Shown: positions 1-64,000 of the stretch, one piece after another
Position numbering within the stretch: the stretch's first letter is position 1
How the letters are laid out: each line of letters opens with the position of its first letter
From: an uncultured bacterium
GTDB lineage: Bacteria; Cyanobacteriota; Vampirovibrionia; Gastranaerophilales; Gastranaerophilaceae
Reading direction: 5' to 3'
Length of the DNA: 64,000 nt
Assembly (NCBI GenBank): GCA_950022695.1
Contig: CATLLN010000002.1
Span: forward strand, 450,520 to 514,519
Notes under the pieces: model-generated
What the model was told of the DNA's origin: nothing
Seen by the model: only the letters and a program-made list of their open reading frames with translations
Database searches by the model: none
Made by a program: the position numbers and the translations under genes

Positions 1-33
1 CACAACAGATTATGCCTTAGAAAGGTATAATTT

Positions 34-1593
34 ATGGATGAATTTTTTAAAGGTCTTAATGAAAAATTAAAAGACCCTAGTTTAACACGAGAACAAAAGG
101 TAAAACTAATTCAACAGGCTGGTGATACTTATCGTCAAAATGTTGATAAAGAGTACAAAGATTACAGAAACAAACAAGTTTTAGGCGCAGCATTAGAAAT
201 TGGCTCAGCTGCCATCCCTCTTGGCGGAGTGGGAGGTCAGGCTGCTAAACGTGTTATTCCCAAAGTCGTACAAAAAACTATAGGCAGGAAATTAACAACA
301 GATACTGCAACCGGCGCAATAGGTGGAGCACTTGGCAGCGGAATTTATGGTGTTGGCGAAGGATTGATGAAAGGTGAAAATCCTATAAAATCTGCTGCAA
401 AAGAAGCTCAATCCGGGTTTTTATCAGGCGGATTGTTTGGCGGTTTAGCAGGAAAAATGCAGCAAAGTGCATTAGCAAATAATTTGCAAGGTTATGATAA
501 AAATACCATATTTAGCAATAATTACAAGGAATATAGGAAAACTGCTGAAAAGTATTATAAAGACTACATTCATGGTATTGAAGTAAAGAATAAAAATATT
601 GGCAACATTTCTTTTACGCGTAAAGGCATGGATGAAACCTTAAGTAAAAATCCAGAGATTGCAAAAAGTTTTCCGGAATTAGTTGATAATGTTAAAAATT
701 CTAAATATATTGCTACAAATGATTTATATAAACCTAGAAAAGATCAAGCGACTAAACAATTTCATACTTTAAAATCAGGTAATAACGAGTATTTAATAGC
801 AGAAGATAAATTAGGTAATCAAAAATTTTACCTTGCTAAAAAAGATACCATTAGTCAAGGCACTCCTTCAAAAATGGAAGGTACTAGCTCCAATGGTATC
901 TCCGGGCTTAGCCCTACTGGTAGTATAAACAATTACCTGTTACAACACAATCCCTCACAAGAATTAGTTCCTCAGGTTGCAACATTTAATACCGCACTTA
1001 ATTCTAAAATGGATGACCTGCTTATACCAGATGAATTAAAACCGTTTCTTGAAAAACACGAAATAAACAACCCCCAAGCTACCCTTGGAGGACTAACCTT
1101 AGAGGGTAATCACTCCGGTAAGCAGCACCTTCCCTTACCAGACTTGGGAGTTACTGATAGTATAAACGATTATCTGTTAAAGCACAACCCCTCTCAAAGG
1201 TTAGTTCCTCAGGTTGCAACGTTTAATACCGCATTGAATTCTAAAATGTATGATCTGTTTATACCTGATGAATTGAAATCGTTTCTCGAAAATCACGAAA
1301 CAGGTAAGTCATCTCCTGTATTAAATGCAAGAATAGAAGAAAACAACTTTGCAGGATATAAAAACCCTCATTCCGGCAGCAACAGAATTTTCGCAGCAGA
1401 AGAAATCGGAGATTTTTCAACAAAAGAATTTACCGATTACGAACCGGAAATTTTCGCACAAATAAATACTCCTATCGGTGCACCTTCGAAAAATGAACTT
1501 CGTTCTGCTATAGAATCTTCAACAGCAGTCTATGTTGAACCATATTACAAAAGTGATGGTTCTTATGTAAAAGGTCATTATCGCGCAAGATAA
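34..1593 (+). CDS. Repeat-containing hypothetical protein with glycine-rich segments and a possible phage-type polyvalent domain
   Basis: 519 residues; ATG preceded by AAAGG at a good distance. I do not recognise the whole protein. Residues about 48-145 carry three glycine/alanine-rich hydrophobic stretches, such as GAIGGALGSGIYGVGEG, that could insert in a membrane. Residues about 180-270 (isGNISFTRKG then ELVDNVKNSKYI, ending FYLAKKD) look like the large polyvalent protein-associated domains of phage and mobile-element proteins; this is a weak resemblance. Residues 297-343 and 376-422 are a near-identical duplicated unit (SINNYLLQHNPSQ / SINDYLLKHNPSQ). The C-terminus ends YKSDGSYVKGHYRAR, a basic aromatic tail seen on various secreted or phage-borne proteins. 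It is followed by a strong terminator, so it ends its transcript. Function unknown. Confidence 0.75.
   Translation: MDEFFKGLNEKLKDPSLTREQKVKLIQQAGDTYRQNVDKEYKDYRNKQVLGAALEIGSAAIPLGGVGGQAAKRVIPKVVQKTIGRKLTTDTATGAIGGALGSGIYGVGEGLMKGENPIKSAAKEAQSGFLSGGLFGGLAGKMQQSALANNLQGYDKNTIFSNNYKEYRKTAEKYYKDYIHGIEVKNKNIGNISFTRKGMDETLSKNPEIAKSFPELVDNVKNSKYIATNDLYKPRKDQATKQFHTLKSGNNEYLIAEDKLGNQKFYLAKKDTISQGTPSKMEGTSSNGISGLSPTGSINNYLLQHNPSQELVPQVATFNTALNSKMDDLLIPDELKPFLEKHEINNPQATLGGLTLEGNHSGKQHLPLPDLGVTDSINDYLLKHNPSQRLVPQVATFNTALNSKMYDLFIPDELKSFLENHETGKSSPVLNARIEENNFAGYKNPHSGSNRIFAAEEIGDFSTKEFTDYEPEIFAQINTPIGAPSKNELRSAIESSTAVYVEPYYKSDGSYVKGHYRAR
922..1299 (+). repeat. Intragenic direct repeat, two copies of about 141 bp offset by 237 bp
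   Basis: Copies at 922-1062 and 1159-1299 encode almost the same 47 residues, including LVPQVATFNTALNSKM in both. The differences are mostly single-base changes. The 96-bp spacer also shows weaker similarity to the sequence just before copy 1, so the duplicated unit may have been longer. Such a repeat could expand or contract by recombination. Confidence 0.8.
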
Positions 1594-1600
1594 AACTTTC

Positions 1601-1633
1601 CCCCTTTCCTAAGTTTAGGAAAGGGGATTTTTT
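1601..1633. terminator. Bidirectional Rho-independent terminator
   Basis: Perfect 12-bp stem CCCCTTTCCTAA / TTAGGAAAGGGG (1601-1612 with 1615-1626), followed by a T run on the plus strand and preceded by an A-rich stretch. It lies between two convergent genes and can serve both. Confidence 0.85.
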
Positions 1634-1641
1634 ATTTACCC

Positions 1642-2661
1642 CTATCCTGCGAAATAATTCATCAAACCATCGTGAAGTTTTTCGTTTTTACAAAGCTTTT
1701 TAAGTTTAGATATCGCACGGTTTTCTATCTGACGGATTCTTTCACGCGAAACACCGTACTGTGAACCGATTTCATCTAAAGTTTTCTTCATACCGTTATT
1801 ATCAAGCCCGTAGCGCAAAATCAAAACATCTCGTTCCTTCTGGCTAAGCTGGTTCAACATTCTTCTGATATCTTCAAGCAAACTGTCGTGTGAAACCTTA
1901 CCGTCAGGTGTTATTGTTGAATTATCCACAATAAAATCAGCAATTTTTGATGAATCCTCATCAGATGTTGCCGGTGTGTCCATACTTACTGTAGATTGCG
2001 CAGACTTAATTATCGCAGTAAGTTTTGAAACCGGTAGTCCCAATCTATATGCAATTTCTTGTTTTGTCGGCGGGTGTCCGAGTTCTGTAGTTAAATCAAT
2101 TGTCGCACGTCTGATTTTACCGATTGAATCAATCATATGAATCGGAAGTCTTATAATTCTTGCCTTATCCGCTATCGCACGAGTAATTGACTGCTGAATC
2201 CACCAGGTCGCATATGTTGAAAATTTATAACCTTTTTTATAATCAAAACGTCCTGCAGCTTTAATCAAGCCGACATTGCCTTCCTGAATCAAATCAAGGA
2301 AAGACAAGCCTCTGCCAATATATTTTTTTGCAATACTTACAACAAGACGAAGATTAGCATTTACAAGAAGATCTTTTGAAAACTCGTCTCTTTGTTCTTG
2401 AATTTTCTTCGCCAAGTCAAGTTCTTCTTCTGATGACAAAAGAGGAATTTTACCAATTTGCCTCAAATAAATTTTCACACTATCATCTGAATTTACTGAT
2501 AATAGACTCTCTTGAACTTTCGGATCTTCTACTGACTTTAAGACGTCTTCACCATCTTCATCGTCACTATCAGGTTCTATTTCCTGTAACTTTTTGAAAT
2601 CTACATTCTCATCTGAAATATCATCTGCTAATATACCAAATTGTTCAAATTCTTTTTTCAC
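1642..2661 (-). CDS. rpoD: RNA polymerase sigma-70 factor, RpoD/SigA type
   Basis: Primary-type sigma factor that directs RNA polymerase to -10/-35 promoters. Region 1.2 is visible as [16 protein letters not shown]. Region 2 is visible as [38 protein letters not shown] and [16 protein letters not shown]. Region 3 and a region 4 helix-turn-helix ([20 protein letters not shown]) follow. Region 1.1 is very short, and the N-terminal 50 residues are acidic. I place the start at the GTG at 2661, because GGAG lies 6 nt upstream. The longer in-frame TTG at 2673 has no ribosome binding site. The product is 339 residues. Group 1 versus group 2 cannot be settled from one gene, but the well-kept region 2.4 and 4.2 motifs favour the housekeeping factor. 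Confidence 0.93.
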
Positions 2662-2726
2662 AGTATGCTCCAATCTTATACGCTAATGATATAACTAACA
2701 ACTGATTTTAGGCTCATCTAATCGTA

Positions 2727-3479
2727 TTATTTAATTTTATTAATTAATTTTTGGCGAAGAGTTTCAAAAATTATTGCACTCAAAGCATTTGATACATTTA
2801 ATGAATTAAAACTATTTTGCATAGGGATTTTTACAACAAAATCCGATGCCTTAAGAAGTGATTTTGATACTCCTGCGTGCTCAGCGCCCATAATTATTGC
2901 AAAATTCATATCATCATATTTAACATCATAATAATTATCTTTTGCAGATGCATCTGTTGCAATTATCCACCAGTTGTTATTCTTTAGAGTTTCAACAGCG
3001 TTAATCAGGCTATTTACTTTAATAATAGGAATATGATTTATTGCACCGGCACTGGTTTTTTCAACAATTGAATTCACCTGAACATTTCGTCTGGAAGGGA
3101 TAATAATTCCGTCAACTCCTGCACAAACACAAGTTCTTATAATTGCACCAAGGTTATGGGAATCTTCAACTCCATCAAGTATCACAAGCGAAGAATTTGT
3201 ATGTTCTCGCTCTTGCAAAAATTCATCTAAATCTGCATATTTTATCGGAGAAATTTGAGCAATTATCCCTTGATGATTAAATTCCGCATATGGCTGGAAC
3301 TTTTCCTTTGCGACAAATTGAAATACAATACCTTTGTTTTGTGCAAGTTCTTTTATTTTATTAATCTTATTGTCAGTATGAATATTTTTTGAAATAAGAA
3401 TTTTATTAATTTCTCTATTTCCAGCAATTAAAGCTTCCATAACAGAATTTTTACCGTAAATAATTTCAGAATTTTCCAT
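2727..3479 (-). CDS. rlmB: 23S rRNA 2'-O-ribose methyltransferase, TrmH/RlmB family
   Basis: 250-residue SPOUT-superfamily methyltransferase, the usual length for RlmB. The N-terminal substrate-binding domain begins IIYGKNSVMEALIAG. The knotted catalytic domain shows the three family motifs: NLGAIIRTC, IIMGAEHAGVS and IPMQNSFNSLNVSNALS. It is expected to methylate a guanosine ribose in 23S rRNA using S-adenosylmethionine. Its ATG follows the nadA stop codon after a single base, so the two are surely co-transcribed. Whether it modifies rRNA or a tRNA position cannot be told from sequence alone. Confidence 0.9.
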   Translation of the reverse strand: MENSEIIYGKNSVMEALIAGNREINKILISKNIHTDNKINKIKELAQNKGIVFQFVAKEKFQPYAEFNHQGIIAQISPIKYADLDEFLQEREHTNSSLVILDGVEDSHNLGAIIRTCVCAGVDGIIIPSRRNVQVNSIVEKTSAGAINHIPIIKVNSLINAVETLKNNNWWIIATDASAKDNYYDVKYDDMNFAIIMGAEHAGVSKSLLKASDFVVKIPMQNSFNSLNVSNALSAIIFETLRQKLINKIK

Positions 3480-3480
3480 A

Positions 3481-4389
3481 CTATTTTGAAACCTCTAACA
3501 TTCTATCAATACATTTTACCGCTTTTTGTGCGACATTTCCATCAACAAAAATTTCATTTGACTCATTTTGAAGAACTTTTAAAATATCATCTAAAGTTGT
3601 CATTTTCATGCTCGGACAAACAATATTATCTTTTACCGGAACAAATTCTTTTTCCGGCATATCACGTTTAAGTCTATCTACCACACCTTGTTCTGTTACT
3701 ATAATAAATGATTTATTATCTGAATTTTTAGCAAAATTCATAATACCTGTTGTACTTCCCACATAATCAGCCATTTCAGAAACCGACATATGACATTCCG
3801 GATGAACAAGAACAAGAGCTTCCGGATGTTCTTTTCTTGCAGCTTCAATATCAGCAGGACGGATTTGCAAGTGTGTAGGGCAAAATCCAGGATATGTTAT
3901 AACTTCGACATTGCCAAGCTGTTTTTCAACCCATTTTCCAAGATACATGTCAGGAAGAAATAAAACTCTTTCAGCATTAAGACTTTTAACAACATCAACG
4001 GCATTAGAACTTGTACAGCAAAGATCACACTCTGATTTAACTTCAGCAGTTGAATTTACATAACAAACCGTCGGGATACCCGGGTTTTTAGCCTTGAAAT
4101 CAAGAAGCTGCTTGTAATTAATCATATCAGCCATATGACAGCCTGCATCAATCTGCGGCAATATAACCTTTTTATCGGGAGATAAAAGCTTTGCTGTCTG
4201 TGCCATAAAATAAACACCTGCAAAGATAATCATATCAGCATCCGTTTTTGCCGCAACCTGACTCAAATATAACGAATCACCCACATAATCAGCAACTAAA
4301 TCAATTTCAACAGGCTGATAACAGTGTGCTAATATTACGGCATTTTTCTCTTTTTTCAGTTTATTAATAGTTTCAACTAATGCTTGCAT
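3481..4389 (-). CDS. nadA: Quinolinate synthase NadA
   Basis: 302 residues; condenses iminoaspartate with dihydroxyacetone phosphate to quinolinate in de novo NAD synthesis, using a [4Fe-4S] cluster. Visible are the early HCYQPVEIDLVADYVGDS motif, CCTSSNAV, HPECHMSV and VCPSMKMTTL. These supply the dihydroxyacetone-binding residues and the conserved cysteines. No nadB or nadC is next to it in this window. It is divergent from the pilM-like operon, and a GGAGG site lies about 14 nt before the ATG. Confidence 0.95.
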   Translation of the reverse strand: MQALVETINKLKKEKNAVILAHCYQPVEIDLVADYVGDSLYLSQVAAKTDADMIIFAGVYFMAQTAKLLSPDKKVILPQIDAGCHMADMINYKQLLDFKAKNPGIPTVCYVNSTAEVKSECDLCCTSSNAVDVVKSLNAERVLFLPDMYLGKWVEKQLGNVEVITYPGFCPTHLQIRPADIEAARKEHPEALVLVHPECHMSVSEMADYVGSTTGIMNFAKNSDNKSFIIVTEQGVVDRLKRDMPEKEFVPVKDNIVCPSMKMTTLDDILKVLQNESNEIFVDGNVAQKAVKCIDRMLEVSK

Positions 4390-4455
4390 ATTAAAATTTT
4401 ATCCTCCATATGGTGTAAATTTATGTTAAGATTTTTTCATTTATAAAATATATTG

Positions 4456-4461
4456 TATAAT
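4456..4461 (+). promoter_or_regulatory. Probable -10 box for the pilM/N-pilO operon
   Basis: TATAAT at 4456-4461, about 40 nt before the ATG at 4500, in the nadA/pilus intergenic region. The -35 position is only a T-rich stretch. AAGGAAG just before the ATG is the ribosome binding site. Confidence 0.5.
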
Positions 4462-4499
4462 AAAAATAAGATTATAGTAAGAAGAGTAAAAAGGAAGAT

Positions 4500-6182
4500 A
4501 TGTCATTAAATAATTTATTTGGATTTGGAGGAGGAACTGACGTATATGTAACCATTTCACCTGCTTGCGGCATGGAAATGATTGAACTTGACAAACACGG
4601 AAATGTTAAATCATATGCTCAAACTCCTATAGACTATAATGAAGCATTAAGAGAAATTGCAAATTATGATGATTTCAAGACCGGTCTTGAAACATTATTT
4701 AAAATGCGTAACATAAATCCGGCAAAAGCAAACGTACACTTGAGTTTACCAACAGTTTGGTTTGGTACAAAAGAAGGTTTACCGCTTTTATTAGATGATA
4801 ACGCAATTACAAACATTGTAATCGGAGAGTTGGAACAATCATTCATCTTCAAACGTAAAGAACCGTTGCCGTTCTGGTTTGATGCTCTGGCTTCTTCTAA
4901 TTCAGATTCAAGAAATGTATTCTATACAGCAATTCAAGCTGATGCAGTAAATAAAATCAGAGAAATTCTAACAGCAATGGGAGCAACTCTTATAAGTGTT
5001 GAATGTTCTTTATTTGCAGCGTTAAAAGGCTTGAACGTAACAGGAATAGCTGCAGAACAAATGCAAGAAGGACACTCTTGGAGTTTGATGATTATCAACA
5101 ACAGCGGTTTCCAAATGCTTGGTATGCAAGGAAAAAGAATTCTTGAATATTACGAAGAACCACTTCCGTTAAAATCATACGAGGGAGAAGAGATTTATTC
5201 AGCTATTGAAAATGCAGCTCAAATTGCATTAATGAGCACCCCTTCAAGCTCGCTAATTATTCTATCTGAAACAGATTTGGTTTCAGCAGAAATTCTTGCA
5301 GGACGTTTACAATTTGGTGGTCAAACACTTTTTGTTGAAGATAACCAATTCAGAAAAGAACCTTTGATGGAAATGAGTTTGAACGTACTTTCAGACGATC
5401 AAATAAAAGTTTCATTACATTCAATCGGTTCTATTACTCCAGCCGGCTTAATGCCTGTTGATGTAAACTTCATCGCCGAAAAAGGTAAAGCAAAAGTTGA
5501 AGTTGCTGTTATCAATATTGGCAGCCTTGAATTGACTCCGGCAAAAGCATCTGTTCTTGTAACAATACTTTTGGCAATCTTGATGACACCTATGGGAATC
5601 GGATGTTGGTTTACAAACGACCTGGCTATTAAAACTCAAGAAAAAAATATGGAACTTGATAACCAAATCACTCAATTAGATTCTCAATTAAAAGAATTTG
5701 AAAAAGAAAAAGGTGATACAGCATTTGATGCTATAGCTGAAATTGAAAGAGTTCTTAAAAATAACAGAACAAAAATTATGGCTTATGCAGCTTTAGGTGA
5801 ATCAATTCCTAAAGATATCTATTTAACATATTTTATGACAACAGATGATGGAAAAATCAACATTAAAGGTTGTGCAGATTCTGTTGAAGATGTTTATGTA
5901 TTTTTCAAAAATCTTAAAGATTCTCTTATTGAATCAAAATTACGCTTAAGCAAACTTGATTTAAAAGCAGGTTCTTTAGATACAGTTGTTAACAGTACTG
6001 TTTCAACAATTGATACAGCACCTTATATCTTTGAAATTACAAATATGAATGATGCTCAATTAAAATCATTCTTTTCAAAATTAGCTGATGGAAATAAATC
6101 AAAAAGTTCAACACCGGCAGTAACTCCGGCAGCGACTCCGGCTTCAGCAGCAACTGCCGGCAATCCAGAAGATGCACAATAA
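4500..6182 (+). CDS. Type IV pilus assembly protein, PilM-like N-half fused to a PilN-like C-half
   Basis: 560 residues. The first about 330 residues resemble the cytoplasmic actin-like PilM fold: short alternating beta-strands, an SVECSLFAALKGL-type stretch and a divergent nucleotide-binding core. One membrane segment follows at about 350-373 (SVLVTILLAILMTPMGIG), then a coiled coil (TQEKNMELDNQITQLDSQLK). A periplasmic domain of PilN type and an Ala/Pro/Thr-rich tail end the protein. Normally PilM and PilN are separate proteins bound through the PilN N-terminal tail; here one chain would do both jobs. The next gene is PilO-like. The assignment rests on architecture and order, so the fusion reading is inference. 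Confidence 0.7.
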   Translation: MSLNNLFGFGGGTDVYVTISPACGMEMIELDKHGNVKSYAQTPIDYNEALREIANYDDFKTGLETLFKMRNINPAKANVHLSLPTVWFGTKEGLPLLLDDNAITNIVIGELEQSFIFKRKEPLPFWFDALASSNSDSRNVFYTAIQADAVNKIREILTAMGATLISVECSLFAALKGLNVTGIAAEQMQEGHSWSLMIINNSGFQMLGMQGKRILEYYEEPLPLKSYEGEEIYSAIENAAQIALMSTPSSSLIILSETDLVSAEILAGRLQFGGQTLFVEDNQFRKEPLMEMSLNVLSDDQIKVSLHSIGSITPAGLMPVDVNFIAEKGKAKVEVAVINIGSLELTPAKASVLVTILLAILMTPMGIGCWFTNDLAIKTQEKNMELDNQITQLDSQLKEFEKEKGDTAFDAIAEIERVLKNNRTKIMAYAALGESIPKDIYLTYFMTTDDGKINIKGCADSVEDVYVFFKNLKDSLIESKLRLSKLDLKAGSLDTVVNSTVSTIDTAPYIFEITNMNDAQLKSFFSKLADGNKSKSSTPAVTPAATPASAATAGNPEDAQ

Positions 6183-6201
6183 TTATTTAAAAGGATAAAA
6201 A

Positions 6202-6789
6202 ATGGATAGTGAAAAATTAAAACAATTTATTGTACCGATTGCTTTAATCGTTTTAATATTTGTAGGACTTGGTTATACCGGAAGTAAAATTTACGAAAAT
6301 TACCAAAACTATACAGTTGCAAATGAAGAAGTTATACAAAAAACTGCAACTGTACAAGAAAAACAAGCAAAATTAGACGAATTTAAAAGAAAAGAACAAG
6401 AAGCAAAAGCTAAAGAAAATGAAAGTAAAAATAGTGAAAAACCTTTCTATAAACCTGTTTTATCTGGTTTAGACACAGAGGCTGTTATTGCCGGTGAATT
6501 TGCAGAAGTTCTTCAACTTGTTCGTGCAAACCAGATTAAAGTAAGATCTATCAAATATGATTATGATCCAAAAGACGATGCTTTTGTTTCAGGCGCAGGA
6601 AGTCAATATAACGTAGCAAGATTGAATATGGAAATGGTCGGTAATTATTCAAATTACGACAATTTCCTTAAAGAAATGTATAAACACGAACATTTCTTAG
6701 ATATTCAAACTGCTGAAATCGTTCCTTATAAAAAGAATAAAAAGATTCTTCTTATAAACTTTAAAGTTAAGTTATACGCTAAAAAATAA
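6202..6789 (+). CDS. Type IV pilus inner-membrane protein, PilO-like
   Basis: 195 residues, starting 20 nt after the upstream gene and read from AAAGG. One N-terminal membrane helix (FIVPIALIVLIFVGLGY) is followed by a charged coiled coil at about 45-90. A small periplasmic ferredoxin-like domain typical of PilO comes next, with NMEMVGNYSNYDNFLKEMY matching the family's conserved strand-helix. It probably pairs with the PilN-like half of the previous protein to form the alignment subcomplex between the inner-membrane motor and the pilus. No pilP, pilQ, pilB or pilC is nearby. The gene ends one base before the stop codon of the convergent radical SAM gene. Confidence 0.75.
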   Translation: MDSEKLKQFIVPIALIVLIFVGLGYTGSKIYENYQNYTVANEEVIQKTATVQEKQAKLDEFKRKEQEAKAKENESKNSEKPFYKPVLSGLDTEAVIAGEFAEVLQLVRANQIKVRSIKYDYDPKDDAFVSGAGSQYNVARLNMEMVGNYSNYDNFLKEMYKHEHFLDIQTAEIVPYKKNKKILLINFKVKLYAKK

Positions 6790-7647
6790 TTACTCAAATT
6801 GAGAAAAATCTATTGAAAATAATTGTTTTTTAGATTTAATACAAGTATTACAGAAGCTCGTTTCAAGCGAGCTTTTTTTATTGTAATCGGCAAAAGTAGT
6901 TCCGCAACGTCCACGATAATCATTTGCCAAGAAAGGACAAGTGTAAACCCCGTTCACAGTAAGGATTCTGCCATATTCACAATCTAATTTATCCCAACTG
7001 CTGCAAATTTCTCCTTCAAGTTTTTCAGATTTATCGTGCCAAGGAATAATTTGAAGATTAGTTTTATCCAGTTCAAAATTATTTCTATTGAAAAGCATCT
7101 GGAAACCACTATATAATTCATCTTGCGGTAATTTATAATAATTTGTAACAGTAATTATAGGATTAAAATTATACTTAACAAGATGTTTAACTGCAAAAAC
7201 TGCCTGACGAAACGCACCTCTATATCTTATATCATCATTTTTGACTTCATCATAATGATCAATACTTATCTTAAAAATTATTTCATTCATAGATTCTTCT
7301 TCAACTTTTTTCAAAAAGCGTGCTTTTTTCTCATTGATAAAAGAACCGTTTGTGCAAATACAAACATTTGAACGTTTCAAACAAAGTCTTAAAATTGCAT
7401 TAAAATCAGGATGCGTCATAGGTTCGGCACCTGTTAGGTAAATACATTCTATATTATCAAGAGTAGTATCGTTAAGTGCTTGTTTTATAACATCAATACT
7501 GATAAAATCAGTTTCTTTTTTATACTTTGGAAAATCTATATAACAATGCTTACAGTGCTGATTACAGTTTTTTGCAGTCATTTCTATAAACAGATTTCTT
7601 AACGCATTCAAATATATAACTTCTGATTGGTAAATGTTACTCTTCAT
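6790..7647 (-). CDS. Radical SAM protein
   Basis: 285 residues. C28, C32 and C35 form the CxxxCxxC [4Fe-4S] motif (NCNQHCKHCY), next to the S-adenosylmethionine core that includes YLTGAEPMTHPDF. Several cysteines in the last 70 residues (CPFLANDYRGRCG, CNTCIKSKK) look like an auxiliary-cluster region of SPASM or twitch type. Related proteins modify peptides or install cofactors. No candidate peptide substrate or partner enzyme is visible next to it, so the substrate is unknown. Its ribosome binding site lies inside a hairpin just upstream. Confidence 0.8.
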   Translation of the reverse strand: MKSNIYQSEVIYLNALRNLFIEMTAKNCNQHCKHCYIDFPKYKKETDFISIDVIKQALNDTTLDNIECIYLTGAEPMTHPDFNAILRLCLKRSNVCICTNGSFINEKKARFLKKVEEESMNEIIFKISIDHYDEVKNDDIRYRGAFRQAVFAVKHLVKYNFNPIITVTNYYKLPQDELYSGFQMLFNRNNFELDKTNLQIIPWHDKSEKLEGEICSSWDKLDCEYGRILTVNGVYTCPFLANDYRGRCGTTFADYNKKSSLETSFCNTCIKSKKQLFSIDFSQFE

Positions 7648-7649
7648 AA

Positions 7650-7699
7650 TTTAAAACTCCTCTTTGACATAAACCATGTTTAAACAGTGGAGTTTTAAA
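7650..7699 (-). promoter_or_regulatory. Leader hairpin that can hide the radical SAM gene's ribosome binding site
   Basis: TTTAAAACTCC at 7650-7660 is the exact complement of GGAGTTTTAAA at 7689-7699. Read on the minus strand, the 3' arm contains AGGAG, 9 nt before the ATG at 7647. A folded leader would therefore block the Shine-Dalgarno. It could also act as the aroC 3' hairpin. Confidence 0.45.
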
Positions 7700-7725
7700 A
7701 TAAATTACCCGCCAAGGCAAAGTTT

Positions 7726-8781
7726 TTATTTATTATAATTATGTTTTAATTCATCTAATGAATCACCGCCGTATTTTAACAGAATTTCATCGGCAAGAAT
7801 CCAAGCTACACGAGCTTCTGCTACAACAGCACAAGCTTCAACCGCGCAGACATCAGAACGTTCAAAATGAGCTTCTGTTTCTTCCAGGGTCTGCGAATCA
7901 ACAGATTTAAGCGGGGTTTTCATTGTCGGAATCGGTTTCATAATCCCTGATATTACAAGGTCTTCACCATTAGTCATTCCGCCTTCAACACCTCCGGCGT
8001 TATTAGTTCTATGTTCGATTTCGCCATCACTAACAAAAATTTCATCATGATAAGCACTTCCCTGATATCCAAGCGGATTTGTGCCTATTTCAACGACCTT
8101 TACAGCCGGAATACTCATAACTGCCTGTGCAAGTCGTCCGTCAATTTTTCTGTCCCAATGAACATATGAACCCAAACCGACAGGCAAATTTTTATAAAGA
8201 ACAACAAATTTACCGCCGATTGTATCGCCCTTACCGCGTATTATATCTACTTCTTCAGGAAAATTTGCAGGACAGCAGGCTGAACCTATTTGAGTAACTT
8301 TTGATGTTCCTGTAATATCAAGTTCTTTTAACAATAACTTGGCAACTGCACCGACTGCGACTTCGATTGCTGTTTTACGAGCACTTGAGCGTTCTAACAC
8401 GTTACGCAAATCTTTTTGATTATATTTTACACTGCCTGCATAATCAGCATGTCCGGGACGGAATGTTGAAAAAGCTTTTTCATCGGTAACATCTTCAGGC
8501 GCAATACTCATAATTTTTTTCCACGCCTCAAAATCACGATTTTTAACAACAAGAGTAATTGGAGAACCAAGCGTTTTCCCAAAACGAACACCTGATGTAA
8601 TTTCAACGGTATCAGTTTCGATTTTCATTCTTTCACCACGGCCGTAACCCTGTTGGCGACGACTTAGTTCATTATTTATGAAATCTATATCGATGTTTAT
8701 TCCTGCCGGGAGTCCTTCTATTATTGCAGTTAAGCATTGTCCGTGACTTTCACCTGCTGTTAAAAACCTGAATTTATTCAT
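7726..8781 (-). CDS. aroC: Chorismate synthase
   Basis: 351 residues, the normal length. It converts 5-enolpyruvylshikimate-3-phosphate to chorismate with reduced FMN. Signatures are AGESHGQCLTAIIEGLPAG near the start, the RRQQGYGRGERM phosphate-binding loop, FRPGHADYAG, ERSSARKTA and GGMTNGEDLV. The gene overlaps the upstream secreted-protein gene by one base (TAATG), which implies translational coupling. A second shikimate-pathway gene, DAHP synthase, lies at the right end of the window but is not linked. Confidence 0.96.
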   Translation of the reverse strand: MNKFRFLTAGESHGQCLTAIIEGLPAGINIDIDFINNELSRRQQGYGRGERMKIETDTVEITSGVRFGKTLGSPITLVVKNRDFEAWKKIMSIAPEDVTDEKAFSTFRPGHADYAGSVKYNQKDLRNVLERSSARKTAIEVAVGAVAKLLLKELDITGTSKVTQIGSACCPANFPEEVDIIRGKGDTIGGKFVVLYKNLPVGLGSYVHWDRKIDGRLAQAVMSIPAVKVVEIGTNPLGYQGSAYHDEIFVSDGEIEHRTNNAGGVEGGMTNGEDLVISGIMKPIPTMKTPLKSVDSQTLEETEAHFERSDVCAVEACAVVAEARVAWILADEILLKYGGDSLDELKHNYNK

Positions 8782-9257
8782 TATTCACCTTTATTTTTAT
8801 GTCTCAGGAAAGACTGAACCTTAGTTTGCATCATTTCTTCTTTAATTTTAAATCCTGAATCGGTATTTTGAATAATTTGATACATTTTTAACCAGTAAGT
8901 TTCTTTTGACGGCTGCCTTTCCGCACTGATTTTAATACCATCAGGGGTTTCCTGAGCAGTAATATTTCTGTACTTATTTTTATACTTTTTAAGTTTAGCA
9001 GTTTTCTGCCCGATTTTCAACTCTTTAAAAAACCTCTTGGGCGGAATCACAACATCAACAGTCTCTCCGGTCGGTTTCACAACTTCGCGGATAATTTTAG
9101 CATTAGGAGAATACATTTTTAAAAGTTCTTCATCATAATTATTTGCATAATTCTGATACTGCTTAAAAAATTCAACAGCATTTTGAGTCGTGCTTGCAAA
9201 AACAGACGGCGCTATAAACATAGCTAAAAGCAGCAGAAGTAAAAATTTTAGCTTCAT
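8781..9257 (-). CDS. Secreted hypothetical protein, possible NTF2-like fold
   Basis: 158 residues with a clear signal peptide (KLKFLLLLLLAMFIAPSVFA). The mature part, with NAVEFFKQYQNYANNYDEELLKMY at its start and a strand-rich remainder, is reminiscent of periplasmic NTF2-like proteins. No catalytic motif is visible. AAGG precedes the ATG, and the stop overlaps the aroC start. The link with aroC is positional only. Confidence 0.7.
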   Translation of the reverse strand: MKLKFLLLLLLAMFIAPSVFASTTQNAVEFFKQYQNYANNYDEELLKMYSPNAKIIREVVKPTGETVDVVIPPKRFFKELKIGQKTAKLKKYKNKYRNITAQETPDGIKISAERQPSKETYWLKMYQIIQNTDSGFKIKEEMMQTKVQSFLRHKNKGE

Positions 9258-9352
9258 AAATTATATCCTTTTTTGTAATATATTTAAGGAATTTGTTAAA
9301 TTTTTCACCCCCTTTTCAGGTCATTTTCTTGTTTTGGTGGTATTATTTAACT

Positions 9353-9742
9353 ATGAAAAAGATTTTAATTGTCGATGATATACCGGGCTGGGTAAGATTT
9401 CACCAAAACAATCTGGAATACATAAATCCGGAAGGACTTAAAATAGATTCTGCATTCAGCGCAAAAGAAGCCGTAGGAAAAATCGAAGCTTCAATTGATG
9501 AACCTTATGATGTAATATTTACTGACCTGCAAATGGAAAGTGATTTTCTGCCAAAGCTTGCAGGAGAATGGCTTGTTGAACAGATTAAAACATACAGCAA
9601 GTATTATAAAAACTGTAAAACAGTTATAATTTCAGCTTCACCGTCAATAAAACAAATAGCTGAAAAACACAATGTTTTGTATCTTCCAAAGACAGTTGCC
9701 CGCAATACAGGCGCAGAAGTTTATAAAGAATTCATTCAATAA
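9353..9742 (+). CDS. Stand-alone response regulator receiver protein
   Basis: 129 residues from the ATG at 9353 (KKILIVDDIPGWVRF). The acidic pocket (DD at residues 8-9), the phospho-acceptor aspartate (VIFTDLQM), the switch serine (VIISAS) and the conserved lysine (YLPKT) are all present. No output domain follows, so it is a CheY-type single-domain protein. No histidine kinase gene is in this window. A longer reading frame upstream covers the intergenic region but lacks a ribosome binding site. Confidence 0.85.
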   Translation: MKKILIVDDIPGWVRFHQNNLEYINPEGLKIDSAFSAKEAVGKIEASIDEPYDVIFTDLQMESDFLPKLAGEWLVEQIKTYSKYYKNCKTVIISASPSIKQIAEKHNVLYLPKTVARNTGAEVYKEFIQ

Positions 9743-9754
9743 AAAGGAGTAATT

Positions 9755-11005
9755 ATGCCGATAGATTTTAATCCTCATTTTATATTTAACACAAACCGCA
9801 ATATACAGCCAAAAGCTGTACAAAATCAGGTTTATGCTGCAAACAGAGAAATCAAAGAAGATACTTTTACAAAAAGTATTTCATTTAAAAATAATAAAAT
9901 TGATTCAAATTATGACGGAATAAAAATTGATAAAAAATCTTTCGGAACAATCAAAAAAACAGGTGAAGAAGCTCATCTTTACACAATTACAAATAAAAAC
10001 GGGGCAAGCGTGAATTTATCAACATTTGGTGCGACAATTACATCAATTAAAGTTCCTGATAAAGATGGGAAATTAAAAGACGTCACACAGGGTTACGATA
10101 ATGTAACTCCTTATGAGGAGTCTCCTGTAGGTCATGCCGGCGGTACAATCGGGCCTTATGCAAATAAAATCAGTGACGGAAAATTTACAATCAATGATAA
10201 GGAATATTCATTAGAATGTAACAAAGACAACGGTAAGACTCATTCTCACGGTGGTTCAGAAGGGTTTGACGTGAGAAACTGGCAGGCAAATGTTTTACCT
10301 GACGGAATCGAGTTTACTTACACTAAAAAAGATATGGAAAGCGGATATCCCGGAAACGTAACAGCAAAAGTGACTTACAAATTTGATAATGATAATAACT
10401 TACACATTAAATATCATGCGGAATCTGATGCGGATACAATTATAAATATGACAAACCACACATATTTCAACCTTGACGGAGCGGAAAACGCACAGGAAAA
10501 TTCGGTGCTTGAACATACCGTAACCCTTCCAAATTCTTCAAATATAACTAAAAACAGCGAAATAGCAGTTCCGACAGGTGAAATTATTCCTGTAGAAAGA
10601 ACTCCGTTTGACTTTAGAAAAGCACAAAAAATCAAAGATGTTATAAATTCTGAATCCGACCAGCTCAAAATCGGTTCGGGATTTGACCAAAACTATTGTA
10701 TAGACAACTATGACGGCAAAACTTTAATTGATGTTGCAAATGTAGTTTCTGATAAGACAGGAATCAAATTGAAAGTTTCAACAAATTTACCGGGATTTCA
10801 GTTCTATACAGCAAACCATCTTGGAAAATCAGCACAGCCAAACGGAAAACACGGACTTCGCTATGAAAAACGTTCAGGTTTCTGTGTAGAACCTCAATTC
10901 TACCCGAATGCCATAAACACAGAAAACTTCACTGAAAAAGGAATTTTGAAGAAAGGCGAAAGTTATGACAGAGAAATCGTTTATTCATTTTCTACCGCAG
11001 ATTAA
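9755..11005 (+). CDS. galM: Aldose 1-epimerase (mutarotase) with N-terminal extension
   Basis: 416 residues, about 70-80 longer than usual. The galactose-mutarotase fold begins near residue 65. It shows VNLSTFGATITSIKVPDKDG, the HAGGTIGPYANKI loop, the catalytic His regions (KTHSHGGSEGFD, MTNHTYFNLDG) and the catalytic Glu region CVEPQFYPNAIN. It interconverts alpha and beta anomers of aldoses. The extension (FNPHFIFNTNRNIQ, then KSISFKNNK) resembles the short N-terminal signature found on several other proteins here. RBS is AAAGGAG; the gene lies 12 nt after the receiver gene, so they may be co-transcribed. Confidence 0.9.
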   Translation: MPIDFNPHFIFNTNRNIQPKAVQNQVYAANREIKEDTFTKSISFKNNKIDSNYDGIKIDKKSFGTIKKTGEEAHLYTITNKNGASVNLSTFGATITSIKVPDKDGKLKDVTQGYDNVTPYEESPVGHAGGTIGPYANKISDGKFTINDKEYSLECNKDNGKTHSHGGSEGFDVRNWQANVLPDGIEFTYTKKDMESGYPGNVTAKVTYKFDNDNNLHIKYHAESDADTIINMTNHTYFNLDGAENAQENSVLEHTVTLPNSSNITKNSEIAVPTGEIIPVERTPFDFRKAQKIKDVINSESDQLKIGSGFDQNYCIDNYDGKTLIDVANVVSDKTGIKLKVSTNLPGFQFYTANHLGKSAQPNGKHGLRYEKRSGFCVEPQFYPNAINTENFTEKGILKKGESYDREIVYSFSTAD

Positions 11006-11059
11006 CATCTTGCCTTATCTAAAACGTTAAATTATAATTCAAATTGAAAGGTATAAATT

Positions 11060-11620
11060 ATGATTAAAAAAGCTTTATTTGGAATTATTGCTATATTTGT
11101 TACATTTTTAGGTTTGTCAGCATTTGCATCAACTCCAACAAATGCGACTTTTCCGCACTGGCAAAAATCGCCGATTACTGTTTATATACCAAAAGATGAA
11201 AAATCAGCTTCAATGCGTCATGCATTTTCAAAATGGCAAGGCGAAAGCGGCGGCAATTTGAGATTTAATTTTGTTGAAAAAGGACCTGCAGATATTGATG
11301 TTGTGTTTACCGATCAAGTCAGTGGAAATGACGGTCCGATTGGTTCATACAGCGTAAGTATCAACGGAATGAGAATTACTAAAGGTGAAATAAGAATTTT
11401 AACAAAAGGTCAAAAAGCAAAAAAATATTCTAACAACCTTACTTACACAGTAATGCTCCATGAAATCGGTCATGTTTTAGGTATGCAAGATGAGCCTCGC
11501 AAACCAACAAGTATAATGTACATGCCTGTTACAGAGAAACAGGATATTCAAAAATTTGACGTTAAAAAATTATATAAAGTTAACGGTTGGTCATTTGCAC
11601 AAAGAAATTTTAATAACTAA
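11060..11620 (+). CDS. Secreted matrixin-like zinc metalloprotease (HExxHxxGxxD)
   Basis: 186 residues with a signal peptide ending near AFAS (residue 24). H134, E135 and H138 form the zinc motif HEIGHVLGMQD. The expected third ligand is aspartate D144 instead of histidine. SIMYMP at 151-156 supplies the Met-turn. The layout matches small metzincin peptidases related to M10. RBS is GAAAGG. It is one of three paralogues within 3.5 kb; the other two are on the opposite strand at 13.4-14.4 kb. The substrate is unknown, possibly secreted or cell-wall proteins. Confidence 0.82.
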   Translation: MIKKALFGIIAIFVTFLGLSAFASTPTNATFPHWQKSPITVYIPKDEKSASMRHAFSKWQGESGGNLRFNFVEKGPADIDVVFTDQVSGNDGPIGSYSVSINGMRITKGEIRILTKGQKAKKYSNNLTYTVMLHEIGHVLGMQDEPRKPTSIMYMPVTEKQDIQKFDVKKLYKVNGWSFAQRNFNN

Positions 11621-11626
11621 GCTACC

Positions 11627-11848
11627 TTACTCGGTATCTTTATATATTGCTTCAAACGGAATATTGAGCACTTTCATTATTGCAATAATATTTGTTATTT
11701 TTGCGTTGGATTCTCCACGCTCAATTCTGCCGAGGTTTCTAACATTCATAGAAATTTTCTCAGCCAAAGCTTCTTGAGATAACCGTGCACGATTGCGTTC
11801 TGCACAGATATTTCTTCCAATTTCCATAAGTATTTCTTTTTCATTCAT
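11627..11848 (-). CDS. XRE-family helix-turn-helix regulator
   Basis: 73 residues, almost wholly one Cro/CI-type HTH (RLSQEALAEKISMNVRNLGRIERGE). It lies two bases downstream of another XRE gene and is probably co-transcribed with it. It ends 6 nt from the convergent protease gene. It has no separate ligand-binding domain. Its targets are unknown, but the palindromic intergenic sites nearby are candidates. Confidence 0.85.
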   Translation of the reverse strand: MNEKEILMEIGRNICAERNRARLSQEALAEKISMNVRNLGRIERGESNAKITNIIAIMKVLNIPFEAIYKDTE

Positions 11849-11850
11849 AA

Positions 11851-12084
11851 CTAAAAATCAAATAAGTCCACTAGTTTTATATTAAAGGCTTTTGCTAATC
11901 TTTTCGCTGTTGAGATTGTTGTATCAGTTATTCCACGTTCGATTGCACTCAAATAGCTGGGTGATATGTTCACTTTAAATGCAAGTTCTTCTTGAGTGAA
12001 ATTTGCTTCTTTACGAAGAAATACAATTCTTTCACCAAACTTTCTTGTTAATATTTTATCATATTTAAAAGCTCTTTTACCCAT
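11851..12084 (-). CDS. XRE-family helix-turn-helix regulator, paralogue of 12191-12427
   Basis: 77 residues with a full Cro/CI HTH (FTQEELAFKVNISPSYLSAIE). The start MGKRAFKYDKIL and most of the HTH are shared with the gene at 12191. This marks a tandem duplication with divergence, chiefly in the recognition helix flanks and C-terminus. A 106-bp spacer containing TACCCGAT separates the two copies. Confidence 0.87.
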   Translation of the reverse strand: MGKRAFKYDKILTRKFGERIVFLRKEANFTQEELAFKVNISPSYLSAIERGITDTTISTAKRLAKAFNIKLVDLFDF

Positions 12085-12190
12085 TAAGGTAATCGTATAT
12101 GATTAATATAAAAATTTTAAATTACCCGATAGTAGAAATTGGTGTAAACTCCAAGTATATGTTAAAATTTGTAAATTTTTTAAATTTTCT

Positions 12191-12427
12191 TTAATCATAT
12201 ATAAATAATTCTTGCATATCTACGTCAAGTGCTTTTGCTATACGTTTTGCAGTAGAAATCGTAGAGTCTGATATACCCCTCTCAATCGCACTTAAATAAC
12301 TAGTAGATATCCCTATTTGAAAAGCCATTTCATCTTGATTCAAATTTTTGTCTTTCCGTAATAGTGCGATTTTCTGACCAAATTTTTTACATAAAATTTT
12401 ATCATATTTATATGCTTTTTTGCCCAT
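12191..12427 (-). CDS. XRE-family helix-turn-helix regulator, paralogue of 11851-12084
   Basis: 78 residues; HTH visible as LNQDEMAFQIGISTSYLSAIE. It is divergent from the small secreted-protein operon beginning at 12537. The shared intergenic region holds ATCGGGTA overlapping the promoter of that operon. The inverted form TACCCGAT sits downstream at 12123-12130, before the paralogue. Autoregulation and control of the 12537 operon are the simplest reading; this is inference. Confidence 0.87.
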   Translation of the reverse strand: MGKKAYKYDKILCKKFGQKIALLRKDKNLNQDEMAFQIGISTSYLSAIERGISDSTISTAKRIAKALDVDMQELFIYD

Positions 12428-12448
12428 TTATCAATTGTAGATTATTGT

Positions 12449-12477
12449 TTGACAAATATAAAACAATCGGGTAGTAT
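12449..12477 (+). promoter_or_regulatory. Promoter for the TRL-like operon with overlapping operator candidate
   Basis: TTGACA (12449-12454), 17-bp spacer, TAGTAT (12472-12477). ATCGGGTA at 12466-12473 overlaps the -10 and recurs inverted as TACCCGAT at 12123-12130 beside the paralogous regulator gene. That placement suits repression by one of the XRE proteins. Confidence 0.6.
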
Positions 12478-12536
12478 TTTTAGTATGCAAACTCAATAAT
12501 ACTAAGAGATTACAAAAAGAATTTAGGAGGGTAACA

Positions 12537-12851
12537 ATGAAAAAGATTTTATTTAGTTTAGTAGTTTTAGGTATGGGATGTGGAGCGTTCGCGGATGATT
12601 TATTTGCGCCGCACGGGGTATTATACGGAGAGACTGTTGCACCGTATTCTACTTACTTTGATTCATCTGTAGCACCGCGCAAGTCAGGCGAAGCAACATG
12701 TAAAAACTACTTTTTGCTCGTTGCAAAAGGTAATTGCAGTATTCAAGATGCAATGCGGGACGGCGATATCACTAAAATTCAATCTATAGACAGAAAAAAC
12801 AAAAACATCCTGTTCTACCAAAAATCAACAATCGTTGTTCACGGTGAATAA
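12537..12851 (+). CDS. Small secreted TRL-like family protein
   Basis: 104 residues with signal peptide (KKILFSLVVLGMGCGAFA). The mature part follows the TRL-like pattern: GVLYGETVAPYS at the start, then CSIQDAMRDGDITKIQSID and a C-terminal STIVVHGE. These are small periplasmic or lipoprotein-like proteins of unknown role that often occur in multi-copy sets. The RBS AGGAGGG is strong. It is followed after two bases by another secreted-protein gene. Confidence 0.7.
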   Translation: MKKILFSLVVLGMGCGAFADDLFAPHGVLYGETVAPYSTYFDSSVAPRKSGEATCKNYFLLVAKGNCSIQDAMRDGDITKIQSIDRKNKNILFYQKSTIVVHGE

Positions 12852-12853
12852 GG

Positions 12854-13333
12854 ATGAAAAAAGTTTTTTCTTTATTGGCAGCCCTAATAATAGGGCTGCT
12901 TCCCTTAAACGCTATTGCTGAATCTATTCCGCTTGCGCTGCGTATCACCGAAACTGTAGATTCTGAAACTCTTGACCCGAAAACAGGTATTAATGCTGAA
13001 ATTGTGTCAGATGTTATTGTTAATGGAGAAACTCTTTTTAAAAAGGGTTCTTATGCAAAGCTATATACAAAAAACGTTACAAAGCGTGCACGTATGGGTA
13101 AAGGCGGATATATTGAAGCGCGAAAAGGGATTATAACAGACATAAACGGAAATGAACATCTTGTTACAACAAGGTTAAAGGTTCAAGGGCTGGATAAAGA
13201 TTGGGTTATTCCGACTGTGACGTTTTGTGCTATTACAATAATCCTTAGTCCCGTTAGTCTTGTTGGCCTTAAAAAAGGATATTCTGCCGTAATCGAAGAA
13301 GGGACTACTGTCGATGCAGTGTTGGAGAGGTAA
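12854..13333 (+). CDS. Secreted hypothetical protein
   Basis: 159 residues with a signal peptide ending near NAIAES. The rest is strand-rich (NAEIVSDVIVNGETLFKKGSY, then KARKGIITD-like turns), with a hydrophobic C-terminal segment (FCAITIILSPVSLVGL) that may be a membrane anchor. It forms an operon with the TRL-like gene two bases upstream. I cannot assign a family. A GC-rich imperfect hairpin at 13331-13355 may end the transcript. Confidence 0.65.
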   Translation: MKKVFSLLAALIIGLLPLNAIAESIPLALRITETVDSETLDPKTGINAEIVSDVIVNGETLFKKGSYAKLYTKNVTKRARMGKGGYIEARKGIITDINGNEHLVTTRLKVQGLDKDWVIPTVTFCAITIILSPVSLVGLKKGYSAVIEEGTTVDAVLER

Positions 13334-13352
13334 CCCCAGCCACAGCGGGGAG

Positions 13353-13889
13353 TTATTTCCAGCCGTAAATCCTGCCAAGAGTATTTAAATCACCTTTTGT
13401 AATGGCTTGATTTCGACTGATTGCTGTCGGGTACATTATACTCGCGGTATCTGCTGAGTGTTTTAACCCGATAGCATGCCCGATTTCGTGTATCATAACC
13501 CTGAAAATTCTATCCTTTGGCATAAGTCTGCCGGCTGAACCCGGTACATGGTCTGCAATATCTATTTGCGCGTACTTCATTTCACCAGTATAAACATCCT
13601 GTTGGAAATGGGTTACGCCAATCGCCTGTTCCAAACCCGCCATTGATGCATCTTTTACAAAAACAACCTTAATCTGCGCATCATTCGGATTCGATACATA
13701 CTTAAATACAATTTTGTTATTCGTTACAACAGACCACTTCGCAAAAGCCTGTTTCATCAACTCTTTCTTTGAATTCGGCTCAATATAAGTTTTGATTGAC
13801 TTAGGATTTGCCCAGCCGCCGGCAGCCATAACCGCTTCTCCTAATAAAAATACCAAAATAAATACAAATACTGTTAAAAATTTTTTCAT
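13353..13889 (-). CDS. Secreted matrixin-like zinc metalloprotease (HExxHxxGxxH)
   Basis: 178 residues with a signal peptide (FVFILVFLLGEAVMA). H134, H138 and H144 in HEIGHAIGLKH give the canonical metzincin zinc site, with SIMYP as Met-turn. KWSVVTNNKIVFKYV is the upstream strand-helix typical of matrixins. There is no obvious pro-peptide cysteine switch; the mature chain starts almost at once with the catalytic domain. It lies 4 nt downstream of the paralogue at 13894 and is probably co-transcribed. Confidence 0.87.
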   Translation of the reverse strand: MKKFLTVFVFILVFLLGEAVMAAGGWANPKSIKTYIEPNSKKELMKQAFAKWSVVTNNKIVFKYVSNPNDAQIKVVFVKDASMAGLEQAIGVTHFQQDVYTGEMKYAQIDIADHVPGSAGRLMPKDRIFRVMIHEIGHAIGLKHSADTASIMYPTAISRNQAITKGDLNTLGRIYGWK

Positions 13890-13893
13890 ATTA

Positions 13894-14427
13894 TTACCAC
13901 CCGTATATTTTTGCTAAATTTCTTAAATCCGATTTAAGGATTTCCTGTCTGTCATCTTCTGTCGGATACATTATGCTGAGCGGATCAGCGGAATGCTCGT
14001 TAATCCCTATCGCATGCCCGATTTCATGAAGCATTACCGTATAAACAGCGTCTTTTCCCAGCTGATAACCGCTTGAGGTTTTTTCGGCAATATAAATAGT
14101 TGCCCGTAACATTCCACCAGCTGAGGTAAATGACGATTTTGTCAAACCAATTTCTCTTTCGGCATTTGGTACAACATTTACAAATTGCACCACAACCTGC
14201 GCCATTTTAGGAGAATCCACATACCGAAAAATTATTTTATTATTCGTAAGCCTTGACCACTCGGCAAAAGCATGTTTCATCATAATTGTTCTTTTATGAT
14301 TTTGCGGAATATATGTCTTAATCTTTGTCGGATACTGCCATCTTCTGTTTACTGTTTTAGCCGAAACAGTACAAAATGTTCCGAAAAACACCAGAATCAA
14401 ACATATTATAGTAACTATTCTCTTCAC
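13894..14427 (-). CDS. Secreted matrixin-like zinc metalloprotease with altered third-ligand position
   Basis: 177 residues from the GTG at 14427, which has AGAAAGG upstream; a further GTG at 14451 has none. Signal peptide VTIICLILVFFGTFCTVSA. The zinc motif is HEIGHAIGINEH: the normal third-ligand place holds glutamate (E144) and the histidine is one residue later. SIMYP Met-turn follows. Otherwise it is close to its neighbour at 13353 (PTKIKTYIPQN, EWSRLTNNKIIFRYV). The catalytic core seems intact, but zinc binding may use the Glu or a shifted His. Confidence 0.84.
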   Translation of the reverse strand: MKRIVTIICLILVFFGTFCTVSAKTVNRRWQYPTKIKTYIPQNHKRTIMMKHAFAEWSRLTNNKIIFRYVDSPKMAQVVVQFVNVVPNAEREIGLTKSSFTSAGGMLRATIYIAEKTSSGYQLGKDAVYTVMLHEIGHAIGINEHSADPLSIMYPTEDDRQEILKSDLRNLAKIYGW

Positions 14428-14524
14428 AAAAATGCCTTTCTCTCGTGACACACATTTTATATATCGGCGTTTTAGAAAAAAATATTTAAAAATTTCCGCA
14501 TATCTTATAAAAACTTTACAATCT

Positions 14525-14554
14525 TTGATAAACCCGGCAGGTGTGAACTATAAT
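14525..14554 (+). promoter_or_regulatory. Promoter of the helicase gene, apparently leaderless
   Basis: TTGATA (14525-14530), 18-bp spacer, TATAAT (14549-14554). The ATG at 14564 begins 10 nt after the -10 box, so the transcript would start 2-3 nt before it or at it. There is no Shine-Dalgarno. Confidence 0.7.
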
Positions 14555-14563
14555 AAAATTGGG

Positions 14564-16567
14564 ATGGCAGAAGAGATTATCACAACACAAAACTCAAAAC
14601 CGGCACGTAAAAAATACGTGCTAAAAAAACGTGATGCAGTTAAAACCGATTACAAAGTAAACTACGAAGCAGACTTAAATCAGGCACAATTAGATGCTGT
14701 AACATCAAAAGAAGGTGCATATCTTGTTATCGCAGGCGCAGGGTCAGGGAAAACAAAAACTCTTACATACCGTGTTGCAAGACTTATTGAAGACGGTATA
14801 AAACCAGAAAATATTCTACTTCTAACCTTCACCAAAAAAGCCGCAGCAGAAATGCTTTCGCGCGCGACACTTGTACTTGATGACAGGTGTGAAAAAGTTG
14901 CAGGCGGTACGTTCCACTCTTTTGCAAATATTATCCTGCGCAAATATTCTAAACTTTTGAAATTAAAAAATAATTTCACAATCCTTGATAAAACAGACTG
15001 TGAAGATATTATTAACCATATAACAGGGCAGATGTTCCCGAAAAAAGAAAAAAGATTCCCTAAAAAAAGCACCATTCTGGAAATCTATTCAAAAAGCGTA
15101 AACAAAGAAACCCCGACAAAACAAATTATTGAAGAAGAATTTCCGCAATTTACGCACTGCGAAGATAAAATTATCGAAATCCACAAAGCCTATGTCGGCT
15201 ACAAACGCGAAAACTCTGTTCTGGACTATGATGATTTACTTTTATACATAAAACTTTTATTAGAAAATAATGAAAATTTGCGCAAAAACCTTTCAAACCA
15301 ATATCAGTACATAATGGTTGATGAATATCAGGACACAAATACACTTCAGGCTGATGTGATTAAGCTTCTTGCCTCTGAGCACAACAACATTATGGCTGTC
15401 GGAGATGACGCGCAAAGCATATACTCTTTCCGCGGGGCAAATTTCAGAAACATCCTTGATTTTCCGAAACTTTTTGAAAACACAAAAATCATAAAACTTG
15501 AACAAAATTACCGCAGTACACAAAATATTCTAAAGCTTACAAATACCATAATTTCAAAAGCCAAAGAAAAATACGCAAAAACTTTGTTTTCAGAAATCCA
15601 ATCACCAATTGTACCGGCGTTAATTTGTGCGAAAAACACCCAGATGGAAGCCGATTTTATCTGCCAGAGAATTTTAGAGTTGCTGGATGAAGATGTAAGT
15701 TTATCCGACATTTGTGTTCTAACACGTAACGCACGAATGTCATACTCCTTAGAAATAGAACTTTCAAAACGTGCAATTCCGTTCCAAAAATTCGGCGGTC
15801 CGAAATTTATGGAAACTGCACATATTAAAGATGTTGTAGCACATTTAAGAGTAATAATTAATCCTGATGATATAATCAGTTTAACAAGAATACTTCTGCT
15901 TTTAAAAGGTGTAGGCTCATCTACGGTTAATACTGTAATTCCTGTTATAAAAGGTCAGCTGAATCCTGATATTAAGCTTCTGCCGTCTAAAAAAGTTGAC
16001 AGCATTGTACCAATGTTGAAAACACTGGATAAATTAAGCTATCAAATTGCAGCCAAAAAACCGTCTGAAATTGTAGACGAAATCATAGCTTACTACAGAC
16101 CGATTTTGAAAGATAAGTATGATGATTTCACCAAACGCGAAAAGGATTTAGACCATCTTCAATACCTTTCAGGGCAATATTCAAACCTTGAAGACTTCAT
16201 AAGCGATATGGCACTGGAGCCGCCGGATTCAAGTGTTGAAGGGATGTATAAAAATAATTCAGATGATGAAGCGCTTACAATTTCAACAATTCACTCTGCA
16301 AAAGGGCTTGAATGGGACAGTGTTTTTATAATCGGCGCTGTAGACGGAAGATTTCCGAGCGCATACTCGTTTAATTCAGAAGAAGAAATGGATGAAGAAC
16401 TTCGCCTGATGTACGTTGCAACAACAAGAGCAAAAAACAATTTATACATAACATATCCAGTTGATATGTATGATTACTCAATGAATATGATACTTTCAAA
16501 ACCTTCAAGATTTTTAAACGAAATCCCTGACGAAGTTCTGGAACTCTGGGACATAACAGAGGAGTAG
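14564..16567 (+). CDS. UvrD/PcrA-family ATP-dependent DNA helicase
   Basis: 667 residues from the ATG at 14564. SF1A helicase motifs appear in order: Q-motif LNQAQLDAV, Walker A AGAGSGKT (57-64), VDEYQDTN, GDDAQSIYSFRGA, QNYRSTQNIL, ISTIHSAKGLEWDSVF and LMYVATTRAKNNLYI. Expected to unwind DNA 3'-5' in repair or replication. It is somewhat shorter than typical UvrD/PcrA (about 720). Codons upstream of the ATG in frame look non-coding, and a good promoter sits inside them, which decides the start. RNase HI follows 60 nt later. Confidence 0.9.
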   Translation: MAEEIITTQNSKPARKKYVLKKRDAVKTDYKVNYEADLNQAQLDAVTSKEGAYLVIAGAGSGKTKTLTYRVARLIEDGIKPENILLLTFTKKAAAEMLSRATLVLDDRCEKVAGGTFHSFANIILRKYSKLLKLKNNFTILDKTDCEDIINHITGQMFPKKEKRFPKKSTILEIYSKSVNKETPTKQIIEEEFPQFTHCEDKIIEIHKAYVGYKRENSVLDYDDLLLYIKLLLENNENLRKNLSNQYQYIMVDEYQDTNTLQADVIKLLASEHNNIMAVGDDAQSIYSFRGANFRNILDFPKLFENTKIIKLEQNYRSTQNILKLTNTIISKAKEKYAKTLFSEIQSPIVPALICAKNTQMEADFICQRILELLDEDVSLSDICVLTRNARMSYSLEIELSKRAIPFQKFGGPKFMETAHIKDVVAHLRVIINPDDIISLTRILLLLKGVGSSTVNTVIPVIKGQLNPDIKLLPSKKVDSIVPMLKTLDKLSYQIAAKKPSEIVDEIIAYYRPILKDKYDDFTKREKDLDHLQYLSGQYSNLEDFISDMALEPPDSSVEGMYKNNSDDEALTISTIHSAKGLEWDSVFIIGAVDGRFPSAYSFNSEEEMDEELRLMYVATTRAKNNLYITYPVDMYDYSMNMILSKPSRFLNEIPDEVLELWDITEE

Positions 16568-16627
16568 GGGTAAATAATACCCGCACACTCTGTGAGAGGT
16601 GTAGAAAGGAAACAAAAAGGAGAACAA

Positions 16628-17104
16628 ATGATAATTAAAATATATACAGACGGTGCTTGCAGCGGAAACCCGGGTAAAGGAGGGTACGGCACAATTCTTA
16701 TCGCACAAGACGATAACGGCAAAATCCACAGAAAAGAATTAACAGAAGGATTCAAACTTACAACAAATAACAGAATGGAACTTTTGGCAGCAATTATTGG
16801 ACTTGAAGCACTTAAAAAACCGTGTGATGTTGAATTAACATCAGATTCTAAATACCTTGTTGATGCGTTTAACCAAAACTGGATTGATGGTTGGCAAAAA
16901 CGCGGCTGGAAAAGCTCAAACAAACAACCTGTAAAAAATCAAGATTTATGGCAAAGACTTTTAAAAGCAAAAGAACCGCATAATGTTAAATTTATTTGGA
17001 TAAAAGGTCATGCCGGCCACGAATTCAATGAGCGTTGCGACCAGATGGCAGTAACATCAGCCAACAGCGATAATCTCCTTGATGACACCGGCTTCATTCA
17101 GTAA
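16628..17104 (+). CDS. rnhA: Ribonuclease HI
   Basis: 158 residues from the ATG at 16628, preceded by AAAAGGAG. It degrades the RNA strand of RNA-DNA hybrids. Active-site motifs: IYTDGACSGNPGKGGYG (first Asp), NNRMELLAAI (Glu), LTSDSKYLV (second Asp), and the C-terminal Asp in ERCDQMA. The basic handle region WQKRGWKSSNKQPVKNQDLW is present, as in the E. coli-type enzyme. It may be co-transcribed with the upstream helicase. Confidence 0.95.
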   Translation: MIIKIYTDGACSGNPGKGGYGTILIAQDDNGKIHRKELTEGFKLTTNNRMELLAAIIGLEALKKPCDVELTSDSKYLVDAFNQNWIDGWQKRGWKSSNKQPVKNQDLWQRLLKAKEPHNVKFIWIKGHAGHEFNERCDQMAVTSANSDNLLDDTGFIQ

Positions 17105-17108
17105 GTAA

Positions 17109-17327
17109 CTAATCAAAATCAACAAGTTCCTTCATTGAAACCTCAAGGGCATTTGATAACTTTAATAAAGTTTTCAGTCCGGGTTTATTAATATTTACTT
17201 CAATTTTACCAAGATAATCTAAACTTATACCGCACTTTTCTGCAAGTTTTTCTTGTGTTAAGTGCATTTTTTCACGTAAAAATTTTACTCTAATCCCCAG
17301 TTTTTTGTAAAATTCATATTCATCCAT
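17109..17327 (-). CDS. XRE-family helix-turn-helix regulator beside a prepilin gene
   Basis: 72 residues with one Cro/CI HTH (LTQEKLAEKCGISLDYLGKIE). It is divergent from the prepilin gene at 17398 across 70 bp containing a perfect 14-bp inverted repeat. Its ATG directly abuts the -35 box of the prepilin promoter. A second regulator/prepilin pair with the same geometry occurs at 19128/19443. Confidence 0.87.
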   Translation of the reverse strand: MDEYEFYKKLGIRVKFLREKMHLTQEKLAEKCGISLDYLGKIEVNINKPGLKTLLKLSNALEVSMKELVDFD

Positions 17328-17387
17328 TTGACAATTTTACTGGAAATGGTAACATAATCTTACTGGCTTATATCCAGTAAGATTATG
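17328..17387 (+). promoter_or_regulatory. Prepilin promoter with palindromic operator
   Basis: TTGACA at 17328-17333. CATAATCTTACTGG (17353-17366) and CCAGTAAGATTATG (17374-17387) form a perfect 14-bp inverted repeat with a 7-bp spacer. A third half-site, TTACTGG, lies at 17337-17343. The probable -10 (TAACAT at 17350 or CATAAT at 17353) falls at the edge of the palindrome, so a bound XRE dimer would block it. Confidence 0.7.
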
Positions 17388-17397
17388 GAGAATTTAT

Positions 17398-18108
17398 ATG
17401 AAAAACGCATTCACTCTGGCTGAGGTTTTAATCACTCTGGGGATTATTGGGGTAGTTGCAGCAATGACTATACCTACACTTATTGCAAACATGACTAGTC
17501 AAAGATATCGTTCGCAATTTAAAAAAACAGTATCAACTCTTTCACAGGCTGCACGACTTAATAAAGCTCATTATGACTGGGATTATGCAGATGTAAGCGA
17601 GCCATGCAGTGATCCAGATTTTCATAAACATACTTCAGAAACTCATACATCCGTTTGTGCACTCTTAAACAGTAATTTATCTTCAATACAAGGATTTTAC
17701 CGTGAAGGAACATTAAAAAATCTGTTAAATTACGAATTTAACGGAACCACAGTTGGTATAACTAAAGGCGAAGGGCAATATACGGTATATTCTTTAGCTG
17801 ATGGTACTTTTATAGGATTTCGTTCATTTTCTTTTGCTACAGGATGTTCACTCCCAACAGGAAAAAAACTTTCAACTGAACTAATTAATAATACAATGAA
17901 CAAATGTACAGGGTTTATTGATGTTAATGGCGCAAGCCTACCCAATGAAGAAACAAAATGTTCTGTAGGAACTACAACAAAAAATGTAGAAGCTGATTGT
18001 ATTGTAAAAAATAAAGATATGAAAGATGTTTTTCCAATTATATTTCATGATTCTATTGTCGAAGGTGCTACAAACGCTGCAAGATATGTTTTACAAACAA
18101 CTAAGTAA
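17398..18108 (+). CDS. Prepilin-type N-terminal cleavage/methylation protein
   Basis: 236 residues. The class III signal KNAFTLAEVLITLGIIGV has a short leader, the phenylalanine and the +5 glutamate needed for prepilin peptidase processing and N-methylation. The hydrophobic helix that follows packs into the pilus or pseudopilus core. The globular C-terminal part has several cysteines (VSEPCSD, FATGCSLP, EADCIVK) likely to form disulfides. It stands alone, away from the assembly genes, with its own divergent regulator. Major versus minor pilin cannot be told. Confidence 0.88.
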   Translation: MKNAFTLAEVLITLGIIGVVAAMTIPTLIANMTSQRYRSQFKKTVSTLSQAARLNKAHYDWDYADVSEPCSDPDFHKHTSETHTSVCALLNSNLSSIQGFYREGTLKNLLNYEFNGTTVGITKGEGQYTVYSLADGTFIGFRSFSFATGCSLPTGKKLSTELINNTMNKCTGFIDVNGASLPNEETKCSVGTTTKNVEADCIVKNKDMKDVFPIIFHDSIVEGATNAARYVLQTTK

Positions 18109-18218
18109 CAAATTATTACACTTATAGCAAAATAGAGTTGAAAAATTTTCATGTTTACACTATGATTGACCTTGCGATTATTTAATTATAAAAACAATAT
18201 ATTCGGCTTGGAGAAAAT

Positions 18219-19127
18219 ATGAAAATTACCTCAGTAAACAAGACTCTAAATTTTAGAGGTCAAAATCAAGATGTAAACTTTGATGCAACAAAAAAAGAAA
18301 AAAAGAAAAAATACGTTGACCCCCTTGCAAATTGGCCTGTTCGAGGTCTTGGTTATACCAATGACATTGGTATTGCTATAAATGAGCTTGCCCCGGCTAC
18401 AGCAAGACTTTTTTGGGTTCCTGCTTTAATGTATTTTGGTGCTGATATTTATGATAAATATAAAAATAAAGGCGACCAATACAAACCTAATGCTCAAAGA
18501 GCATTTAATCAAGCAGTTTTCCAAGCCTGCGCAAGTATTTTGTTCCCTGCAATCTTCGGCCACATCGGTATGAGCGCATTCTCTCAAATTGATAAGTACA
18601 GAGGCGAAAAACTTTCAACTAACGCAAAAGAACAAACACTACGTTTCATTAAAGCACATGCAACAATGGATAACGTAGCTGAATGCGGGGTTCAACGTGA
18701 TGAGCTGATTACTAATTTTGAAAAGTCATATGATAAATTCTATGCCGCAAAATCAAGACATTACAAACATAAAAATATCTTTGTAAAAATGTATGACAAA
18801 CTTTTAGCTAACTGTAAACACGGCGCTATCGCCAATTCCAACGAAGGAAAAATAAAAGCTTTTGCTAAAAAACAATTTATTGAAACAATAGACAACTGCC
18901 AAAATACAGAAACAGTAAAAACAGTTCTTGACAAAAAGATTTTCAAACTTAAAGCTTGGAAGTCTGCAGGAGCTTTTGCCGCAATTCTTTTAACGGCACA
19001 GGCAATTGACAAATTTGTTGAAAAAGTAATTATTAAAAAAGTAGTACAGCCAATTCAGCAAAACGTAAATAATAGAAGATATTCGTTTAACGATTTTAAT
19101 CAAACCAAAGCAGCAGAACAAAAATAA
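18219..19127 (+). CDS. Hypothetical membrane-associated protein with short N-terminal F-x-G signature
   Basis: 302 residues; RBS GGAG. I do not recognise it. The N-terminus (KITSVNKTLNFRGQNQ) belongs to a recurring short signature seen on several unrelated proteins here. Hydrophobic segments lie at about 62-76 (ATARLFWVPALMYFG), 95-118 (FQACASILFPAIFGHIGM) and near the C-terminus (GAFAAILLTAQAI). Between them is a basic helical region. It sits between the two regulator/prepilin cassettes and ends directly against the convergent XRE gene. Confidence 0.7.
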   Translation: MKITSVNKTLNFRGQNQDVNFDATKKEKKKKYVDPLANWPVRGLGYTNDIGIAINELAPATARLFWVPALMYFGADIYDKYKNKGDQYKPNAQRAFNQAVFQACASILFPAIFGHIGMSAFSQIDKYRGEKLSTNAKEQTLRFIKAHATMDNVAECGVQRDELITNFEKSYDKFYAAKSRHYKHKNIFVKMYDKLLANCKHGAIANSNEGKIKAFAKKQFIETIDNCQNTETVKTVLDKKIFKLKAWKSAGAFAAILLTAQAIDKFVEKVIIKKVVQPIQQNVNNRRYSFNDFNQTKAAEQK

Positions 19128-19343
19128 TTATTCTGTGAATGTTGAAAAGAATTCTGCAATCGAAATTCCAAAACCTTTGCAAATAGACTCAATTGTAGAT
19201 AATCTTATATCACGTTGAGCTTTTTCCGCATATGTAACACAGCTTTTTGACAAGTCCGAATACCAGGCAAGCTTTTCAGCTGTCATATGTTTTTGCACCC
19301 TTAACTCTTTAATCCTTGCTGAAACTTTTTCATTAATATTCAT
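19128..19343 (-). CDS. XRE-family helix-turn-helix regulator beside a prepilin gene
   Basis: 71 residues with an HTH (MTAEKLAWYSDLSKSCVTYAE). It is divergent from the prepilin gene at 19443 across 99 bp rich in inverted repeats. It is not a close copy of the regulator at 17109, although the arrangement is the same. Its stop codon directly abuts that of the convergent gene at 18219. Confidence 0.83.
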   Translation of the reverse strand: MNINEKVSARIKELRVQKHMTAEKLAWYSDLSKSCVTYAEKAQRDIRLSTIESICKGFGISIAEFFSTFTE

Positions 19344-19346
19344 AAT

Positions 19347-19424
19347 GTTAGTACCTCTATATTAATACCTTGACTTTAGTACTAATATTAAGTATATTAA
19401 TTAACATTATTGGTATTAACATTG
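19347..19424 (+). promoter_or_regulatory. Second prepilin promoter with nested operator sites
   Basis: TTGACT (19370-19375), 17-bp spacer, TATATT (19393-19398). The palindrome TTAGTACTAA (19376-19385) fills the spacer next to the -35. TTAATACC (19362-19369) and GGTATTAA (19412-19419) flank the promoter as inverted repeats. TTAACATT occurs at 19401 and 19417, and TTAGTAC again at 19348. Several regulator dimers could bind. Confidence 0.65.
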
Positions 19425-19442
19425 TGAACGAGGAATTAAATT

Positions 19443-20093
19443 ATGAAGAAGGCTTTTACTTTGGCAGAGGTTTTAATAACCCTTGGAATAATTGGGGTAG
19501 TCGCAGCAATGACTATCCCTAACTTAATACAAAAAAACTTTGAACAGCATGCAATTTCCAAGCTAAAAGAAACACAATCAATACTAGCTCAAGCATTTAA
19601 ATTATCTCAAGAAGAATATGGTGAAGTCGAAGGTTGGGAGCTTGTCGAATGGTCCAGCCAATCCGCAGAACTAATTGCTAATAATTTAAGACCATTTCTA
19701 AAAATAGCCATAGATTGCGGGCTTGATGATATAAATAAAAAATGTATACCAAATACATATTTACAACTTAGCGGAGGAAAATATGATATAAACTACACTA
19801 ACGATAAACGTTATTATAAAATATCTCTGCTTAACGGAAGCTCAATATGGTGGAGAGCAGCAAAAGAAAATGACGCTTTAATTTATTTTTGGATAGATAT
19901 AAACGGCAAATCACAACCTAATACCTTTGGAAAAGATTTATTTATGTTTTTATATACAAATGGCACAGTAATCCCAAATGGCTCTCCAACCTCATCGCAT
20001 AATGCAAAACAACACTGTATAAATAAGAAAAGTACAGGCTGGGGATGTGCATATTACGTCATTACACAAGGGAATATGAACTATTTGCATTAA
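19443..20093 (+). CDS. Prepilin-type N-terminal cleavage/methylation protein
   Basis: 216 residues; class III signal KKAFTLAEVLITLGIIGV. The first 30 residues match the prepilin at 17398 almost perfectly, while the globular part is unrelated (YLQLSGGKYDINYTNDKRYY, tryptophan- and cysteine-containing). Cysteines near LKIAIDCGLDDINKKC and HCINKKSTGWGC probably pair. It has its own divergent XRE regulator. Such conserved-stalk, variable-head sets suggest interchangeable pilus components. Confidence 0.88.
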   Translation: MKKAFTLAEVLITLGIIGVVAAMTIPNLIQKNFEQHAISKLKETQSILAQAFKLSQEEYGEVEGWELVEWSSQSAELIANNLRPFLKIAIDCGLDDINKKCIPNTYLQLSGGKYDINYTNDKRYYKISLLNGSSIWWRAAKENDALIYFWIDINGKSQPNTFGKDLFMFLYTNGTVIPNGSPTSSHNAKQHCINKKSTGWGCAYYVITQGNMNYLH

Positions 20094-20150
20094 TTTATAA
20101 CTCAAATAATTTATAAATATGTTATAATATATTTGAAATTAGGAGAGAAA

Positions 20151-20765
20151 ATGAATTTACCTGAAAATATTCCACCAAAAGCAAAACAAGAATTAGAAAA
20201 ACTTTTAAGCGGAAACAAAAATTTTATCAATGGGACATCAACAGCAAAAAACATGTGTCTTTCGACTTTGCAAAAACTTGCATTATATCAAGAACCATAT
20301 GCTTGTGTATTAAGCTGTTCAGATTCACGAGTAGTACCAGAAATTATTTTTGATTGTGGAATAGGTGAACTGTTTGTAGTAAGAGTAGCAGGAATTGCTG
20401 TCGGACCAAATGTTTTAGAAAGTATTGAATATGCCGTAAAAAAACTGCATGTACCACTTCTAATTCTTCTTGGGCACGATGATTGCGGGGTTATGACCTA
20501 CGCAAACGAGCATTACCCTGAAATGACCGAACATTTTCAATCAATCCTAAAATGCGTTTATCCGGTAATAGACCATGCCGGACAGTACGACTGCAATAAT
20601 AAATTTGCACGAAAACACACTCTTTGGGTTGAAAATTACCTGAAAGAAAACTCACAAATAATAAATTCAGCCGTAAAAAATGAAAAATTATATATTGCAA
20701 AATGCCACTTCGACCATAATAGCGGAGAAGTTTACCTAATTAATGAAAACTTAGAAAGAATTTAA
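20151..20765 (+). CDS. Beta-class carbonic anhydrase
   Basis: 204 residues from the ATG at 20151; AGGAGAG lies just upstream, so the longer frame from 20133 would have its own RBS inside it. It interconverts carbon dioxide and bicarbonate. Zinc ligands are seen in CSDSRVVPE (Cys, with the Asp-Arg dyad) and GHDDCGVM (His and Cys). GELFVVRVAGIAV is the conserved strand between them. A TATAAT box lies at 20122-20127. The stop codon overlaps the convergent thioredoxin gene. Confidence 0.93.
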   Translation: MNLPENIPPKAKQELEKLLSGNKNFINGTSTAKNMCLSTLQKLALYQEPYACVLSCSDSRVVPEIIFDCGIGELFVVRVAGIAVGPNVLESIEYAVKKLHVPLLILLGHDDCGVMTYANEHYPEMTEHFQSILKCVYPVIDHAGQYDCNNKFARKHTLWVENYLKENSQIINSAVKNEKLYIAKCHFDHNSGEVYLINENLERI

Positions 20766-21067
20766 GCTAAAAAATTCATTAATTTATTTAATAACTGGGC
20801 TTTTTGATGAAATCCAGGAAATTCTGCCACCTTTTCACCGTTTTTCAAAAGTACAAAAGTTGGAAAACCTTTTATTCCGAATCTATTGGCAAGCTTTGGA
20901 GATTCTTCGCAATCTACAAGCCCAACCCACATATCAGAATCTTCAAGTTCCATTAATTCAATTCTTTGTTTCTTACAATATGAACACCAGGTTGTATAAA
21001 ACTCTACAAGCTTTAGACCATTTTTTGTTTCATTATCAAAATTTTCTTCGTTTAATTCAACTAACAT
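20762..21067 (-). CDS. Thioredoxin-fold protein
   Basis: 101 residues, classic thioredoxin size. The redox site is WCSYC, an unusual variant of WCGPC. The fold is supported by VEFYTTWC before it and the cis-proline loop GFPTFVLLKNGEKV. It has no signal peptide, so it is cytoplasmic. The S-Y pair between the cysteines may shift its redox potential or specificity. Its stop overlaps the carbonic anhydrase stop by 4 nt. Confidence 0.87.
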   Translation of the reverse strand: MLVELNEENFDNETKNGLKLVEFYTTWCSYCKKQRIELMELEDSDMWVGLVDCEESPKLANRFGIKGFPTFVLLKNGEKVAEFPGFHQKAQLLNKLMNFLA

Positions 21068-21218
21068 ATTCTCTCCTTATTTTTTATCATTTTAACAATA
21101 ACATAATATTAATGCACCCCATCTTAACCTTCCCCGAATGGAGAAGGAAGAAATTAATAATCTTTAATATTCCTGATAAAATATAGCAAATATTTATATT
21201 CAGTGATTTAATAGAAAT

Positions 21219-22655
21219 ATGATTAACATAAACGGGATAAATACCACTTCTAATATAAGTTTCAGCCAAAAACCTTCTCAAAAAGTACAATACAACAAAC
21301 CAAATTATCAAATGTATTCATATCTTAAAGATGAAAAAATTACAGTTGGTGAAGGTACCGAACTTTTATTGTACGGAATTTTAACTCAAGGAAAAGAATT
21401 ATTATCATCCATATTAGAACATCCGCTTAAAACAGCTGCTTTAATTGGCGGAACAACTTTAGGGCTTATGGCTCTTCCATTTATCGGAATCCCAACAGCC
21501 GTTGGCGGTGGAATTCTTGCCGCAGGTTTTGCCGCAATATCATTAGGAAAAACCGCTATACATACAGCAGAATTTGTAAAACATAATAAAAAAGGTTCTT
21601 ATGATATTGCAAGATTAAGTCTTGAACAGCTCGGAAAAGATACATTTGATTCAGCACTAACATTGCCATTTGTACCAAAAGCTATTACTAATATCAAAAG
21701 CTTTTCAAAATTTGGTAAAATAAACCTTAATTCAGAATTGATTTCCCAACTTAAAAATACTAAAAAGTTTTCAGAAAAATTAAGCACTTTAAAAGCCGTT
21801 GATAAAGAATTGTCCAGAAACTTAAACTTTCAATATGCCGTAGAAAAAGAATTATCACAACTTAAAAACCTGACAAAATACGAAAAAGATATCATCCGAA
21901 AAGAACTATTAGATTTCAATATTTCAACCAATAATATTCCCGAAATAGTAATTGATAAATGGGCTCAAGCCAAAGGTATTTTTACAAAACCGGACATTAA
22001 ATATGCTCCGTTTCCTAAAAATACAAATGCAATGGCAAATGCTTCCGATTGTTCTATAACAATAAATGATTATTCACAAAATATCCCAAATGTTTTTAAC
22101 AATCTTAAGGTAACATCAATAAAATCTATATCAAATAATGAATATTTGGTAACAACTAAAAATAACAAAACCGGAGCAATAATTACAGAAACTATAGAAA
22201 AAGAAATTTTAGATACATACAATCAACTAAGTAATATTTATAAAAATTTGTCATCAGAAGCAAAAAATATTTTAGTTATAATTCATGAAAGAGAACATAT
22301 TCATCAATTTGCGTCAATGTGTAGAATAAAAGGTTTTGACTGGCTAAAACATAGTATTACGGAACGAGGCAGAAACTTGCTGAATCAAATGACTGCAGAA
22401 ATGGAAAAAAAGAATATCTTAAGCAGTGATTATTTAAGAATATTTTCATACTTTAATAACCATAAATTAGAAACCCAAATATCATACATAAAAAAACCTA
22501 TAGAAATTGATGCCAGAGCAGCAGAATTTAAAGCCATTAACAATTTCACATTTAACATGTTGAACAAAGTATTCACAAGAACAAATAAAGCTCAAACTAT
22601 GTCTATAGAAAAAAATATTTTATTAAATACTACAAGAATTGAATCTCCAGCCTAA
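21219..22655 (+). CDS. Hypothetical protein with HExxH metalloprotease-like site and N-terminal signature
   Basis: 478 residues. The N-terminus (ININGINTTSNISFSQK) carries the recurring short signature. A hydrophobic double segment at about 68-110 (TAALIGGTTLGLMALPFIGI, GGGILAAGFAAISLG) probably spans the membrane. In the C-terminal third, IIHEREHIHQF gives H356-E357-H360, and IEIDARAAEF (E429, E436) follows about 70 residues later. This is the layout of gluzincin-type zinc peptidases. The family is not recognised and activity is inferred from the motif only. Its end overlaps the convergent DUF2971-like gene by 4 nt. Confidence 0.72.
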   Translation: MININGINTTSNISFSQKPSQKVQYNKPNYQMYSYLKDEKITVGEGTELLLYGILTQGKELLSSILEHPLKTAALIGGTTLGLMALPFIGIPTAVGGGILAAGFAAISLGKTAIHTAEFVKHNKKGSYDIARLSLEQLGKDTFDSALTLPFVPKAITNIKSFSKFGKINLNSELISQLKNTKKFSEKLSTLKAVDKELSRNLNFQYAVEKELSQLKNLTKYEKDIIRKELLDFNISTNNIPEIVIDKWAQAKGIFTKPDIKYAPFPKNTNAMANASDCSITINDYSQNIPNVFNNLKVTSIKSISNNEYLVTTKNNKTGAIITETIEKEILDTYNQLSNIYKNLSSEAKNILVIIHEREHIHQFASMCRIKGFDWLKHSITERGRNLLNQMTAEMEKKNILSSDYLRIFSYFNNHKLETQISYIKKPIEIDARAAEFKAINNFTFNMLNKVFTRTNKAQTMSIEKNILLNTTRIESPA

Positions 22656-23566
22656 TATCTTAGAGGAATTTTCGAACGATAAACTTCTTTATCCTGATAA
22701 CCAAAATTCAAAAGCATTCTGTTTGTACTTGTATAGAAAATATTTTCATCAAAAGTCGGTCCAATATTGATTGATTTTACAGAATCCTTTGAGAATTTAT
22801 ATTCAAGATACGGTACAAACAATCCGTTCTTTTCTACAACTCCGGTCGGCTTTGAATTCTCTGCTCCGAATACATTTACAATAACTATTCTATATTCGTG
22901 TTCATTCTTAAACTGAGGGTTTTTAAAAAAGATACTTACAATACTCAAAACATCAATCAGTTCAAACAAAATATCAAATAATTTCACATCACTATATTTT
23001 TTACTTTTTAATGCCCGTTCAAAAAGCATATTCCATTTTTTAAAAATAGCGTGAATAATCTTTATCTGCTTTTGCTTATCATAAATTACGCAGCCATAAA
23101 TCGGCAGATAGTTATTTTCTGTCATCTCAAAGATTAATTTTTTCTTATCAAAACCTATATTATAACCTGTATAATTCTTACCTTTCGCGTAATTATTCCA
23201 CAAAGTCAGATTATCACTTTCTGTTGAAAACGATGTTGTAAAATATTCGAGTTTATTTACAAAATCATTGTCACCATCAACAATATGCTTATACTTATTC
23301 CTAAAATGATTTTTTATTTTGCCGAACAAATCAGGATTAAGCCCGTCAAATTCATCAATCAAATTCACAATCAGCTTATAAGAATACGCGATTTCTTCTT
23401 TGTCATTCAGATAAAGTGCATTAGAAAATCTCAATGCACCACAGGATAATATATTCAACAATTTTTCAGGCTTTGTATAATGATAAATTGTACAATTTAT
23501 ATCATCATCCAAAATACGCTTTATTTTAGGGATTTTTTCCAGCAAATCATCATAATATGACATCAA
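22652..23566 (-). CDS. DUF2971-like protein
   Basis: 304 residues. IYHYTKPEKLLNILSCGALRFS near the start and FSTESDNLTLWNNYAKG in the middle are the characteristic DUF2971 stretches. The later GYNIGFDKK and HEYRIVIVN also fit. DUF2971 proteins are of unknown biochemistry, structurally suggested to resemble ADP-ribosylating or toxin-like folds, and are often found in accessory or defence regions. No partner gene is visible, and the context here is core chromosome. Confidence 0.75.
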   Translation of the reverse strand: MMSYYDDLLEKIPKIKRILDDDINCTIYHYTKPEKLLNILSCGALRFSNALYLNDKEEIAYSYKLIVNLIDEFDGLNPDLFGKIKNHFRNKYKHIVDGDNDFVNKLEYFTTSFSTESDNLTLWNNYAKGKNYTGYNIGFDKKKLIFEMTENNYLPIYGCVIYDKQKQIKIIHAIFKKWNMLFERALKSKKYSDVKLFDILFELIDVLSIVSIFFKNPQFKNEHEYRIVIVNVFGAENSKPTGVVEKNGLFVPYLEYKFSKDSVKSINIGPTFDENIFYTSTNRMLLNFGYQDKEVYRSKIPLRY

Positions 23567-23623
23567 AGACCTCGCAGATTACATATTAATTATAACATAT
23601 TGACCGGAATTTTTCCAGTAACT

Positions 23624-23782
23624 CTAATGTTTTATTGATTTTTCAAGACGTTTTTTAACCTGCTGTAACTCGTCTTTCGTTAAATATTTTGCAAATTGCG
23701 CAAATTCTTCCATAATTTTCCAAGACGAATAATTTCCTGTTTCGATCCTGCGTATCCATTCATTAACCTCTTTTGTCATCAT
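23624..23782 (-). CDS. Small 52-residue protein, translationally coupled to the glycosyltransferase gene
   Basis: Two successive ATGs (23782 and 23779) follow GGGGGAG. The first ATG overlaps the stop codon of the glycosyltransferase gene (ATGA). The product starts MMTKEVNEWIRRIETGNYSS and is predicted to be almost fully helical and charged (FAQFAKYLTKDELQQVKKRL). It is too short for most gene callers. The strong ribosome binding site plus the 4-nt overlap support real translation. The function is unknown. Confidence 0.6.
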   Translation of the reverse strand: MMTKEVNEWIRRIETGNYSSWKIMEEFAQFAKYLTKDELQQVKKRLEKSIKH

Positions 23783-24786
23783 AATTTTAACTCCCCCAAT
23801 AATTTATCCACTTCGACCATAATATTTTCAACTTCAATCATTTTCATACAAGGTGAATACAATTCGCCTGTGCCTTTCAAATACTTGCATTTAATATGAT
23901 TGCAAGGCGCACATTCCATAGGAGAAACCACAACAGAACAATTATCCCCACAAGGACCGGTTCTTTCAATCGGCATAGAACCAAACAACCCTAAAGCTTT
24001 TACCCCAAGTGCTGATGCAATATGCAAAGGTCCGCTGTCACCCGATATAAGTATATCAGAATTTTGAATAAGCGCAGAATTTTCATCCAATGATAATTTT
24101 GAAACATATGAAACAGAATTTTTAATCTGCTCAAGAGGTTTAAGGATATCTTCATCAACTTTTACCCCTGTAATCAAAATTGTACCATCGTATTTTTCCT
24201 GAATTTTATTTCCGAGTTCAATCCATTTTTCAACAGGATAAGTTCTTCCCTGTCTCTTTGCAAAGACATGACCGGCATTTAAAACTACAAGCGGACGCTT
24301 ATACTTTGAAAGCTCACTGTGCATTTTTTCTGAAACTTCAGGATTTAAATACATTTTCAAATCAGGATAATTCTTTATATCGGGAAAAGCTTTTTTAGCA
24401 GTTTCCCAGTAATTTTGAACAGCATGAAGCTTGGATTTCTTTTTGTAATTGAAATGCGTTTTAATTTTCGCAAGTTCAACCAAAAGCCTTATTTTAAAAG
24501 ACGGTTGTAAATTTATTGCCACATCAAACTTTTCGGCTTTCAACTTCTTTGCAAATTCCATAGTATATTTTGAAAAAGGTTTGAATTTTTCAGATTCAAT
24601 AATCCAAACTTTTGCAATATTTTTATCATATGCAAGCATAGATTCATTTATTGAAGTTAAATAATGAATTTCAACCTCAGGGTGAGCATCTTTAATCGCA
24701 CGAAACGTATTTGTGGTATGAATTACATCACCAATTGCACCTGTTCTGATTATTAAAACTTTTTTAAACAACTTTTTCTTTGCCAT
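23779..24786 (-). CDS. Glycosyltransferase family 9 (heptosyltransferase-like)
   Basis: 335 residues from the ATG at 24786; an upstream in-frame TTG at 24801 has no support. The N-terminus VLIIRTGAIGDVIHTTNTFR is the GT9 signature for ADP-heptose:LPS heptosyltransferases. Further marks are VVLNAGHVFAKRQGRTYP, ILISGDSGPLHIASALG and a GSMPIERTGPCG stretch. The C-terminal cysteines (MECAPCNHIKC) are also common in this family. It probably adds a sugar to lipopolysaccharide core or another surface glycan. It lies 17 nt after dapL and shares its transcript. Confidence 0.87.
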   Translation of the reverse strand: MAKKKLFKKVLIIRTGAIGDVIHTTNTFRAIKDAHPEVEIHYLTSINESMLAYDKNIAKVWIIESEKFKPFSKYTMEFAKKLKAEKFDVAINLQPSFKIRLLVELAKIKTHFNYKKKSKLHAVQNYWETAKKAFPDIKNYPDLKMYLNPEVSEKMHSELSKYKRPLVVLNAGHVFAKRQGRTYPVEKWIELGNKIQEKYDGTILITGVKVDEDILKPLEQIKNSVSYVSKLSLDENSALIQNSDILISGDSGPLHIASALGVKALGLFGSMPIERTGPCGDNCSVVVSPMECAPCNHIKCKYLKGTGELYSPCMKMIEVENIMVEVDKLLGELKL

Positions 24787-24803
24787 TTTAGTCACTTTCA
24801 AAA

Positions 24804-25979
24804 TTATTTAAGAAAATTATCAAGACGTTCCACAGCTTCTAAAGTATTTTCACGGCTTCCAAAAGATGTTAAACGAAAATACCCTTCACCGTTTTTACCA
24901 AATCCTGAACCCGGTGTTCCAACAATTTGAACATTGTTTAAAAGATAATCGAAAAATTCCCAAGATGACATATTATCAGGACATTTTAACCAGATATACG
25001 GAGAATGAGTTCCGCCGATATGCCAAATATTATGTTTTTTCAAAACTTCTGAAATAAGTTTTGCGTTTTCTTTGTAATAATTTAAATTTTCCTGAATTTC
25101 TTTTTGCCCTACAGGGGTAAACACAGCTTCCGCACCACGTTGAATAATATACGGTACGCCATTAAATTTTGTGGTCTGACGTCTTAGCCACATTTTGTTT
25201 AGTAATCCGCCTTCAATACCTTTTGGTACAACTGTATAACCGCATCTTGTACCTGTAAATCCTGCCATTTTTGATAATGAACAAAATTCAATTGCGCAAG
25301 TTTTAGCACCTTCAATTTCATAAATACTTCTTGGCAAATTTTCATCTGTAACAAAGCATTCATAAGCCGCATCAAACAAGATTACGCTGTGATTTTCATT
25401 TGCATAATCAACCCACGCTTTTAGTTGTTCTTTATTATAAACCGCACCAGTAGGATTATTCGGTGAACATAAATAAATAATATCTGCTTTTACGGACTTT
25501 TCAGGAAGCGGTAAGAAATTATTATCAGCATTTGCATCAATATAAACAATTTTCCTTCCTGCCATAGTGTTTGTATCAACATAAACAGGATAAACTGGGT
25601 CCGGTACCATAACAGTATTTTCAACCGCAAATAAATCCAAAATATTACCTAAATCTGATTTTGCACCATCAGAAATAAATATTTCATCAGAGTCAAGATT
25701 TACTCCGTGGCTTGCATAGTAAGCCTGAACTTTTGATTTTAAAAACTCATAACCTTGTTCCGGTCCATAACCGTGAAAAGTTTCTTTTACACCCATTTCA
25801 GAAGATGCGCTTTTTAAAGCTTCAACAACAGCCTTACAAAGCGGTAAAGTAACATCACCAATACCAAGTCTGATAATTTTTTTATCCGGATTATTTTCAG
25901 CAAATTCATTCACTTTTTTAGCAATTGTTGAAAATAAATAACTGTCTGATATATTTTGATAATTGGTGTTTACGTTCAT
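24804..25979 (-). CDS. dapL: LL-diaminopimelate aminotransferase
   Basis: 391 residues; fold-type I PLP enzyme converting tetrahydrodipicolinate directly to LL-diaminopimelate for lysine and peptidoglycan. The DapL hallmarks are YLFSTIAKKVNEF, IRLGIGDVTLPLC, FHGYGPEQGY, VPDPVYPVYVDTNTMAG and YLCSPNNPTGAVY. The PLP lysine is in SLSKMAGFTGTRCGY. This route is typical of cyanobacteria and relatives, plants and chlamydiae, which fits the proposed organism. It is the first gene of a three-gene operon with GT9 and the 52-residue gene. Confidence 0.96.
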   Translation of the reverse strand: MNVNTNYQNISDSYLFSTIAKKVNEFAENNPDKKIIRLGIGDVTLPLCKAVVEALKSASSEMGVKETFHGYGPEQGYEFLKSKVQAYYASHGVNLDSDEIFISDGAKSDLGNILDLFAVENTVMVPDPVYPVYVDTNTMAGRKIVYIDANADNNFLPLPEKSVKADIIYLCSPNNPTGAVYNKEQLKAWVDYANENHSVILFDAAYECFVTDENLPRSIYEIEGAKTCAIEFCSLSKMAGFTGTRCGYTVVPKGIEGGLLNKMWLRRQTTKFNGVPYIIQRGAEAVFTPVGQKEIQENLNYYKENAKLISEVLKKHNIWHIGGTHSPYIWLKCPDNMSSWEFFDYLLNNVQIVGTPGSGFGKNGEGYFRLTSFGSRENTLEAVERLDNFLK

Positions 25980-26139
25980 AAATCATACTCCCTGATTGTC
26001 ATGTTTAACAAAAAAATTATAACATAAATTATTAAATTAATTTAACATTTTGACAAAAATTATTTTTTTTTCATTTTAATTCTGGTATAGTCATGAAAAA
26101 GACTATGAATGTAGTAACATAAGTTGAAAAAGGTACGTA

Positions 26140-27024
26140 ATGGTAGAATATATGCTTCAAAAAACAAAAGAAGAAACTACATTAAAAGCCCATAAAATGT
26201 ATGTTTCGACCCCGTATAACAGAGTTCAGGCTGTAGAAGAGAGATTAAAAAAAATTTTTGAAGATGAATTAAAATCAAAAGATTCAATACTTGTCAGTTA
26301 TAAACCGGCAATAATATCAAAATTAGCAAAATATTTATCAGGACATGTTTCTCGTCCGGCATCTATCGGTATTGCAGGTGAAACTGCAAGCGGAAAATCA
26401 ACTATAACTTTAGATATTATTGATACAATTAAATCTTTTGCAACTGAATTTGAAATTGAAGATGCAATTACAAGAGTAAATACTGATGATTATTATTATG
26501 ATCGTTCAGAAATGGTAAAAGCTGCAGGAAGTTTTGCAGAATTTGCAAAAAATTATGACCTTGATGTTCCTCAAGCTCTTGAACTTGAACTTATGAGTGA
26601 ACATATTAAAGAATTATTGACAGGAAAAACTGTATTTCTTCCAAAATACGACATGTCAGGTACTGCAAAAAGATTTGATAATCATACATTAGCTCATCCT
26701 TCCAAAATTATTATTTCGGAAGGATTATTTGCGCTTACGGAAAAAATTAAAGATGCCTTTGATTTCAAAATCTACGTTGATGTCAGACCTGAAATTCAAA
26801 AAGAAAGATTTTTTATTCGTGCAGCTGAAAGAGATTTAGGAGAATCTGCAAAAGGAATTTATAAAAATGCATCACAAAAAGCAGAAATCTTTATCAGACC
26901 TTGTAAAAATGATGCAGATATCGTACTTTCAGGTGAAGCTGTAAGAGCACGATACAAAGCGTTTTTAAATAAATTAATTAATATTGTGCAACAAGAAAAC
27001 TTTAGAAATAAAATCATTCTTTAA
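26140..27024 (+). CDS. Uridine kinase/phosphoribulokinase-family P-loop kinase
   Basis: 294 residues; RBS AAAAAGG. The Walker A is GIAGETASGKST. VNTDDYYYDRSEM corresponds to the substrate-binding Asp-containing loop of uridine kinases, and LPKYDMSGTAKRFD and IIISEGLFAL are the later family motifs. It lacks the length and regulatory cysteines of Calvin-cycle phosphoribulokinase, and no RuBisCO is present, so a nucleoside-kinase-like role is more likely. The substrate is not certain. The stop codon lies in the stem of a bidirectional terminator. Confidence 0.8.
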   Translation: MVEYMLQKTKEETTLKAHKMYVSTPYNRVQAVEERLKKIFEDELKSKDSILVSYKPAIISKLAKYLSGHVSRPASIGIAGETASGKSTITLDIIDTIKSFATEFEIEDAITRVNTDDYYYDRSEMVKAAGSFAEFAKNYDLDVPQALELELMSEHIKELLTGKTVFLPKYDMSGTAKRFDNHTLAHPSKIIISEGLFALTEKIKDAFDFKIYVDVRPEIQKERFFIRAAERDLGESAKGIYKNASQKAEIFIRPCKNDADIVLSGEAVRARYKAFLNKLINIVQQENFRNKIIL

Positions 27025-27051
27025 AAAAAGACCCGTTCAGGGTCTTTTTTT
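27023..27051. terminator. Bidirectional Rho-independent terminator
   Basis: AAAAAAAGACCC (27023-27034), GTTCA loop, GGGTCTTTTTTT (27040-27051). It overlaps the stop codons of both convergent genes. Confidence 0.9.
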
Positions 27052-27433
27052 ATGAGTGACAATGTCCGCTGCAATGACTGTGAGAACCTTCAGAGTGTTC
27101 GTGATGAGAACATTTTGCATTCGGATCATATTCTAAAGTCCCGGATAACAATGCCATAACTGCAGCATCTGCATTTCCTGTAACTCCGCCATATAATCTA
27201 ATACCATTTTCTGCTAATGCCTTTTGAGCACAGCCGCCAATCCCACCGCAAATTAGGGTATCTACAGAATTTTCAGCTAGAAATTGAGCAATAGCGCTAT
27301 GACCTGAACCATTTGTTGAAATAACTTCTGAAGAAATAATATTATTTTCTTCCACTTCATATAATTTCACTTGTTCAGCATGACCGAAATGTTGAAAAAC
27401 TTCACCATCATTGTAAGTTACAGCAATTTTCAT
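27050..27433 (-). CDS. NifX/NafY-like (dinitrogenase iron-molybdenum cofactor) family protein with His/Cys-rich tail
   Basis: 127 residues. The core MKIAVTYNDGEVFQHFGHA and LICGGIGGCAQKALAENGI is the RNase H-like NifX/NafY/NifB-C-terminal domain that binds iron-sulfur or iron-molybdenum clusters. The last about 20 residues are a metal-binding tail rich in His and Cys (HHEHSEGSHSHCSGHCHS). No nitrogenase genes are near. In anaerobes such stand-alone proteins usually travel with iron-sulfur or TSCPD proteins, as here. A role in metal or cluster handling is inferred. Confidence 0.85.
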   Translation of the reverse strand: MKIAVTYNDGEVFQHFGHAEQVKLYEVEENNIISSEVISTNGSGHSAIAQFLAENSVDTLICGGIGGCAQKALAENGIRLYGGVTGNADAAVMALLSGTLEYDPNAKCSHHEHSEGSHSHCSGHCHS

Positions 27434-27443
27434 AAATTTTCTC

Positions 27444-27725
27444 CTATTTTGATTGAGTAAGACTTTTTTGTTTATATTCTAATAAACATTTTGCTAGTTG
27501 ATCAGGACAACTTGTAGGTTTTGGTCCGCAAGTTATTCCTTTTAATCTTTCAATAACTTCTTCTATACTCATTCCTTTTATTAAACTTTTAATCCCTTTA
27601 AGATTACCATTGCAGCCGCCGTGGAATTCTGCATCCAACACTTTTCCATCTTGAACAGCTACCTGCATCAGCTTACAACAAACCCCTGTTGGCTGATATT
27701 GTATAATTTCCGGTTGCTCTATCAT
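27444..27725 (-). CDS. TSCPD domain protein, TIGR03905-like
   Basis: 93 residues. The TSCPD signature reads as PTSCPDQLAKCL, with further conserved cysteines in GVCCKLM, GGCNGNLKG and ITCGPK. The domain also occurs at the C-terminus of some ribonucleotide reductases and is thought to bind a metal or cluster. It lies 10 nt upstream of the NifX-like gene, so the pair is one operon. RBS AGGAGG is strong. Confidence 0.87.
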   Translation of the reverse strand: MIEQPEIIQYQPTGVCCKLMQVAVQDGKVLDAEFHGGCNGNLKGIKSLIKGMSIEEVIERLKGITCGPKPTSCPDQLAKCLLEYKQKSLTQSK

Positions 27726-27851
27726 TTTCTTTCCTCCTAATTATATAATATTGCAAAAAATATTATTATCAATTGTAAAGTTTCTCAATTCTACATGGCA
27801 AAAAATATTTTTATAAGCATTAAAAACACATACGAAATTTAAAGGAAAACT

Positions 27852-30800
27852 ATGCGCATTTATAACATTAACTATTTTAACTTTACAGGTAAACGACAAG
27901 ATAGAAATACTGTAAATCAACTAAAATCCAATTCTTACGATTTAAATTACATCAATCAAAGAAAAATTTCACAGGCAATTGATAATTTGTCAGAAATTCC
28001 GGGTGAAGAAAACGTGAATTTTTTACTTGATGTTTCCGAGAATTTAAAATACGGAACAAATATTGATTTAGGAAAAAGTCCATACAATGATTGGCAGGTC
28101 AAATTAAACAACGCTGCGCAAAAAGCTATATCAAAATCCGAACATGAAGTCGGAGAACAATTGATTCAACGACTCAAAAAAGCAACCCCCCCCCGCAAAT
28201 CTTTAACTGATGATGAAAAAGAAATTCTAGAACTTAGAAATTCAATTTTGTCACAAGTTGATACTAATGAATTGGAAAAAATTGAAAACAAAAATATAAA
28301 AGCGCTTAACAGAAATCTAGATTACTTCATCATTTCATCAGAAGTTCCTCTATCTCAGAAACTTTATATTATGAAACGCTTAAATCATTTTATAAGTCCG
28401 GAATACAAAATCGATTCACAGCTTGAAGGTTACAAAACTCAAGCTCTTGCCGAGATAATTAACGACATTACTGTAGATACACCGGAATCAAATATTCCAA
28501 ATATAAAAGCTGTTAATCAGAAAAATCACGGCATGTGTGCTGCAATTTCTATTGCACGAAAAGCCCTTGCATATGAAGACAAAGCAAATTTTGTCGATAT
28601 GGTTATGTCTGAATTAGATGATACTCCTTATCTGATGATTTATGATATTTCAAAACTTGGCACAAATACAAAAGTACCAATAAATAAACCTTTCATGGAT
28701 TTTAAACATGCACTTGATATGGGATACAGAATTATTGATACATCCGCAATGTATTGGATGCAAGCTGCAAACACAACAGGTGTCGGTGAAGCTATCGGAA
28801 TGTACACAACGTTTGATAAAGAAAATTTTGATTTATTCCAAGATTCACACCTTATGCCATATTTAGAAGATAATCTTACAAGTCAGCAAGATTATTATAG
28901 AAGTTTGCTAAAAACAAAAACAATTTTAGAAACATATAAAAAACAAACAGAAAAATCTAAACAAAAAAATATTAATGAACTAAATAAAAAAGATTCCACT
29001 ATTCATCTCACTCAAAAGTTATCTAAACAATTAAATAAACTATTACAAAATATTTCACCTGACACACCTGTCAATAAATTATATAAAATAATAAATGATT
29101 TACTAAACCTTGAAGTTCCTACATCCGCAAAAGCTGATAAAATTACTGATTACAAAAGGAATTTCTTGTATCTTCCAAATGAAACAGATAGCGCAAAAAA
29201 AGAAAAAATTAAAGCATTTTTATCTATAGCACTAGATAAAAAAGATTCGGAAATGTTAGATGTAAATGCTGATGAAATACTTAATTTAGCATCTACAATA
29301 AATCGTCTAAATAAATCTGATACATACAGCTATGCAGCAAAAAACATTAATCGTGCAGAAACACTTTATAAAGCTGCATCGGCATACAGAACTCAATTCA
29401 TATTCGGACTGTATATCCCGGATAGATTAAATGATTTAACTATTAGTCTTAATATTCCGGATAGAGAAACCCGAATTATCAAAAATATGGAGTCATTAAT
29501 CAAAAAATTTGAACAAGGTAAACTAAATCCAAAAATAAAAGAAACATTGATTAATAATTTTGGAGTAAACGACACCAATGAAGAATTTATTGATGCGCTT
29601 CATACAAATATCGATGCAATGACTGTTATTACAACAGAGATTCTAGACAATTTATATAAATCAATACTTTCAGTCAGCAGAAAAAATGTACTTCTAAACG
29701 AAATTAAAACAACTCATAATGCAATTAAAGAAGGCTCAGATAAAATTATACTTACACAAACAGCTATTTCTTTGCAAATGAACAATAAAAATAAAAAGAA
29801 AATTCTGGAAACTCTAGAAAAATTTATTAAAGTTCTTGAATCTGAAAACTGCACAGAAGAAGAATTTATTACAATATATAATAAATTCGGCAAAAAGAAT
29901 CAAATGCAAGACTTTAAAGATACTTTTGAAAACCTCGGAATTTTACTATTCCAAGAGCCAAATGAAGACATAATCAAAGGTTTTAACGCTATTAACGGCT
30001 TAGCTCCGGATACTCCGATAGAAGAAACCCAAAAAGTATATGAAAAAATTGGTGAAAATTTCAATAATGTTTCATTATTGACATCACAATTACAAAATGC
30101 ATTAGAAGTAAAAGATGAAAATAATGAAGTTTTAAATACTGTAATTGACTCCGAAATTATTATTAAAAAACTGGAAAACAGCGGAGAGATTATTCCTGCA
30201 AAAGATTTGAAAAAATTTCAAGAACGATTTATTGCAATAAAGAAAGAACTTACCAATAATAATGGTACTAAAAAAGCTTTGAAAGATCTTCCTGCTGAGT
30301 TAAGACATTTTTCAAAAGCAGAGAAAGAACTTTTAGATACTATAGAATCAAGAATTAATGGCTGGTATTCACAAACATCAAGACTTTTAGATCTGCAACA
30401 CAAAATAATTCAAGAACCACTTGATGAATTACACAGAGAAATTGGTGTAAAAACCGGACAGTATTGGGTTTCTGCAGAAGGACACAGCGGTTTAAATTCA
30501 ACTCAACAAGTTCAAATTATTGAACAAATGACAGATAGACCATATTATATAGAATCTAACGGAAGAATCGCTGTTAATAAAATTAAAAATTCACCTTATT
30601 CAGGTGTTACAAATACATCTGTCAACCATAGAGAACCTGCAATGCATGCTCAATATATATCAGATATAAAACCAGTTCAAATAAATAATAAATCTCACGA
30701 AGTACTTTTCCATGATAACACTTGGGGACCAAATGAACATGAAAATATGTGGACTGATGACAACGGTATATTAAGAACAGACTACAGTAATGAATACGGT

Positions 30801-33653
30801 GGAGAATTAGGTTATATCACCAATGAAAAATACTTTAATGGAAAACTTCTTGATAACCTATTCTCTGAAATAGGACATGATGGAACAAGTGAATTTAAAT
30901 TCCCAATGCTAACATCAGTCATAACACCGGGAAGATATCCAAACGCAGATTCATACGTTCGACAAATCAGACAAAACTTGATACTTAACCCGCTTTTGTA
31001 TTTTGATGAACTAGAAAAATATGCACAAAATTTATCTCGTAATGAAATATTACAAACAATTAAAAAAACAAAAACTCTTGGTAAAAATTCAAACAAAAAA
31101 TTTATAGATATAGAACACAGAATCTTAGGAAATCCTCCTTTAATCCCGGGAATTGTATCTGCTGAAGATTACAACAACCTTTCTGATAAAGATGAATTAA
31201 AAATCTTATTAGAAAAAGTCGCGCTATCACGTTCATTCAGCGGAATTCCTGATTCAAAAATCTTCTATAAGAATACAACAATGGATGAGCTTGTAGAGCT
31301 GAAAAACCAAATTAGAAATGAAGCCCGCAAAAATTTCAATTACACTTTTGGTAAAAACCCTGAAATAACAAGGTTTGGAACAGAAAGCGTAAGAAAAGCT
31401 CTTAATAAAGAACTCGATAATTTTGCTAAAGAAAATAACTTTAAATTATCTGTTATGCAAGTAATTAATATAGTAAATTCTATGAATAAAATTTCAGAGA
31501 ATAAATTTGACGGTAATTTGGAAACAACAATTGAACTTATGACAGATAGTTTTACAAATTATTTAACTAAACATACACCTGTATTTGAAAATAAAAACGA
31601 AAAAATAGAAGATATTGCTAACAAAGTGCGAACTATGCTTCGTACAAATATGGGATTCACGTTAGCTGATTTGAACAAAACTTCATCTGACATTGTAAAA
31701 TGGATTGATGATAATTTCGAACCATCAACAGATGAAGAATTTGTTCAAATTTTCAAAAATCTTCAAAACATGACAACTGAAGAATTTAATGCTAAATATA
31801 ATTCAAAAATAACTGATGAAGCTATGGGTATAAAACCTATAACAGGTTATGATATCTTACAACAATTCAGGCTACTGGATGAAGGTGCAATGGATTCTGT
31901 ATTTTACATGCTGTATAATGAAGAACGTGGTTATACAACTAATATTAGCAAAACAATACCTTCATATGACTATGCTAAAACAAGCAGAACTCTTCGCGGA
32001 GCATACTATGCGGAAAATGGGCGTTCATTTGATGATATTTATCTAGATTTTTATTTCTCATTGCTTAGTCTTAACAATCATAAGAATTATGATAGATTGA
32101 AAACTTCAGCATTTAAAAAATATAATCTATTCCCGGCATATCCTAAAGTAAATTTAGAATCAAAAAAAGAAATTGAAAAATGTATTCAAACCTTCTTCAA
32201 CGAGATTATCGAAGCTACTGAAGCAATAGATGCATATAAAACTCAAGATAAATCATTTAAAATAATAGAACAATTAAAGAAATACTCTGGAAAGTTAAAT
32301 GATTCATCACCAATCTCATCCAGTCAGGAAAAATATATTAAAGATTTAATATATAAATTCCTGCAGATAAATGGTGAAGACACATCCGTTCAAGAAACAA
32401 TAGATGCCGCTTGCAAGATAATGGAACTTGAACAGGAAACAACCGGAAGTGAATATAAAAAACTTATTGAGATAATGTATAATGAATTAAAAATGTACTC
32501 AACTACGGCTGACGGCAAAACAATGGCAGAATCAGTAAAATTACAGATTGAAACCATTAAAGACAAAAAACGTGAATTTGTAATGAACGTAATTGATCCA
32601 AAATATCAAAATAAAGCATATGAAATACTTGATAAATGGATTAGTGCATTATCAAAAAATAACCCTAATGCAGATTATTATTTTGCCGATTTTGAAATGT
32701 TTTTCGAAAAACACAGAATAATGAAATCACCTGAAAAAATCTTTAATGAATATCTTCTGCTTCTCGCAAAACCGGAAGAAAAAGGAAGACATTATTCAAA
32801 TGCAGAAAAAAAACAACTTGAAGATGTAAAAGAAGTATACCGTACAAATATTCAATCACTGCTGATAAGTGCAAATATTCTTGAAATGCAGTACATACTA
32901 ATGAATTGCGCAAGGGAAGGCAATCTTAACATTGTACGTGATGAATTCAAAAACTCTCAAATTATGTTAAATGATGGCAGAATAGTGAATATGGATTCAG
33001 ATGAAGGCATTGCGGTATTAATTAAACCGCTTTTAGAAGACGAAGACCTCGATACACTTGTTATGTTTATTGAGCAGCTTGGTTTGACTGAACGCGTAAT
33101 TGAAATGTTTACAAAAGATATTAAATTCGACAAAGTTTATAAAAATATCAAACGTATAGATAATATTTTCACAGCTGTTTCAAAACAAACAGAAATCGTA
33201 CAAAAAGAACTTCAAAAACTTGGAAATATTGATAATGACCCGAATTACGAAGAAAAACTCAATATCGCAAAAGAAAATATTATCAAAAAATTCAAAAATA
33301 CAAATTACCGCAGAGCAATCAAAATTGTTGAAGAAGGATTCAAAAAAATAAATGAAGAAATAAAAGAACATCCTGAACACTCAAAAACTGCATACGTTCA
33401 TTTGTATATGGATAATGTCAAAACTGCAACTTTATATATTGCAACCAAACAGGTAGAAAATCTGAACATGAAATTACAGGCATACCAGAGAATTTATGAT
33501 TTAATAGGAAAGCTCAAAATTCGTAAGGATTCTCCTGTAAAACCGCTTCTTGAAAAATTCTTTGATGAGATACATAAAGTTGAAGAATTTGCACAAAATC
33601 ATACCCGAGATTACAAAAATCTTGATATTAAAACCGGAAATTATGCACAATAA
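27852..33653 (+). CDS. Giant (1933 aa) protein with split papain-like cysteine peptidase site
   Basis: No full-length family recognised. The N-terminus (RIYNINYFNFTGKRQ) bears the recurring short signature. At residues 221-234, AVNQKNHGMCAAIS mirrors papain's Gln-to-Cys loop: Q223 and C229 are spaced by six, as Gln19 and Cys25 are. Later, MHAQYI (H932) and HDNTWG (N956, W958, G959) mirror the papain His and the Asn-Ser-Trp-Gly loop. Between the halves lie about 700 helical, lysine/glutamate-rich residues, and another 900 helical residues follow. There is no signal peptide. A C9 tract at codons 112-115 could switch the reading frame. Peptidase activity is inference from the tetrad. The gene stands alone between two terminated units. 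Confidence 0.75.
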   Translation: MRIYNINYFNFTGKRQDRNTVNQLKSNSYDLNYINQRKISQAIDNLSEIPGEENVNFLLDVSENLKYGTNIDLGKSPYNDWQVKLNNAAQKAISKSEHEVGEQLIQRLKKATPPRKSLTDDEKEILELRNSILSQVDTNELEKIENKNIKALNRNLDYFIISSEVPLSQKLYIMKRLNHFISPEYKIDSQLEGYKTQALAEIINDITVDTPESNIPNIKAVNQKNHGMCAAISIARKALAYEDKANFVDMVMSELDDTPYLMIYDISKLGTNTKVPINKPFMDFKHALDMGYRIIDTSAMYWMQAANTTGVGEAIGMYTTFDKENFDLFQDSHLMPYLEDNLTSQQDYYRSLLKTKTILETYKKQTEKSKQKNINELNKKDSTIHLTQKLSKQLNKLLQNISPDTPVNKLYKIINDLLNLEVPTSAKADKITDYKRNFLYLPNETDSAKKEKIKAFLSIALDKKDSEMLDVNADEILNLASTINRLNKSDTYSYAAKNINRAETLYKAASAYRTQFIFGLYIPDRLNDLTISLNIPDRETRIIKNMESLIKKFEQGKLNPKIKETLINNFGVNDTNEEFIDALHTNIDAMTVITTEILDNLYKSILSVSRKNVLLNEIKTTHNAIKEGSDKIILTQTAISLQMNNKNKKKILETLEKFIKVLESENCTEEEFITIYNKFGKKNQMQDFKDTFENLGILLFQEPNEDIIKGFNAINGLAPDTPIEETQKVYEKIGENFNNVSLLTSQLQNALEVKDENNEVLNTVIDSEIIIKKLENSGEIIPAKDLKKFQERFIAIKKELTNNNGTKKALKDLPAELRHFSKAEKELLDTIESRINGWYSQTSRLLDLQHKIIQEPLDELHREIGVKTGQYWVSAEGHSGLNSTQQVQIIEQMTDRPYYIESNGRIAVNKIKNSPYSGVTNTSVNHREPAMHAQYISDIKPVQINNKSHEVLFHDNTWGPNEHENMWTDDNGILRTDYSNEYGGELGYITNEKYFNGKLLDNLFSEIGHDGTSEFKFPMLTSVITPGRYPNADSYVRQIRQNLILNPLLYFDELEKYAQNLSRNEILQTIKKTKTLGKNSNKKFIDIEHRILGNPPLIPGIVSAEDYNNLSDKDELKILLEKVALSRSFSGIPDSKIFYKNTTMDELVELKNQIRNEARKNFNYTFGKNPEITRFGTESVRKALNKELDNFAKENNFKLSVMQVINIVNSMNKISENKFDGNLETTIELMTDSFTNYLTKHTPVFENKNEKIEDIANKVRTMLRTNMGFTLADLNKTSSDIVKWIDDNFEPSTDEEFVQIFKNLQNMTTEEFNAKYNSKITDEAMGIKPITGYDILQQFRLLDEGAMDSVFYMLYNEERGYTTNISKTIPSYDYAKTSRTLRGAYYAENGRSFDDIYLDFYFSLLSLNNHKNYDRLKTSAFKKYNLFPAYPKVNLESKKEIEKCIQTFFNEIIEATEAIDAYKTQDKSFKIIEQLKKYSGKLNDSSPISSSQEKYIKDLIYKFLQINGEDTSVQETIDAACKIMELEQETTGSEYKKLIEIMYNELKMYSTTADGKTMAESVKLQIETIKDKKREFVMNVIDPKYQNKAYEILDKWISALSKNNPNADYYFADFEMFFEKHRIMKSPEKIFNEYLLLLAKPEEKGRHYSNAEKKQLEDVKEVYRTNIQSLLISANILEMQYILMNCAREGNLNIVRDEFKNSQIMLNDGRIVNMDSDEGIAVLIKPLLEDEDLDTLVMFIEQLGLTERVIEMFTKDIKFDKVYKNIKRIDNIFTAVSKQTEIVQKELQKLGNIDNDPNYEEKLNIAKENIIKKFKNTNYRRAIKIVEEGFKKINEEIKEHPEHSKTAYVHLYMDNVKTATLYIATKQVENLNMKLQAYQRIYDLIGKLKIRKDSPVKPLLEKFFDEIHKVEEFAQNHTRDYKNLDIKTGNYAQ
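28186..28194 (+). repeat. Homopolymeric C9 tract inside the giant gene
   Basis: Nine consecutive C within an AT-rich coding region (codons 112-115, Thr-Pro-Pro-Arg), upstream of the proposed catalytic Cys229. Such tracts are classic slipped-strand sites; a one-base change would stop translation early. Confidence 0.85.
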
Positions 33654-33672
33654 TTAAATAAACAAAGGATAT

Positions 33673-33710
33673 AAAAACGGGGCGCCTTGTAAAGGCGCCC
33701 CGTTTTTTTT
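33673..33710. terminator. Bidirectional Rho-independent terminator
   Basis: 16-bp stem: the arm ending GGGGCGCCTT (33679-33688), GTA loop, AAGGCGCCCC (33692-33701), with flanking A and T runs on both sides. It is unusually GC-rich for this genome and serves the giant gene and ftsZ. Confidence 0.93.
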
Positions 33711-33712
33711 AA

Positions 33713-34825
33713 CTAATCTTTTTTCAAAAAGTCAGGAACATCTAAATTCAAAGATAATTTAGGAAAACCTGAACCGGTTGAAGGTGTTTCTACAGTTGTT
33801 GTTTTACTTTGAAAATATTCAGCTGCTGATAACTGAACAGGAGCTTCTGATTTTTCTGCAAAACCTGTTGCAATAACTGTAATTTGAATTTCGTTTTGGA
33901 ATGCTTCATTAACAGCAGTACCGATAATCACATCCGCATCATCTTTTACAACATTATTAATAAGTGTAGTAGCATCATTAATTTCGTACAGTGTCATATT
34001 AGAGCTTCCTGTAATATTAACTATAATACCGGATGCGCCATTGATTGAAGATTCAAGGAGTTGTGAATTAATAGCCATTTCAGCAGCTTTAACAGCTCTG
34101 CCTTCGCCCTGAGCTCTACCGATACCCATCAATGCAGTACCTGAATCTTTAACAACTTTTCTGACATCCGCAAAGTCGATATTGATAATACCAGGTATTG
34201 TAATAATATCAGAAATACCTTGAATACCTCTGTATAGAACTTCATCAGTAACACAGAAAGCTTCTCTTAACCCGATTTGACGTTCAACAACCTGTAATAA
34301 TTTATCGTTAGGTACAACAAGAATTGAATCGACATATTTTTTAAGTTTTTCAATACCGGCTTCAGCTTGCGCCATTCTTTTTTTGCCTTCCCAGCAGAAA
34401 GGTTTTGTAACAAATGCAATTGTCAAAATTCCCAAATCTTTAGCAATTTGAGCAACAACAGGAGCCGCACCGGTACCTGTACCACCGCCCATGCCGGCAG
34501 TAATAAATACCATATCCGCGCCTTCCAAAGCTTTTGTAATTTCGTCTTTAACTTCCATAGCAGCTTTTTCACCGGTTGAAGGATCTCCGCCGGAACCAAG
34601 ACCTTTTGTAGTTCCTATACCAAGCTGTAATTTATTTTGAACATTACTGTAAGTTAAAACCTGCAAATCAGTGTTCATAAGCCAAAACTCAACACCTGCA
34701 AGTTTTGCCTTAATCATTCTGTTAACGGCATTTCCGCCGCCGCCGCCGACACCAATAACTTTAATACGAGTCGGATTTATATCTGAACGCTGTCCGCCAG
34801 CGAAATTTGAAACTATATTTTCCAT
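33713..34825 (-). CDS. ftsZ: Cell division protein FtsZ
   Basis: 370 residues; tubulin-like GTPase that forms the division ring. IKVIGVGGGGGNAVNRMI and the tubulin signature GGGTGTGAAPVVA bind GTP. SDIITIPGIINIDFADVR is the T7 region with the catalytic aspartate. The C-terminus has a short linker and ends FPKLSLNLDVPDFLKKD, where the DVPDFL core is the conserved tail that binds FtsA or other anchors. A TATAAT box (34849-34854, minus strand) and an AGGAGG site precede the ATG. No ftsA or mur genes are adjacent, so it is monocistronic, as in cyanobacteria. Confidence 0.97.
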   Translation of the reverse strand: MENIVSNFAGGQRSDINPTRIKVIGVGGGGGNAVNRMIKAKLAGVEFWLMNTDLQVLTYSNVQNKLQLGIGTTKGLGSGGDPSTGEKAAMEVKDEITKALEGADMVFITAGMGGGTGTGAAPVVAQIAKDLGILTIAFVTKPFCWEGKKRMAQAEAGIEKLKKYVDSILVVPNDKLLQVVERQIGLREAFCVTDEVLYRGIQGISDIITIPGIINIDFADVRKVVKDSGTALMGIGRAQGEGRAVKAAEMAINSQLLESSINGASGIIVNITGSSNMTLYEINDATTLINNVVKDDADVIIGTAVNEAFQNEIQITVIATGFAEKSEAPVQLSAAEYFQSKTTTVETPSTGSGFPKLSLNLDVPDFLKKD

Positions 34826-34918
34826 TGAACCTCCTACGTTTTAACAACATTATATACGAAAAAATCAACATTTCATCTATTTGAACTTTTCGTAATAATT
34901 TGCTATAGGAGAATCATT

Positions 34919-35281
34919 TCAAGCATTGTAATCTAGTTTTTGACCTTGATGTGAAGATTTAAAAGCAAGCGCTTGCATTTTTATGCTTTCGGCTTGCGCT
35001 GCAACTCTGTAATCTTGTGCTGAAGGATCTCCCGGTGCTAAAGCTGCACGAATAACAATATTCGCATGATCAATTGTCTGCTGCGGATTAGCTTTATTTA
35101 ATACAGGCATTTTTATCGGAACATGACCTGATACAGGAATCCCATCAGCATTTCTTTCAATAGAAATTGCACCTGCAAAGCTTCCGCCTGCTGTTTTATG
35201 CGCCATCTCATGAGCGTAAATATGGTTATAATTTCTATTAATAAGTTCCTGTTTTGCCACACCATTCAACATACTACACAC
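34919..35281 (-). CDS. SprA-related putative metalloprotease
   Basis: 120 residues. YAHEMAHKTAGGSFAGA is the HExxH-containing signature of the SprA-related family, often called putative metalloprotease CJM1_0395 type. The rest (RNADGIPVSGHVPIKMP and a C-terminal helix with QDYRVAAQAESIK) also fits. Members are usually longer, with an extra N-terminal region; this one is the catalytic core only. The substrate is unknown. Confidence 0.78.
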   Translation of the reverse strand: MCSMLNGVAKQELINRNYNHIYAHEMAHKTAGGSFAGAISIERNADGIPVSGHVPIKMPVLNKANPQQTIDHANIVIRAALAPGDPSAQDYRVAAQAESIKMQALAFKSSHQGQKLDYNA

Positions 35282-35323
35282 TCCTACTATATTTGTAGCA
35301 TAAAGTCAGGGTTTTGTCAAGGT

Positions 35324-36577
35324 TTACATGTCTTTATGGTTAAATTTCTTTATACCTTTTACGTAATCATCAACAATATTGCCATTACCTATTAATTTAT
35401 ATTTGTATATTGTTAAACCTTCCAACCCGACAGGACCGCGAGCGTGAATTTTATTCGTAGAGATTCCGACTTCAGCGCCAAAACCGTATCTGAATCCATC
35501 GGCAAAGCGGGTTGAAGCATTCATATAAACACCGGCTGAATCAACTTTATTCATAAAACTTTCAGCATTAGCAATATTTGTTGTAATAATACAGTCAGTG
35601 TGACCTGAACCAAATGTATTTATATGTTCGATTGCTTCATCTATTGAATCAACAAACTTATATGCTAATGTTTTTTCACCGTATTCAATATCCCAAGCTT
35701 CAGGTTCCGCGATAAGTTTAATTTCACTCAATTGAAGTGAAGCCAAAAGTTCATCCGCTTTTTGGAAATTTTTATGAATTAAAAGTGTCTCAACAGCGTT
35801 ACAAGCACTTGGATACTGGGTTTTCGCATCTGTTACAACACGTGAAGCCATTTCTATATCAGCGCTTTCATCAACAAAAATATGACAAATTCCGCTAGCA
35901 TGTCCAAGAACCGGAATTTTTGTATTATTTTTGATAAATTTTACAAGATTATTACCCCCGCGCGGAATAATCAAGTTAATATATTCATCGCATTTTAGCA
36001 TCTCAGCTACATCATCACGCGAAAATACTTGTTGAACAACATTTCTTGGAAACCCGTCAACATCTTCGAGCGCTTTATTTATGATTTCCATAATTTTTTT
36101 ATTGGTATTTTTGGATTCTTTTCCGCCTTTTAAAATAACAGCATTTGATGATTTTATTGCAAGTGATGAAATCTGTGAAATTACATCCGGACGCGCCTCA
36201 AAAATTATTCCCAAAACGCCGATAGGACAGCTTACTTTTGCAAGAACCAAGTCTGAATCAAGCATACGTGTAAAAAGCTTTTTCCCGACAGGATTTGCCA
36301 ATGCCGCAATATCTCTGACGCCCTGTACCATATCGCGCATTTTATTCTCATCAAGCTTTAAACGGTTAAAAGTAGATTTTGTAATTTCACCGTTTTCTAG
36401 CATATGCAAAGCTTCTTCCAAATCATTTTTATTAGCATCAAAAATCTCTTTTTTATTAAGTTCAATCATATCAGCAATTTTTAATAATGCTTGATTTTTA
36501 ATTTCTCCTGATAAATCAGCAATTTCTAAAGACGCTTTTTTAGCTGCTTTTGCTATATTTAAAAAATCTTGTTCCAT
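35324..36577 (-). CDS. proA: Glutamate-5-semialdehyde dehydrogenase (gamma-glutamyl phosphate reductase)
   Basis: 417 residues; NADPH-dependent second step of proline synthesis. Signatures are PIGVLGIIFEARPDV, LKGGKESKNTN, LIIPRGGNNLVKFI and the catalytic cysteine region TQYPSACNAVETLL. VGISTNKIHARGPVGLEGLT near the end is diagnostic. It lies 32 nt downstream of proB with GAAGGAG before the ATG; a small CCCG-CACA-CGGG hairpin sits in the gap. Confidence 0.96.
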   Translation of the reverse strand: MEQDFLNIAKAAKKASLEIADLSGEIKNQALLKIADMIELNKKEIFDANKNDLEEALHMLENGEITKSTFNRLKLDENKMRDMVQGVRDIAALANPVGKKLFTRMLDSDLVLAKVSCPIGVLGIIFEARPDVISQISSLAIKSSNAVILKGGKESKNTNKKIMEIINKALEDVDGFPRNVVQQVFSRDDVAEMLKCDEYINLIIPRGGNNLVKFIKNNTKIPVLGHASGICHIFVDESADIEMASRVVTDAKTQYPSACNAVETLLIHKNFQKADELLASLQLSEIKLIAEPEAWDIEYGEKTLAYKFVDSIDEAIEHINTFGSGHTDCIITTNIANAESFMNKVDSAGVYMNASTRFADGFRYGFGAEVGISTNKIHARGPVGLEGLTIYKYKLIGNGNIVDDYVKGIKKFNHKDM

Positions 36578-36609
36578 TTAATTCTCCTTCACCCCGCACA
36601 CGGGAAAAT

Positions 36610-37755
36610 TTAAAGAATAGTTATATTATCTCTTGTAATAATCGCATCATAATTCTTAAACCCAAGAATTTCCGCAATATTATCAGAATGACATCCAATT
36701 ACTTTTTTGCAGGAGTGAGAATCATAATTAACGATACCTCGCGCGATTTCATTATGTTCTTCATCCAAAATTGAGATTACATCACCTTTTTTGAAAGTAT
36801 TTTTAACATCAACAACTCCGACAGGAAGTAAGCTTTTTTCTGCTAATAGAGCTTCTTTTGCACCTTTATTAACAATTATTTTACCAATGATATTTGTCGC
36901 ATAACCTATCCAGCGTTTTTTATCAGATAAATTTTCATTAGACGGTAAAAACATTGTTCCTAAATCTTCACCTTCAAAAATTCTTTTAATAATAAACGGC
37001 TGTTTTCCGTTTGCAATTAAAACTTTTCCACCAAAACGGGTAACAAGACGCGCAGCTTTCAATTTTGTTTCCATCCCGCCGCGTCCGCCATCAGACACAC
37101 CTGAAGCAAGTGCCATAATCTTATCATCCACTTCTTTAACAGATCTTATCAACTTAGCATTAGGATTATTTTTTGGATTCTCATCATAAAGCCCATTTAT
37201 ATCAGATAAAATAATCAGCAAATCTGCATCAAGTTCACTTGCAACAAGCGCAGACAACTTATCATTATCAGAAAAACAAACCTGCATATCCTCTTTAACA
37301 TAACGAAGTGCAACATCAAGCGTTGAAACCGTATCATTCTGATTGATTACAGGAATTGCGCCAAGTTCCAGAAGTTTGTTTAACGTAGTTCTAAGACTTA
37401 AATATCTTTCTCTGACAGAAAAGTCGTCCTCTGTTAAAAGAATTTGAGCAGCAGTCAATCCATAAGTATCAAACCCGTTTTCATAAATAGACATTAATTT
37501 TCCCTGCCCAATAGCAGCACATGCCTGTTTCAAAGCTGTTCCACGAGTATCTTCAAGCCCCAAACGTTTTTTTCCGAGTCCTACAGCACCGGAGGTAATT
37601 ACAATAACTTCGTTCCCCGATTTTACAAGATTTGCAATATCTTCAATAAATGAATAAACTCGCGGTAAAGAAACATAACCTTCATCATTTCTTAAAACAT
37701 TTGTTCCAAGTTTTACAACAATACGTTTTGCTTTTATAAATTCTAATCTGTCCAT
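36610..37755 (-). CDS. proB: Glutamate 5-kinase with C-terminal PUA domain
   Basis: 381 residues; first step of proline synthesis. The amino-acid kinase domain shows RIVVKLGTNVLRNDEG, VITSGAVGLGKKRLG, INQNDTVST and the SDGGRGGMETKLKAARL loop. The last about 90 residues form a PUA domain (ARGIVNYDSHSCKKVIG), as in the long bacterial form. It forms an operon with proA; proC is not in the window. The final step from semialdehyde to proline therefore must be encoded elsewhere. Confidence 0.96.
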   Translation of the reverse strand: MDRLEFIKAKRIVVKLGTNVLRNDEGYVSLPRVYSFIEDIANLVKSGNEVIVITSGAVGLGKKRLGLEDTRGTALKQACAAIGQGKLMSIYENGFDTYGLTAAQILLTEDDFSVRERYLSLRTTLNKLLELGAIPVINQNDTVSTLDVALRYVKEDMQVCFSDNDKLSALVASELDADLLIILSDINGLYDENPKNNPNAKLIRSVKEVDDKIMALASGVSDGGRGGMETKLKAARLVTRFGGKVLIANGKQPFIIKRIFEGEDLGTMFLPSNENLSDKKRWIGYATNIIGKIIVNKGAKEALLAEKSLLPVGVVDVKNTFKKGDVISILDEEHNEIARGIVNYDSHSCKKVIGCHSDNIAEILGFKNYDAIITRDNITIL

Positions 37756-37849
37756 AAACCTATATTATCACAAGGAATAATTCTGCGCCATAAGTATTTT
37801 CAATTATAAGAAGGATTGATTTTTATACAAATAATATTAAAATCAATAT

Positions 37850-38494
37850 ATGAAAAAGTTATTAACAGGTATATTTCTGGTAATTTTCGCGTTATTTACG
37901 GTAAATTTACCTGCCATATCAGACGATAAGGCAGCATCTTATCCTGAAGATGTTAACTCCCAAGGAATTGCAGATGATGAATACACTGAAGAAATTGATA
38001 TTGAAAAAATGTACCGTGACATGCCTGTTCCTGAATTCAAATATATGCACAATATTGACCCCGGAGAATATCAAGATACAATGTATTCAACTTGGTCTCC
38101 GTATCCGCTTTTCAGATTAACCGCTCCATTGTTTTTTAAATCAATCGCAATCGAACCGGGATATTATCTTTTAACCCCGCGCGAACATAACGGTGAATGG
38201 TTTATGCTATTTAAGCAACAGGGAAAAGTCAAATATATTGTTCCTTGTTATCTGAAAGAAATAGTTCCGTTGGATTTTTACAAAAATAATCTTCCACAAA
38301 TTAAAATGACTAAAGCGCAATTAATACGTGAAAAGACATTAAAATTTATAGGTAAACACATAAACAGTTCAAAACGTAAACCGATTCCTGATACTTTCCT
38401 TGAAGCATCAGATTTGGATAATAATTTTATCTCAATAATTGTATACTGGGGAAATTACAGATACTATCTTGTACTTAGAACAATTCAACTGTAA
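37850..38494 (+). CDS. Secreted hypothetical protein
   Basis: 214 residues with signal peptide (KKLLTGIFLVIFALFTVNLPAIS). An acidic stretch (DDEYTEEIDIEKMY) follows, then a compact domain with many aromatic residues (MYSTWSPYPLFRLTAPLFFK, EPGYYLLTPREHNGEWFML). I do not recognise the family. It is divergent from proBA, and the PpiC-type isomerase gene starts 71 nt downstream, so the pair may be co-transcribed. Confidence 0.7.
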   Translation: MKKLLTGIFLVIFALFTVNLPAISDDKAASYPEDVNSQGIADDEYTEEIDIEKMYRDMPVPEFKYMHNIDPGEYQDTMYSTWSPYPLFRLTAPLFFKSIAIEPGYYLLTPREHNGEWFMLFKQQGKVKYIVPCYLKEIVPLDFYKNNLPQIKMTKAQLIREKTLKFIGKHINSSKRKPIPDTFLEASDLDNNFISIIVYWGNYRYYLVLRTIQL

Positions 38495-38565
38495 AAATAT
38501 GCCCAACAGGACAAATCGGAATTTTAAAAAATTATGCTATAATACATTCAAAAAAGGAGAGTTAT

Positions 38566-38943
38566 ATGAAAAAAATTATAAAATTATTTACAGCAATGGC
38601 AATTATATTTATGGGACTAAGTGCATTTGCTCAAGGCGGATTCTTAAATCCAAACCTTGATGTTCATGAAGTCCGCGCAAGCCACGTACTTGTAAAAACC
38701 AGAAAAGAAGCCGTACAAATAAGAAAAGATATCGTAAACGGAGATATAACTTTTGAAGATGCAGCAAAACAATATTCACTTTGTCCCTCAGGACAATACG
38801 GTGGAGATTTAGGATTTTTCAACCGTAAACAAATGGATCAACAATTTTCCGATGCAGCATTCGACCTAAAAATCGGCGAAATCTCAAACCCTGTCGGTAC
38901 AAAATTTGGCTGGCACATCATAAAAACCACAGCTAAAAGATAA
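38566..38943 (+). CDS. Secreted parvulin-type peptidyl-prolyl cis-trans isomerase
   Basis: 125 residues; signal peptide KLFTAMAIIFMGLSAFAQ. The rest is a single PpiC/rotamase domain: VRASHVLVKTRKEAVQIR, FEDAAKQYSLCPSGQYGGDL, FFNRKQMDQQF and GTKFGWHIIKTT. It should catalyse proline isomerisation in exported proteins. It lacks the chaperone arms of SurA or PrsA, so it is a minimal parvulin. RBS is AAAGGAG. Confidence 0.92.
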   Translation: MKKIIKLFTAMAIIFMGLSAFAQGGFLNPNLDVHEVRASHVLVKTRKEAVQIRKDIVNGDITFEDAAKQYSLCPSGQYGGDLGFFNRKQMDQQFSDAAFDLKIGEISNPVGTKFGWHIIKTTAKR

Positions 38944-38981
38944 ATTTTTGAGTATTATTAAACTAAATTCATAAAAAATGC

Positions 38982-39010
38982 TTGAAAAATTTTTATCTTC
39001 ATGTCAGAAT
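38982..39010 (+). promoter_or_regulatory. Promoter of the tRNA-Met gene
   Basis: TTGAAA (38982-38987), 17-bp spacer, CAGAAT (39005-39010), about 30 nt before the mature tRNA 5' end. Confidence 0.55.
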
Positions 39011-39040
39011 AGTTTCACGCGGAGTAATCCGTTGTGGTAT

Positions 39041-39114
39041 GGCAAGGTAGCTCAGCTGGCTAGAGCGTTCGGCTCATACCCGAGAGGTCGAGAGTTCGAG
39101 TCTCTCCCTTGCTA
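39041..39114 (+). tRNA. tRNA-Met (anticodon CAT)
   Basis: Full cloverleaf: acceptor GGCAAGG / CCTTGCT (closing G-U pair), D-stem GCTC/GAGC, anticodon stem TTCGG/CCGAG with loop CTCATAC, variable loop AGGTC, and T-stem GAGAG/CTCTC with TTCGAGT. CCA is not encoded. The anticodon stem lacks the GGG/CCC pairs of initiator tRNA, so this is an elongator Met tRNA. A tRNA-Ile with lysidine-modified CAT cannot be fully excluded. A terminator follows directly. Confidence 0.93.
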
Positions 39115-39116
39115 AT

Positions 39117-39149
39117 AAAAAAGACAGGAATTAAATTCCTGTCTTTTTT
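39117..39149 (+). terminator. Rho-independent terminator after tRNA-Met
   Basis: Perfect 15-bp stem (39117-39131 with 39135-39149) whose core is GACAGGAAT / ATTCCTGTC, TAA loop, T6 run. Confidence 0.92.
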
Positions 39150-39203
39150 ATTTGTTTAAAATATTTTTTATAAGTTTTTACCCATTTCATAAGCGAGGTT
39201 AGG

Positions 39204-39279
39204 TATAATGTATTAGAGACTTTTGGATGGCGTTTTATTATAGAATATTTAGAATTGACGGCGGTTTCCGCCGTTTTTT
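39204..39279 (+). ncRNA. Possible short transcript: -10 box followed by terminator hairpin
   Basis: TATAAT at 39204-39209 and a strong terminator ACGGCGG-TTT-CCGCCGT plus T run at 39258-39279 could bound an RNA of roughly 60 nt with no convincing reading frame. No clear -35 is visible. It may instead be a remnant leader or insertion scar at the edge of the accessory region. Confidence 0.3.
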
Positions 39280-39300
39280 AGTGTTGAGATTTGGTGGTCA

Positions 39301-39433
39301 ATTTTTGCACTTTTGTCTCTATTCTTGCACTCTTTTGCACCGCAAACCTGTCACCCTGAACTTGTTTCAGGGTCTAAGCCCCACCAAGTCAACCTCTTCC
39401 CAAGTGCAAAACAGTGCAATAAAGTGCAAAAAT
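39301..39433. repeat. 133-bp inverted-repeat element with six TTGCAC sites
   Basis: ATTTTTGCACTTT (39301-39313) and AAAGTGCAAAAAT (39421-39433) are perfect 13-bp terminal inverted repeats. Two further TTGCAC sites follow inside the left arm (39325, 39335) and two GTGCAA sites inside the right arm (39404, 39414). The centre holds the hairpin CCCTGAACTTGTTTCAGGG (39354-39372). The layout suggests a miniature transposable element or recombinase-binding region. The remaining sequence to 39524 shows only a short leader with GGAGGG before the next gene. Confidence 0.6.
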
Positions 39434-39524
39434 ATTTTGCCTCACAAAATGAGATTTAGTGAATTGTCTTTGAGATTAAGACATCCGTGAATTTTTATAT
39501 TATACTTGTTTCGGAGGGTTTTCT

Positions 39525-40298
39525 ATGCAAATTCATCAAATCAGAAATGCAACTATAATTGTAACTTATAACAATAAAAGATTTTTAATCGATCCTTGGC
39601 TTATGCCAAAAGATTATATGGAAGGCTTTGATGTGGGGGTTAATCCTCAAATAAGACAACCTAGGGTTGAACTTCCGATAAGTATTGATAAAATTGTTGA
39701 TGTTGATGCGGTGATTTTAACCCATTTTCACCCTGACCATTTTGACGAGTTCGCAGCAAAAGCTCTGAATAAAGACATTTCGTTTTTTGTTCAATCCGAG
39801 TTTGATTTCAATATTATTAAATCATTCGGATTCAATGATATTAGAATAATTTCTGAAACCGGAATCGAGTTTGAAGGCATAAAATTAATCAAAACTCCTT
39901 GCCAACACGGAAGAATTGAAACCGTAAAACCCGTTTGCGAGCAGGTCGGGATGCCTTATGACGCTATGGGTGTGATTTTTAAATCAGAAACCGAAAAAAC
40001 TCTTTATGTCGCAGGGGATACGATTTGGTATGATGAAATTAAAGAAACAATCGACAAACACAGTCCTAAGGTGATTATTATAAATGCTTGCGGCGCAACT
40101 GTTTGCATAGGTGACGGCGAACGTTTGATTATGGACATGGAAGATATTAAATCGATTTCCGATTATGCAAAATCTTCAACCATAATCGCAAGCCACATGG
40201 ACACAGTGAGCCACTTAACCGTTACAAGAGATGATGTAAAAAACCTCAAATTAACCAATATTGTTGTACCTGACGACAATGAGGTTTTGAAGTTTTAA
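39525..40298 (+). CDS. Metallo-beta-lactamase-fold hydrolase, UlaG/UPF0173-like
   Basis: 257 residues; RBS GGAGGG. The metal motif is VILTHFHPDHFDEF (HxHxDH), with further ligands in TPCQHGRIE, YVAGDTIWY and the C-terminal IIASHMDTVSH. The N-terminal strand pair (IRNATIIVTYNNKRFLIDPWL) is typical of UlaG-like lactonases or MBL-fold phosphodiesterases of unknown substrate. It reads in the direction of the transposase genes 84 nt downstream. Like them it is richer in G+C than the surrounding chromosome, so it may be cargo; that is inference. Confidence 0.83.
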   Translation: MQIHQIRNATIIVTYNNKRFLIDPWLMPKDYMEGFDVGVNPQIRQPRVELPISIDKIVDVDAVILTHFHPDHFDEFAAKALNKDISFFVQSEFDFNIIKSFGFNDIRIISETGIEFEGIKLIKTPCQHGRIETVKPVCEQVGMPYDAMGVIFKSETEKTLYVAGDTIWYDEIKETIDKHSPKVIIINACGATVCIGDGERLIMDMEDIKSISDYAKSSTIIASHMDTVSHLTVTRDDVKNLKLTNIVVPDDNEVLKF

Positions 40299-40328
40299 AT
40301 GATATTTTAAACATAAACACTTGACTTC

Positions 40329-40404
40329 TGTCTCAAAACGAGTGATGAATGTGTACACAGGCATTACAAGGAATTTGAGACAATGGAAAATCAAATTGAG
40401 ACAA
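40329..40404 (+). promoter_or_regulatory. Repeated TGTCTCAAA / TTTGAGACA sites around the transposase start
   Basis: TGTCTCAAA (40329-40337), TTTGAGACA (40374-40382, ending one base before the G of ATG) and TTGAGACAA (40396-40404, inside the gene). TTGACT at 40321 could be a -35. The sites could be transposase-binding end sequences, an operator, or both. Confidence 0.5.
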
Positions 40405-42104
40405 GTAAATTTATCCCCGAAAAAGCAAAGCAAATCGCACTTGCAAGGCTTGATTTACTCCATAAGTGGCTTGAGTTTCGCCGAAAATCGAATATCAAAA
40501 TTCAAGCAGACTATGATTTTGTCAAATTGCACAACACGACGGATTCGCATTTACGTCAGGTTTTGGGTAAAGTTTCTCGAGGTTCGCTTCATCGCTGGAA
40601 TGCAATGCTTGATGGTTCCGAAGACTACGAAAAACTTCTTCCGCAATACAGATATTCCAAAATCGGTGAGTTCAGAACCACTTTGACCGACGAAGAAATC
40701 AAAATCTTTATGGGCTTGCTTTTGCATCCAAATCGGTTTTCTATTGGGAAAGCCACGGCACTTACTAAATACAAATTGAAAGAGCAAGGACAGGATTTTA
40801 TCCCTGCTGATGCTACTTTCCGCCGTTATGCAAAATGGTTTAAGGCAAACAATTATGACAAATGGGTGTTAGCCCGAGACGGCGAAAAAGCCTTGTCTGA
40901 TAAGGTTGAACCTTATATCAAACGCGATGCTTCGCTATTGGAAGTCGGTGATATTCTTGTCGCTGACGGGCACAAACTGGCGTTTCAAGTGATAAATCCG
41001 TTCACGGGCAAACCAAGTCGTGCGACTTTAGTCGGATTTTTGGATTGGAAATCGACTGCCCTTGTGGGTTACGAGATTATGCTTGAAGAAAACACCCAGT
41101 GCATCGCATCCGCCCTTCGAAACGCAATAATAAACCTTGATATGGTGCCGAAAATTATTTATCAAGATAACGGCAGAGCATTTAGGGCGAAATATTTCAC
41201 TAACGACAAGGGGTTTAACGAACTCGGGTTTCAAGGGCTTTACTCAAAACTCGGAATTGAAACGGTTTTTGCCCGACCTTATAACGCCAGAGCGAAAGTC
41301 ATCGAGCGATTTTTCAAAGAGTTTCAAGAAGGCTTTGAAAAACTTATGCCAAGCTATGTCGGAAGCAACATCGCAAATAAACCGGCTTACCTGATGCGAA
41401 ACGAAAAACTGCATTCTGCTTGGCACAATGACTACATTCCAACGATTGAAGAAACAATAAAAATGATTGACATGTGGCTGAATTTCAAAAATTCCCAAAA
41501 CTGCCCCAATGCACCAAACAAAACAATCACAGAGGTTTTGGAAGATAGAAAATGCCAAAACATAAACCCCGACACTCTTGATGATTTAATGCTTGCAACC
41601 GAGGTTAAAACAATTCAGCGAAACGGCATTAGGTTCTTAGGTTGCGACTATTTTGACGAACGGCTTTACGGGTTCAAAAGCAAAGTGCTAATCAAATACA
41701 ACCTCTTCGACCTTGCAAAAATCAAAGTTTTCACCCCAAAAGGTGAGTATTTATGCACTGCGCAGCGTGTAACAGAAACCCATCCGATGGCAAAATTATT
41801 GGGCGATGTCAAAGACTACGAGGATTACAAACAAAAAATCGTTCGACAAAAACAACTCAAAAAGAAAACCGTAAACGCAGTTAAAAACTACTTTTCGACC
41901 GAAGAAATAAAATACCTTGAAACAAAAATGGATGAAGTTATTTCACAGCCCGTTCAAACTTCGTTCAAAGAGAGTTCAAAAGCCGTTCAAACTATTTTCA
42001 AGAATAATTCGCAAAAATATGAATACTTAATCAAACATGATCCAAACAACCCTTGGATTGCAGAATTTAAACAAACAAAGGAGTACAAATTGCTGTATGA
42101 ATAA
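40383..42104 (+). CDS. Mu-type DDE transposase
   Basis: 573 residues. The central integrase core has ILVADGHKLAFQV (first Asp), IIYQDNGRAFRAKYF (second Asp) and NARAKVIERFFKEF (Glu), spaced as in Mu transposase. The N-terminal 170 residues are helical and HTH-like (DNA-end binding). The C-terminal part is beta-barrel-like, then basic, and should contact the ATPase. AAGGA lies about 12 nt before the ATG. The 3' part of the gene contains an 11-bp-period GTTCAAA array that is independent of codon phase. All three acidic residues are present, so it may be active. Confidence 0.88.
   Translation: MENQIETSKFIPEKAKQIALARLDLLHKWLEFRRKSNIKIQADYDFVKLHNTTDSHLRQVLGKVSRGSLHRWNAMLDGSEDYEKLLPQYRYSKIGEFRTTLTDEEIKIFMGLLLHPNRFSIGKATALTKYKLKEQGQDFIPADATFRRYAKWFKANNYDKWVLARDGEKALSDKVEPYIKRDASLLEVGDILVADGHKLAFQVINPFTGKPSRATLVGFLDWKSTALVGYEIMLEENTQCIASALRNAIINLDMVPKIIYQDNGRAFRAKYFTNDKGFNELGFQGLYSKLGIETVFARPYNARAKVIERFFKEFQEGFEKLMPSYVGSNIANKPAYLMRNEKLHSAWHNDYIPTIEETIKMIDMWLNFKNSQNCPNAPNKTITEVLEDRKCQNINPDTLDDLMLATEVKTIQRNGIRFLGCDYFDERLYGFKSKVLIKYNLFDLAKIKVFTPKGEYLCTAQRVTETHPMAKLLGDVKDYEDYKQKIVRQKQLKKKTVNAVKNYFSTEEIKYLETKMDEVISQPVQTSFKESSKAVQTIFKNNSQKYEYLIKHDPNNPWIAEFKQTKEYKLLYE
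41952..42002 (+). repeat. 11-bp-period GTTCAAA iteron array (plus orientation)
   Basis: GTTCAAA at 41952, 41963, 41974 and 41985, with a degenerate fifth copy (TTTCAAG) at 41996; every step is exactly 11 bp. It lies within the transposase coding sequence, 95 nt before the ATPase start codon. An 11-bp step is not a multiple of codons, so the conservation is at DNA level. Confidence 0.8.
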
Positions 42105-42777
42105 GACTTTTGTAAGAACAAACAACGTCAAAAATTTTATCGGACTTTTGGAAAATCTGGTCAACAAACCCAAAAACATTCCAAGAATGGGACTTGTGTA
42201 TGGCGAGCCGGGACTTGGCAAAACACAAACTGCTCTTTGGCTTGCGTGCAAGTATGATGGAATTTATCTTCGAGCTTCAAATCTAATGACAGGCAGATGG
42301 CTTCTTGACGGCTTGATAAAGGAAATGGATGAGTTGCCGAGATACTTGACTTCAGATAACTTCAACCTTGTGGTGAAAAAACTCAAAGCCAATCCGAAAG
42401 TGATTTTTATTGATGAAATCGATTACCTAATGAACAATTTTAAGACTGTTGAAATCCTGCGAGATCTACACGACGAGACCGACTGCCCAATTATTATGAT
42501 TGGAATGGGTTTGGCACATAGAAAGCTTGAACGATACAAACACCTTTATGACAGATTTTCAGAGATTTTGAAATTTGAAACCTTTGGTGTGAGCGACATT
42601 GCTCAGATTGTAAATGAACTTTCGCAAGTGCCGATTTCTACCGACGCGATTGAATACATCCATCAAAAACACAACCGATTTAGGCAAATTGTTCAACTGA
42701 TAAACAAACTCGAAACTTTAGCGAAAGAAAATAATCTGACTGAAATCACTTTGGAAATTGTGAGGCAAGTGCTATGA
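42097..42777 (+). CDS. MuB/TnsC-like AAA+ ATPase
   Basis: 226 residues from the ATG at 42097, overlapping the transposase end by 8 nt. Walker A is GEPGLGKTQTA and Walker B is VIFIDEIDYLM; IIMIGMGLAHRKLERY is a sensor-like stretch. It resembles MuB or IstB/TnsC-type ATPases that choose target DNA and activate the transposase. AAAGGAG lies 13 nt upstream, slightly far. The next gene overlaps its stop by 4 nt. Confidence 0.85.
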   Translation: MNKTFVRTNNVKNFIGLLENLVNKPKNIPRMGLVYGEPGLGKTQTALWLACKYDGIYLRASNLMTGRWLLDGLIKEMDELPRYLTSDNFNLVVKKLKANPKVIFIDEIDYLMNNFKTVEILRDLHDETDCPIIMIGMGLAHRKLERYKHLYDRFSEILKFETFGVSDIAQIVNELSQVPISTDAIEYIHQKHNRFRQIVQLINKLETLAKENNLTEITLEIVRQVL

Positions 42778-43334
42778 ACATCAAGAAATTAGCAAAGTAT
42801 TTAAAAGAATTTACCCTTGATGAAATTGAAATGATAGCCGAATGCGATGTCTCAGTAGAACTAGAAAAACTTATGGCTGAGGGCAAATTGTCGCTTGAGG
42901 ACGGAATTTACAAATATCAGGATTTTGAAAACAAGGTCGAGTTTGCCGTATTTGTAAACTCTGAAACCGAAACCCAAAATATAACTTTGAAAACAGTTTC
43001 AGAAATCTTTATGAAGGATTATGCGGCAAATTTCTGTAAACCCAATACCATAAAGACTTATACAGCAATTTTAAGAACAAATGTAATCCCGATTTTAGGA
43101 ACCAAAAAAGTTCGAGAGATTTGCACAGAGGATATTAAAAGGTTTTACACGATTTGCAAACGGCGCGGAATGGGCGAAAGACGACTGAAAAACTCGCTTG
43201 CACTTTTGAATCAAATTTTAAAATACTGTAAACGAGAAAACCTCGCAAAAACCAATTGCGAATTTCAGGTGCGACGGCTGACGGACAAAAACAAATTTAG
43301 TATTAACAGAATAATCTTTGAGGAGAATATATAA
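42774..43334 (+). CDS. Protein with an integrase-type core-binding (SAM-like) domain but no catalytic domain
   Basis: 186 residues. Residues about 70-165 (VSEIFMKDYAANFCKPNTIKTY, KKVREICTEDIKRFY, LKNSLALLNQILKYC) match the N-terminal DNA-binding domain of tyrosine recombinases. The protein then stops without the R-H-R-Y catalytic domain. It starts on an ATGA overlap with the ATPase gene and runs directly into the next gene, so it appears to be kept as a working part of the operon rather than debris. It may bind element DNA. Confidence 0.65.
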   Translation: MNIKKLAKYLKEFTLDEIEMIAECDVSVELEKLMAEGKLSLEDGIYKYQDFENKVEFAVFVNSETETQNITLKTVSEIFMKDYAANFCKPNTIKTYTAILRTNVIPILGTKKVREICTEDIKRFYTICKRRGMGERRLKNSLALLNQILKYCKRENLAKTNCEFQVRRLTDKNKFSINRIIFEENI

Positions 43335-43742
43335 ATGGCAAAATTTAATAAATTAAAACAAGCGCAAAAGCTTTATGTGCAAGAAAATAAGACACTCGGT
43401 GAAATTGGAATGGAACTTGATTTGTCGCGTAGGACATTGTTTTATTGGAAAAAGCAATACGACTGGGACAAGCGGAAATTTGAATACGAACACGAAAAAG
43501 ACGCATTCAGCCAAGAACTGCTTGAACTTGCAAGAAAAATGATGCGAAAACTTAACAACGACTTAGACAAAAACTCGCATACAAACCAATCCGAGATTTA
43601 TTCATTCATGAACATCCTAAAAAACATTCCGTTGCTCAAAGAATACGAAGCAACTATTGCTCCAACCAAACCCAAACAACAAAACTTCCTCACTCCCGAA
43701 CAAGTCCGCGAAATCGAACGTGAAGTTTTAGGGATGGAGTAA
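43335..43742 (+). CDS. DUF1804-like HTH protein
   Basis: 135 residues, starting at the base after the previous stop. An N-terminal helix-turn-helix (KTLGEIGMELDLSRRTLFYWKK) is followed by a charged helical part. This matches small DUF1804/terminase-small-subunit-like proteins of Mu-like phages. It ends the transposition module; a 165-bp AT-rich gap without a clear terminator follows. It could instead be a regulator of the module. Confidence 0.7.
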   Translation: MAKFNKLKQAQKLYVQENKTLGEIGMELDLSRRTLFYWKKQYDWDKRKFEYEHEKDAFSQELLELARKMMRKLNNDLDKNSHTNQSEIYSFMNILKNIPLLKEYEATIAPTKPKQQNFLTPEQVREIEREVLGME

Positions 43743-43907
43743 GGTTATGTATTTTTCTCTTAAGATTTATGGCATAGATTATTCAAGAATCAAATTTTTG
43801 TAAATGAAATTATATATAGTAGAGTACATTTTATATTAAACAGGATAATTATTTTCGAGTATAATAATTAATAAAGATTATATTTTAATTATGAACTTGT
43901 GATATCT

Positions 43908-46900
43908 ATGTATATAAACAAAGAACAAATTCAAAAACATGTAAAAACCCATTCAGAAAGATCTAATGAAGACAGGAAAGCTGTAACAACCTTAAAATTA
44001 TTTCTGTCAACTAAAGATGGCAAAATAAACGAGAATTTTTCAGATGATGATAAATGGCCAAACACAGATGGGACTTTCGAATTTGTGCCAAATCCAACTG
44101 TTTCAAGGTCGCCAGAGCAAAACTTTTTTGTCCAAATTAAAGGAACATCAATAAATAGTTTTACTAAGGAGGGTAAATTTAAATATTCATTAAAATCATT
44201 GGGGTTTCCTGCTTTTATTGCTAATAAGTCTACCTCAGATCCTGGAATTTTATTTATAGTATTAAATCCATTAGATAAGGGGAAAGAGCGTGTTTTTTGG
44301 AAATACATGTCATGGGAATTTGTATACTCTATTAACTATTCTAATGACAGTGTTACTATTGATTTTGGACCGGAAAATGAAATTAAATATTCAGATGAAA
44401 GTATTGAAGAATTTTGTCAAAAATTAGTTGAAATTACTGATAATCATTCTTTTATAACAAAATTAGACGAGTTTTCTTATTCTAAAAAAAATATACTCGA
44501 CATGATAAATTTTTGTAATGAGGAAATTACGCGAAGCATTGAAAATGGTTGTATTTTAAATGATTCTAGAGATAATTTATCAAAAAAACTTCTAACAAAA
44601 TTAGATGATTTTTGTAGTGCTGTTTTACTATTAAATAGTTTAAGTGATAAAAAAGAAGAAGCTAATATTTCTGTAGCATGGGAAACAGCACTTTTAGATA
44701 TAAAAACAAAGTATTTAGCAAATTTCTATAGAGGGATAAAATATAGAGGCAAATTAATTCCTGAAGAAGGTCAATCAGAACGATTAATGCTTAAATATTA
44801 CGATTTTTTATGGCAAATAAAAGAATTTTTGAAAAAAGAACATAATATAGAAGTTTTATCAAATTTAAATAAATTTCCTTTAGAAATTGATGAACTAGAT
44901 AATGAGTACAATAAATTAGTTGCTAAAGCAGTTGATTCAGTTAAAAAGTCTAACAAAAAGCCTCAATCAGCAAGATATTTTATTCAAAAAAAGACAACTT
45001 TTTATGTTAACAATAAACGATATTATGAAATTACATTACAATTAGCGAGTATATATGCTTCAAAATTCAATCGCTTAACAGTCTATTCTACAGAAAATAT
45101 ATCTACGAACTATTCTATAGAAATAGCATATGAAGAATCTGAAATTAGTTTGTGGAATGTTCCTGTTAAAATAAAATTAGTAACAAATTGGAAGGTTTCA
45201 ATATCCCCGAGATGTTTAAATAAGCTTGCTAAGATTTTAAAGATTTCAACCAAAATAACTTCTAAACACGGTGAATATGAACAATTGATGAACTTTCTTA
45301 CAACTAGCGGGATAAATTTTCTTCAATTTATTGATATTAGTGATTCTAAATTTAAAGAAAGTATTGATCATATTTATAAAGATACAAATACTAGTGAGTT
45401 TAAAATAGTTTTAGAAAAGTTAAAAAAATATTTTTCTAAAAACTGTATGACAGATGGGCGAAACGTAATAAGATATGCAATAATAAACTTAAGAGAAGAT
45501 ATATTAGAGAATATTTATGGTGATGATAAGTATGGTCAAACGCATTTAAACTATAATCAAGTAAAAATTGCTAGACAGTGTTATCCCTTTGAAAAAAATC
45601 CATATATATCAAATTTAATAAAAAAGAAAACTAGTGAATCAAACTTTTTTAATATCATAAATACTGCAGGGGATAGTAATCTTAACTTATACCAGCCATA
45701 TTTTAAAATTAAAAATTTAATAAAAAAGACAGGAGAGATATATTTTGATATATCATCAATAGCGCCCAAAGAAAAAATAGAACAATTTAATTTAGGGCTA
45801 GATAACTGGGAAAGCAGAGAAGGATATAAAATTAATATTGATGAGAATCAAGTATGCATAGATTCTTACGAAAAAACAACTATAAGCATTTTAAAAAAAC
45901 TGATTGAACTTTCTAACAATTTTGATATAACAAGGGTTGAGAATAATAAAAAATATCTTAAAGAATGTGTAGAAGAAATTGATGATATGAAAAAACAAGC
46001 AATAAAGAATGTTTTTGTAAAATCCAATCTTCTATTAATTTATGGTGCAGCAGGGACAGGTAAAACAACTCTGATTAACCATATTTCACGGCTTACAAAA
46101 AATGAAAATAAATTATTTTTAACAAAAACTCATACGTCATTGCAAAATTTACAAAGACGGCTTAAAAACATCGAAAATGCCAATTTTAGCACAATTGATA
46201 AATGTACAAGGAAAGGTGTAAATCTAGATTACGATGTTATTTTTATAGATGAATGTACCACAATAGATAACAGGACAATGGAAAAATTTCTTTCGCAAAT
46301 TAATCAAGACACACTTTTGGTTTTAGCTGGAGATATTTATCAAATAGAATCTATTGATTTTGGGAATTGGTTTTTCTATGCAAAAGAAATTATTAAAAGT
46401 GAATATTCAAATGTAGAATTATTGAGTACCTGGAGAACAAACAACAAAAAACTTATAAGTTTATGGAATGAGGTCAGGGATTGTAAGCCACTTATAACTG
46501 AAAAACTAGTTATTGATGGTCCATATTCTAAGGATATTAATGAAAATATATTAACTAAAGAAGATCCTGATGAAGTTATACTATGCCTTAATTATGATGG
46601 TAAATTTGGTTTAAACAATATGAATTCATATTTTCAAAACGCTAATAAAAATAAAGCTATTACTTGGGGAGAGTGGAGTTATAAAATAGATGACCCAATA
46701 CTATTTTGTGATACGAAACGTTTTACTGTTTTATACAATAATTTAAAAGGTCTAATTATTGATATTGAAAAATTAAAAAACTATATTAGATTTACTATAG
46801 ATGTAGATATTGTGTTATCTGAAGAAGAATGCGAATGTGACGAAATAGAATTTATTAAATACACGGATAAGGGTACACGCATTAGATTTTCTGTCTATGA

Positions 46901-47234
46901 GTACAATAATGAAACAGATGAAGATGCTGAGGAAAAACGAAAGAAAAGTGTAGTACCTTTTCACTTAGCATATGCAGTATCCATACATAAGGCACAGGGC
47001 TTAGAGTATAATTCTGTAAAAGTTATAATACCAAGAAATAATTCAGAAGAAATTACACATGGAATTTTTTATACGGCAATTACAAGAGCGAGGAAAAGTC
47101 TTAAAATATTTTGGAGTTCTGAGACTATGAATGATATAGTCAAAAACTTTTCTCTTAACATTAAAAAAAGAAATAGTCTTAAAATTATAAAATCTGAACT
47201 TGAAAAACAACCTGAATGCGAAATGTGTTTTTAA
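43908..47234 (+). CDS. Large nuclease-helicase fusion: DUF4365-like N-terminus, SF1 helicase C-terminus
   Basis: 1108 residues from the ATG at 43908 (a GTG at 43899 is possible; neither has a Shine-Dalgarno). Residues 54-100 hold DGTFEF, FFVQIKGTS and later ILFIVLNP / RVFWKYMS, matching DUF4365, a PD-(D/E)XK-like domain (D54, E58, Q76, K78). A helical middle follows. The SF1 motor has GAAGTGKTT (713-721), VIFIDECTTID (DE 781-782), LAGDIYQIES, VSIHKAQGLEYNSV and FYTAITRARKSL. Position next to a mobile module and a restriction system suggests a single-gene antiviral effector. That role is inference; I know no named system with exactly this architecture. Confidence 0.78.
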   Translation: MYINKEQIQKHVKTHSERSNEDRKAVTTLKLFLSTKDGKINENFSDDDKWPNTDGTFEFVPNPTVSRSPEQNFFVQIKGTSINSFTKEGKFKYSLKSLGFPAFIANKSTSDPGILFIVLNPLDKGKERVFWKYMSWEFVYSINYSNDSVTIDFGPENEIKYSDESIEEFCQKLVEITDNHSFITKLDEFSYSKKNILDMINFCNEEITRSIENGCILNDSRDNLSKKLLTKLDDFCSAVLLLNSLSDKKEEANISVAWETALLDIKTKYLANFYRGIKYRGKLIPEEGQSERLMLKYYDFLWQIKEFLKKEHNIEVLSNLNKFPLEIDELDNEYNKLVAKAVDSVKKSNKKPQSARYFIQKKTTFYVNNKRYYEITLQLASIYASKFNRLTVYSTENISTNYSIEIAYEESEISLWNVPVKIKLVTNWKVSISPRCLNKLAKILKISTKITSKHGEYEQLMNFLTTSGINFLQFIDISDSKFKESIDHIYKDTNTSEFKIVLEKLKKYFSKNCMTDGRNVIRYAIINLREDILENIYGDDKYGQTHLNYNQVKIARQCYPFEKNPYISNLIKKKTSESNFFNIINTAGDSNLNLYQPYFKIKNLIKKTGEIYFDISSIAPKEKIEQFNLGLDNWESREGYKINIDENQVCIDSYEKTTISILKKLIELSNNFDITRVENNKKYLKECVEEIDDMKKQAIKNVFVKSNLLLIYGAAGTGKTTLINHISRLTKNENKLFLTKTHTSLQNLQRRLKNIENANFSTIDKCTRKGVNLDYDVIFIDECTTIDNRTMEKFLSQINQDTLLVLAGDIYQIESIDFGNWFFYAKEIIKSEYSNVELLSTWRTNNKKLISLWNEVRDCKPLITEKLVIDGPYSKDINENILTKEDPDEVILCLNYDGKFGLNNMNSYFQNANKNKAITWGEWSYKIDDPILFCDTKRFTVLYNNLKGLIIDIEKLKNYIRFTIDVDIVLSEEECECDEIEFIKYTDKGTRIRFSVYEYNNETDEDAEEKRKKSVVPFHLAYAVSIHKAQGLEYNSVKVIIPRNNSEEITHGIFYTAITRARKSLKIFWSSETMNDIVKNFSLNIKKRNSLKIIKSELEKQPECEMCF

Positions 47235-47425
47235 AAATCATCTTCAAATCCCCTTATACTATCAAGCTCAATATTGTATCGTTTGCCTGTTTTATCAATA
47301 CAAGTGGCGAAGTCGACTGTTTTGTCAGCAAATTTGTTTTTCCATAAACAAATTAACAAACCTATTTCTTGAGTTTTTAGGTTCAAAACTTTTGTTCCAT
47401 AGAGCCGGTAGTCTTTTTCTGTCAT
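47231..47425 (-). CDS. Small hypothetical protein
   Basis: 64 residues; AAGAGG precedes the ATG. It has no recognised domain; the sequence is strand-rich (YGTKVLNLKTQEIGLLICLW, then a DKTGKRYNIELDSI stretch), resembling small SH3-like or DUF-type phage accessory proteins. It overlaps the end of the convergent helicase by 4 nt and lies 3 nt after the 70-residue gene. It is probably expressed with it. Confidence 0.6.
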   Translation of the reverse strand: MTEKDYRLYGTKVLNLKTQEIGLLICLWKNKFADKTVDFATCIDKTGKRYNIELDSIRGFEDDF

Positions 47426-47428
47426 GAC

Positions 47429-47641
47429 TTAACCTCTTATTATTTGAATATCGGAGTATATCTCATTCGATTTTTCGGGATCAATTAAAAATTCTTTTCT
47501 AAAAACGTATTTTTCACTCTCCGGCGAAATGCAAGCTACAAGTTCGTTTTCATAAAATCCAACGACTAAAAATTCTTCGCTGTCTTTTTCAAACCATCCA
47601 TTTATCTTTTTTAATCTGTATTTTTTGTTGACTTCAATCAT
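47429..47641 (-). CDS. Small hypothetical protein
   Basis: 70 residues from the ATG at 47641, chosen because AAAGGAACG lies at the right distance; the longer frame upstream looks non-coding. Sequence begins IEVNKKYRLKKINGWF and has an SH3-like strand pattern (EEFLVVGFYENELVACI). It is related in general style to the following 64-residue protein. An 11-bp-period repeat array lies 95 nt upstream of the ATG. Confidence 0.6.
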   Translation of the reverse strand: MIEVNKKYRLKKINGWFEKDSEEFLVVGFYENELVACISPESEKYVFRKEFLIDPEKSNEIYSDIQIIRG

Positions 47642-47735
47642 TTTCGTTCCTTTCAAGCTACACAATTTATCACTCTTTTGGCAAGAAACATCAACGGTAT
47701 GTGGCTCAAATCGTATCATGCAGATACAAACATTT

Positions 47736-47764
47736 TTTGAACACCTTTTGAACGATATTTGAAT
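47736..47764 (-). repeat. 11-bp-period GTTCAAA iteron array (minus orientation)
   Basis: TTTGAAC at 47736 and 47747 and TTTGAAT at 47758, stepping by exactly 11 bp. This is the reverse complement of the array at 41952-42002. It also lies 95 nt upstream of a start codon, here the 70-residue gene. The rest of the 139-bp gap contains a short GTATC...GATAC inverted repeat. Confidence 0.75.
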
Positions 47765-47780
47765 AGGAATTAAACGCTGC

Positions 47781-48002
47781 TTAATTCTCGAGTTCTTCTT
47801 CATGTTCAATGAAGAACGCATTCAATAAATCTGCATCGTTTCTTAAATGCTTTACAACTGGAGCAAGATTGTAGCATTCTTCTATTTCCGGTTGGCTTGC
47901 GACAAAATGATCTATAACGACGGCTGTATTATAGACATTTTCTGCCCATTTGCTTAACTGCTTAAATTCTTTTTGCGTAATATTTAATCCTACTTTTTCC
48001 AT
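47781..48002 (-). CDS. Small hypothetical helical protein
   Basis: 73 residues with a perfect AAGGAGG before the ATG. Predicted all-helical and acidic, with a SKWAENVYNTAVVIDHFVA core and an EHEEELEN end. No family recognised. It is 72 nt downstream of hsdR on the same strand and may be the distal end of the restriction operon. Confidence 0.6.
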   Translation of the reverse strand: MEKVGLNITQKEFKQLSKWAENVYNTAVVIDHFVASQPEIEECYNLAPVVKHLRNDADLLNAFFIEHEEELEN

Positions 48003-48074
48003 CTACGACCTCCTTTTCTTTTCAAGTGTCGTATTCATCACTTAAAGTCAGAATTAAATCAAGTCAAAATAAAT

Positions 48075-51000
48075 TTATAATTCCATCAAATTATCAGTCC
48101 AAAGTTCGCATTGAGTCATAACCGTATTTACTGCATCATCCTGATCTTCCGGAGGATAATTGTACTTTTTAAGCAATCTTTTAACCATCATCATCATTTT
48201 TGCGCGTGCAAATTGTTTATTCTGCCAATCTACGCTTTTATTCTTGCGCAAAGTATCTGTTAATTCTTTAGTTAAAGTTATTAACTCATCATTTTGGTAA
48301 AAATCTTTTACTGCTTGAGGTTTTGTTAAAGCATCATAAAAGGCAAGTTCTTCTATTGACAAACCCAGTTCCTCACCCGCTTTTTGAGCTTCCGCAATTT
48401 GTTTTGCCATTTTAACAAGTTCTTCTATAACCTCAGCGTTTGTAATAAGTCCGTTGATATAACGATTTAAAGCAGCTTGAATAATTTCGCTGAACTTTTC
48501 GCTTTTTACAACATTTGTTCTTTTAAATACAGAAACCTGTTCTGCCAATAATTTTTTCAAAATCTCGACAGCAAGATTTTTTTCTTTCATCTTTGAAATC
48601 TCGTCTAAGAATTTAGGATCAAACAAAGAAAATTCTTCCTTAACATCAGAGAATAAATTTATTACCCCTTCGCTTTTTATACTTTGTCTGAGTAATTCAT
48701 TTATTCGTTCGTTCATTTCAGGTAAGGAAATCTTTTTACCAACTCCTGTATTTGTAAGCCTTACGAGTAAAACTCTGATTGCTTCAAAGAAAGCTGCCTC
48801 AATTCTTTCATCTTCTTTTGCAATTGATGAACATAAAGATAAGGCTTGATGTAATAATAAAGCTTCTTTCTGGAATTGTTCTTTTTTCTCTTGCATTTCA
48901 GGTGCAACAAGAAATCCTAAAGCACCGGAAATCGCATTTGAACGCTCCAAATCTGTTCCTGATTTGAATTTAGAGATATCAAAACCGTGCAGTAAATCAC
49001 GGCAAACCTCTAATTTTTCCTTGAATTTCGGATAAGAAACGTCTGCAATATCCATATTTCCGTAATTTTTTCTATCCCTTACAGTGTAATCATTCATGGC
49101 CTGTTTTAAAGCAGTCGCAATGCCGACATAATCAACAACTAAACCACCTTCTTTATCTCTAAAGACACGGTTAACTCTTGCGATTGCTTGCATTAAGTTA
49201 TATCCTGCCATTGGCTTGTAAACATACATTGTGGCAAGTGATGGAACATCAAAACCTGTAAGCCACATATCAACTACAATAGCGATTTTTAAAGTATCGT
49301 CATTGTTTTTAAATCTCTTTGCAAGCTCGTTTTTGTAAGCCTTATTCCCGATAATTTCTCGCCAATCTTCCGGATCGTTGTTTCCTGAAGTCATAATGAC
49401 CGCGATTTTTTCGTTGTCTTTTTCTCCCCATTCTGGTCGAAGTTCTAAAATTCTGCGGTAAATCTTCATAGCAATCGGACGAGAATAGGCAACAATCATT
49501 GCTTTACCCGTTAGCAAATTCGCTCTGTTTTCTTCATAATGCTTTAGAATATCATCAACAAGAGAATTAATGGTGTTGTCATTTCCTAAAACCTCTTCCA
49601 TATTTGCTAATTGGCGTTTGCTTTTCTCTATTACTTCTTCATCAGCGTTTAATGCCATTAAGTCATACTCTTTATCAATAAGTGCTAATGTCGCAGGGTC
49701 AAGATGAAGCTGAACAACACGACTTTCATAATAGACTGGTTTTGTAGCGTGGTCTTTTACGGCTTGAGTCATATCATAGACGTCAATATAATCCCCAAAA
49801 ACCTCTCTTGTATTTCTGTCTTTTACTGAAACAGGAGTTCCCGTAAATCCCACAAATGTTGCATTTGGAAGTGCGTTTCTGATAATACGAGCGGAACCTG
49901 TTTTGACCTGCCCGGTTTTTGGGTCAACTTTTTCTGTGAGTCCGTATTGTCCACGATGAGCTTCATCTGCCATAACAACAATATTTCTTCGCTCTGATAA
50001 AGGCTCGAAGGATTCTTCAAACTTTTGCATTGTGGTAAAAATTATTCCGTTTGCGACTCTGCCGTCAAGAAGTTGTTTCAAGTGCTCGCGACTTTCTGCC
50101 TGAATTGGAACTTGCCTTAAAAAATCCTGACATCTTGAGAATTGACCGTATAATTGATTGTCTAAGTCGTTTCTATCAGTTAGCACAACAATTGTTGGAG
50201 AATTTAGGGCATCTTGCAAAAGATGAGCAAAAAATACCATTGACAAAGACTTTCCGCTACCTTGTGTATGCCAGAAAACTCCGCCTTTTCCGTCTGTTGC
50301 GGTTGCACGTTTTGCTGATTCGATTGCTTTGTTTACAGCAAAATATTGGTGATAACCCGCAAGGATTTTGAAAGTATTAGCACCGTCTTTGTTAAAACAG
50401 ATGAAGTTTTTCAGGATATCGAGGAAACGTTCTTTTGCGAAAATTCCTTCGATTAGGGAGTCGAACCTTCCAAATTCTTCGATTAAGGTTTCGCCATCTT
50501 TGGTTTTCCATTCCATGTATCGGTCTTCGCCTGAAGTTATTGTTCCGGCTTTGGTAGTTAAAAGGTCAGACATAACGCAGATTGCGTTATATGCGAACAT
50601 TGACGGAATTTCTTTTTGGTAGTTCTTGATTTGACGATAAGCGCAAGATACATCAGCTTCTTCTCTTACAGTGGATTTAAGCTCAAATAACGCAACAGGA
50701 ATCCCGTTAAGGAAGATTAGAACATCCGGTCGTTTTTCGGAGTTTTCGATAAAAGTCCATTGATTTGCAACAATGAAAGAATTGTTTTTCGGCTCGTTGA
50801 AATCTGCAAGAGAAATGAGCGTTGTGCGTTGCTCACCGTTTTGGGTGTAGCGGGCTTCAATCCCTGATTGCAAATAATACATGAAAACCATATTCTGCTG
50901 AACAATATCGCCATGCTCAATGTTTTTAAGCTTGAACAAAGCATCTTGTATGGCTTCCTGCGGAGCCTTCGGGTTAATCTTATTAATCGAATCTACCAAA

Positions 51001-51131
51001 ATATCATCATAAAACGGAGATTGAAAATCCCGATTTTCAACACTCGGCCCGTAAACGTGCGTATATCCCATATTTTGGAATAACTCAATTACGGCCTTTT
51101 CATAAGATTGTTCGGTGTAGATGCTTTGCAT
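48075..51131 (-). CDS. hsdR: Type I restriction enzyme R subunit
   Basis: 1018 residues; ATP-dependent translocase and nuclease of a type I restriction-modification system. The nuclease site is RPDVLIFLNGIPVALFELKS (D136, E150, K152). The SF2 motor has Walker A TQGSGKS (GSGKS 291-295), DEAHRGQYG (389-392), FVGFTGTPV and the later QAIARVNRVFRDKEGG. The length is normal. It follows the 101-residue accessory gene after 12 nt and is the last large gene of the operon. It should cut unmethylated DNA together with HsdM and HsdS. Confidence 0.96.
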   Translation of the reverse strand: MQSIYTEQSYEKAVIELFQNMGYTHVYGPSVENRDFQSPFYDDILVDSINKINPKAPQEAIQDALFKLKNIEHGDIVQQNMVFMYYLQSGIEARYTQNGEQRTTLISLADFNEPKNNSFIVANQWTFIENSEKRPDVLIFLNGIPVALFELKSTVREEADVSCAYRQIKNYQKEIPSMFAYNAICVMSDLLTTKAGTITSGEDRYMEWKTKDGETLIEEFGRFDSLIEGIFAKERFLDILKNFICFNKDGANTFKILAGYHQYFAVNKAIESAKRATATDGKGGVFWHTQGSGKSLSMVFFAHLLQDALNSPTIVVLTDRNDLDNQLYGQFSRCQDFLRQVPIQAESREHLKQLLDGRVANGIIFTTMQKFEESFEPLSERRNIVVMADEAHRGQYGLTEKVDPKTGQVKTGSARIIRNALPNATFVGFTGTPVSVKDRNTREVFGDYIDVYDMTQAVKDHATKPVYYESRVVQLHLDPATLALIDKEYDLMALNADEEVIEKSKRQLANMEEVLGNDNTINSLVDDILKHYEENRANLLTGKAMIVAYSRPIAMKIYRRILELRPEWGEKDNEKIAVIMTSGNNDPEDWREIIGNKAYKNELAKRFKNNDDTLKIAIVVDMWLTGFDVPSLATMYVYKPMAGYNLMQAIARVNRVFRDKEGGLVVDYVGIATALKQAMNDYTVRDRKNYGNMDIADVSYPKFKEKLEVCRDLLHGFDISKFKSGTDLERSNAISGALGFLVAPEMQEKKEQFQKEALLLHQALSLCSSIAKEDERIEAAFFEAIRVLLVRLTNTGVGKKISLPEMNERINELLRQSIKSEGVINLFSDVKEEFSLFDPKFLDEISKMKEKNLAVEILKKLLAEQVSVFKRTNVVKSEKFSEIIQAALNRYINGLITNAEVIEELVKMAKQIAEAQKAGEELGLSIEELAFYDALTKPQAVKDFYQNDELITLTKELTDTLRKNKSVDWQNKQFARAKMMMMVKRLLKKYNYPPEDQDDAVNTVMTQCELWTDNLMEL

Positions 51132-51143
51132 TTATTGTTCCTC

Positions 51144-51449
51144 TTATAATCTATTTGCAGTATCTAATAGATATTCAATAGTTCTTTTTAACTGTTCATA
51201 CAATGAAAGACTTGCTATCGTACTATTTAGTAGATTATACGAACTTAACAGATTTTGTCCTGTAGAACGAGAAACTATATCCAAAGTCGCAATAACATAT
51301 TTCTGGAATGAAAGGAATAGAGGATAATCAATATTCTTTCTCATTAATTCAATACCTTGCCTTGCAACATCAGTTAATAGTTGCACATTATTAAGACCTA
51401 TTGAATATTGTTGAAAAAATTTAGTTCTTGGATTATTACATGGAAACAT
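51144..51449 (-). CDS. Accessory small helical protein in the type I operon
   Basis: 101 residues from the ATG at 51449, which has GGGAAGGG upstream. It overlaps the membrane-protein gene before it by 14 nt, so translation is probably coupled. The sequence is one helical bundle with no recognised family (LLTDVARQGIELMRKN, LSLYEQLKRTIEYLL). It is placed between hsdS and hsdR, which are usually adjacent or separated by known accessory genes such as anticodon nucleases. Function unknown. Confidence 0.6.
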   Translation of the reverse strand: MFPCNNPRTKFFQQYSIGLNNVQLLTDVARQGIELMRKNIDYPLFLSFQKYVIATLDIVSRSTGQNLLSSYNLLNSTIASLSLYEQLKRTIEYLLDTANRL

Positions 51450-51912
51450 TTTTACCCTTCCCTTTTCTTTCAGTGGCATTTACATTTTCTGTTAATGTTT
51501 CAATAACTTTTTCTTTTTCTAGATCAATGTCTGCATCCGTTGTGTTTTCTGACATTTGTTTAACTTCAAAACGTGATTTTATAAGGTCATCAAAAGGATC
51601 GTTTAAAATTCCTTCATGTTCTCCTATCTTCAACTTCGCAATAAATGGAAGAAATGATAAGACAATCAATGAACATAACATAATAAAATTACCTGTTAGT
51701 GGTTTTACTATAATGACTTTTTGCCAATGAATGATACAATAGATAGATAAAATTATATATAGTGAGAAAAACCAAATTGTTCTAATATAGCGTATTGAAT
51801 CTTTTAGGTTATCCTTTATAAATTTCCATTTTGATATCACGTGCCCAATTATTATTATAATTGCTACTATATGATCAACATGATATTTTAATAAAAAGTT
51901 TATTATATTCAT
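51436..51912 (-). CDS. Accessory membrane protein in the type I operon
   Basis: 158 residues; AAGGA before the ATG. Three hydrophobic segments at about 13-26 (DHIVAIIIIIGHVI), 45-63 (TIWFFSLYIILSIYCIIHW) and 74-93 (NFIMLCSLIVLSFLPFIAKL). An acidic cytoplasmic-type tail rich in Glu, Asp and Lys follows. No catalytic motif. It lies 35 nt after hsdS and is coupled to the next small gene. It could anchor or signal from the membrane, but the role is unknown. Confidence 0.65.
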   Translation of the reverse strand: MNIINFLLKYHVDHIVAIIIIIGHVISKWKFIKDNLKDSIRYIRTIWFFSLYIILSIYCIIHWQKVIIVKPLTGNFIMLCSLIVLSFLPFIAKLKIGEHEGILNDPFDDLIKSRFEVKQMSENTTDADIDLEKEKVIETLTENVNATERKGKGKNVSM

Positions 51913-51947
51913 AAAAATCCTTTTTTCTTTAATATTACTATAAAATT

Positions 51948-53144
51948 TTATAAATTTATATTTTTTACATCAACTTCTCCACTCATGAGTTTTGGCAAAA
52001 GTGTATCACGAAGTTGGGTTAAGTTTTTATTTTCTTGTGTATTATTTACAAGCTTATTGTAAATTGGTTCTACTAATTTATTGAAATTCTTTAATTCGTC
52101 TTTTGTAGGTACTGGAGTTTTAAGTGTTCTTAATTCTGCCAAACTTATATATTTTTGAGTTGTACCAGCCAAGTGTGAATGTATGTAATTTTGAGTTTTA
52201 CCACTATTTAAAAAACAATGGATATAATATGTTAGCTCTGGAGCTTGAGAAGTTCTAAATATTCCAACATTTTTTACACAAAAATCAACAGGATTTTCAA
52301 TAACAAGCGAAACAACTCCAACAGTACCTATCATACTGATTAAAATATCATTTGTAATAACTTGGCTACGTTCATTTATTTTTTTATAATCTATTTCTGA
52401 TATTAAGTTTGCAGAAGTCTTATCAATACCATATTTTAATAAATGTTTTGATGTTATTAGCTTTTTTCCAGTAGCTTTTGGCTTTGGAGAATCATGGGTT
52501 CCATCTCTAACATCTATCAAACTAGAAATATCAACTATTTCATATAAATTTTTAAAACTATTATTATAAAGAGCTTTTATTTGTTGTTCTAAGTTTTCAT
52601 TTATCTTATTATTCAGCTCAATCTTATCATCAATCGCACTCAACACCTTTGCTATTTTCTGCTGGACTTTTAATGGTGGAAGCAGGACTTTAATTCCCTT
52701 TATTCCTATTATTGTGAGGGCTTTTTGCGCAGAACCTATCATCAAATTATCTAAGGATTTCTGTCCAGTATTAGATTTAAACCAGTAACATAGATAATCA
52801 CTATTAATTCTTGCTTTGTCAAATTTTCTTAACCATATTAAATTTCCATCTTTAAAATAAAACTTTTCATTTTGAACTAAATAAGGGATGCCAGCTCTTT
52901 CACCAACAGCACTTATTAGAATATCTGCCTCTTGAGGGCTTCCGTATTTTGAGCAAATTTCATTGAATTTATTTTCACTTATGTATAAAAAATCTGATAT
53001 TTTTTCACCTAAAGATTTCTGAATAATTTCTTTTGAACGATAAAAAGGTATTCCATTTTTAACATAATCAGATGCAAAAATACGTTTTGCAGATAAAACT
53101 TCACATATTTCTTCAATTTTATATTCTTTCCAATCAGAGGTCAT
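51948..53144 (-). CDS. hsdS: Type I restriction-modification specificity subunit
   Basis: 398 residues; target recognition subunit. Two variable target-recognition domains are each followed by a conserved helical spacer: LPPLKVQQKIAKVLSAIDDK in the centre and TQLRDTLLPKLMSGEVDVK at the end. The start WKEYKIEEICEVLSAKRIF is typical. ATG overlaps the stop of the upstream membrane gene (ATGA). No second or partial hsdS copy is present in the window, despite a recombinase gene nearby. Confidence 0.93.
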   Translation of the reverse strand: MTSDWKEYKIEEICEVLSAKRIFASDYVKNGIPFYRSKEIIQKSLGEKISDFLYISENKFNEICSKYGSPQEADILISAVGERAGIPYLVQNEKFYFKDGNLIWLRKFDKARINSDYLCYWFKSNTGQKSLDNLMIGSAQKALTIIGIKGIKVLLPPLKVQQKIAKVLSAIDDKIELNNKINENLEQQIKALYNNSFKNLYEIVDISSLIDVRDGTHDSPKPKATGKKLITSKHLLKYGIDKTSANLISEIDYKKINERSQVITNDILISMIGTVGVVSLVIENPVDFCVKNVGIFRTSQAPELTYYIHCFLNSGKTQNYIHSHLAGTTQKYISLAELRTLKTPVPTKDELKNFNKLVEPIYNKLVNNTQENKNLTQLRDTLLPKLMSGEVDVKNINL

Positions 53145-54508
53145 TCTTCCTCCTTTTTAGTGTTAATAAGTGTTTCAGAGAATATAATTGTTTTTGGTCT
53201 TTTATTTGTTATATTAATTTTTTTACTTTTATTATCAAGAAAAACAATTATATTTGCTTCAATAGGAACTGAATATTCAATGTTTGCAATTTTATCCCAT
53301 TTGAAAAATATTAGGTTTCCATCTTTATTTTTAACTAAAGCTCCATCTGAAATTTGTCTTACTAAATAAAAACTTTTATTTGTATTGGTAATTACTTGAT
53401 TTGTATAGCAATTATAATTTAATAAAAAATTAAAATTAGCAAAAAGAAGCAATGCTAATAAAATATTTATAAAGCCAGATAAAATTGTTTTTTTATAATG
53501 TTTAAGAAATAAACTTAAAATAATACATATTGTAACGATGAATGGAATTAAATTAATGGTTTCAAGATTTACAATATTAACAAACACAAAGAAGATAGCA
53601 AGTACGTAAATTAATAAATCAATCATTACAGATATAATTTTTGTAGTTTTACTTTTAAATAAATATATAAAAGTTATAAAAATGCAAAAAGTGCAAAAAT
53701 ATGTAGCCCCACCTTCGTAATAATCAGATAATTTCAATAGATTTATTAATGCTAAGTCAAAATTTAAAAAATAAAAAAAGTTATATAAAAAATTAAAAAG
53801 CACAAATAAAACTAACGCAATTGGTAAAAATTTTCCAAAATTATCAATTATTGGATAAATATTTATAGTTATTGTTTCTTGTTCCACTTCATACTCTTTT
53901 GTTTTAGTTTTTTCTCTAAAACGATTTCTTATATTCTGAAAACATGATTCTATTTTATATACTATCTCCTTAAAAAAATTATTCATAAAGAAATCCTCTT
54001 CTATTAGCAGATATTTTGTAATAATACTTTCTATCTTGTCATATATAGATGCTAAATCTTCATATATTGTTTTTGCAGTTGTTTTATCATCTTTTACATT
54101 ACCAGTTTGGTATTTGGTTTCTTCTTGTAAACATTTACATAATTTACCATGCAATTCCATTATTTTTTTAAAGTCTTTTTGTTTGATTAAAAATTTATAT
54201 TTATGTAATTGATAGTGAAGTTTTTCATTTTCTTCTTTTATTACTTGATAATCAATATTCGTGGTTTCATTATTTTTATAATAATCATAGTTCTCTGCAT
54301 TTTTTAAAATTGGTAAAAATAAATTATCATACCTTTTATCAAATAAATCTTGTTTTCGTTTTCTTTCATTTGTTATCCATTGTTGCCAAGCGATAAATGT
54401 AGTTACTATTGCAATAATTGGGGTTAAGCCAGCTGAAAGTATATCAATCCAAGATTTTGGATTACTTTGCCCAATTGTAACTGCCAAATTTGCAATTTCA
54501 AAGTTCAC
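53141..54508 (-). CDS. Accessory multi-pass membrane protein between hsdM and hsdS
   Basis: 455 residues with a GTG start overlapping the upstream stop (GTGA). One N-terminal membrane helix (LTPIIAIVTTFIAWQQW, about 28-44) leads into a cytoplasmic helical region with LFDKRYDNLFLPIL. Five hydrophobic segments lie between about 228 and 372, and a soluble strand-rich tail follows. The N-terminal helix-plus-FDKRY layout is seen in small phage-defence and unknown membrane proteins. It separates hsdM from hsdS, and 4-nt overlaps on both sides show it is part of the operon. Function unknown. Confidence 0.68.
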   Translation of the reverse strand: MNFEIANLAVTIGQSNPKSWIDILSAGLTPIIAIVTTFIAWQQWITNERKRKQDLFDKRYDNLFLPILKNAENYDYYKNNETTNIDYQVIKEENEKLHYQLHKYKFLIKQKDFKKIMELHGKLCKCLQEETKYQTGNVKDDKTTAKTIYEDLASIYDKIESIITKYLLIEEDFFMNNFFKEIVYKIESCFQNIRNRFREKTKTKEYEVEQETITINIYPIIDNFGKFLPIALVLFVLFNFLYNFFYFLNFDLALINLLKLSDYYEGGATYFCTFCIFITFIYLFKSKTTKIISVMIDLLIYVLAIFFVFVNIVNLETINLIPFIVTICIILSLFLKHYKKTILSGFINILLALLLFANFNFLLNYNCYTNQVITNTNKSFYLVRQISDGALVKNKDGNLIFFKWDKIANIEYSVPIEANIIVFLDNKSKKINITNKRPKTIIFSETLINTKKEEE

Positions 54509-54777
54509 TCTTTATACCCCCAATCAACAAAAGCTTTTGCAAATTCACAGGAATTATCAATTTGCTGTTTTATTTCTTCAGTTTTGGCAAAAGATTTTTC
54601 AATTTCTTTTATTACATCAATAGTTGTTTTAATTTCTTCTTTTGAAGGCTTTTTATTTGGTAACCCACGCAAAAAATTAATAAATTCAGTTAAAACCTTT
54701 ATGGCAACACTATATTTAGGTGTTAACTGACATTTTTGAATATATAAAATATAATTATTTGCTATAATTTCATACAT
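54505..54777 (-). CDS. Accessory small helical protein between hsdM and hsdS
   Basis: 90 residues; starts one base after the hsdM stop. Helical, with a lysine/glutamate-rich middle (NKKPSKEEIKTTIDVIKEIE) and an FAKAFVDWGYKE end. It overlaps the following membrane-protein gene by 4 nt. No family recognised. Its placement suggests a partner of the membrane protein or a modulator of the methyltransferase. Confidence 0.6.
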   Translation of the reverse strand: MYEIIANNYILYIQKCQLTPKYSVAIKVLTEFINFLRGLPNKKPSKEEIKTTIDVIKEIEKSFAKTEEIKQQIDNSCEFAKAFVDWGYKE

Positions 54778-54778
54778 A

Positions 54779-56293
54779 CTACTTCACCTCAAATCCTATG
54801 CTTGCCAGATTCTTCCTAATCTCATTTTGCAAGTCATTTGACTTTGCAAACATATCAGAAAGTTCTGAGGTTAAGCGTTTCATTTTATCTTCAAACGGTT
54901 CGCCGTCGTCCTCTTGGTCTTCAATACCGACATATCTACCAGGGGTTAAGATGTAATCTTGTTTTGCAATATCTTCTGTAGAAACAACAGCACAAAAACC
55001 TTTTACATCTTCCAATGTTCCTTCTTGAAATGCTGTGAATATATCAGCAAGTTTTTGAATATCAGCTTCTGTAAAATCCCTGTGTTTTCTATCTACCATA
55101 TAGCCCATTTTTCGAGCATCAATAAACAGGGTTTTACCTTTTTGTTTCTTATTTCTTGAAATAAACCACAAGGTTACAGGAATTGTTACGCTATAAAACA
55201 ACTGAGTCGGAAGCGCTACAATTCCCTCTATCAAGTCATCTTCAATAATTCGTTTTCTAATCTCGCCTTCACCGCTTGTCTGAGATGATAAAGCCCCATT
55301 TGCAAGTACAAGCCCGATTTTTCCGTTTGGCGCAAGGTGGTGTATCATGTGTTGAATCCATGCAAAGTTAGCGTTTCCAGCCGGTGGAATTCCATATTTC
55401 CAACGAACATCTTCCTGCAGTTTATCCTGTCCCCAATTAGAAAGGTTAAACGGCGGGTTTGCCATAATAAAATCAGCTTTCAATGTCGGGTGCAAATCAT
55501 TGAAGAAAGTGTCAGCTTGAGAAGGTCCAAAATCAGCATCAATCCCTCTGATTGCCATGTTCATTTTTGCCATCTTCCAAGTATCCGTGTTGGATTCCTG
55601 ACCGTAAACAGAGATTTTATTTCTATTTCCTCTATGGTTTTCCAAAAATTTTACAGACTGAACAAACATACCGCCCGAACCGCAGCAAGGGTCATAAACT
55701 CTGCAGTTTTCAAAAGGTTTAAGTATTGAAACAAGAGTTTTAACAATACTTGACGGCGTATAAAACTCGCCTCCCTTTGTCCCTTCATAAGCCGCAAATT
55801 GTGCAATACAATATTCATAAGTTCTTCCAAGCAAGTCCTTGCTTTCTTCTGTATCATCCATTTTCACGTTATTGGTAAACAAGTCCACAACTTCGCCCAA
55901 AACTCTTTTATCCAAATCAGGGGAACCATAGTTTTTAGGAAGAACTCCTTTAAGTGTGTTATTTTCTTTCTCAATCGCAATCATTGCTTCATCAATAACA
56001 CGACCGATTTCAGGAGTATGAGCAGCCTCGGAAATTTTATTCCATCTTGCTGCTTCCGGAACAAAGAAAATGTTTTCAGCAAGATAAGCTATCGGATCGT
56101 TTTCGAATCCGTCCCCCTCAGCTAAGAGTTCTTTGTATTTTTTATCGAAAACGCTTGAGATATAACGCAAGAAAATCAAACCAACAATAACTTTTCTATA
56201 TTCGGCAGCAGGAATATGCCCCCACAAAACGCAAGCCGCTTTCCATAACTGTTCTTCAAATCCGATATTTGCATTGTTTTTCTTTTCTGCCAT
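54779..56293 (-). CDS. hsdM: Type I restriction-modification DNA methyltransferase subunit
   Basis: 504 residues from the ATG at 56293, which has AAGAGG upstream; a longer frame starting 8 codons earlier lacks one. It is an adenine-N6 methyltransferase. The S-adenosylmethionine motif is VYDPCCGSGGMF and the catalytic motif IV is ANPPFNLSNWG. The N-terminal HsdM domain is complete (ANIGFEEQLWKAACVLWG). With HsdS it methylates the recognition site and with HsdR forms the restriction complex. First gene of the operon. Confidence 0.96.
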   Translation of the reverse strand: MAEKKNNANIGFEEQLWKAACVLWGHIPAAEYRKVIVGLIFLRYISSVFDKKYKELLAEGDGFENDPIAYLAENIFFVPEAARWNKISEAAHTPEIGRVIDEAMIAIEKENNTLKGVLPKNYGSPDLDKRVLGEVVDLFTNNVKMDDTEESKDLLGRTYEYCIAQFAAYEGTKGGEFYTPSSIVKTLVSILKPFENCRVYDPCCGSGGMFVQSVKFLENHRGNRNKISVYGQESNTDTWKMAKMNMAIRGIDADFGPSQADTFFNDLHPTLKADFIMANPPFNLSNWGQDKLQEDVRWKYGIPPAGNANFAWIQHMIHHLAPNGKIGLVLANGALSSQTSGEGEIRKRIIEDDLIEGIVALPTQLFYSVTIPVTLWFISRNKKQKGKTLFIDARKMGYMVDRKHRDFTEADIQKLADIFTAFQEGTLEDVKGFCAVVSTEDIAKQDYILTPGRYVGIEDQEDDGEPFEDKMKRLTSELSDMFAKSNDLQNEIRKNLASIGFEVK

Positions 56294-56393
56294 ACTTACC
56301 TCTTTTGATAAAAACACCTATTCTATTGTTTAAATTTTATCATGAACATAATGTTTTAGAGAGTTGTAAACAAGGCTGCTTTCTAATTATTTT

Positions 56394-56933
56394 CTACAAA
56401 TAAAAATTCCTATATACCTCATCGATATCTTCTTGTTCTATGCCGATGTAGCGGAGGGTGATGGAGGGGGAGGAGTGGTTGAAAATCTTTTGAAGCATTA
56501 CTATATCGTCGTATTGTTGGTAAAAGTGGTAGCCAAAAGTTTTGCGTAAGGTATGTGTTCCGATTCTGCCTTTGATTCCGACCATTCGGGCGGCTTTGTT
56601 TATGATTCTGTATGCTTGGGCTCTATCTAATCGATACCCTTTTTGCGTATAAAATAGAGGTCTTTCGTCGGGTTTATCCTTGACAAATTCTTCAATCTCA
56701 ATCTTCAGATTTTCGTTAATCGGTAATTTTTTGTATTTATTGGTTTTCTTTTCTCTTAATTCAATGCAATCTTTACCTTTTACGTCTTTGACGTCGAGGG
56801 AGAGAATGTCGGCAATTCTTAATCCACTATTTATTCCGAAGCTAAAAAGAAGTGCATTGCGTGATTTTTTGGAAAGAATTCGTTTTATGTTTTGGATATC
56901 TTCTATGCTTTTTATTGGTTCGACAATGTTCAT
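56394..56933 (-). CDS. Tyrosine recombinase, catalytic domain only
   Basis: 179 residues from the ATG at 56933 (GAGG upstream). Catalytic residues are visible: Arg in INSGLRIADIL, Lys in the following beta-hairpin (EKKTNKYKKLPI), HTLRKTFGYH (His-x-x-Arg), FNHSSPSITLRYIG (second His and Tyr). It lacks the N-terminal core-binding domain of full integrases. Similar short recombinases next to type I systems invert hsdS cassettes in other bacteria. No inverted partner is visible here, so its target is unknown. Confidence 0.87.
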   Translation of the reverse strand: MNIVEPIKSIEDIQNIKRILSKKSRNALLFSFGINSGLRIADILSLDVKDVKGKDCIELREKKTNKYKKLPINENLKIEIEEFVKDKPDERPLFYTQKGYRLDRAQAYRIINKAARMVGIKGRIGTHTLRKTFGYHFYQQYDDIVMLQKIFNHSSPSITLRYIGIEQEDIDEVYRNFYL

Positions 56934-57009
56934 TTGTACCTCAAGGTTTTGGGCCACAACATTAATTACCTAAAAGAGAGAAGAAATAAAGTAGAAATTC
57001 TTTAATATA

Positions 57010-57037
57010 TTGATTTTTGCTATTTGAATTTTATACT
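57010..57037 (+). promoter_or_regulatory. Promoter of the nuclease-like gene, apparently leaderless
   Basis: TTGATT (57010-57015), 16-bp spacer, TATACT (57032-57037), then six bases to the ATG at 57044. There is no useful Shine-Dalgarno. Confidence 0.6.
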
Positions 57038-57043
57038 GGTGAT

Positions 57044-57844
57044 ATGACAAAAGAACAAGATAAAAAACTGGAAGAACAAGAATATTTAAATGGTTTTAAA
57101 GAAACCAATATTGGTAAACAATTTTATGAGAATTGTTCAATTGCTGATGTTTTTGAAGCCACAGAGCAGCCTGATTTTATTTTAAAAACAAAATCGGAAA
57201 AGCTTATAGGTATAGAATTAACAGAGTTTATTGTAAGAAATAAAAACACTAAATATACGCAAGCATTAACAAGAATTGGAAATCAAATATGTAAATATGC
57301 CAAGAAGCAATATGATTTATGTATGTCTATGACTATAGAACAATTTGATAAACTTTTATGGAGTCCAAATTGGAATAATCATTTAAAAAGAACCTATGAC
57401 CCTGGTTTTTCTGACATTCCATCACATAAAGAATTTAAGGAAAGATTGCAAGAATTTGTAAGTACCAATATGGATAACCTTAAGAAAAAAGCTTTTGTTA
57501 AGGGTTGGATAACAATTCAGGATGAGCATTTTCAAATATCCATTATAACATTTCCTTCAGTAAGTTCCGGTAAATTTGATTGCCATGTCAATAATGGAGG
57601 TTGGTGTAAAGAGAATCCAATCGAAGATTTGCAAGTCTGCATTGATGAAAAAAATAATAAATTTGAAAACTATGTAAAAAAGTGCGATGATTGCTATTTG
57701 TTAGTTATTTTGCAAGATTCAAGCAAGGGTAGTTTTTGTTTTTATACAGATTCCTTATTAAAACATAAATACATATCTAAATTCAAAGAAGTATTTTTCT
57801 ATGATGAAAAGAAAAAACAAGCGTATAAGCTCTGTACTCAATAA
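57044..57844 (+). CDS. Hypothetical protein with PD-(D/E)XK-like motif
   Basis: 266 residues from the ATG at 57044. Residues about 30-60 read as ATEQPDFILKTK then LIGIELTEF: an E..PD followed by a GIExT strand, the layout of PD-(D/E)XK nucleases with a variant third residue (Thr for Lys). The remaining domain contains several cysteines and histidines (FDCHVNNGGWCKEN, KKCDDCYLL). I cannot name the family. Its place between the recombinase and hipBA, divergent from the restriction operon, suggests a defence or toxin role; that is inference. Confidence 0.6.
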   Translation: MTKEQDKKLEEQEYLNGFKETNIGKQFYENCSIADVFEATEQPDFILKTKSEKLIGIELTEFIVRNKNTKYTQALTRIGNQICKYAKKQYDLCMSMTIEQFDKLLWSPNWNNHLKRTYDPGFSDIPSHKEFKERLQEFVSTNMDNLKKKAFVKGWITIQDEHFQISIITFPSVSSGKFDCHVNNGGWCKENPIEDLQVCIDEKNNKFENYVKKCDDCYLLVILQDSSKGSFCFYTDSLLKHKYISKFKEVFFYDEKKKQAYKLCTQ

Positions 57845-57845
57845 T

Positions 57846-57949
57846 TTCTGCCTCAGAAAAACCCCAATCTCAATCTCAAAAAATACAACATATCATTCTG
57901 GAAATGTGTAATTCCCGAGGCAGAATGATACACACAATTCTAATGTTGT
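57846..57949. repeat. Nested, mutually exclusive inverted repeats
   Basis: TTCTGCCTC (57846-57854) pairs with GAGGCAGAA (57917-57925). TATCATTCTG (57891-57900) pairs with CAGAATGATA (57921-57930), which overlaps the first partner. ACAACAT (57885-57891) also pairs with ATGTTGT (57943-57949). The set could form alternative RNA hairpins after the nuclease-like gene, or mark a recombination scar. Confidence 0.55.
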
Positions 57950-57981
57950 GTTTTAATATTTTAAAAAATCTTACTGTATTT

Positions 57982-58040
57982 TAGATAATATATTATCTAT
58001 ATCTTGACTTTTTAGCAAAAATAGGTTAATATATTATCTA
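57982..58040 (+). promoter_or_regulatory. hipBA promoter and operators
   Basis: TTGACT (58004-58009), 17-bp spacer, TAATAT (58027-58032), ATG at 58040: leaderless. The 18-bp palindrome TAGATAATATATTATCTA (57982-57999) lies just upstream of the -35. A second copy of its right half, AATATATTATCTA (58028-58040), covers the -10 and start codon. This is a natural autorepression site for HipB. Confidence 0.75.
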
Positions 58041-58324
58041 TGAATGACTTTATTTTTTATGCTAAATCACCCTATGATATTGCAAAAGAATTTGTTGAAA
58101 AGATTAAGCAGAAGAGAAAAATGCTTAAAATTTCACAAGTACAACTTGCGACAAAATCGGGTGTTAGCCTAGGGTCTATCAAAAGATTTGAATCAAAACA
58201 TGAAATTTCACTAAGTTCTTTGATAAAAATTTTAATTGCTCTTAATTTAGAAAAAGATTTTGAAAACTTGTTTATGCAAAAGACCTACAATTCTATAGAT
58301 GAGGTTATAAATGGACAACTATAA
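58040..58324 (+). CDS. hipB: HipB-type antitoxin, XRE-family HTH
   Basis: 94 residues. A Cro/CI HTH (ISQVQLATKSGVSLGSIKRFE) is preceded by a short N-terminal segment. It overlaps the HipA-like gene by 14 nt. In known HipBA systems HipB neutralises the kinase and represses the operon; the flanking palindromes support that here. The product ends KTYNSIDEVINGQL. Confidence 0.88.
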   Translation: MNDFIFYAKSPYDIAKEFVEKIKQKRKMLKISQVQLATKSGVSLGSIKRFESKHEISLSSLIKILIALNLEKDFENLFMQKTYNSIDEVINGQL

Positions 58325-59417
58325 ATATTTAAAACTATTCTATAATGATATTTTGGTGGGCACTCTTGCAAAAACGCCCGAAAGAGTTGTCGCATTCGAA
58401 TACGATTCCGACTGGCTAAATAAAGGGTTCAGTATATCGCCTTTTAGTTTACCGCTCATCAAAAAAGTTTTTATCCCAAAATACGAACCTTTTGATGGAT
58501 TATTTGGAGTGTTTAATGACAGTTTGCCTGATGGTTGGGGAAGATTGCTGGTTGATAGGTTGTTTTTAAAAAACAAAATAAATCCCGTTGAAATTGACAA
58601 TCTTAATCGACTTGCAGTTGTTCAAGAAAGTGGAATGGGGGCTTTAACATATAAACCTGAACATAAATTTGAAACAGAAAACAATGTTTCTGACTTTGAT
58701 ATTCTTGCACAGGAATGCTCAAAAATTTTAGAATCACAAAATTCAGACAATTTAGATGAACTTTTTCAATTAGGCGGTTCATCAGGCGGTGCAAGACCGA
58801 AGATTTTGACTTCTATAAATAATGGAGATTGGATAATTAAATTCCCCTCATCAACCGACCCTAAAAATATTGGTGAAAAAGAATATCAATATTCATTATG
58901 TGCAAAAGATTGCGGAATTAATATGACAGAAACCAAACTTTTTCCATCCGAAATTTGTTCGGGATATTTTGGGATAAAAAGATTTGATCGAAAAAAAGAC
59001 AAAAAAGTTCATATGGTATCTGTAAGCGGGTTATTAGAAACAAGCCACAGGCTTCCTAATCTTGATTATAATTTATTAATGAAGCTTACGCTTGAACTTA
59101 CAAGAAATTATAAAGACATTGAACAATTATTCAGGTTAATGTGTTTCAATGTATTTGCCCACAATCGTGATGACCATTCAAAGAATTTTTCTTATCTTTA
59201 TGACGAAAATAAAAAAGAATGGTATTTATCCCCTGCATACGATTTAACATATAGTTCTTCGTTTAATGGGGAACATGCAACAACAATAAATGGCGAAGGG
59301 AAAAATCCGTCTCTAGATGATATTTTGGCTGTCGCAAAAAATATAGGATTAAATGAAAAATTTGCAAAAGATATTGCTTTGGATATTCAAAACAAATGTA
59401 AAAAGTTATTCAATTAA
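58311..59417 (+). CDS. hipA: HipA-type serine/threonine kinase toxin
   Basis: 368 residues; GAGG before the ATG, which lies inside hipB. The N-terminal HipA domain shows FSISPFSLPL and FNDSLPDGWGRLLVDR. The kinase part shows GGSSGGARPKI (Gly-rich loop region), WIIKFPS with the ATP-binding lysine, AHNRDDHSKNF (catalytic Asp/Asn) and LSPAYDLTYS (metal-binding Asp). Known HipA kinases phosphorylate glutamyl-tRNA synthetase, though other family members have other targets. It is shorter than the E. coli protein (440 residues) but has every motif. Confidence 0.92.
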   Translation: MDNYKYLKLFYNDILVGTLAKTPERVVAFEYDSDWLNKGFSISPFSLPLIKKVFIPKYEPFDGLFGVFNDSLPDGWGRLLVDRLFLKNKINPVEIDNLNRLAVVQESGMGALTYKPEHKFETENNVSDFDILAQECSKILESQNSDNLDELFQLGGSSGGARPKILTSINNGDWIIKFPSSTDPKNIGEKEYQYSLCAKDCGINMTETKLFPSEICSGYFGIKRFDRKKDKKVHMVSVSGLLETSHRLPNLDYNLLMKLTLELTRNYKDIEQLFRLMCFNVFAHNRDDHSKNFSYLYDENKKEWYLSPAYDLTYSSSFNGEHATTINGEGKNPSLDDILAVAKNIGLNEKFAKDIALDIQNKCKKLFN

Positions 59418-59445
59418 TTTTTTAAATCTTAATCTGAAAGTTTAT

Positions 59446-59814
59446 TTAATCTCTGTTTGAGCGATTAATTAAACTTGTAATATGTGTATAGCGAGCACAC
59501 CATCTATCAATAAAGGTTTTCATCTGCCCGCACATTGTGTAAAAATACACAGGTGTTGCCATAACTATTACATCAGCTTTGATTATATTTTCCAAAATTT
59601 CATTCATATCATCTTTTTGAGAACAAGCAGTGTAATTATTTGTGTTACAAAAACCACATCCGCTACAGTAATTTATCTTTGTATCTTTTAAAAAGATTTT
59701 TTCAACATCATGACCTGCTTCTTGTGCACCTTTTTGAAATTCATCACACAAAATATCAGAATTTCCGCCCCTTCTTGGACTTGAAGAAATTATTATAACC
59801 TTTTTACCACCCAT
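59446..59814 (-). CDS. Flavodoxin-family NADPH-dependent FMN reductase, truncated at the C-terminus
   Basis: 122 residues where relatives have about 180. The FMN loop IISSSPRRGGNSDIL, the cysteine cluster YCSGCGFCNTN and MATPVYFYTMCGQMKTFIDR are intact. The chain leaves the family pattern after WCARYTHI and stops 9 residues later. The missing third contains the last strands of the fold, so the protein is probably non-functional. The break falls at about 59.48 kb, right beside hipA, and fits disruption by the accessory island. Confidence 0.8.
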   Translation of the reverse strand: MGGKKVIIISSSPRRGGNSDILCDEFQKGAQEAGHDVEKIFLKDTKINYCSGCGFCNTNNYTACSQKDDMNEILENIIKADVIVMATPVYFYTMCGQMKTFIDRWCARYTHITSLINRSNRD

Positions 59815-59887
59815 AATTTTATCCTTTCTTTTCTAATATTTATTATTTTAAAGGATTAGAGTAACTCTCAGTCAAGTGTTTTTTGAA

Positions 59888-60286
59888 TTATTCTTCGTCT
59901 TTGGAAGGAATCAACGCAACAATTGCAGGCTGAATAAATAAAATAAATATTCCTGCTGCAAAAAATGTTATGACAGATGTTTGAGCATCGTTAATAAACT
60001 GACAAACTGCCAAGCATTCAACATCAAATGTAAGCAAAAAACCTAAAATTACCGAAAGCGGCAAACTGTCTAAAATATCCATAATACGTTTTTTGTAATT
60101 AAACGCAATCAAAATTTTAATAATTAAAAGAGGCCAAACAAAATATAATAAATTAAAATTATTTTTATAAACAAGAATCATTAAAAATATACCGCCTACA
60201 ATATATAAAAACATTAATAAAATATAATAAATAATAAATAAACTTTGATTTATTTTTCCTGCAGGACTAAAAATATTCTTATTCAT
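59888..60286 (-). CDS. Small membrane protein, DUF805-like
   Basis: 132 residues with four hydrophobic segments. The start IFSPAGKINQSLFIIYYIL follows the DUF805 pattern (F-x-x-x-G-R-x-N-R near the N-terminus). The third segment holds two cysteines (FDVECLAVCQ). It lies downstream of the winged-helix gene but is separated from it by a terminator, so it has its own promoter. The function of the family is unknown. Confidence 0.65.
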   Translation of the reverse strand: MNKNIFSPAGKINQSLFIIYYILLMFLYIVGGIFLMILVYKNNFNLLYFVWPLLIIKILIAFNYKKRIMDILDSLPLSVILGFLLTFDVECLAVCQFINDAQTSVITFFAAGIFILFIQPAIVALIPSKDEE

Positions 60287-60326
60287 AACATTCCCCTTTT
60301 AATGAGAATATTATAGCATAAATAGA

Positions 60327-60354
60327 AAAAACCGGGTCATATAACCCGGTTTTT
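60327..60354 (-). terminator. Rho-independent terminator
   Basis: AAAAACCGGGT (60327-60337), CATATA loop, ACCCGGTTTTT (60344-60354). It ends the winged-helix gene on the minus strand and is symmetrical enough to act both ways. Confidence 0.88.
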
Positions 60355-60372
60355 AACAAATCTGATAACAAA

Positions 60373-60603
60373 TTAAACTAATTTAACTGTAACTGATTTT
60401 GGTTTTTGAGTATAAGAGATTTTGTCTTCTCTTGATAACCATCCAAGACCCATGTAAGTGAAATTATCATCTAAATCCATATCTTTTCTTAGTTTGTTGA
60501 TTGTAACTTCACCTTTGTCTGATAAATAATTGTAAATTTTACCAGCTGATTCAATAATTTGAATTTGCATTTCTTTTTGTTCTTTTTTGCTTGATGTAAA
60601 CAT
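60373..60603 (-). CDS. Winged-helix protein, DUF2582-like
   Basis: 76 residues; AAAGGAGG before the ATG. The sequence (IIESAGKIYNYLSDKGEVTI, then LDDNFTYMGLGWLSREDKI) matches the small DUF2582 winged-helix family. These bind nucleic acid or partners, but their role is not established. It is monocistronic with TATAAT boxes upstream. Confidence 0.85.
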   Translation of the reverse strand: MFTSSKKEQKEMQIQIIESAGKIYNYLSDKGEVTINKLRKDMDLDDNFTYMGLGWLSREDKISYTQKPKSVTVKLV

Positions 60604-60954
60604 GTTTTAGCCTCCTTTAAAATATAAAATTATAATACTACTATTATAAAAATAATGGAATAATGAATTTCCAATATAGTATAAAAAGCTGTCATATCAA
60701 GGGATTATCCACTTAACATTTCGCAACTTTTCTCATATTATATTATAAAAAATAAATGAAAATTCATAAAAATGGAGTATTTTTTGCGATATTTTCAAAA
60801 AATATTCAAATTTTAATAAAAAATAAAAAATTTTTACCAAAAATTTATCAAAAAATATTTCCAAAAGTATTGCCCCATGCGATATACACACAGATATCCT
60901 TACTAAACTTTTGATAAAATTTTAATTTAAAAAAAATTGTTATATAATAGCTTT
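60604..60954. other. 351-bp AT-rich intergenic region
   Basis: It is divergent between the winged-helix gene and the phosphatase gene. It contains the probable -10 sites of both, including TATAAT at 60943-60948 for the phosphatase, six bases before its ATG at 60955. The central part is almost pure A/T with long A and T runs, which suggests curved DNA. I see no gene, repeat or terminator in it. Confidence 0.6.
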
Positions 60955-61620
60955 ATGAAGAAAAAAATTGTAATTTTTGACCTGGACGGTACACTAATAA
61001 ATACCCTTGAAGATTTGAAAGACAGTACAAATTACGCGCTTAGCCGTTTAAATTATCCTGAAAGAACAATAAACGAAATATGTCAATTTGTAGGAAATGG
61101 TGTTGCAAAACTTATTGAACGTGCAATTCCGGATGGAAAGGATAATCCTGATTTTCAACAGTGTCTTGAAATTTTTAAAAAACATTATTCTAAAAATATG
61201 TATAATAAAACCGCGCCATACGACAAAATTCTTCAGATATTAAAAACTTTAAAACAAAATGGATACATTACAGCAGTTGTTTCAAATAAATTTGATATGG
61301 CAGTAAAAGAATTATGCAGCAAATATTTTTCCGGTTTAATTGATTTTGCAGCAGGAGAAAATGAGGTTTGCGGAATAAGAAAAAAACCTGCTCCTGACAC
61401 AGTTTTAAAAGTATTAGAAAAATTTAATCTAACCAACAATGAGGCTGTTTATGTTGGTGATTCAGATGTTGATATTATGACAGCCAAGAACTCTAAAATG
61501 CCTTGTATCAGTGTCACATGGGGTTTCAGAAACCGCGAATTTTTAATAAATAATAATGCAGAAATCATAATTGATTCACCTGATGAGATTATAGATATTT
61601 TAGAAAACAGACTTAAGTAA
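60955..61620 (+). CDS. gph: HAD-family phosphoglycolate phosphatase-like hydrolase
   Basis: 221 residues from the ATG at 60955; the transcript would be leaderless. HAD motifs: VIFDLDGTLINTLED (nucleophile Asp), AVVSNKFD, GIRKKPAPDTVL (Lys) and VYVGDSDVDIMTAKNSKM. The cap domain (YPERTINEICQFVGNGVAKLI) is of the Gph/PGP type. Phosphoglycolate is the likely substrate, but HAD specificity is uncertain from sequence. Enolase follows 60 nt later with its own strong ribosome binding site. Confidence 0.85.
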   Translation: MKKKIVIFDLDGTLINTLEDLKDSTNYALSRLNYPERTINEICQFVGNGVAKLIERAIPDGKDNPDFQQCLEIFKKHYSKNMYNKTAPYDKILQILKTLKQNGYITAVVSNKFDMAVKELCSKYFSGLIDFAAGENEVCGIRKKPAPDTVLKVLEKFNLTNNEAVYVGDSDVDIMTAKNSKMPCISVTWGFRNREFLINNNAEIIIDSPDEIIDILENRLK

Positions 61621-61679
61621 CCGGACTGATTCAATTAACTTTTAAATAACTTATCCTTATTTTAAAAGGAGAGTTTAAA

Positions 61680-62957
61680 ATGTCCAGTGCAATAAAAAAT
61701 ATTCATGCCCGTCAGATTCTTGATTCACGCGGCAACCCTACAATCGAAGTTGAAGTTAAATTATTTTCAGGTGAAAATGGCATTGCCTCAGTTCCATCAG
61801 GTGCATCAACCGGCAAATTTGAAGCACTTGAACTAAGAGATAATGAAGGGGATTTTGACGGTAAAAGTGTTAAAAAAGCAGTAAACAATATCAATAAAAT
61901 TATTGCACCGGCTTTGATAAATAAAAACGTTGATAACCAGTATTTAATTGATCGTACATTAATTACGCTTGACGGTACCGAAAATAAAAGCACATTAGGT
62001 GCTAATGCAACACTCGGAGTTTCAATGGCATGTGCAAGAGCAGGAGCAAATTGTTACGGAATTCCTTTATATGAATACCTTGGCGGGATTAACGCATCTA
62101 TCATGCCTGTTCCGATGATGAACATTTTAAACGGCGGAGCGCATGCAAATAATAATATTGAATTTCAGGAATTCATGATTGCACCGGTCGGGGCAAAAAG
62201 TTTTTCAGAAGCCATACAAATTGGGGCAGAAGTTTTTTATTCACTTAAAAAAATCTTAAATAAGAAAAACTTTTCAACAGGTGTCGGTGATGAAGGCGGT
62301 TTTGCACCTAACCTTGAAACAAACTCCGATGCGATTGATCTTGTAATTGAAGCTATTCAAGCTGCAAACTACACAACTGATCAAGTAAAAATTTGTCTTG
62401 ATGTAGCTTCAAGTGAATTTTATAATAACGGAAAATATTTTATAAAAGATTCCGCATATAACAGTATTGAATTTGCAGAAATTTTAGAAAATCTGGTTAA
62501 TAAATATCCAATAATTTCTATAGAGGACGGCATGGCAGAAGATGATTGGGAAGGATGGAAACATTTGACACAAAACATTGGACGTAAATGTCAGCTTGTC
62601 GGAGATGATCTTTTTGTAACTAACATAAAACGAATCAAACAAGGGATAAAAGAATCTGCCGCAAACTCTGTATTAATAAAATTAAACCAGATAGGTACTG
62701 TTTCAGAAACTCTTGAAGCAATAAATCTTGCCAAAAACAATAATTATACAACAATAATTTCCCACCGTTCGGGTGAAACCGAAGATACATTTATTGCCGA
62801 TTTAGCAGTAGCAGTAAACTCTGGACTTATTAAAACCGGTTCACTTTCACGTTCGGAAAGAGTTGCAAAATATAACAGACTCCTAAAAATCGAACAGAAA
62901 CTCGGTAAAAACGCAAAATATCTCGGTATGAACGCTTTTAATCCGAAAAAATATTGA
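61680..62957 (+). CDS. eno: Enolase
   Basis: 425 residues; 2-phosphoglycerate to phosphoenolpyruvate in glycolysis. Signatures: [89 protein letters not shown] and [18 protein letters not shown]. The metal-binding Asp/Glu/Asp and catalytic Lys and His are all in these motifs. AAAGGAGAG precedes the ATG. Confidence 0.97.
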
Positions 62958-63014
62958 TTATTTTAAATTTGTTTTCTATAATCATAGTAAATATTATTTA
63001 AAAAGGAAAAAACT

Positions 63015-64000
63015 ATGATTATAATTATGGAGCGTGACGCAAGTAAGATTAATATCCAAACCGTCACAGATTTATTAAAGGAACACGGATTTCAGGTTCT
63101 TGTAAAAGAAGGCGATGTTCATACAGTAATTGATGCACTCGGGGATAAAACAACATTATCGCCGGGAAGAATTGAAGCACTTGAAGGGGTAAAACAAATT
63201 AAGTTTATCCGTGAACCTTTCAGGCTTGCATCCCGTGACAGAAAATCAGAAGATACAGTTATTGAATTTGAAAACGGTGTAAAAATCGGTGGCGCTAACC
63301 GTCCGGTTGCAATGGTAGGTCCGTGTTCTGTTGAAGAAGATTATGAAGGATTACGCCAGGTTGCATTTGCAGCAAAAGAACTTGGATGCCAATTCCTCCG
63401 CGGCGGAGCATTCAAACCAAGAACATCACCTTATGATTTTGACGGATTAGGCGAAAAAGGCTTACAACTTCTTGCCCGTGCTAAAGAAGAAACCGGACTT
63501 CTGGTCGTTACAGAATTGATGGATTCTGCTGATTTAGATTTAGTATGTAAATACGCTGATATTATCCAAATCGGTGCAAGAAACATGCAAAATTTTAAAC
63601 TTTTGAAATCAGTCGGCAAATGCAACAAACCTGTTATCTTAAAAAGAGGTCCTGCAAATACAATCAGAGAATTCCTGCTTGCGGCAGAACATATTATGTA
63701 TAACGGAAACGAAAAAGTTATTCTTTGCGAACGCGGTTTGAAAAGTTTTGACAGCGCATTTACAAGAAATCTTCTTGATATTTCAGCAGTTCCTGTTATT
63801 AAAAAGTATTCTCACCTTCCGATTATTGTTGACCCAAGCCACGGTACAGGTCAAAGATACTTGATTGAACCAATGGCAAAAGCAGGACTTGTAGTAGGTG
63901 CTGACGGTATTATGGTTGAAGTTCATCACAATCCGTCCCAAGCACTTAGTGATGGAAAACAAAGTCTTTCTATTCCGCAGTTTAAAGAAGTTTTCTCAAG
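63015..64000 (+). CDS. aroF: 3-deoxy-7-phosphoheptulonate (DAHP) synthase, 5' part (runs off the window)
   Basis: 328 codons visible from the ATG at 63015 (AAAAGGAAA upstream); the gene is open at the window end. The N-terminal ferredoxin-like domain (IIIMERDASKINIQTVTDLL) marks the type seen in Thermotoga and cyanobacteria, where it mediates feedback control by aromatic amino acids. The barrel shows VAMVGPCSVE, FLRGGAFKPRTSPYDF, QIGARNMQNF, VILKRGPANTI and VDPSHGTGQ. It condenses phosphoenolpyruvate, the product of enolase next door, with erythrose-4-phosphate. Confidence 0.95.
   Translation, partial: MIIIMERDASKINIQTVTDLLKEHGFQVLVKEGDVHTVIDALGDKTTLSPGRIEALEGVKQIKFIREPFRLASRDRKSEDTVIEFENGVKIGGANRPVAMVGPCSVEEDYEGLRQVAFAAKELGCQFLRGGAFKPRTSPYDFDGLGEKGLQLLARAKEETGLLVVTELMDSADLDLVCKYADIIQIGARNMQNFKLLKSVGKCNKPVILKRGPANTIREFLLAAEHIMYNGNEKVILCERGLKSFDSAFTRNLLDISAVPVIKKYSHLPIIVDPSHGTGQRYLIEPMAKAGLVVGADGIMVEVHHNPSQALSDGKQSLSIPQFKEVFS

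Follow-up and report, generated by a model that had tools for sequence, protein, structure and literature searches.

Gastranaerophilales are gut relatives of cyanobacteria. The window analysed here, a stretch of 64,000 nt with a G+C content of 33%, belongs to a 1.95 Mb genome assembly and carries on its forward strand a single frame for a protein of 1933 amino acids (27852..33653). The frame is open throughout without any internal stop and has orthologues in other genomes; the gene read from this stretch in an earlier note is real. All parts of it named below lie on the same strand. Its neighbours are a small ORF, ftsZ, the gene of a small HExxH protein, proA and proB. This arrangement is kept within the genus only. 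Outside the genus the neighbours differ and no conserved gene partner was found. Since the neighbourhood is common only inside the genus, the context gives no function. The HExxH protein between ftsZ and proA (34919-35281) has 120 aa with the motif AHEMAHKTAGG and was seen in 8 of the 22 loci compared, every one from the genus. Further downstream (40383-43742) lie an ORF of 573 aa that resembles transposases, then one of 246 aa that resembles AAA ATPases, and small ORFs that look like DNA-binding proteins. Going by its sequence this region, near a tRNA-Met at 39040, looks like a mobile element of the Mu/Tn7 type.

Residues 1-199 (27852..28448) form a conserved N-terminal region. It opens with a short peptide ending in F-x-[GS]-x-R-x-D, which is nearly universal among the family members. 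As noted earlier, a signal peptide is absent from this region. The same holds for a transmembrane segment, and the entire 1933-aa protein lacks a membrane-type hydrophobic segment (highest 19-residue Kyte-Doolittle mean 1.14). The N-terminus had also been described as a recurring signature. This is true for the family of orthologues, where F-x-[GS] is conserved, but across the genome the recurrence amounts to a weak excess: the strict pattern occurs at the start of 4 out of 414 ORFs, compared to 6 out of 2197 internal-Met controls. Proteins opening with a short peptide that ends in [NSHT]F[KRT]G are encoded at 18219-19127 of the window and on contig C2 of the genome at 280472, 368988 and 384791. 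Moreover, a 478-aa protein (21219-22655) with the N-terminus MININGINTTSNISFSQ and a zinc-peptidase-like motif HEREHIHQ has this loose N-terminal style in common with the 1933-aa protein.

The candidate catalytic residues are found in two distant pieces. The first piece comprises residues 200-340 (28449..28871; conservation windows 0.65-0.76) with Q223 (28518..28520), the putative oxyanion-hole Gln, and C229 (28536..28538), the putative nucleophile, in the context AVNQKNHGMCAAIS. The second piece, residues 861-1003 (30432..30860), contains an element SGL..NQ...E-x-MT[GD][RK] followed by H932 (30645..30647, MHAQYI), the putative general base, and by N956 (HDNTWG) within a conserved calpain-type Asn motif, N956-[TS]-W958-G959-x2-E962-x4-W967-x-D969 (30717..30758). 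All four residues are located where the earlier note had placed them. In between lies a long variable insert (residues 341-860, 28872..30431), which is probably helical to judge from low-confidence models. The second piece is followed by a fast-evolving C-terminal region (residues 1004-1933, 30861..33650) with no invariant residue and no Pfam domain. AlphaFold models of the window protein together with one relative (75-79% identity) were of very low confidence, with a mean pLDDT of 37 for residues 150-1010 and of 33 for residues 840-1016.

Conservation was evaluated in an alignment of 51 proteins including 46 full-length orthologues, which have a median pairwise identity of 30% and collapse to 29 clusters at 60% identity. 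The tetrad does not vary freely. Q223, C229 and H932 are present in 51/51 aligned proteins, and N956-[TS]-W-G is found in all 49 proteins reaching that stretch. This is the clan CA order, a conserved Gln/Cys followed by His/Asn. The full-length orthologues share 42 invariant columns. Among these, C229 is the sole invariant Cys (of 5), H932 the sole invariant His (of 28) and Q223 the sole invariant Gln (of 75), while N956 shares its invariance with just one other Asn (of 180). Picking these four by residue type alone would succeed with a chance of ~1e-6. Conservation peaks at residues 151-340 and 851-1003 and is low in 341-850 and past 1003; the last invariant residue is at or before position 997. 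The tetrad thus lies in the only well conserved parts of the protein.

The spacing of the four residues is kept as well. The gap between Cys and His spans 478-765 residues across all orthologues (about 700 in the window protein), whereby 478 is seen in one genus, and the gap between His and Asn spans 20-31 residues (24 in the window protein). Even the single orthologue from a second family retains the full pattern (Q229 with HGMC, H940, NTWGKLEHLNTWVD). Compared to a 79%-identical relative, dN/dS is 0.19 for the protein as a whole, with values of 0.14 and 0.12 for the catalytic pieces and 0.23 for the insert; the gene is under purifying selection. Two residues within the insert, R513 and E775, are invariant, which suggests that the insert is not mere filler. 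Taken together, the invariance of the tetrad and the long Cys-His gap in every orthologue lend good support to an active site of papain-like (clan CA) type that is interrupted by a variable insert of ~500 residues. With regard to the split tetrad itself, the conservation strongly backs the proposal of the earlier note.

Within the genus, a protein search detected orthologues in 34 of 46 genomes. At the level of the family, 142 of the 383 genomes sampled have one, covering 22 of 41 genera. Beyond the family, a single genome, from a second family within the order, has an orthologue. Class- and phylum-wide profile searches with each catalytic half revealed no orthologues outside those two families. 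The match scores are sharply separated, with true orthologues at E < 1e-50 versus a fragment or two chance matches. Two weak C-half matches in genomes G295 and G191 (E 7e-4 and 0.003) turned out to be unrelated TPR-like proteins. Apart from fragments at contig ends, each orthologue consists of a single long frame, ~1375-2213 aa in length, and none of them represents a compact relative without insert. A paralogue is not found in the own genome, nor are relatives in two viral-contig scans. The gene is stand-alone and chromosomal, accessory but old.

Single-sequence and profile searches against Pfam, NCBIfam, PHROGs, PADLOC and PDB gave no credible match for the protein, and removal of the insert did not lead to a match in Pfam or PDB either. 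The profiles of calpains (C2, PF00648), papains (C1A, PF00112) and bleomycin hydrolases (C1B, PF03051) all remained below the cut-off; PF00648 matches nothing anywhere in the own genome. That no known peptidase family shows significant sequence similarity counts against a peptidase. It would agree with a large scaffold protein that keeps the four residues for structural reasons alone. Such a non-enzyme is nevertheless very improbable: the sole invariant Cys and His belong to motifs of the clan CA type, and non-enzymatic homologues usually have lost the Cys or the His.

A papain-like fold may also serve another reaction, as in a transglutaminase, deamidase, amidase or isopeptidase. However, an Asn (not Asp) as third residue combined with a Gln six residues before the Cys is the arrangement of peptidases, and no transglutaminase or USP family of Pfam matched. 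We consider this reading improbable, even though Ala follows the Cys and big accessory regions are likewise present in USP enzymes (PMC7935551).

The earlier note took the His/Asn pair for C1-type. This assignment is not supported, since no C1 profile matches and the context around the Asn is wrong for C1. In papain the gap between His and Asn is 16 and hence shorter than the 24 residues seen here, which is instead the spacing of calpains (H to N +24 in calpain-3). Within the Asn motif, N, W, G and E are present in 46/46 orthologues, W967 in 45/46 and D969 in 41/46. Glu at Asn+6, Trp at +11 and Asp at +13 are the same as in the solved calpain-3 and -9, NPWGQVEWNGSWSD. None of the three is found in any of 19 C1A and 9 C1B references; all 19 C1A references have Trp at Asn+6. 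The bacterial C2 references are mixed (Glu at +6 in 4/17), so the Asn motif speaks for kinship with calpains without proving it. Two C2 signatures are missing. The residue after C229 is A, G, T or V across the family and never aromatic, whereas C2 has Cys-Trp (or Tyr/Phe), and the Asn is followed by Thr or Ser in place of the Pro of C2 (Asn-Pro).

For comparison of profiles, the family profile with the insert removed was aligned by hhalign to C2, C1A and C1B sets collected from the same phylum. Against the cyanobacterial C2 set the score was 24.1, with E-x-MT[GD]R placed on the calpain TGR, then His on His and Asn on Asn. The Gastranaerophilales C2 set scored 23.2 with the same TG element and the His in register, and the pooled C2 set 22.0 with an alignment running from Gln/Cys to His. 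The E values for C2 are 0.016-0.034, whereby about 1% of decoys score as high. Column-shuffled decoys have a mean of 15 (sd 2.7) with 1-2 of 150 reaching 23, and the reversed profile yields ~13. The C1A set reached 21.3, close to the marginal C2 scores, but only over 14 columns round Gln-Cys; C1B scored 17.7 at an unrelated place.

Based on these motifs and alignments, the second half of the core looks more like calpain than papain. A competing view is that the protein is a clan CA hydrolase of papain-like fold that is no nearer to calpain than to C1, C1B, C58 or C39, or that forms its own family, its calpain-like motif being convergent. The [TS]-W-G after the Asn has the C1 form, compared to NPWG in calpain, and both the C1A score on the Gln-Cys stretch and the ~1% decoy level of the C2 signal point the same way. 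We regard convergence as unlikely, though it is the most serious of the alternatives; the three motif positions and the His-Asn distance fit calpain-3, and 0 of the 28 C1A/C1B references have them. The protein is probably a thiol protease of the calpain/papain type with a calpain-like core. As Cys-Trp and Asn-Pro are absent, we name it calpain-like and do not file it as a member of C2.

Relatives are rich in calpain-like proteins, which counts for a calpain-like core. Genomes of the Gastranaerophilaceae (loci L113-L140; genomes G039, G054, G108, G163 and others) contain divergent calpain-like ORFs, as many as three per genome, which are 270-2211 aa long with QGxxGDCW ... LLTGK ... HAY ... NPWDS. 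Many of them barely exceed the noise of PF00648, and one of 1619 aa has two Cys motifs of the QGxxGDCW type. In another genome of the same family, two frames of ~1200 aa carry C1 papain domains (L145, G295:C58).

Overall, the protein is likely a large, soluble, single-copy cysteine peptidase of clan CA, or a closely related thiol hydrolase, with a calpain-like core. We infer its fold, its catalysis and the role of the insert as follows. Residues ~200-340 and 861-1003 would fold into one core, and the ~500-residue insert would exit the domain after the half with the Cys and before the half with the His and Asn. C229 would act as nucleophile and H932 as base, with Q223 lining the oxyanion hole. 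N956 would orient the His ring and be shielded by W958. Papain and calpain use their residues in this way. The insert and the 930-residue C-terminal region most likely are a scaffold limiting substrate access to the cleft. On the fuller proposal we are evenly divided, namely that Gastranaerophilales alone possess an as yet undescribed family of clan CA peptidases, in which a calpain-like core, the insert and the C-terminal region together make a giant gated protease.

To our knowledge, bacterial calpain relatives are little studied, and there is almost no protease biochemistry on Gastranaerophilales. In a literature search we found no work on cysteine proteases or calpain-like proteases of these bacteria, and the family with its split core appears to be undescribed. 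A giant conserved single-copy protease of this kind would show how far the calpain-like core tolerates insertions. The finding also draws attention to a broader group of calpain-like proteins in Gastranaerophilales genomes that has gone largely unnoticed. As to the earlier statement that no described peptidase has such a layout, we found no description of papain/calpain-type tetrads of this kind in these bacteria. For clan CA in general the statement goes too far, as USP4 is split as well (PMC7935551).

Among known systems, calpains (PF00648; the calpain-3 and -9 cores and bacterial calpain-like proteins) share with the putative split protease the Gln six residues before the Cys, G-x-C, HA-x-Y downstream of a GG/NQ...TG element, the His-Asn gap of 24 and N-x-W-G-x2-E-x4-W-x-D. 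Its SGL..NQ...E-x-MT[GD][RK] element resembles the calpain GG...LTG. Unlike calpains, it has Ala for Trp after the Cys and Thr/Ser for Pro after the Asn, stays below detection by PF00648, bears the ~500-residue insert in its core and lacks any known calpain accessory domain. Papains of C1A have Gln-x5-Cys, His and N-[ST]-W-G in common with it; it differs by the missing profile match, the lack of Trp at Asn+6 and of the GY thereafter, the longer His-Asn gap and the absence of a signal peptide or recognised propeptide. Bleomycin hydrolase/PepC (C1B) resembles it in the NSWG-type Asn motif and in having no signal peptide, but there is no profile match and G-[KN]-K-G-[YFI] past the Asn motif is missing. 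The layout itself has a parallel in USP deubiquitinases (C19), which have a clan CA catalytic domain with a long insert between the Cys and His boxes; they differ in their motifs, their eukaryotic origin, their zinc-binding fingers and ubiquitin as substrate. In USP4 the insert lies between a Cys box at 303-320 and a His box at 864-922, and activity is tuned by the insert and the N-terminal domain (PMC7935551). By analogy, the insert of the putative split protease may have a similar gating role.
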